Below, one piece after another: positions 1-13,864 of a DNA stretch of 13,864 bases. The notes beneath the pieces were generated by a model. It saw nothing but the letters and a program-made list of their open reading frames with translations. It was not told the origin of the DNA and ran no database searches. The DNA comes from Candidatus Eiseniibacteriota bacterium (GTDB lineage Bacteria; Arandabacterota; Arandabacteria; JAGLYR01): positions 1 through 13,864 of the forward strand of contig JAGLYR010000221.1 of assembly GCA_023132135.1 (NCBI GenBank), in the 5' to 3' direction. How positions within the stretch are numbered: the first letter of the stretch is position 1; the number at the start of each line of letters is the position of its first letter. The position numbers and the translations under genes were made by a program.

Positions 1-3
1 CGG

Positions 4-942
4 GTGAGGGAGGCGATGATTCTGCGGCTGGTTGTGGCCGTCGTCGTGCTCATCGTCATCTTCTCATCCCTCTACACCGTGGACGCGGACGAGGTGGGCG
101 TTGTTCTCCGCTTCGGCAAGTACGTGCGCGAGGCCGAGTCGGGCCTCCACATTCGGATTCCCTTTGGAATCGAGACTGTGGAAAAGGTGAGCGTCAAACG
201 TGTCTTCAAGGAGGAGTTCGGGTTCCGGTCCAGGGTGGGAACCGGCCGGACCACCTACCAGTCCGAGGGACTGGCCGCGGAATCGCTGATGCTCTCGGGC
301 GATCTCAACGTTGCCGACGTGGAATGGATCATCCAGTACCGCGTGAAGAACCCTTTTGACTATCTCTTCAGAATGCGGGACCCCCGGGAAAGCCTCCGGG
401 CCATGTCGGAGGCCACAATGCGGCTGGTGACCGGCGACCGGTCGGTCGCCGAGGTTCTCACAATCGGGCGCGTGGAGATCGCCGAGCAGGTACAGCGCGA
501 GCTCCAGAAGCTGATGGACAACTTCGAATCGGGCATCCAGATCGTGACGGTCAAGCTGCAGGACGTGAACCCGCCGGAGCCTGTGAAACCCGCCTTTAAC
601 GAGGTGAACCAGGCCAAGCAGGACCAGGAACGGCTCGTCAACGAAGCCTGGCAGGAGTACAACACGGCGGTGCCCCAGGCCCGGGGGGAGGCCGAGAGAA
701 CCATTGCCAAGGCCGAGGGATATGCTATGGACCAGGTGAACCGCGCCAAGGGAGATGCCTCCCGGTTCCGGGCCCTCTACCAGGAATACCGAAGCGCCAA
801 GGAGGTCACCCGGCAACGCATGTACCTGGAAACAATCCGGGAAGTTTTCCCGAAGGTGGACGAAATCTACATCGTGGACGAGAAGCAGAAGACGATTCTT
901 CCGTTTCTTGACATCGCCGGGAAAGGAGGTGGTGGCAAATGA
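4..942 (+). CDS. hflK: HflK, SPFH/band-7 membrane regulator of FtsH protease
   Basis: HflK forms, with HflC, a large membrane complex that surrounds and modulates the FtsH AAA protease; the bulk of the protein lies on the periplasmic side. The translation has one membrane segment (about residues 7-24), then the family signature DEVGVVLRFGKY (29-40) and PFGIETVEKV, an SPFH/band-7 domain, a charged Ala/Glu/Lys-rich coiled-coil stretch (about 205-260) and the typical end with VTRQRMYLET and a Leu-Pro-Phe-Leu motif. The Gly-rich cytoplasmic leader common in proteobacterial HflK is absent. The frame is open to the left edge, so the start is uncertain: GTG at 4, ATG at 16 (its GGAGG is only 2 bases away, too close), or a start outside the window. 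Its stop overlaps the hflC start. FtsH itself is not in the window. Confidence 0.93.
   Translation: MREAMILRLVVAVVVLIVIFSSLYTVDADEVGVVLRFGKYVREAESGLHIRIPFGIETVEKVSVKRVFKEEFGFRSRVGTGRTTYQSEGLAAESLMLSGDLNVADVEWIIQYRVKNPFDYLFRMRDPRESLRAMSEATMRLVTGDRSVAEVLTIGRVEIAEQVQRELQKLMDNFESGIQIVTVKLQDVNPPEPVKPAFNEVNQAKQDQERLVNEAWQEYNTAVPQARGEAERTIAKAEGYAMDQVNRAKGDASRFRALYQEYRSAKEVTRQRMYLETIREVFPKVDEIYIVDEKQKTILPFLDIAGKGGGGK
922..930 (+). promoter_or_regulatory. Strong ribosome binding site of hflC
   Basis: AAAGGAGGT inside the end of hflK is a near-perfect anti-Shine-Dalgarno match, 8 bases before the ATG at 939. It fixes the hflC start and supports coupled translation with hflK. Confidence 0.85.
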
Positions 943-1886
943 GACCCGGAAACGTCGCTCTGATCATATTGATTGTGGTGGTTCTGATCGTGGTCTCCCA
1001 GTCGCTCTACTCTCTCAACGAGGGCCAGCAGGCCATCATCACACAGTTCGGGAGGCCCGTGGGAGGAGCCGTTGTGAATGCGGGTCTCCACGCCAAGATC
1101 CCCTTTGTCCAGACCCTGCACCGGTTCGAGAAGCGGATCCTTGTGTGGGACGGCTCGCCGGATCAGGTTCCTACCGCGGACAAGAAGTACATCTGGGTGG
1201 ATGTCACGGCCCGCTGGCGGATTATCGACCCCCTCCAGTTCTACCAGTCCGTGAAGAACACGCGGGGGGCCCAGGCGCGCCTGGACGACGTCATCGACTC
1301 CGCCGCCCGGGACCTGGTGTCGGAGAATATCTTGATCGAGGTTGTCCGGAACAGCGATCGCGCGTTTCCTGTGGACATCGACAAGCTGGAGGGTTCGGAG
1401 GACATGGAGGACGCGCGGCATCAGATCACCCTCGGCCGCGACGGAATCACCCGGAAGATCCTGGAATCGGCCAGCGTCCTGATGCCCCAGTACGGGATCG
1501 AGCTCATGGACGTTCAGATCAAGCGGTTGAACTACGTGCAGGCGGTCCGGCAAAAGGTCTACGACCGGATGATTTCCGAACGGAGGCAAATTGCTTCGCG
1601 CCTCCGCTCGGAGGGCCAGGGGGCTCAGGCGCGGATCCGGGGAATGAAGGAAAAGGAGCTCAAGCAGATCCAGTCCGAGGCCTACCGCCGAGCCCAGGAA
1701 ATCAAGGGAGAGGCCGACGGCACGGCGACGAAGATCCACGGAGATGCCTATCGGGTGGATCCAGACTTCTACGCGTTCACGAAATCGCTGGAGACGTATC
1801 GGGAGACGGTGGGATCCAATTCGAAGATGATCCTGTCGACCGACAGTGATTTCTACCGGTTCCTGAAAAGGGCGTCTCCGAGGTAG
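939..1886 (+). CDS. hflC: HflC, SPFH/band-7 partner of HflK
   Basis: HflC is the second subunit of the HflKC complex controlling FtsH. The 315-residue protein has a membrane anchor (about residues 5-22), the family start NEGQQAIITQFGRPV (27-41), an SPFH domain, the conserved region SERRQIASRLRSEGQG leading into an Ala/Glu/Lys-rich helix, then DAYRVDPDFYAFTKSLETY and a C-terminal SDFYRFLK, which are all classic HflC landmarks. Length is normal for the family. The ATG overlaps the hflK TGA (ATGA, 4-base overlap), and an unusually strong ribosome binding site precedes it, so the two are translationally coupled and made in matched amounts. Confidence 0.96.
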   Translation: MRPGNVALIILIVVVLIVVSQSLYSLNEGQQAIITQFGRPVGGAVVNAGLHAKIPFVQTLHRFEKRILVWDGSPDQVPTADKKYIWVDVTARWRIIDPLQFYQSVKNTRGAQARLDDVIDSAARDLVSENILIEVVRNSDRAFPVDIDKLEGSEDMEDARHQITLGRDGITRKILESASVLMPQYGIELMDVQIKRLNYVQAVRQKVYDRMISERRQIASRLRSEGQGAQARIRGMKEKELKQIQSEAYRRAQEIKGEADGTATKIHGDAYRVDPDFYAFTKSLETYRETVGSNSKMILSTDSDFYRFLKRASPR

Positions 1887-1892
1887 GACCAA

Positions 1893-1906
1893 GAGTGAGG
1901 AGTGAG
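1893..1906 (+). repeat. Heptamer direct repeat, two copies
   Basis: Two perfect head-to-tail copies of GAGTGAG lie six bases after the hflC stop codon. A related heptamer tract (GAGTGAC, AAGTGTC, GAGTGTC) is found at 7584-7604 in another intergenic region, which suggests a shared intergenic repeat type. Function is unknown. Confidence 0.45.
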
Positions 1907-1914
1907 AACTTGGG

Positions 1915-1940
1915 GCAGGGGCGGGGTTTCCCGCCCCTGC
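1915..1940 (+). terminator. GC-rich hairpin after hflC
   Basis: A perfect 11-base inverted repeat, GCAGGGGCGGG (1915-1925) and its complement (1930-1940), has a GTTT loop. It sits 28 bases after the hflC stop. No U-run follows, so it is not a classical intrinsic terminator. It may stabilise the 3' end of the hflKC message, attenuate transcription into the asmA-type gene, or be a palindromic intergenic repeat like those at 4728 and 10288. Confidence 0.45.
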
Positions 1941-1988
1941 TGGTTATGAGAACCATCCACAGAAACACAGAACTACAAAGCTCGAACC

Positions 1989-2012
1989 ACGAAGCGCACG
2001 AAGAACACGAAG
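1989..2012 (+). repeat. Three-copy ACGAAG repeat, 9-base period
   Basis: ACGAAG occurs at 1989, 1998 and 2007, each preceded by C and set in a CACGAAG-type unit with exact 9-base spacing. It ends just before the ribosome binding site (GGGAG, 2014-2018) of the gene starting at 2026. Tracts of the CACGAAG type recur between genes in many environmental bacterial genomes, and produce spurious His/Glu-rich translations such as the NHEAHEEHEA stretch seen here. Confidence 0.55.
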
Positions 2013-2025
2013 CGGGAGAAATGAA

Positions 2026-4275
2026 ATGCGCGCACTCAAGGTTCTTGCGTGGATCGTCGGCATCGTCGCGGTACTCGTCATCACAGGATACATCACCCTG
2101 CGAGTGATGTTGCCTCCGGAGAAGCTGCGGGTCATGGTTCTTCCGCGGCTGGAGCAGGCCTTGGGGCGGCGTGTCGAGGTCGGCCCCATTCACCTGGCCA
2201 TCCGGGGTGGCTTCGGGATCGGCATCGAGGACGTCCGTATCGGCAACCGGCCCGGCTACGGCGACGAGCACATGCTGGTCCTCGATGAGCTAATTCTCCG
2301 AATTCCGCTGCGGCCGCTCCTTCGCCGTGAGTTGGAAATTCGGAGGATCGCCCTGGTGGGGCCCCGGGTTCTCATCGAGAAGTCCACCGAGGGCGCTCTC
2401 AACATCGCGGGAGTGGGCCGGCGGCTCTCGCCCGCGGAGGACAAACCCGAAGCGGTTGAGGCAGAACCCTCACACGCGCCACGGCCCATTTCCCTTCCCA
2501 TTCCCATCACGCTGCAGTCCTTCCATATCGATCACGGATCCGTCAGGTTCCTGGACCGCGCTGCGGGCCTCACGGCCGAGGTCCGGGAAATCGACTACCG
2601 GGCGTCGGTGTCGATGGATCGATCCCTTCGCGACGTGCGGGTTCTGGGGAATCTGTCGGCGGGGGAAATCCGCCTCGTCCTGCCCGGCCTTCCAGAGAAC
2701 CTTCCCCCCTTCCAGGTCAACATCTCCCACCGGGCGAAGGTGGATCTGGCTGAGTCCATACTGACCCTGGAGAGTGTGGATGTCTCAGTGATGGGTATGG
2801 AAATCGGTGTGAAGGGCACGATCGAGGATTTCGAGAACCCGGTCCTCCACCTCCAGACGGACGTGGCCACCAATCTCGCCGATCTGCCGCTCGGGAAAGA
2901 CGCGCAGATCGCAGGAACGTTGGCCTCGGACATTCGTGTGGAAGGCCCAGCTCTCAAGCCGGAGGACATCCGGCTGCTGGGCACGGTCGAGGTGGATCGG
3001 CTGGCCTTCCGCTCGCCGGAGATGCCGGTTCCCCTCGAGAACGTTGCCGGCAGCATTGTGTTCAAGGGTGAGGACGTGGTGATTCCGAACATCTCGGGAT
3101 CCTTCGGTTCCTCTCCTTTCAGCTTCTCGTGCGACGTCGCCCGGGCCGTTCCTTTCGCGGCCACGGGGGGCAAGATTGTCCCGATCATCCAGTTCGAATT
3201 CCAGTGTCCGCATCTTGTGGCCGATGAATTCATCCCCGAGCCCCTCGACACTCCTGACACTTCAGGGGAGAAGGGCGAATCCTCAGAATCCGTTTCCCCG
3301 CCCATTGTGCCGATCCCGGAAATCGATGCCCGCGGGACGGTGTTCATCGAGAAGATCACGGCAAAGAAGCTCGAGGCAAATAACCTCGCGGCAACAATCG
3401 AAATGGCCGGGAACCGGCTCAGGATCCCCGAGTTCTCGGTGGACGTTTATTCGGGGAGCATCCGGGGAGATGCCGGGGCGGATTTCCGGAAGCTCCCGGA
3501 GGTTCCCATATCCTGGTCCGTCGTGGCTGAGGACGTCGAGGCCAACGATTTCGTCTCCGCCTTCACACCCTTCAAGGACCACCTTTTCGGACAACTGAAT
3601 CTTGCCGCCCGGTTCGGTGCAACGGGGCTCACTCCTGCTGAGCTGCGGCATTCGCTGACGGGGTCCGGTCACGTCTCCGTTGCCCGAGGGCGTCTGGTCA
3701 ACTGGGACCTCGCAAAAGATCTTTCCAAATGGATCAGGTTCCTGGAGTTCGAGGATATTGATTTCAGCGATCTGGATCTCGATTTCGAAATCGCCGACGA
3801 ACGGGTCGCCATGCGCCCGCTGAAGATCAAGGCCCTCGACACCCGGTGGAGAGCCAATGGGTGGGCAGGATTCGACGAGACGCTCGACTACCAGGTCACC
3901 GCCACCCTATCTAAGGCAGCAACCAGGGCGATGCAGGAGAAGACATCCTTGGCCAACCTGATCACTACAGACATCGGACAGGCTGAACTGATGTTCTACA
4001 TTACGGGATCCGCCCGCTCTCCCCGCTTCCGCTGGGACACGGATAGCATCCAGGACCAGGTGAGAGAACGGGGCAAGGATGAGATCGCAGACATCCTGCT
4101 CAAGGAAGTGGACAAACGGCTCACCGGTGATGCGAAGGACAAGGCCCGCGACCTGTTGACCGGTGTGCTCAAACCCGACAGCACGGACACCACGGGCACT
4201 GAGGAGAAGCTGGAAGAACTCAAGAAGGAAGGTGAGAAACTGCTGAAGAATCTGTTCGGGAAGAAGAGGGACTAG
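2026..4275 (+). CDS. AsmA family envelope protein
   Basis: AsmA-like proteins are anchored in the inner membrane by one N-terminal helix, with a long beta-rich periplasmic body. The family is linked to outer-membrane assembly and inter-membrane phospholipid transport. This 749-residue protein has a membrane segment at about residues 6-27, then the typical AsmA N-terminus (LPRLEQALGRRVEVGPIHL, and an EDVRIGNRPGYGDE stretch followed by repeated amphipathic strands). An AsmA C-terminal-like region at about 490-680 includes LTGSGHVSVARGRLVNWDLAKDL. The tail (about 720-749) is a Lys/Glu-rich helix. A GGGAG seven bases upstream supports ATG 2026. The 139-base gap from hflC allows cotranscription. 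The substrate is unknown, and no more specific name (AsmA, TamB, YhdP) is justified. Confidence 0.87.
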   Translation: MRALKVLAWIVGIVAVLVITGYITLRVMLPPEKLRVMVLPRLEQALGRRVEVGPIHLAIRGGFGIGIEDVRIGNRPGYGDEHMLVLDELILRIPLRPLLRRELEIRRIALVGPRVLIEKSTEGALNIAGVGRRLSPAEDKPEAVEAEPSHAPRPISLPIPITLQSFHIDHGSVRFLDRAAGLTAEVREIDYRASVSMDRSLRDVRVLGNLSAGEIRLVLPGLPENLPPFQVNISHRAKVDLAESILTLESVDVSVMGMEIGVKGTIEDFENPVLHLQTDVATNLADLPLGKDAQIAGTLASDIRVEGPALKPEDIRLLGTVEVDRLAFRSPEMPVPLENVAGSIVFKGEDVVIPNISGSFGSSPFSFSCDVARAVPFAATGGKIVPIIQFEFQCPHLVADEFIPEPLDTPDTSGEKGESSESVSPPIVPIPEIDARGTVFIEKITAKKLEANNLAATIEMAGNRLRIPEFSVDVYSGSIRGDAGADFRKLPEVPISWSVVAEDVEANDFVSAFTPFKDHLFGQLNLAARFGATGLTPAELRHSLTGSGHVSVARGRLVNWDLAKDLSKWIRFLEFEDIDFSDLDLDFEIADERVAMRPLKIKALDTRWRANGWAGFDETLDYQVTATLSKAATRAMQEKTSLANLITTDIGQAELMFYITGSARSPRFRWDTDSIQDQVRERGKDEIADILLKEVDKRLTGDAKDKARDLLTGVLKPDSTDTTGTEEKLEELKKEGEKLLKNLFGKKRD

Positions 4276-4281
4276 TCCGCA

Positions 4282-4587
4282 TTATAGCCCCAGCTTCCCA
4301 TTGAGCGACACGCCCTCGAAAATGTCGATCCCCAGGTACGTCTTCAACAGATACAGAACCAGAAAACCCCCCCACAATCCCAGCGTCGCCATGCACAGGA
4401 TGAAAACCACATTCCCGGCCGTACTCGGCCGCTTGACGTCCCGGCGCTCTCGGTCGAACAGGGGAGCCATATCATCCACCCACGTCGGATCCCAGGTCGA
4501 ATGATCGACCGGGATTTCATCCACTTCAACAGATTCGAATCCGGGTTCCGTCTCGGTCGGAGACGGTGTCGTGCGCGTCGCAGCCAT
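4282..4587 (-). CDS. Small single-pass membrane protein, function unknown
   Basis: I do not recognise this 101-residue protein. Its first 58 residues are acidic and Thr/Ser/Pro-rich with two Trp (about 32-36). A hydrophobic helix at about 59-81 (VVFILCMATLGLWGGFLVLYL) would span the membrane, followed by a short tail of about 20 residues with an acidic patch. The composition is that of a real membrane protein rather than an antisense shadow. A G-rich stretch (GGGGG, 7 bases before the ATG) is the only candidate ribosome binding site. It converges on the AsmA-family gene with 6 bases between the two stop codons. No promoter was evident upstream. Confidence 0.62.
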   Translation of the reverse strand: MAATRTTPSPTETEPGFESVEVDEIPVDHSTWDPTWVDDMAPLFDRERRDVKRPSTAGNVVFILCMATLGLWGGFLVLYLLKTYLGIDIFEGVSLNGKLGL

Positions 4588-4776
4588 GAAGAACCCCCGG
4601 GGATTCCGTTCTCTCCATGGCTATCGGCCTCCCGGGGCGGATCTTCGAGCTGGAAGTAGATGTCCGAGAATCGGGCGGTGAGAATTGATCACTGGAAGCA
4701 AGAACAGACAAAAAGCCTTAACATAGAGAGGGCGGGATTTCCCCCGCCCTCGCCTCTACGTTTTGCTTTTTGCTTA
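4588..4776. other. Intergenic stretch, no gene seen
   Basis: This 189-base gap separates two minus-strand genes. It holds a GC hairpin at 4728-4751 and tandem TAA stop codons (4774-4779, the upper one being the stop of the barrel gene). A possible 61-residue minus-strand frame across it has a Ser/Arg/Pro-rich composition without domain features and is not supported as a gene. Confidence 0.6.
4728..4751 (-). terminator. Hairpin downstream of the beta-barrel gene
   Basis: A perfect 9-base stem, GAGGGCGGG (4728-4736) with its complement (4743-4751), has a 6-base loop. It begins about 25 bases past the barrel gene stop codon. On the minus strand a CTTTTTG run appears roughly 13 bases after the stem, too far for a canonical intrinsic terminator. 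It probably ends or stabilises the barrel gene transcript. Confidence 0.5.
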
Positions 4777-5478
4777 TTACTCGAAGTACATCGTCAATCT
4801 GACGTTGGCGGTCTTGAACGGCCCGAAGTCCCAGCCACTGGACTTGGACTCCGTATTGTCCGCTCCATGGATCTCCGTCTCGCCCTTGGTGCTGCTCCGG
4901 CCAAAGCCGAAGGTGTACTCCCCGCTCAGGCTCATGCACTTGGTGAAGAACCACTCTCCGCCGACAAAGCACATGAGATCCAGTCCGAGAGTGCTCGACG
5001 TTGTTTTTGTGGTCACAATCGACCCGGCAGGAATATTCTCCTGAACTGTCGGCTCCGTGTACGACGACGTGCGATCCACCTTCACCAAACCTCCAACGTA
5101 GGGCACCAGGCAATTGCCGCAGCAACCCATGTTGTGCTGGACGCCAACGGCGACGTCGAACTCCGTCGACCCGACCTTGTAATCCGTGACGCCGTCCTGA
5201 GTTGCCTCATCCGTGTCGCTTGTCATGCCAAAGCCGAAACGCAAGATGCCGTAGTTGTCATTGCCCATCCACTTCTTGATTCCGATGGAGCCCTTCTTGA
5301 CCACGTTCACGCCGATGTTGCTGAGGCCGGAGAATCCAAACTCCAACCCTTTCTCGAACGTGTCCTCACACATGTTGAATTCGCCGCAGCAACCGCATTC
5401 GTCGTCGTTTTCGGCCGCCGCCACACCTGTGAGTCCTATCACTGCCACTGCGAGCGCGAGAGCAACAAGTCTCTTCAT
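4777..5478 (-). CDS. Exported cysteine-rich protein, probable outer-membrane beta-barrel
   Basis: The 233-residue product starts with a clear signal peptide (MKRLVALALAVAVIGLTGVAAA, cut near Ala22). The mature part is Gly/Ser/Thr-rich with alternating polar and hydrophobic strands, e.g. GILRFGFGMTS, TEFDVAVGVQ, LSGEYTFGFG, and it ends ANVRLTMYF-E. This is the pattern of a small OmpA/opacity-type outer-membrane barrel. The terminal aromatic is second to last, slightly unlike the usual C-terminal Phe. Nine Cys are unusual for a barrel: CGCC plus C37 near the N-terminus, GCCGNC at 118-123, and C170 and C181. The open frame extends 21 codons further upstream, but the ATG at 5478 has AGGGGGAT at the right distance and starts the signal peptide directly. 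Its ligand or role is not deducible. Confidence 0.8.
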   Translation of the reverse strand: MKRLVALALAVAVIGLTGVAAAENDDECGCCGEFNMCEDTFEKGLEFGFSGLSNIGVNVVKKGSIGIKKWMGNDNYGILRFGFGMTSDTDEATQDGVTDYKVGSTEFDVAVGVQHNMGCCGNCLVPYVGGLVKVDRTSSYTEPTVQENIPAGSIVTTKTTSSTLGLDLMCFVGGEWFFTKCMSLSGEYTFGFGRSSTKGETEIHGADNTESKSSGWDFGPFKTANVRLTMYFE

Positions 5479-5548
5479 TCCAATCCCCCTTATGGAAAGA
5501 GACCGTTCACGTCCGGGCACTCCTTGGGCCCGGTTCCACATCGGGGAC

Positions 5549-5578
5549 AGTATGTCGATATGCCACCTTGTACGTCAA
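5549..5578 (-). promoter_or_regulatory. Sigma70-type promoter for the cysteine-rich barrel gene
   Basis: On the minus strand TTGACG (5573-5578) and CATACT (5549-5554) are separated by 18 bases. The -35 matches consensus at 5 of 6 positions and the -10 at 4 of 6. Transcription would begin near 5541, leaving a leader of about 60 bases before the ATG at 5478. Confidence 0.5.
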
Positions 5579-5623
5579 GAGACTTCTGCGAAAGACCAGT
5601 GCGAGGAGCGAAGGGTGAACACT

Positions 5624-7423
5624 CTACTTGATCACAATCATCTTCCCCGTCCGATGCCGATCTCCATTCTCGATGCGATAGAAGTACACACCGGCAGGGT
5701 GGCCGTCCGCAGACCACCTCAGCGTCCCGGATACGCCACCGGACCAGTCGTCAGTCTGCGTCTCAATCCGCCGGCCCGCAACATCGTAGATGGACACACT
5801 CACAGGAGCTGCCGGATTGGGAACCGAGAACCGGATGTCGGTCCATTCCCGAACCGGATTGGGCTGGAGCGCCACGTCGATGCCGCCCGAGGGCCACACG
5901 ATCTCCGGTTCCGCCACGTCGGTTACGAAGGAGTAGATGTCCGTATCCACGGAAAAGAAGTTGAACCCGTCGGTGGCTACCTGGACGTCGTCCTCAACGT
6001 CGGTGCTGGCCGGTGGCATGGGATCGCCGTTGACCCAGTCCGTGAAGTAGAGCCAGCTGCCTACGGCGTTTAGCCGGGCCATGCTCTCGCCGTGGGGCAT
6101 TCCATGAGCACTGTGGCCGACCGGAAAAACGGAGGCCTGTGGCAGGAGAGCGTTAACGAGTGCCAGGTTCGAGCTCTTCCAGCTGCCGTGGTGGTCCACC
6201 TGGTAGACCTCAACCGGCTGCGGGATTTCGGCCGCCATGCTTGTCTCAATGTCCTCGTAGAGAACGTCATCATACCCGGAAAGGTCGCCCGCAACAAAGA
6301 ACTGGAAGGCGTAGAAACTCAGGTAGAGCGCAACGGACAGATCGTTCTCCGCCCAAGGCGGGGCGGTGTAGGGCTGGCCCAGCTGGCCGTTGCCGTTCAG
6401 GCCCAGGCACTTGATCGTGCAACCGGAACCGAGGTCGAACACCTGGTTCTTGTAGAACGTGTACCGGAACCCCGACACCGCGTCTGCGTACGAGTTGTAC
6501 GTGGCCGTCGTGTAGCTCCACCCCCTGTCCCACGCTCCGCCGGAAACCGCGATCCCCTGCTGGATGACTTCGTCCAACCCACCGATGTGATCGGCGTCGT
6601 AGTGAGAGGCGCCCATGTAGCTCAGGGTGTCAATACCCAATGCACCCAGGAACGGGACAATCTTGCCCGCTCCCGCACCGTTGTTCCCTCCATCGAAAAG
6701 GAAACTCCCACCGCTGGGCGAGACGATCAGTGTCGCATCTGCCTGCCCCACGTTGAGACAGGTGATGATCAGAATCTCCGTCTGGTAGGGCATGGGCGGT
6801 TCCGTGGCCGAGCTCCCGGTCTGGGGTCGGCCACTCAGCCGCTCGCGCCAGTCGTCGGCGTTGACATCCGTGTCCTCTCCATTTCCGAAAGCCTCCACGT
6901 GCGTGGTGCTCGATTTGCGCTCGATGGCGCGGTTGGCGGACACGTCTCGGAACGGCGCGCCCTCCAGGCTCACGAGCGGATTCCCTGCACCGCCGTAGGC
7001 AATGTAGTCGACAAGCTGGCCGAGGTTGTTATTCAGCTTCACGCCGTCGCCGTCCGGGTCTCCTGCCTGAAGATCAAAACCGCTGAACACGATATCCGGC
7101 TCCACTCCCATAACATAGACATCCGGCCCGATCAGGAAAAAGCCTTCCGAGGCAATGGACCCGCTGAGGGGTACGGTCACGTATTCAGTCCCTGTTTCTC
7201 CGTCCAGGCCAACGATGGACCATCCTGTGAGATCGACTGCCGAGACCGTCGGGTTGTAGAGCTCGACGAAGTTGTCGGTGTCCGTGGGGAACATCTCATA
7301 GAAAACCTCGGAGATCACGACGTGGTCCGCGATATGCGCAGCCGCCTGCGTCTGGGCCGGAAGGCACAGGAGCGCCACGGAAAGTACCATGGCGAAAGGA
7401 ACAGACAAAGGTCGCCCGGACAT
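5624..7423 (-). CDS. Secreted lamin-tail plus ComEC-like metallo-beta-lactamase protein with C-terminal sorting-type module
   Basis: The 599-residue product has a signal peptide (about 1-28), a lamin-tail domain (about 33-190: VVISEVFYE, NFVELYNPT, VDLTGWSI) and a metallo-beta-lactamase-fold domain (about 213-465). The last carries ComEC-type metal motifs: SHYDADHIGG (H274, D276, D278, H279), AGDLSG (D380) and DHHGSWKSS (D410, H411, H412). The third His of classical HxHxDH is Asp, as is normal in ComEC-like members. It ends in a FlgD-Ig/T9SS-like module (about 518-599) with QPNP, IYDVAGRR and GVYFYRIE. The ComEC DNA channel is absent, so this is a free secreted hydrolase; by analogy it may cut nucleic acid or another phosphodiester, but the substrate is unproven. 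Start: GAAGGGGG lies 8 bases before ATG 7423. A strong promoter lies upstream. Confidence 0.9.
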   Translation of the reverse strand: MSGRPLSVPFAMVLSVALLCLPAQTQAAAHIADHVVISEVFYEMFPTDTDNFVELYNPTVSAVDLTGWSIVGLDGETGTEYVTVPLSGSIASEGFFLIGPDVYVMGVEPDIVFSGFDLQAGDPDGDGVKLNNNLGQLVDYIAYGGAGNPLVSLEGAPFRDVSANRAIERKSSTTHVEAFGNGEDTDVNADDWRERLSGRPQTGSSATEPPMPYQTEILIITCLNVGQADATLIVSPSGGSFLFDGGNNGAGAGKIVPFLGALGIDTLSYMGASHYDADHIGGLDEVIQQGIAVSGGAWDRGWSYTTATYNSYADAVSGFRYTFYKNQVFDLGSGCTIKCLGLNGNGQLGQPYTAPPWAENDLSVALYLSFYAFQFFVAGDLSGYDDVLYEDIETSMAAEIPQPVEVYQVDHHGSWKSSNLALVNALLPQASVFPVGHSAHGMPHGESMARLNAVGSWLYFTDWVNGDPMPPASTDVEDDVQVATDGFNFFSVDTDIYSFVTDVAEPEIVWPSGGIDVALQPNPVREWTDIRFSVPNPAAPVSVSIYDVAGRRIETQTDDWSGGVSGTLRWSADGHPAGVYFYRIENGDRHRTGKMIVIK

Positions 7424-7507
7424 GCAAAACCCCCTTCAAAAGCGTACGGCGGCGCCTGCCGGCCCGCCTGAATTCCGCCCACTCATCTGGCTCGCTCACC
7501 TTGTTAT

Positions 7508-7536
7508 ATTATACCGCAGAATCGCCGTAACTTCAA
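7508..7536 (-). promoter_or_regulatory. Near-consensus sigma70 promoter for the lamin-tail/MBL gene
   Basis: On the minus strand TTGAAG (7531-7536) is followed after exactly 17 bases by a perfect TATAAT (7508-7513), in an AT-rich patch within otherwise GC-rich DNA. Transcription would begin around 7500, giving a leader of roughly 75-80 bases before the ATG at 7423. Confidence 0.75.
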
Positions 7537-7583
7537 GCAGGATCGTCGAGAAGCCTCCGCCGCCCCGTCTGTGTGACAAGGGC

Positions 7584-7604
7584 GAGTGACAAGTGTCGAG
7601 TGTC
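7584..7604 (+). repeat. Degenerate heptamer tandem repeat
   Basis: Three adjacent 7-base units, GAGTGAC, AAGTGTC and GAGTGTC, follow a separate GTGACAAG at 7573. They lie between the divergent genes, about 90 bases before the start of the plus-strand gene, and resemble the GAGTGAG pair at 1893-1906. Confidence 0.45.
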
Positions 7605-7691
7605 GAGGCAATAGGCCAATTGGGTTGAGGGATAGAGACCGACGTGGTAACCTGTTGTTCCCTTGGCACTAACGCAATAGCGAGCGCAGAC

Positions 7692-10277
7692 ATGCGAGAA
7701 CCATCCAACACGCAATCAGGAACAACGACTCTCCCCTGTCGATTCCTTTCCGCTCTGCGCCGGCGCGTCCTGGCGGCGGTCCTGCTTCTTCTAGTCCCCG
7801 CGGCAAGCTCCGGACTCGTGACTGCCGACTCGACCTACCTCCTTGTCGATGGGCAGCGGCGGTTTATCATCGGATCCTACGACCTTCCCCCCGGCCTCAC
7901 GCACGATGATCTCGCGGCGGCAGGATTCAATTTCCTGTACGAATCAATGTTGCCGACCCCCGGCGTTGCATCGAGCGGACTCTGGCGGTCTGTGCGTCTT
8001 GGATCCTCCCTGATGGTTGCCCCGGGGCACGATCCGGTGTGGCTGATCGAGACGATTGGGAAGTTCAAGTCGGAACCCGGTCTCCTCGTCTGGCACGGGC
8101 CGGACGAACCGTCATGGCAAGGCGATCCCATGAACCCGGCGTGGCTCGAGAACGGCCACGAAATCCTGGATACCTATGATGACTACTTCGACCACCCCCA
8201 TCCGCTCTGGATCAACCATGCCTGCCGCGGCACCCAGGCGCATCCCGACAGTTTCGAGATCCTCCGGCAATACCTCGATTGTGCGGATATCTTCAGCATG
8301 GACATCTATCCGGTACCGGAGAGCTACGAGCACTCCATTCTTCCCAACAAGACCATTTCCTGCGTAGGCGAGCACACCGACATCCTGATCGACCTCGTGT
8401 CAGATAACCCCGGCCGCCAGTTGAAACCGGCATGGATGGTTCTCCAGGGTTTCTCGTGGACGGATTTCTTCTGCACGTCCGAGTGGTACGGGACCCGGGA
8501 ATCCATCTTCAACATCGACCGTGTCAGCCATGCGGCCAGCGGGGACGTCAACGGCGACGGAATGGCCGATCTCGTGTGTCTCTATTCCGAAGACAGCTCG
8601 CCCGGCTCGCGCCAGTCGATCAAGGTCTTCCCCTCGGGCGGGGACCGCTTTCTGCAACCCGAGGAATGGATCGAGACTTCCGCCGACTCCCTCCCGTGGG
8701 AACGGATTGGCGGAGCGGGGTGCGGGGATGTCGACGGCGACGGGCTCGACGACGTTGTCCTCTGGCTTGACCTTGGGAATGAGTCAGGCGTCCTGTTGCT
8801 CCTGGGATCCGACGGGGCAAGCTTCGGCCCTCCCCCTGTTTTGCCGGACAGCGGGCTGTCTGTTCTTGCTCCATCCGGCGTGGCAGGTTATGGGCTTGGC
8901 GATTTTGATGACGACGGCCTCTGCGACGCCGCCGTTGCAACCCTGGTCGACACGCTTGGCCTGCCTTGCCAATCCCTCTGGGTCTTCCGGTCAACAGGGA
9001 ATCATCTGGGCCGTCCGGAGAAGTGGCTGGAGATTCCATCCGGACAGATTCCCTTCGAGCAGATCATGGAGTTGCGCACGGGGGATTTCACGGGCGACGG
9101 GCGGAGTGATATCTGTATTTTCTTCGAGGATACGGCGGGATCGCTGCGCCTGAGCGTCGCGTCCTCACAGGATTCTCTCTTCTCTCCGGCGGCGTGCTGG
9201 TGGGACACGACAGCGGCCGATTTCCCTCCCCGCGACATCTACGGGTTGACTTCGCAGGATCTGAACGGGGACGGCCGGACCGATCTGCTGCTCTTCTACT
9301 CACAGGAAGACCACTTGCTGAACCCCCAGTGGTTCATGGCGCTTCTCTCGGACGGCGCGCACTTCTACACGGAGCGCTGGGGCATTACCGCCATAGGGAA
9401 CTACCAGTTCCGCGAACAGAGATTCCCCCAGGGCGGCGATTTCAACGGTGACGGGTTCGGCGACTTCGCCGCTCTGTTCGATCGCTACATTCCCAGAGAG
9501 GACCCCTACCAGGTCATTCGGACGGCAACGTCCTACGGCGAGAAATTCGGCGTCCCGGGGCCCTCCCTCCGGGAATCCCGCTTCATGGCCTACGACGCCA
9601 TTATTCACGGAGCCACCGGGATCATCTGGTGGGGTCTCTGGTATACAGGAGGGCCCTACGCTGTGTGGCGGGGAATTGCCGAGGTGGCCGCCGAACTAAG
9701 CACACTCAGCGGCTTCCTGGTTGGCGACGATGCCCCCGGCGCCGTGGAGGTGGACGGCGGGGCCGTCGAGACCCTGGCCCGGGAAGTAGGCCCGTATGTT
9801 TGCCTGGTCGCGGCCAACCGGGCCGACAGCACCGTGGAGGCAAGTCTCAGCAGTTCATGGATTGGCGAATACGATTCCTTTGAGGTACTGTTCGAGGACC
9901 GGTCTCTGGCGCCGGATGGCAATGTGCTCCAGGATCGATTCAATCCCTACGACGTCCACGTGTACCTGGCTCAGGCAAGCGACGACTCCGACCCATGGCC
10001 TTTGCCCGGGGAAATATCCATCCGCCCGAACCCCTTCACCACCTCAGCGCTCTTTGCCATCCGGCCGCAGGTTCCGGGGGTACTGCGGGTCGACATCTAC
10101 GACGTCCGGGGTCGGTTGGTGCGGCATCTGGTGAGCCGGGAGACCGAAGAGGGGCTTCTCTCAATCCAGTGGGATGGGACGGATTCAGATGGAATCCGCG
10201 TGGCAACGGGTGTGTATCTATGCCGGTTCGCGATCGGGGGGAAACACCAGACGCGGAAGGTGGTTCTCATCCGGTAA
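7692..10277 (+). CDS. Exported TIM-barrel (glycoside-hydrolase-like) protein with inserted FG-GAP repeats and C-terminal sorting-type module
   Basis: The 861-residue product has a long basic leader and a signal helix (about 26-42). A TIM-barrel-like half follows (about 48-256: LLVDGQRRFIIGSYD, LLVWHGPDEP with E139 a possible acid, IFSMDIYPV, VLQGFSW). Then come six FG-GAP/VCBS motifs of the DxDxDG calcium-binding type starting near residues 284, 345, 403, 464, 522 and 582, spaced about 60. The barrel then resumes (about 620-655: RESRFMAYDAIIHGATG, IIWWG). The end (about 775-861) is a FlgD-Ig/T9SS-like module with RPNPF, IYDVRGR and GVYLCR. Carbohydrate binding or cleavage is inferred from the fold only; no strand-7 glutamate is visible. 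Start: ATG 7692 lacks a good ribosome site. GTG 7644, preceded by GAGGG, would add 16 residues. Divergent from the lamin-tail/MBL gene. Confidence 0.88.
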   Translation: MREPSNTQSGTTTLPCRFLSALRRRVLAAVLLLLVPAASSGLVTADSTYLLVDGQRRFIIGSYDLPPGLTHDDLAAAGFNFLYESMLPTPGVASSGLWRSVRLGSSLMVAPGHDPVWLIETIGKFKSEPGLLVWHGPDEPSWQGDPMNPAWLENGHEILDTYDDYFDHPHPLWINHACRGTQAHPDSFEILRQYLDCADIFSMDIYPVPESYEHSILPNKTISCVGEHTDILIDLVSDNPGRQLKPAWMVLQGFSWTDFFCTSEWYGTRESIFNIDRVSHAASGDVNGDGMADLVCLYSEDSSPGSRQSIKVFPSGGDRFLQPEEWIETSADSLPWERIGGAGCGDVDGDGLDDVVLWLDLGNESGVLLLLGSDGASFGPPPVLPDSGLSVLAPSGVAGYGLGDFDDDGLCDAAVATLVDTLGLPCQSLWVFRSTGNHLGRPEKWLEIPSGQIPFEQIMELRTGDFTGDGRSDICIFFEDTAGSLRLSVASSQDSLFSPAACWWDTTAADFPPRDIYGLTSQDLNGDGRTDLLLFYSQEDHLLNPQWFMALLSDGAHFYTERWGITAIGNYQFREQRFPQGGDFNGDGFGDFAALFDRYIPREDPYQVIRTATSYGEKFGVPGPSLRESRFMAYDAIIHGATGIIWWGLWYTGGPYAVWRGIAEVAAELSTLSGFLVGDDAPGAVEVDGGAVETLAREVGPYVCLVAANRADSTVEASLSSSWIGEYDSFEVLFEDRSLAPDGNVLQDRFNPYDVHVYLAQASDDSDPWPLPGEISIRPNPFTTSALFAIRPQVPGVLRVDIYDVRGRLVRHLVSRETEEGLLSIQWDGTDSDGIRVATGVYLCRFAIGGKHQTRKVVLIR

Positions 10278-10287
10278 TACCGAACGA

Positions 10288-10318
10288 ATTCGGGGCAGGT
10301 CGACGACCTGCCCCGAAT
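10288..10318. terminator. Bidirectional hairpin between convergent genes
   Basis: A perfect 14-base inverted repeat, ATTCGGGGCAGGTC (10288-10301) and its complement (10305-10318), has a 3-base loop. It lies 11 bases after the stop of the plus-strand gene and 55 bases beyond the stop of the minus-strand lipoprotein gene, so it could end both transcripts. No U-run follows on either side. Confidence 0.6.
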
Positions 10319-10372
10319 GGCTTACCCCTTTGTAATCTTCGCGGGCTTAGCGGTTCGAGCTGTTCCGCCCTT

Positions 10373-10615
10373 TCAGTTATTGTCCTTGGGCGGCCTCCCT
10401 GCGTACATTCTCTTGACCTCGCTCCAGGTCCTCGCTTCCTGCTGGAGTTCGCACGCGTCCTCCTGGGGTTCACAGGTGAGGGCCGGCGGACCCAGCCGTG
10501 AGTCTTCAACCGGCGCGCGCTCCGGCTCCTGCGGAGCCACGATTCCGTCCCGGCTGCAACCCACCGCGAGCAGCAGACCCAGGATCGCCAACGTCAACAC
10601 ACATCGATCCAACAT
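10373..10615 (-). CDS. Small secreted lipoprotein, function unknown
   Basis: The 80-residue product begins with a lipoprotein signal (MLDRCVLTLAILGLLLAVGC). The likely lipidated Cys is residue 20, with AVG before it, a slightly atypical but acceptable lipobox. Ser follows the Cys, so by the E. coli rule it would go to the outer membrane. The mature part is acidic and Pro/Glu-rich, with a Cys pair (C48, C55) and a short amphipathic end (EARTWSEVKRMYAGRPP). A strong GGGAGGT precedes two adjacent ATGs. The second (10615) is better spaced; the first (10618) would add one Met. It lies 40 bases after the peptidase-like gene on the same strand, so the two are probably cotranscribed. No family recognised. 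Confidence 0.7.
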   Translation of the reverse strand: MLDRCVLTLAILGLLLAVGCSRDGIVAPQEPERAPVEDSRLGPPALTCEPQEDACELQQEARTWSEVKRMYAGRPPKDNN

Positions 10616-10655
10616 CATGAACCTCCCTTCACCCCCGCCCACAATCCATCCTGGT

Positions 10656-13532
10656 CTACTTCGCGAGAACCAGCTTGGCGGTTCTGGTTCGCCCACCTGT
10701 TGCCAACCTCGCAAAGTAGACCCCTGACGACACCCGGACCCCGCGGCTGTCCCGACCATCCCAGACAGCTCCATGCGCTCCCGGATGCTGAACCTCATCC
10801 ACCAGCCGGATGACCTTGCGCCCCGAGACATCGTACACATCCAGGGACACTCTGCACTTCGCTACGACGGAGTACCGCATCTCGACCGCTGGGTTGAACG
10901 GGTTGGGAAAGCAGACCAGCGAGAAATCGGCCGGAGCACCACCAGCTTCGCGCGCGCATTGTCCCATCCCCATCCCCGGCAGTGCCGCCGGCCACCCCAG
11001 GAAACAGAGGCTCCTCACGTAGTCCCGCGTGTGCGGATACTTGGTTGCACAACTGTTCTTGGAGCGAGTAAAACAATCCAGGGCGTCGGACGGGTATCCC
11101 GAGAAACGCCAGAGGGCCAGCTCTCGAGCAAACAGGATATGGCAGGAACTCCAGTGTCCCCGTCCGTGCGACACCCAGGCAACGGCCGCAGACTTCTGCG
11201 GATCGTTGAACAGGAACATCTCGGCCAGGACCGGATCGTAAACCGGGTTATCCCGGTCGATGTCGGCCATCCCACAGCCTGCTCCCCAGAAGATGAAGGG
11301 ATGCGGGCCTGTCGTCAGCCAGTCCATATCCCACCGGGGGGCCATCACTTTCTGAATGAACATCCCGGGCGTCCGCATACGGTTGGAAATCGCTCCCATT
11401 GTGAAGATTTCCCCGATTCCCTGGTTCAGGTCGCCGGCAACGTCCATCTGGCGCGTCATGTTGTCGTACCAGTCGTACTCGCTGTCCTTTCTCAGAAGCG
11501 TTGGAATGCCCTCCGACTCGTAGAGATTCCCAATCTCGACCAGGGTTTCATGCAGTGGTCCGGCCAGGACATTCCCTTCATCCACATCACCGGACAGGAG
11601 CAGAACCCCCTGCGTGCATTCCCCGTTCAGGAAATTGAGAAACGTGGCAACCGACCTGGCCACCTCATCCCTCCGGTCCGCAGGGATCCGGGCCAGGTTG
11701 AGATCCGCCAGCCCGTCGAAGTCGAGGTCGGTCAAGTCATGCTCGGCCGAGCACCAATCCGAGAAGTAGCAGGCCCCGTTGGAATCCTCGAAGTAGAAGG
11801 TCCCGACAATGTTCTTCTCCGGCTCCCCTCCCTCATTGGCATCGCCCACCACGATCACATTCGGACACGGTTTGTCGAGACTATCCGCTGCGGCCTTCAG
11901 GTTCTGGAGGTACTCGAAGAGAACGCATGGATCGCTGGTGGTGGATGGGTGAAGATGCGTCTCGATTCCCCGGCCGGCCCAGAAGGTCGCCACCGGACCT
12001 ACCTCCGAGAGCAGGGTATCGGGGCCGTAGAAAACGTAGTCCGGCCACCCGTCCGCGCGCACACCGTCGAGCCCGGATTGGGAATTCCCCTTGACCCGGA
12101 GTCCGCAGTCACCTGCAGACGGCGGCGCTGCCAGGGGAGCGCTGTCCGGATCATTGAGTTCCGCGGCCCGATTCCTGTACTCCGGCGGTGCGGATTCCAG
12201 GGGGAAAGGGCGCGACGTCGCGGCCGTACCCGACGCGTCCGTTTCCACGACAACGAATCTCTCCGGCCCGGCGGGAACGACAACGGAATAGAAGGCGGCT
12301 CGTCCCGGACCGCCGTGGGCCGGCACCTCGGCCAGCAGGTCTCTTCGATCGTCACCAAGCGCAAACACTTCGAAATGCCGGGATTCCCTTTCCGTTTCCG
12401 TCGTCCATTCGACGCGGATGCCGCCGGCCGATTCCGAAGCCCAGAGGCCGCCCCACCGGGTCGCCGGATCGTCGGGTATGGCATACAACGTCACGCAATG
12501 AGGATCGCCGCTGGGGCCCCGCGCCACGGTGTTGGCAGGATCCTGGTTCCCGTCCAGGATCCTGCCCCAGAGCGTCCGGGCCGTCTGGGCCTCCACGCAG
12601 ATGGAGCACAGGTGGGTGTCGTATGGCGCCGCGCCGAATACCAGACAGGTGTCATCCTGCCACGCAACGTCACCAACCATGACGGGGCCATAGGTCTGCA
12701 GAACCGGGAGAATGCTCGTGTCCATTCGGGTATCGAAAACAATTCTCTCACTGGTGAGGGTCCGGATCTGGTCTCCGTCCTCCAGCGACATCCGCCGCAC
12801 GGCCGGAGAAAGAACCGTGGTCCCCGGCCCCTGCCAGTGGCAGAGTGTCGCCCACAGGGGTTCTGCAGCCAGCTCGACGGTCCGGCAAATCCTGCAGGTT
12901 TCCCCATTCATCTGGCGCCAGAAGTGGTCGGCGTCTGCAAAGACCTGTGTCGCCGTTTCCGCAGTGTTGTAGCAAAGCACCTCGCGCGCATCCGAGAACC
13001 CAAAGGCGGCTGTGCAGGAGTGGCACGATGCCACGTAGACAACGGAGTTGCGATCGTTGAAACGGCCCATGACTCCAAACCCGGTGATGGCGATGCCCCA
13101 ACCGTAGACATCATCCGTGCAGCAGATATGACTCTCGACCCAACCCGAGTCCAGATAGTGCAGGAACGCCTCGTTTCGTGCGGCCAGCCCCTCGGGCGAT
13201 TTCTCATAGGTCTCAATCGTGAAGAACCCGGTACTCCCATGCGTGTGTACGTAGAGAATTCCGGCTCCCAACTCCAGAGCCGAACTGAAGTCATCCAGGG
13301 TGCAAACGGGTGAGCAGCCCGGCTGATTGTCACGGTGTGTCGTCACGTCGAAGTGCTGGTCGACACCGGTCTCCTCCACGGAAGCACACGGAGCGAGGTT
13401 CCAGGCGTACGGCAGGAACAGGCAGAAATCGTTGGAAGTTGGTGCTTCGAATACCGGAGCCGGCTCTGCCGCTGACCGCGAACCGGCCAGAACTCCCGCG
13501 ATCACCAAGGTCATCAGGACTCGTCGTCTCAT
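10656..13532 (-). CDS. Secreted clan CD peptidase-like protein: caspase/CHAT-like region plus gingipain (C25)-like region
   Basis: This 958-residue protein has a signal peptide (about 1-22). An N-terminal clan CD-like region (about 33-210) carries ILYVHTHGS (H98) and VVYVASCHSC (C170), a His-Cys pair placed as in caspase, CHAT and C25 peptidases. A fibronectin-like stretch follows (about 345-430: GGIRVEWTTETERESRHFEV). A peptidase C25-like region (about 490-800) has NVIVVGDANEG (D564), LADLNLARIPADRRDEV and GIGEIFTMGAIS where gingipains have TGHGS, so the catalytic His is missing. C753 in GCGMADID aligns with the gingipain Cys. The FlgD-Ig/T9SS-like module (about 873-958) has FPNPFNP, VYDVSGRK and GVYFARL. 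Start: ATG 13532 is spaced correctly after GGAGGG; the GTG two codons upstream is too close to it. The substrate is unknown. First domain active and second structural is inference. Confidence 0.88.
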   Translation of the reverse strand: MRRRVLMTLVIAGVLAGSRSAAEPAPVFEAPTSNDFCLFLPYAWNLAPCASVEETGVDQHFDVTTHRDNQPGCSPVCTLDDFSSALELGAGILYVHTHGSTGFFTIETYEKSPEGLAARNEAFLHYLDSGWVESHICCTDDVYGWGIAITGFGVMGRFNDRNSVVYVASCHSCTAAFGFSDAREVLCYNTAETATQVFADADHFWRQMNGETCRICRTVELAAEPLWATLCHWQGPGTTVLSPAVRRMSLEDGDQIRTLTSERIVFDTRMDTSILPVLQTYGPVMVGDVAWQDDTCLVFGAAPYDTHLCSICVEAQTARTLWGRILDGNQDPANTVARGPSGDPHCVTLYAIPDDPATRWGGLWASESAGGIRVEWTTETERESRHFEVFALGDDRRDLLAEVPAHGGPGRAAFYSVVVPAGPERFVVVETDASGTAATSRPFPLESAPPEYRNRAAELNDPDSAPLAAPPSAGDCGLRVKGNSQSGLDGVRADGWPDYVFYGPDTLLSEVGPVATFWAGRGIETHLHPSTTSDPCVLFEYLQNLKAAADSLDKPCPNVIVVGDANEGGEPEKNIVGTFYFEDSNGACYFSDWCSAEHDLTDLDFDGLADLNLARIPADRRDEVARSVATFLNFLNGECTQGVLLLSGDVDEGNVLAGPLHETLVEIGNLYESEGIPTLLRKDSEYDWYDNMTRQMDVAGDLNQGIGEIFTMGAISNRMRTPGMFIQKVMAPRWDMDWLTTGPHPFIFWGAGCGMADIDRDNPVYDPVLAEMFLFNDPQKSAAVAWVSHGRGHWSSCHILFARELALWRFSGYPSDALDCFTRSKNSCATKYPHTRDYVRSLCFLGWPAALPGMGMGQCAREAGGAPADFSLVCFPNPFNPAVEMRYSVVAKCRVSLDVYDVSGRKVIRLVDEVQHPGAHGAVWDGRDSRGVRVSSGVYFARLATGGRTRTAKLVLAK

Positions 13533-13574
13533 TGCCACCCTCCCCTTCCCCGCCCTGCTTCCGAGTCACTCCGG

Positions 13575-13838
13575 CTAGTCCTGCGCCTCCAGAAATTCCC
13601 GAGCGAAATCCGCAGAAAGAATCTCGAGTTCCTCGGCTCCCGCATCCTGAAACCGTTCAAGCAACTCCAGCTCGTACTCAAGTTCCCCGATCCTCCCGTG
13701 CGGAAGGATCATCTCACCACCGGCGCCAACAATGACAATGTGGCCTCGCGACAAGTGCCGGGTGTATCTCTCTGCGTTTCTCCGGCAGATCTCGAACCAG
13801 GGAGCAGGCCCAGGCTGCTGTTCCGTCGGGATCATCAC
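13575..13838 (-). CDS. Small soluble protein of unknown function, possibly 5'-truncated by the window edge
   Basis: I do not recognise this product of 86-87 residues. It has no signal peptide or membrane helix. A short beta-like stretch GHIVIVGAGGEMILP (about 32-46) is followed by an acidic helix (IGELEYELELLERFQDAG, about 50-67) and an acidic end. Two adjacent starts, GTG 13838 and ATG 13835, both lie after GGGAGG at workable distances. However, the frame stays open to the right edge and reads plausibly there (DGPPWEEYV), so the gene may start outside the window. It ends 42 bases before the peptidase-like gene on the same strand, which suggests one operon with that gene and the lipoprotein. 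Confidence 0.62.
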   Translation of the reverse strand: MMIPTEQQPGPAPWFEICRRNAERYTRHLSRGHIVIVGAGGEMILPHGRIGELEYELELLERFQDAGAEELEILSADFAREFLEAQD

Positions 13839-13864
13839 GTATTCCTCCCAGGGGGGGCCGTCTT

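What the first reader, a model, noticed from the sequence alone, without database searches (positions are those of the whole stretch)
10656..13532. Two clan CD peptidase regions in one secreted protein, the second apparently having lost its catalytic His
The N-terminal region has both H98 (HTHGS) and C170 (ASCHSC) in clan CD positions. The gingipain-like region has LNQGIGEIFTMGAIS, which lines up with the C25 pattern ending YTGHGS but has no His, while its Cys (C753, followed by Asp six residues on as in C25) is kept. Family knowledge says both residues are needed for C25 activity. The inference is an active caspase/CHAT-like enzyme joined to a pseudo-gingipain that may bind substrate or inhibit or position the first domain.
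Basis: partly seen in the sequence, partly recalled or inferred. Interest (0 to 1): 0.7.

Follow-up and report, generated by a model that had tools for sequence, protein, structure and literature searches.

The report
Secreted protease fused to pseudo-gingipain
A bacterium of the Eisenbacteria group makes a secreted protein that joins what looks like a working caspase-type protease to a gingipain-type domain that has lost one of its two catalytic residues in every relative examined, and in two relatives this second domain appears to carry the rare amino acid selenocysteine.

Summary
D1 has H100 and C172, invariant in 9/9 homologues. D2 is a true C25 (gingipain) homologue (profile-profile 99.8%). 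Its catalytic His is absent in all 13 members read, while its Cys (C755) is always kept; in 26 ordinary C25 domains of the same genome His is kept in 24 and Cys in 26. The loss is an old family trait, and D2 is better conserved than D1 (48/47% against 32/23%), so it is not decaying. Most likely D1 cuts and D2 binds or positions. A small secreted partner gene sits upstream in most D1 loci.

New: Cys538 in D2 aligns with a single in-frame TGA at the same column in two relatives only 47% identical to each other. Both have a SECIS-like hairpin about 20 nt downstream, and their genomes have tRNA-Sec, SelA and SelB. D2 is therefore very probably a selenoprotein there; I found no such case in the literature checked. 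AlphaFold models were too poor to test geometry; D1's clan CD assignment rests on motif and weak profile evidence.

The parts
10656..13532 (-). Whole coding sequence, two-domain secreted protein (ATG start; GTG at 13538 also possible)
   Evidence: homologues aligned full length
13467..13532 (-). Signal peptide MRRRVLMTLVIAGVLAGSRSAA (by eye)
   Evidence: sequence; secretion also implied by the T9SS sorting domain
12780..13448 (-). D1, residues 31-253, clan CD-like peptidase domain
   Evidence: HG and C invariant in 9/9; hhalign to C25 profile E 2.6e-4, placing H100 on the C25 catalytic His
13239..13241 (-).
   Evidence: invariant 9/9
13023..13025 (-).
   Evidence: invariant 9/9
12189..12806 (-). 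Residues 245-450, two Ig/FN3-like linker regions (by eye, motif FDTRMDTS), no Pfam hit
   Evidence: alignment; no Pfam domain
10962..12059 (-). D2, residues 494-859, C25 (gingipain)-homologous domain without catalytic His
   Evidence: hhalign 99.8%, E 2.4e-28 against 26 C25 domains; hmmsearch 1.5e-13; Pfam C25 in relatives G001, G000 paralogue, G388, G073, G106c, G346
11925..11927 (-). C538 (TGC), aligned with in-frame TGA (Sec) in G001 and G007
11385..11396 (-). G715-A716-I717-S718, position of C25 GHGx; A716 replaces the His, S718 invariant 12/12
11274..11276 (-).
   Evidence: 12/12
10668..10910 (-). T9SS type A C-terminal sorting domain, residues 877-957
   Evidence: TIGR04183 26.5 bits, cut-off 23
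13575..13862 (-). 3' part of the upstream partner gene, cut by the contig end
   Evidence: HMM of partners from other loci hits it at E 2.5e-6

Best explanation
It is a cell-surface or released cysteine endopeptidase of an Eisenbacteria lineage. The protein crosses the inner membrane by its signal peptide and the outer membrane by T9SS (shown at the level of sequence). D1 (H100/C172) is the working clan CD-type protease (inferred from the invariant dyad). D2 is a gingipain-derived domain that lost the general base long ago and cannot hydrolyse by the C25 mechanism. It keeps the fold, the Cys and the pocket-side loop, and most likely binds and positions the substrate for D1 (inferred). In this sublineage D2 also acquired a Cys, replaced by selenocysteine in two relatives, at the start of a helix in its N-terminal subdomain. 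This gives it a reactive thiol/selenol, probably a redox switch or thiol-binding site (inferred). The small secreted upstream protein follows D1 rather than D2 and is probably its inhibitor or chaperone (inferred).
For: D1: H, G and C invariant in 9/9 divergent members; profile link to C25 at the His strand. D2: homology to C25 by hhalign 99.8%, hmmsearch and Pfam hits in relatives. His 0/12 and Cys 12/12, one more, against 24/26 and 26/26 in ordinary C25 of the same genome. D2 more conserved than D1. The Gly/aromatic loop after strand AVAWVS, matching in order the RgpB L5 loop (Gln282/Trp284, PMC4357240), is mostly kept. D2 also occurs behind other N-terminal regions (L092, G346/L115), as expected of an accessory module. 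T9SS tail TIGR04183 above cut-off. Sec: one TGA at the same column in two proteins 47% identical to each other; the downstream hairpin is the best jointly conserved one among about 930 aligned codons; tRNA-Sec with anticodon TCA, SelB, SelA. G001's own gene ends in TGA, so TGA is not reassigned. Partner: present in 8 D1-D2 loci, not detected beside the two D2 genes without a recognisable D1.
Against: No reliable structure: pLDDT 37 (D1) and 46 (D2); Foldseek on D1 gave nothing and on D2 gave RgpB only at rank 11 with low TM. D1 has no Pfam hit. An inactive domain need not keep its Cys in 12/12, so D2 may still do chemistry. Partner absence in two loci is a small sample. No activity data.
Confidence: 0.5

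Rival explanations
1. D2 is still a hydrolase or transferase. The general base moved to another loop, for example H800 or H791 in the loop after strand AVAWVS, which would lie beside C755.
For: C755 and S718 are invariant 12/12; H800 is His in 7/12 and often one residue off in others. Strong conservation of D2.
Against: H800 is N, Y or A in 5/12 and H791 is His in only 6/12. The Gly beside the His that all clan CD families keep (PMC4357240) is gone too. No model good enough to place the His.
Confidence: 0.15
2. D2 was repurposed into a redox domain: the Cys/Sec at 538, at the N-terminus of a helix, works with C755 or the C590/C596 pair as a thiol/selenol oxidoreductase or peroxidase.
For: Sec/Cys pair. 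The predicted strand 34-38, then helix 44-60, with C538 being model residue 45, puts it at a helix start. A TlpA-like gene (motif WCGPC) lies directly downstream of the G389 member. Most selenoproteins are redox enzymes (PMC9312934).
Against: Other members have D, A, L or P at 538, so it is not the family's core function. Helix placement rests on a low-confidence model.
Confidence: 0.15
3. D1 is not a clan CD peptidase, or is itself inactive; the H/C pattern has another role and the protein is an adhesin or receptor.
For: No Pfam match for D1; profile link to C25 only 42% probability; fold prediction failed.
Against: H, G and C invariant in 9/9 at low identity, in the clan CD order, with the HG motif at the end of a predicted-strand-like hydrophobic run.
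Confidence: 0.2
4. The TGA codons in the two relatives are not selenocysteine but assembly error, pseudogenisation or simple readthrough.
For: Both come from metagenome assemblies. In G007 an alternative fold is slightly better than the hairpin. Rfam has no match there.
Against: Same column in two genomes 47% identical at the protein level, no other stop or frameshift, strongly conserved protein after it, Cys in the window, best joint hairpin in the gene, full Sec machinery.
Confidence: 0.08

Closest known systems
Peptidase family C25 (gingipains; Pfam PF01364), clan CD
   Same: D2 aligns over the whole domain: N-subdomain with VGD, D-D-G-x-x-D and R-x-P motifs, catalytic Cys strand, T9SS tail
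   Different: Catalytic His (and its following Gly) absent in all members; conserved S718, often S-N-R, there instead; a second HG...C domain precedes it
Clan CD peptidases at large (caspase C14, CHAT, C11, C80)
   Same: D1 has the order His-Gly then Cys, about 70 residues apart
   Different: No sequence-profile match to any of these families
PorU/PorU2, C25-type T9SS sortase (NF033707, NF052324)
   Same: C25 domain plus T9SS tail; the paralogue in G000 C200 has a weak PorU2-related hit
   Different: Far below the models' cut-offs; in the window protein only the tail matches; no catalytic His
Prokaryotic selenoproteins
   Same: Sec/Cys pair, SECIS-like hairpin just after UGA, Sec machinery
   Different: No C25 or other clan CD member found in the texts checked (PMC9312934, PMC13188914, PMC12013277); window copy has Cys

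Membership tests
Peptidase family C25 (for D2) | Sequence homology over the C25 domain | tested here: met
   hhalign 99.8%, E 2.4e-28; hmmsearch 1.5e-13 for the window protein; Pfam C25 in relatives
Peptidase family C25 (for D2) | Catalytic His of GHG | tested here: not met
   A716 in the window; 0/12 in the family
Peptidase family C25 (for D2) | Catalytic Cys | tested here: met
   C755, 12/12
Peptidase family C25 (for D2) | Proteolysis after Arg/Lys | not testable with these tools
   needs protein
Clan CD peptidase (for D1) | His-Gly then Cys dyad, conserved | tested here: met
   9/9
Clan CD peptidase (for D1) | Caspase/haemoglobinase fold | tested here: inconclusive
   AF2 pLDDT 37, no Foldseek hit; weak profile link to C25
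CHAT PF12770 / caspase PF00656 (for D1) | Pfam profile match | tested here: not met
   none at E up to 1 in the window protein or A1 members; none at the cut-offs used for other members
T9SS cargo | Type A C-terminal sorting domain | tested here: met
   TIGR04183 26.5 bits over cut-off 23
Selenoprotein (G001 and G007 homologues) | In-frame UGA aligned with Cys in homologues | tested here: met
Selenoprotein (G001 and G007 homologues) | SECIS-like hairpin just downstream | tested here: met
   apical loop 20-21 nt after UGA, best joint hairpin; in G007 a competing fold exists
Selenoprotein (G001 and G007 homologues) | Genome encodes tRNA-Sec, SelA, SelB | tested here: met
Selenoprotein (window protein) | In-frame UGA | tested here: not met
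   TGC at 538; hairpin absent

The most novel reading that the evidence does not exclude
A gingipain-type protease domain that lost its protease chemistry and was turned into a secreted selenol/thiol redox domain, working next to an active clan CD protease in the same exported chain.
Probability: 0.17. Interest if true: 0.8.

Novelty: new variant of a known kind. Interest (0 to 1): 0.55.

Why it matters
A family-wide loss of one half of a catalytic dyad with strict retention of the other is a clean case for asking what a nucleophile does without its base. The Sec variant in two lineages would, if confirmed, place selenocysteine in a gingipain-type domain exported by T9SS, which I did not find described. 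It would also mean that automated annotation cuts these proteins in two at the UGA. The co-inherited partner gene gives a testable inhibitor or chaperone.

Tried and rejected
AlphaFold2 of D1 and D2 with the three sequences allowed: too low in confidence; Foldseek on them not informative. Sequence search of solved structures with the family profile: nothing. Viral-contig scan: nothing. First genome-contig scan with a single sequence: nothing. PADLOC: no defence model. My first control sets of C25 domains included domains read on the wrong strand and were discarded; one search is the corrected one. TGA as a globally reassigned codon rejected, since G001's gene itself ends in TGA. Rfam has no match at the hairpin. 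The long plus-strand ORF 10773-13313 is antisense to the gene and was taken as a high-GC artefact.

Full report
WHAT IS THERE. The minus-strand gene at 10656-13532 (958 aa from the ATG; 960 from an upstream GTG, the numbering used here) lies in a 3.4 Mb draft genome whose class-mates include Candidatus Eisenbacteria CSMAG_2923. It reads: signal peptide; D1 (31-253); about 200 residues of Ig/FN3-like linkers; D2 (494-859); T9SS type A sorting tail (877-957, TIGR04183 26.5 bits, cut-off 23).

HOMOLOGUES. Genome searches found full-length or near-full relatives in G001, G007, G106 (two), G073 (two), G389 and G388, a paralogue in the same genome (G000:C200), and D2-bearing proteins without a recognisable D1 in G388, G106 and G346. 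The family is rare: 8 of 386 sampled genomes have a match at E 1e-8, and at least one of these (G194) is an ordinary C25 with GHG intact.

D2 IS A C25 DOMAIN WITHOUT ITS HIS. A profile of the D2 family matches a profile of 26 C25 domains of the same genome at 99.8% probability, E 2.4e-28, over 321 columns. The window protein alone scores E 1.5e-13. Pfam C25 hits exceed the cut-off in G001, the paralogue, G388, G073, G106 and G346. In the 26 ordinary domains the His column is His in 24 and the Cys column Cys in 26. In the 12 D2 members the His is never present, Cys is always present, and S718, G565 and G848 are also invariant. A thirteenth member (G346...SSYSNRSW... and GGSC...) fits by reading. 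The motif GHGS has become G-x-x-S, often followed by N-R. The loss is therefore ancestral to the family. D2 is also better conserved than D1 between the window and its two closest relatives (48/47% against 32/23%), which argues against decay. In order along the chain, the loop after the strand AVAWVS, where RgpB has S1-pocket residues (PMC4357240), keeps a Gly in 11/12 and mostly an aromatic residue. H800 in that loop is His in 7/12, so a relocated base is possible but not well supported.

D1 LOOKS LIKE A CLAN CD ENZYME. In nine D1 sequences, His-Gly (H100-G101) and Cys (C172) are invariant. The alignment with the C25 profile puts H100 on the C25 His, E 2.6e-4 but only 42% probability. There is no Pfam hit to CHAT, caspase or anything else. 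D1 is called a clan CD-type peptidase on motif, order and conservation. The fold is unproven, because both AlphaFold models were poor (pLDDT 37 and 46) and Foldseek on them was uninformative.

A SELENOCYSTEINE SITE IN D2. The G001 and G007 genes each carry exactly one in-frame TGA, at the same alignment column (U524, U548), where the window has TGC (C538). The two proteins are 46.8% identical, and the reading continues through the conserved rest of D2 to the sorting tail. The gene of G001 itself ends in TGA, so the codon is not simply reassigned. Downstream lies CCTTCACGGCGTGAAGG / CCTTCACGGGTTGAAGG, an 8-bp hairpin with apical loop 20-21 nt after the UGA. One stem pair is A-U in G007 and U-A in G001 (read). 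Scoring every codon of the two genes under a bacterial-SECIS-like rule (set from memory of the bSECISearch model), this hairpin is the best jointly conserved one, the next being -5.4 against -8.3 kcal/mol. The window copy has none. In G007 a competing fold is predicted, and Rfam matches nothing there. tRNA-Sec with anticodon TCA, SelB and SelA are present in these genomes and in the window's own. In the rest of the family the column is mostly Asp, Ala, Leu or Pro, so this is a lineage trait. The main texts of two selenoproteome reviews and the deep-Sep paper mention no C25 or clan CD family. Their supplements were not checked, and only the open-licence part of the literature was searched.

GENE NEIGHBOURHOOD. 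Directly upstream, usually overlapping or a few bases away, lies a small gene for a secreted protein with the motif (L/V)Y-x-(Y/F)-G-N-x-L-x-P-P-Y-x-F...NG and no Pfam family. It is recognisable at the window (cut by the contig end, 13575-13862), G001, G007, G106, G389, G388, G073 C46 and the C200 paralogue, marginal at G073 C8, and not detected beside the two D2 genes that lack a recognisable D1. It therefore tracks D1. I take it as the likely inhibitor or chaperone of D1; this is inference.

HOW IT PROBABLY WORKS. Shown by sequence: export signals, the dyad in D1, loss of the dyad in D2, C25 ancestry of D2, the Sec/Cys pair. Inferred: D1 cleaves; D2 binds or positions, possibly with a reactive thiol/selenol at 538; the partner controls D1. 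The occurrence of D2 behind other N-terminal regions (L092, which shows an NlpC/P60-like DCSGLV signature by eye, and G346) fits an accessory module.

VERDICT. This is a new variant of a known kind, with an apparently undescribed Sec-containing C25-type domain as its most interesting part.

Noticed in passing
L042:3999-6839 (-), L043:3918-6839 (-); also L073, L074: Homologues in G001 and G007 have one in-frame TGA at the column of window C538 and a SECIS-like hairpin: candidate selenoproteins.
   Followed up: yes
13575-13862 and L042:6833-7588, L043:6820-7665, L044:4263-5054, L047:7663-9027: Conserved secreted partner gene upstream of the D1-D2 gene, no Pfam family.
   Followed up: partly
L003 and L106 (own genome C80, C5): Two of 26 ordinary C25 domains of the genome also lack the His (RGWAF, RGFY) but keep the Cys: further pseudo-gingipains.
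   Followed up: no
L091:3805-6489 (-): D2 protein whose N-terminal part may be a D1 that lost both His and Cys (weak alignment, E 0.06).
   Followed up: partly
L092:3839-6439 (-): D2 behind a region with an NlpC/P60-like signature (DCSGLV...GD...H) read by eye, no Pfam hit.
   Followed up: partly
L048:2296-4148: G004 member lacks D1 and is split by a frame change, with a transposase-like gene just upstream: probably broken.
   Followed up: partly
L042:7701-7973 (-): A second, near-identical copy of the Ig-like linker of G001's protein in a short ORF upstream of the partner gene: recent partial duplication.
   Followed up: no
L089:128-2233 (-): TlpA-like thiol-oxidoreductase gene (WCGPC) 25 bases downstream of the G389 D1-D2 gene.
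   Followed up: no
5627-7423 (-): Secreted lamin-tail plus metallo-beta-lactamase protein with a T9SS-type tail.
   Followed up: no
G000, whole genome: 27 C25 matches in one 3.4 Mb genome, and well over 100 places with a related C-terminal sorting tail: a very large T9SS-type secretome.
   Followed up: no
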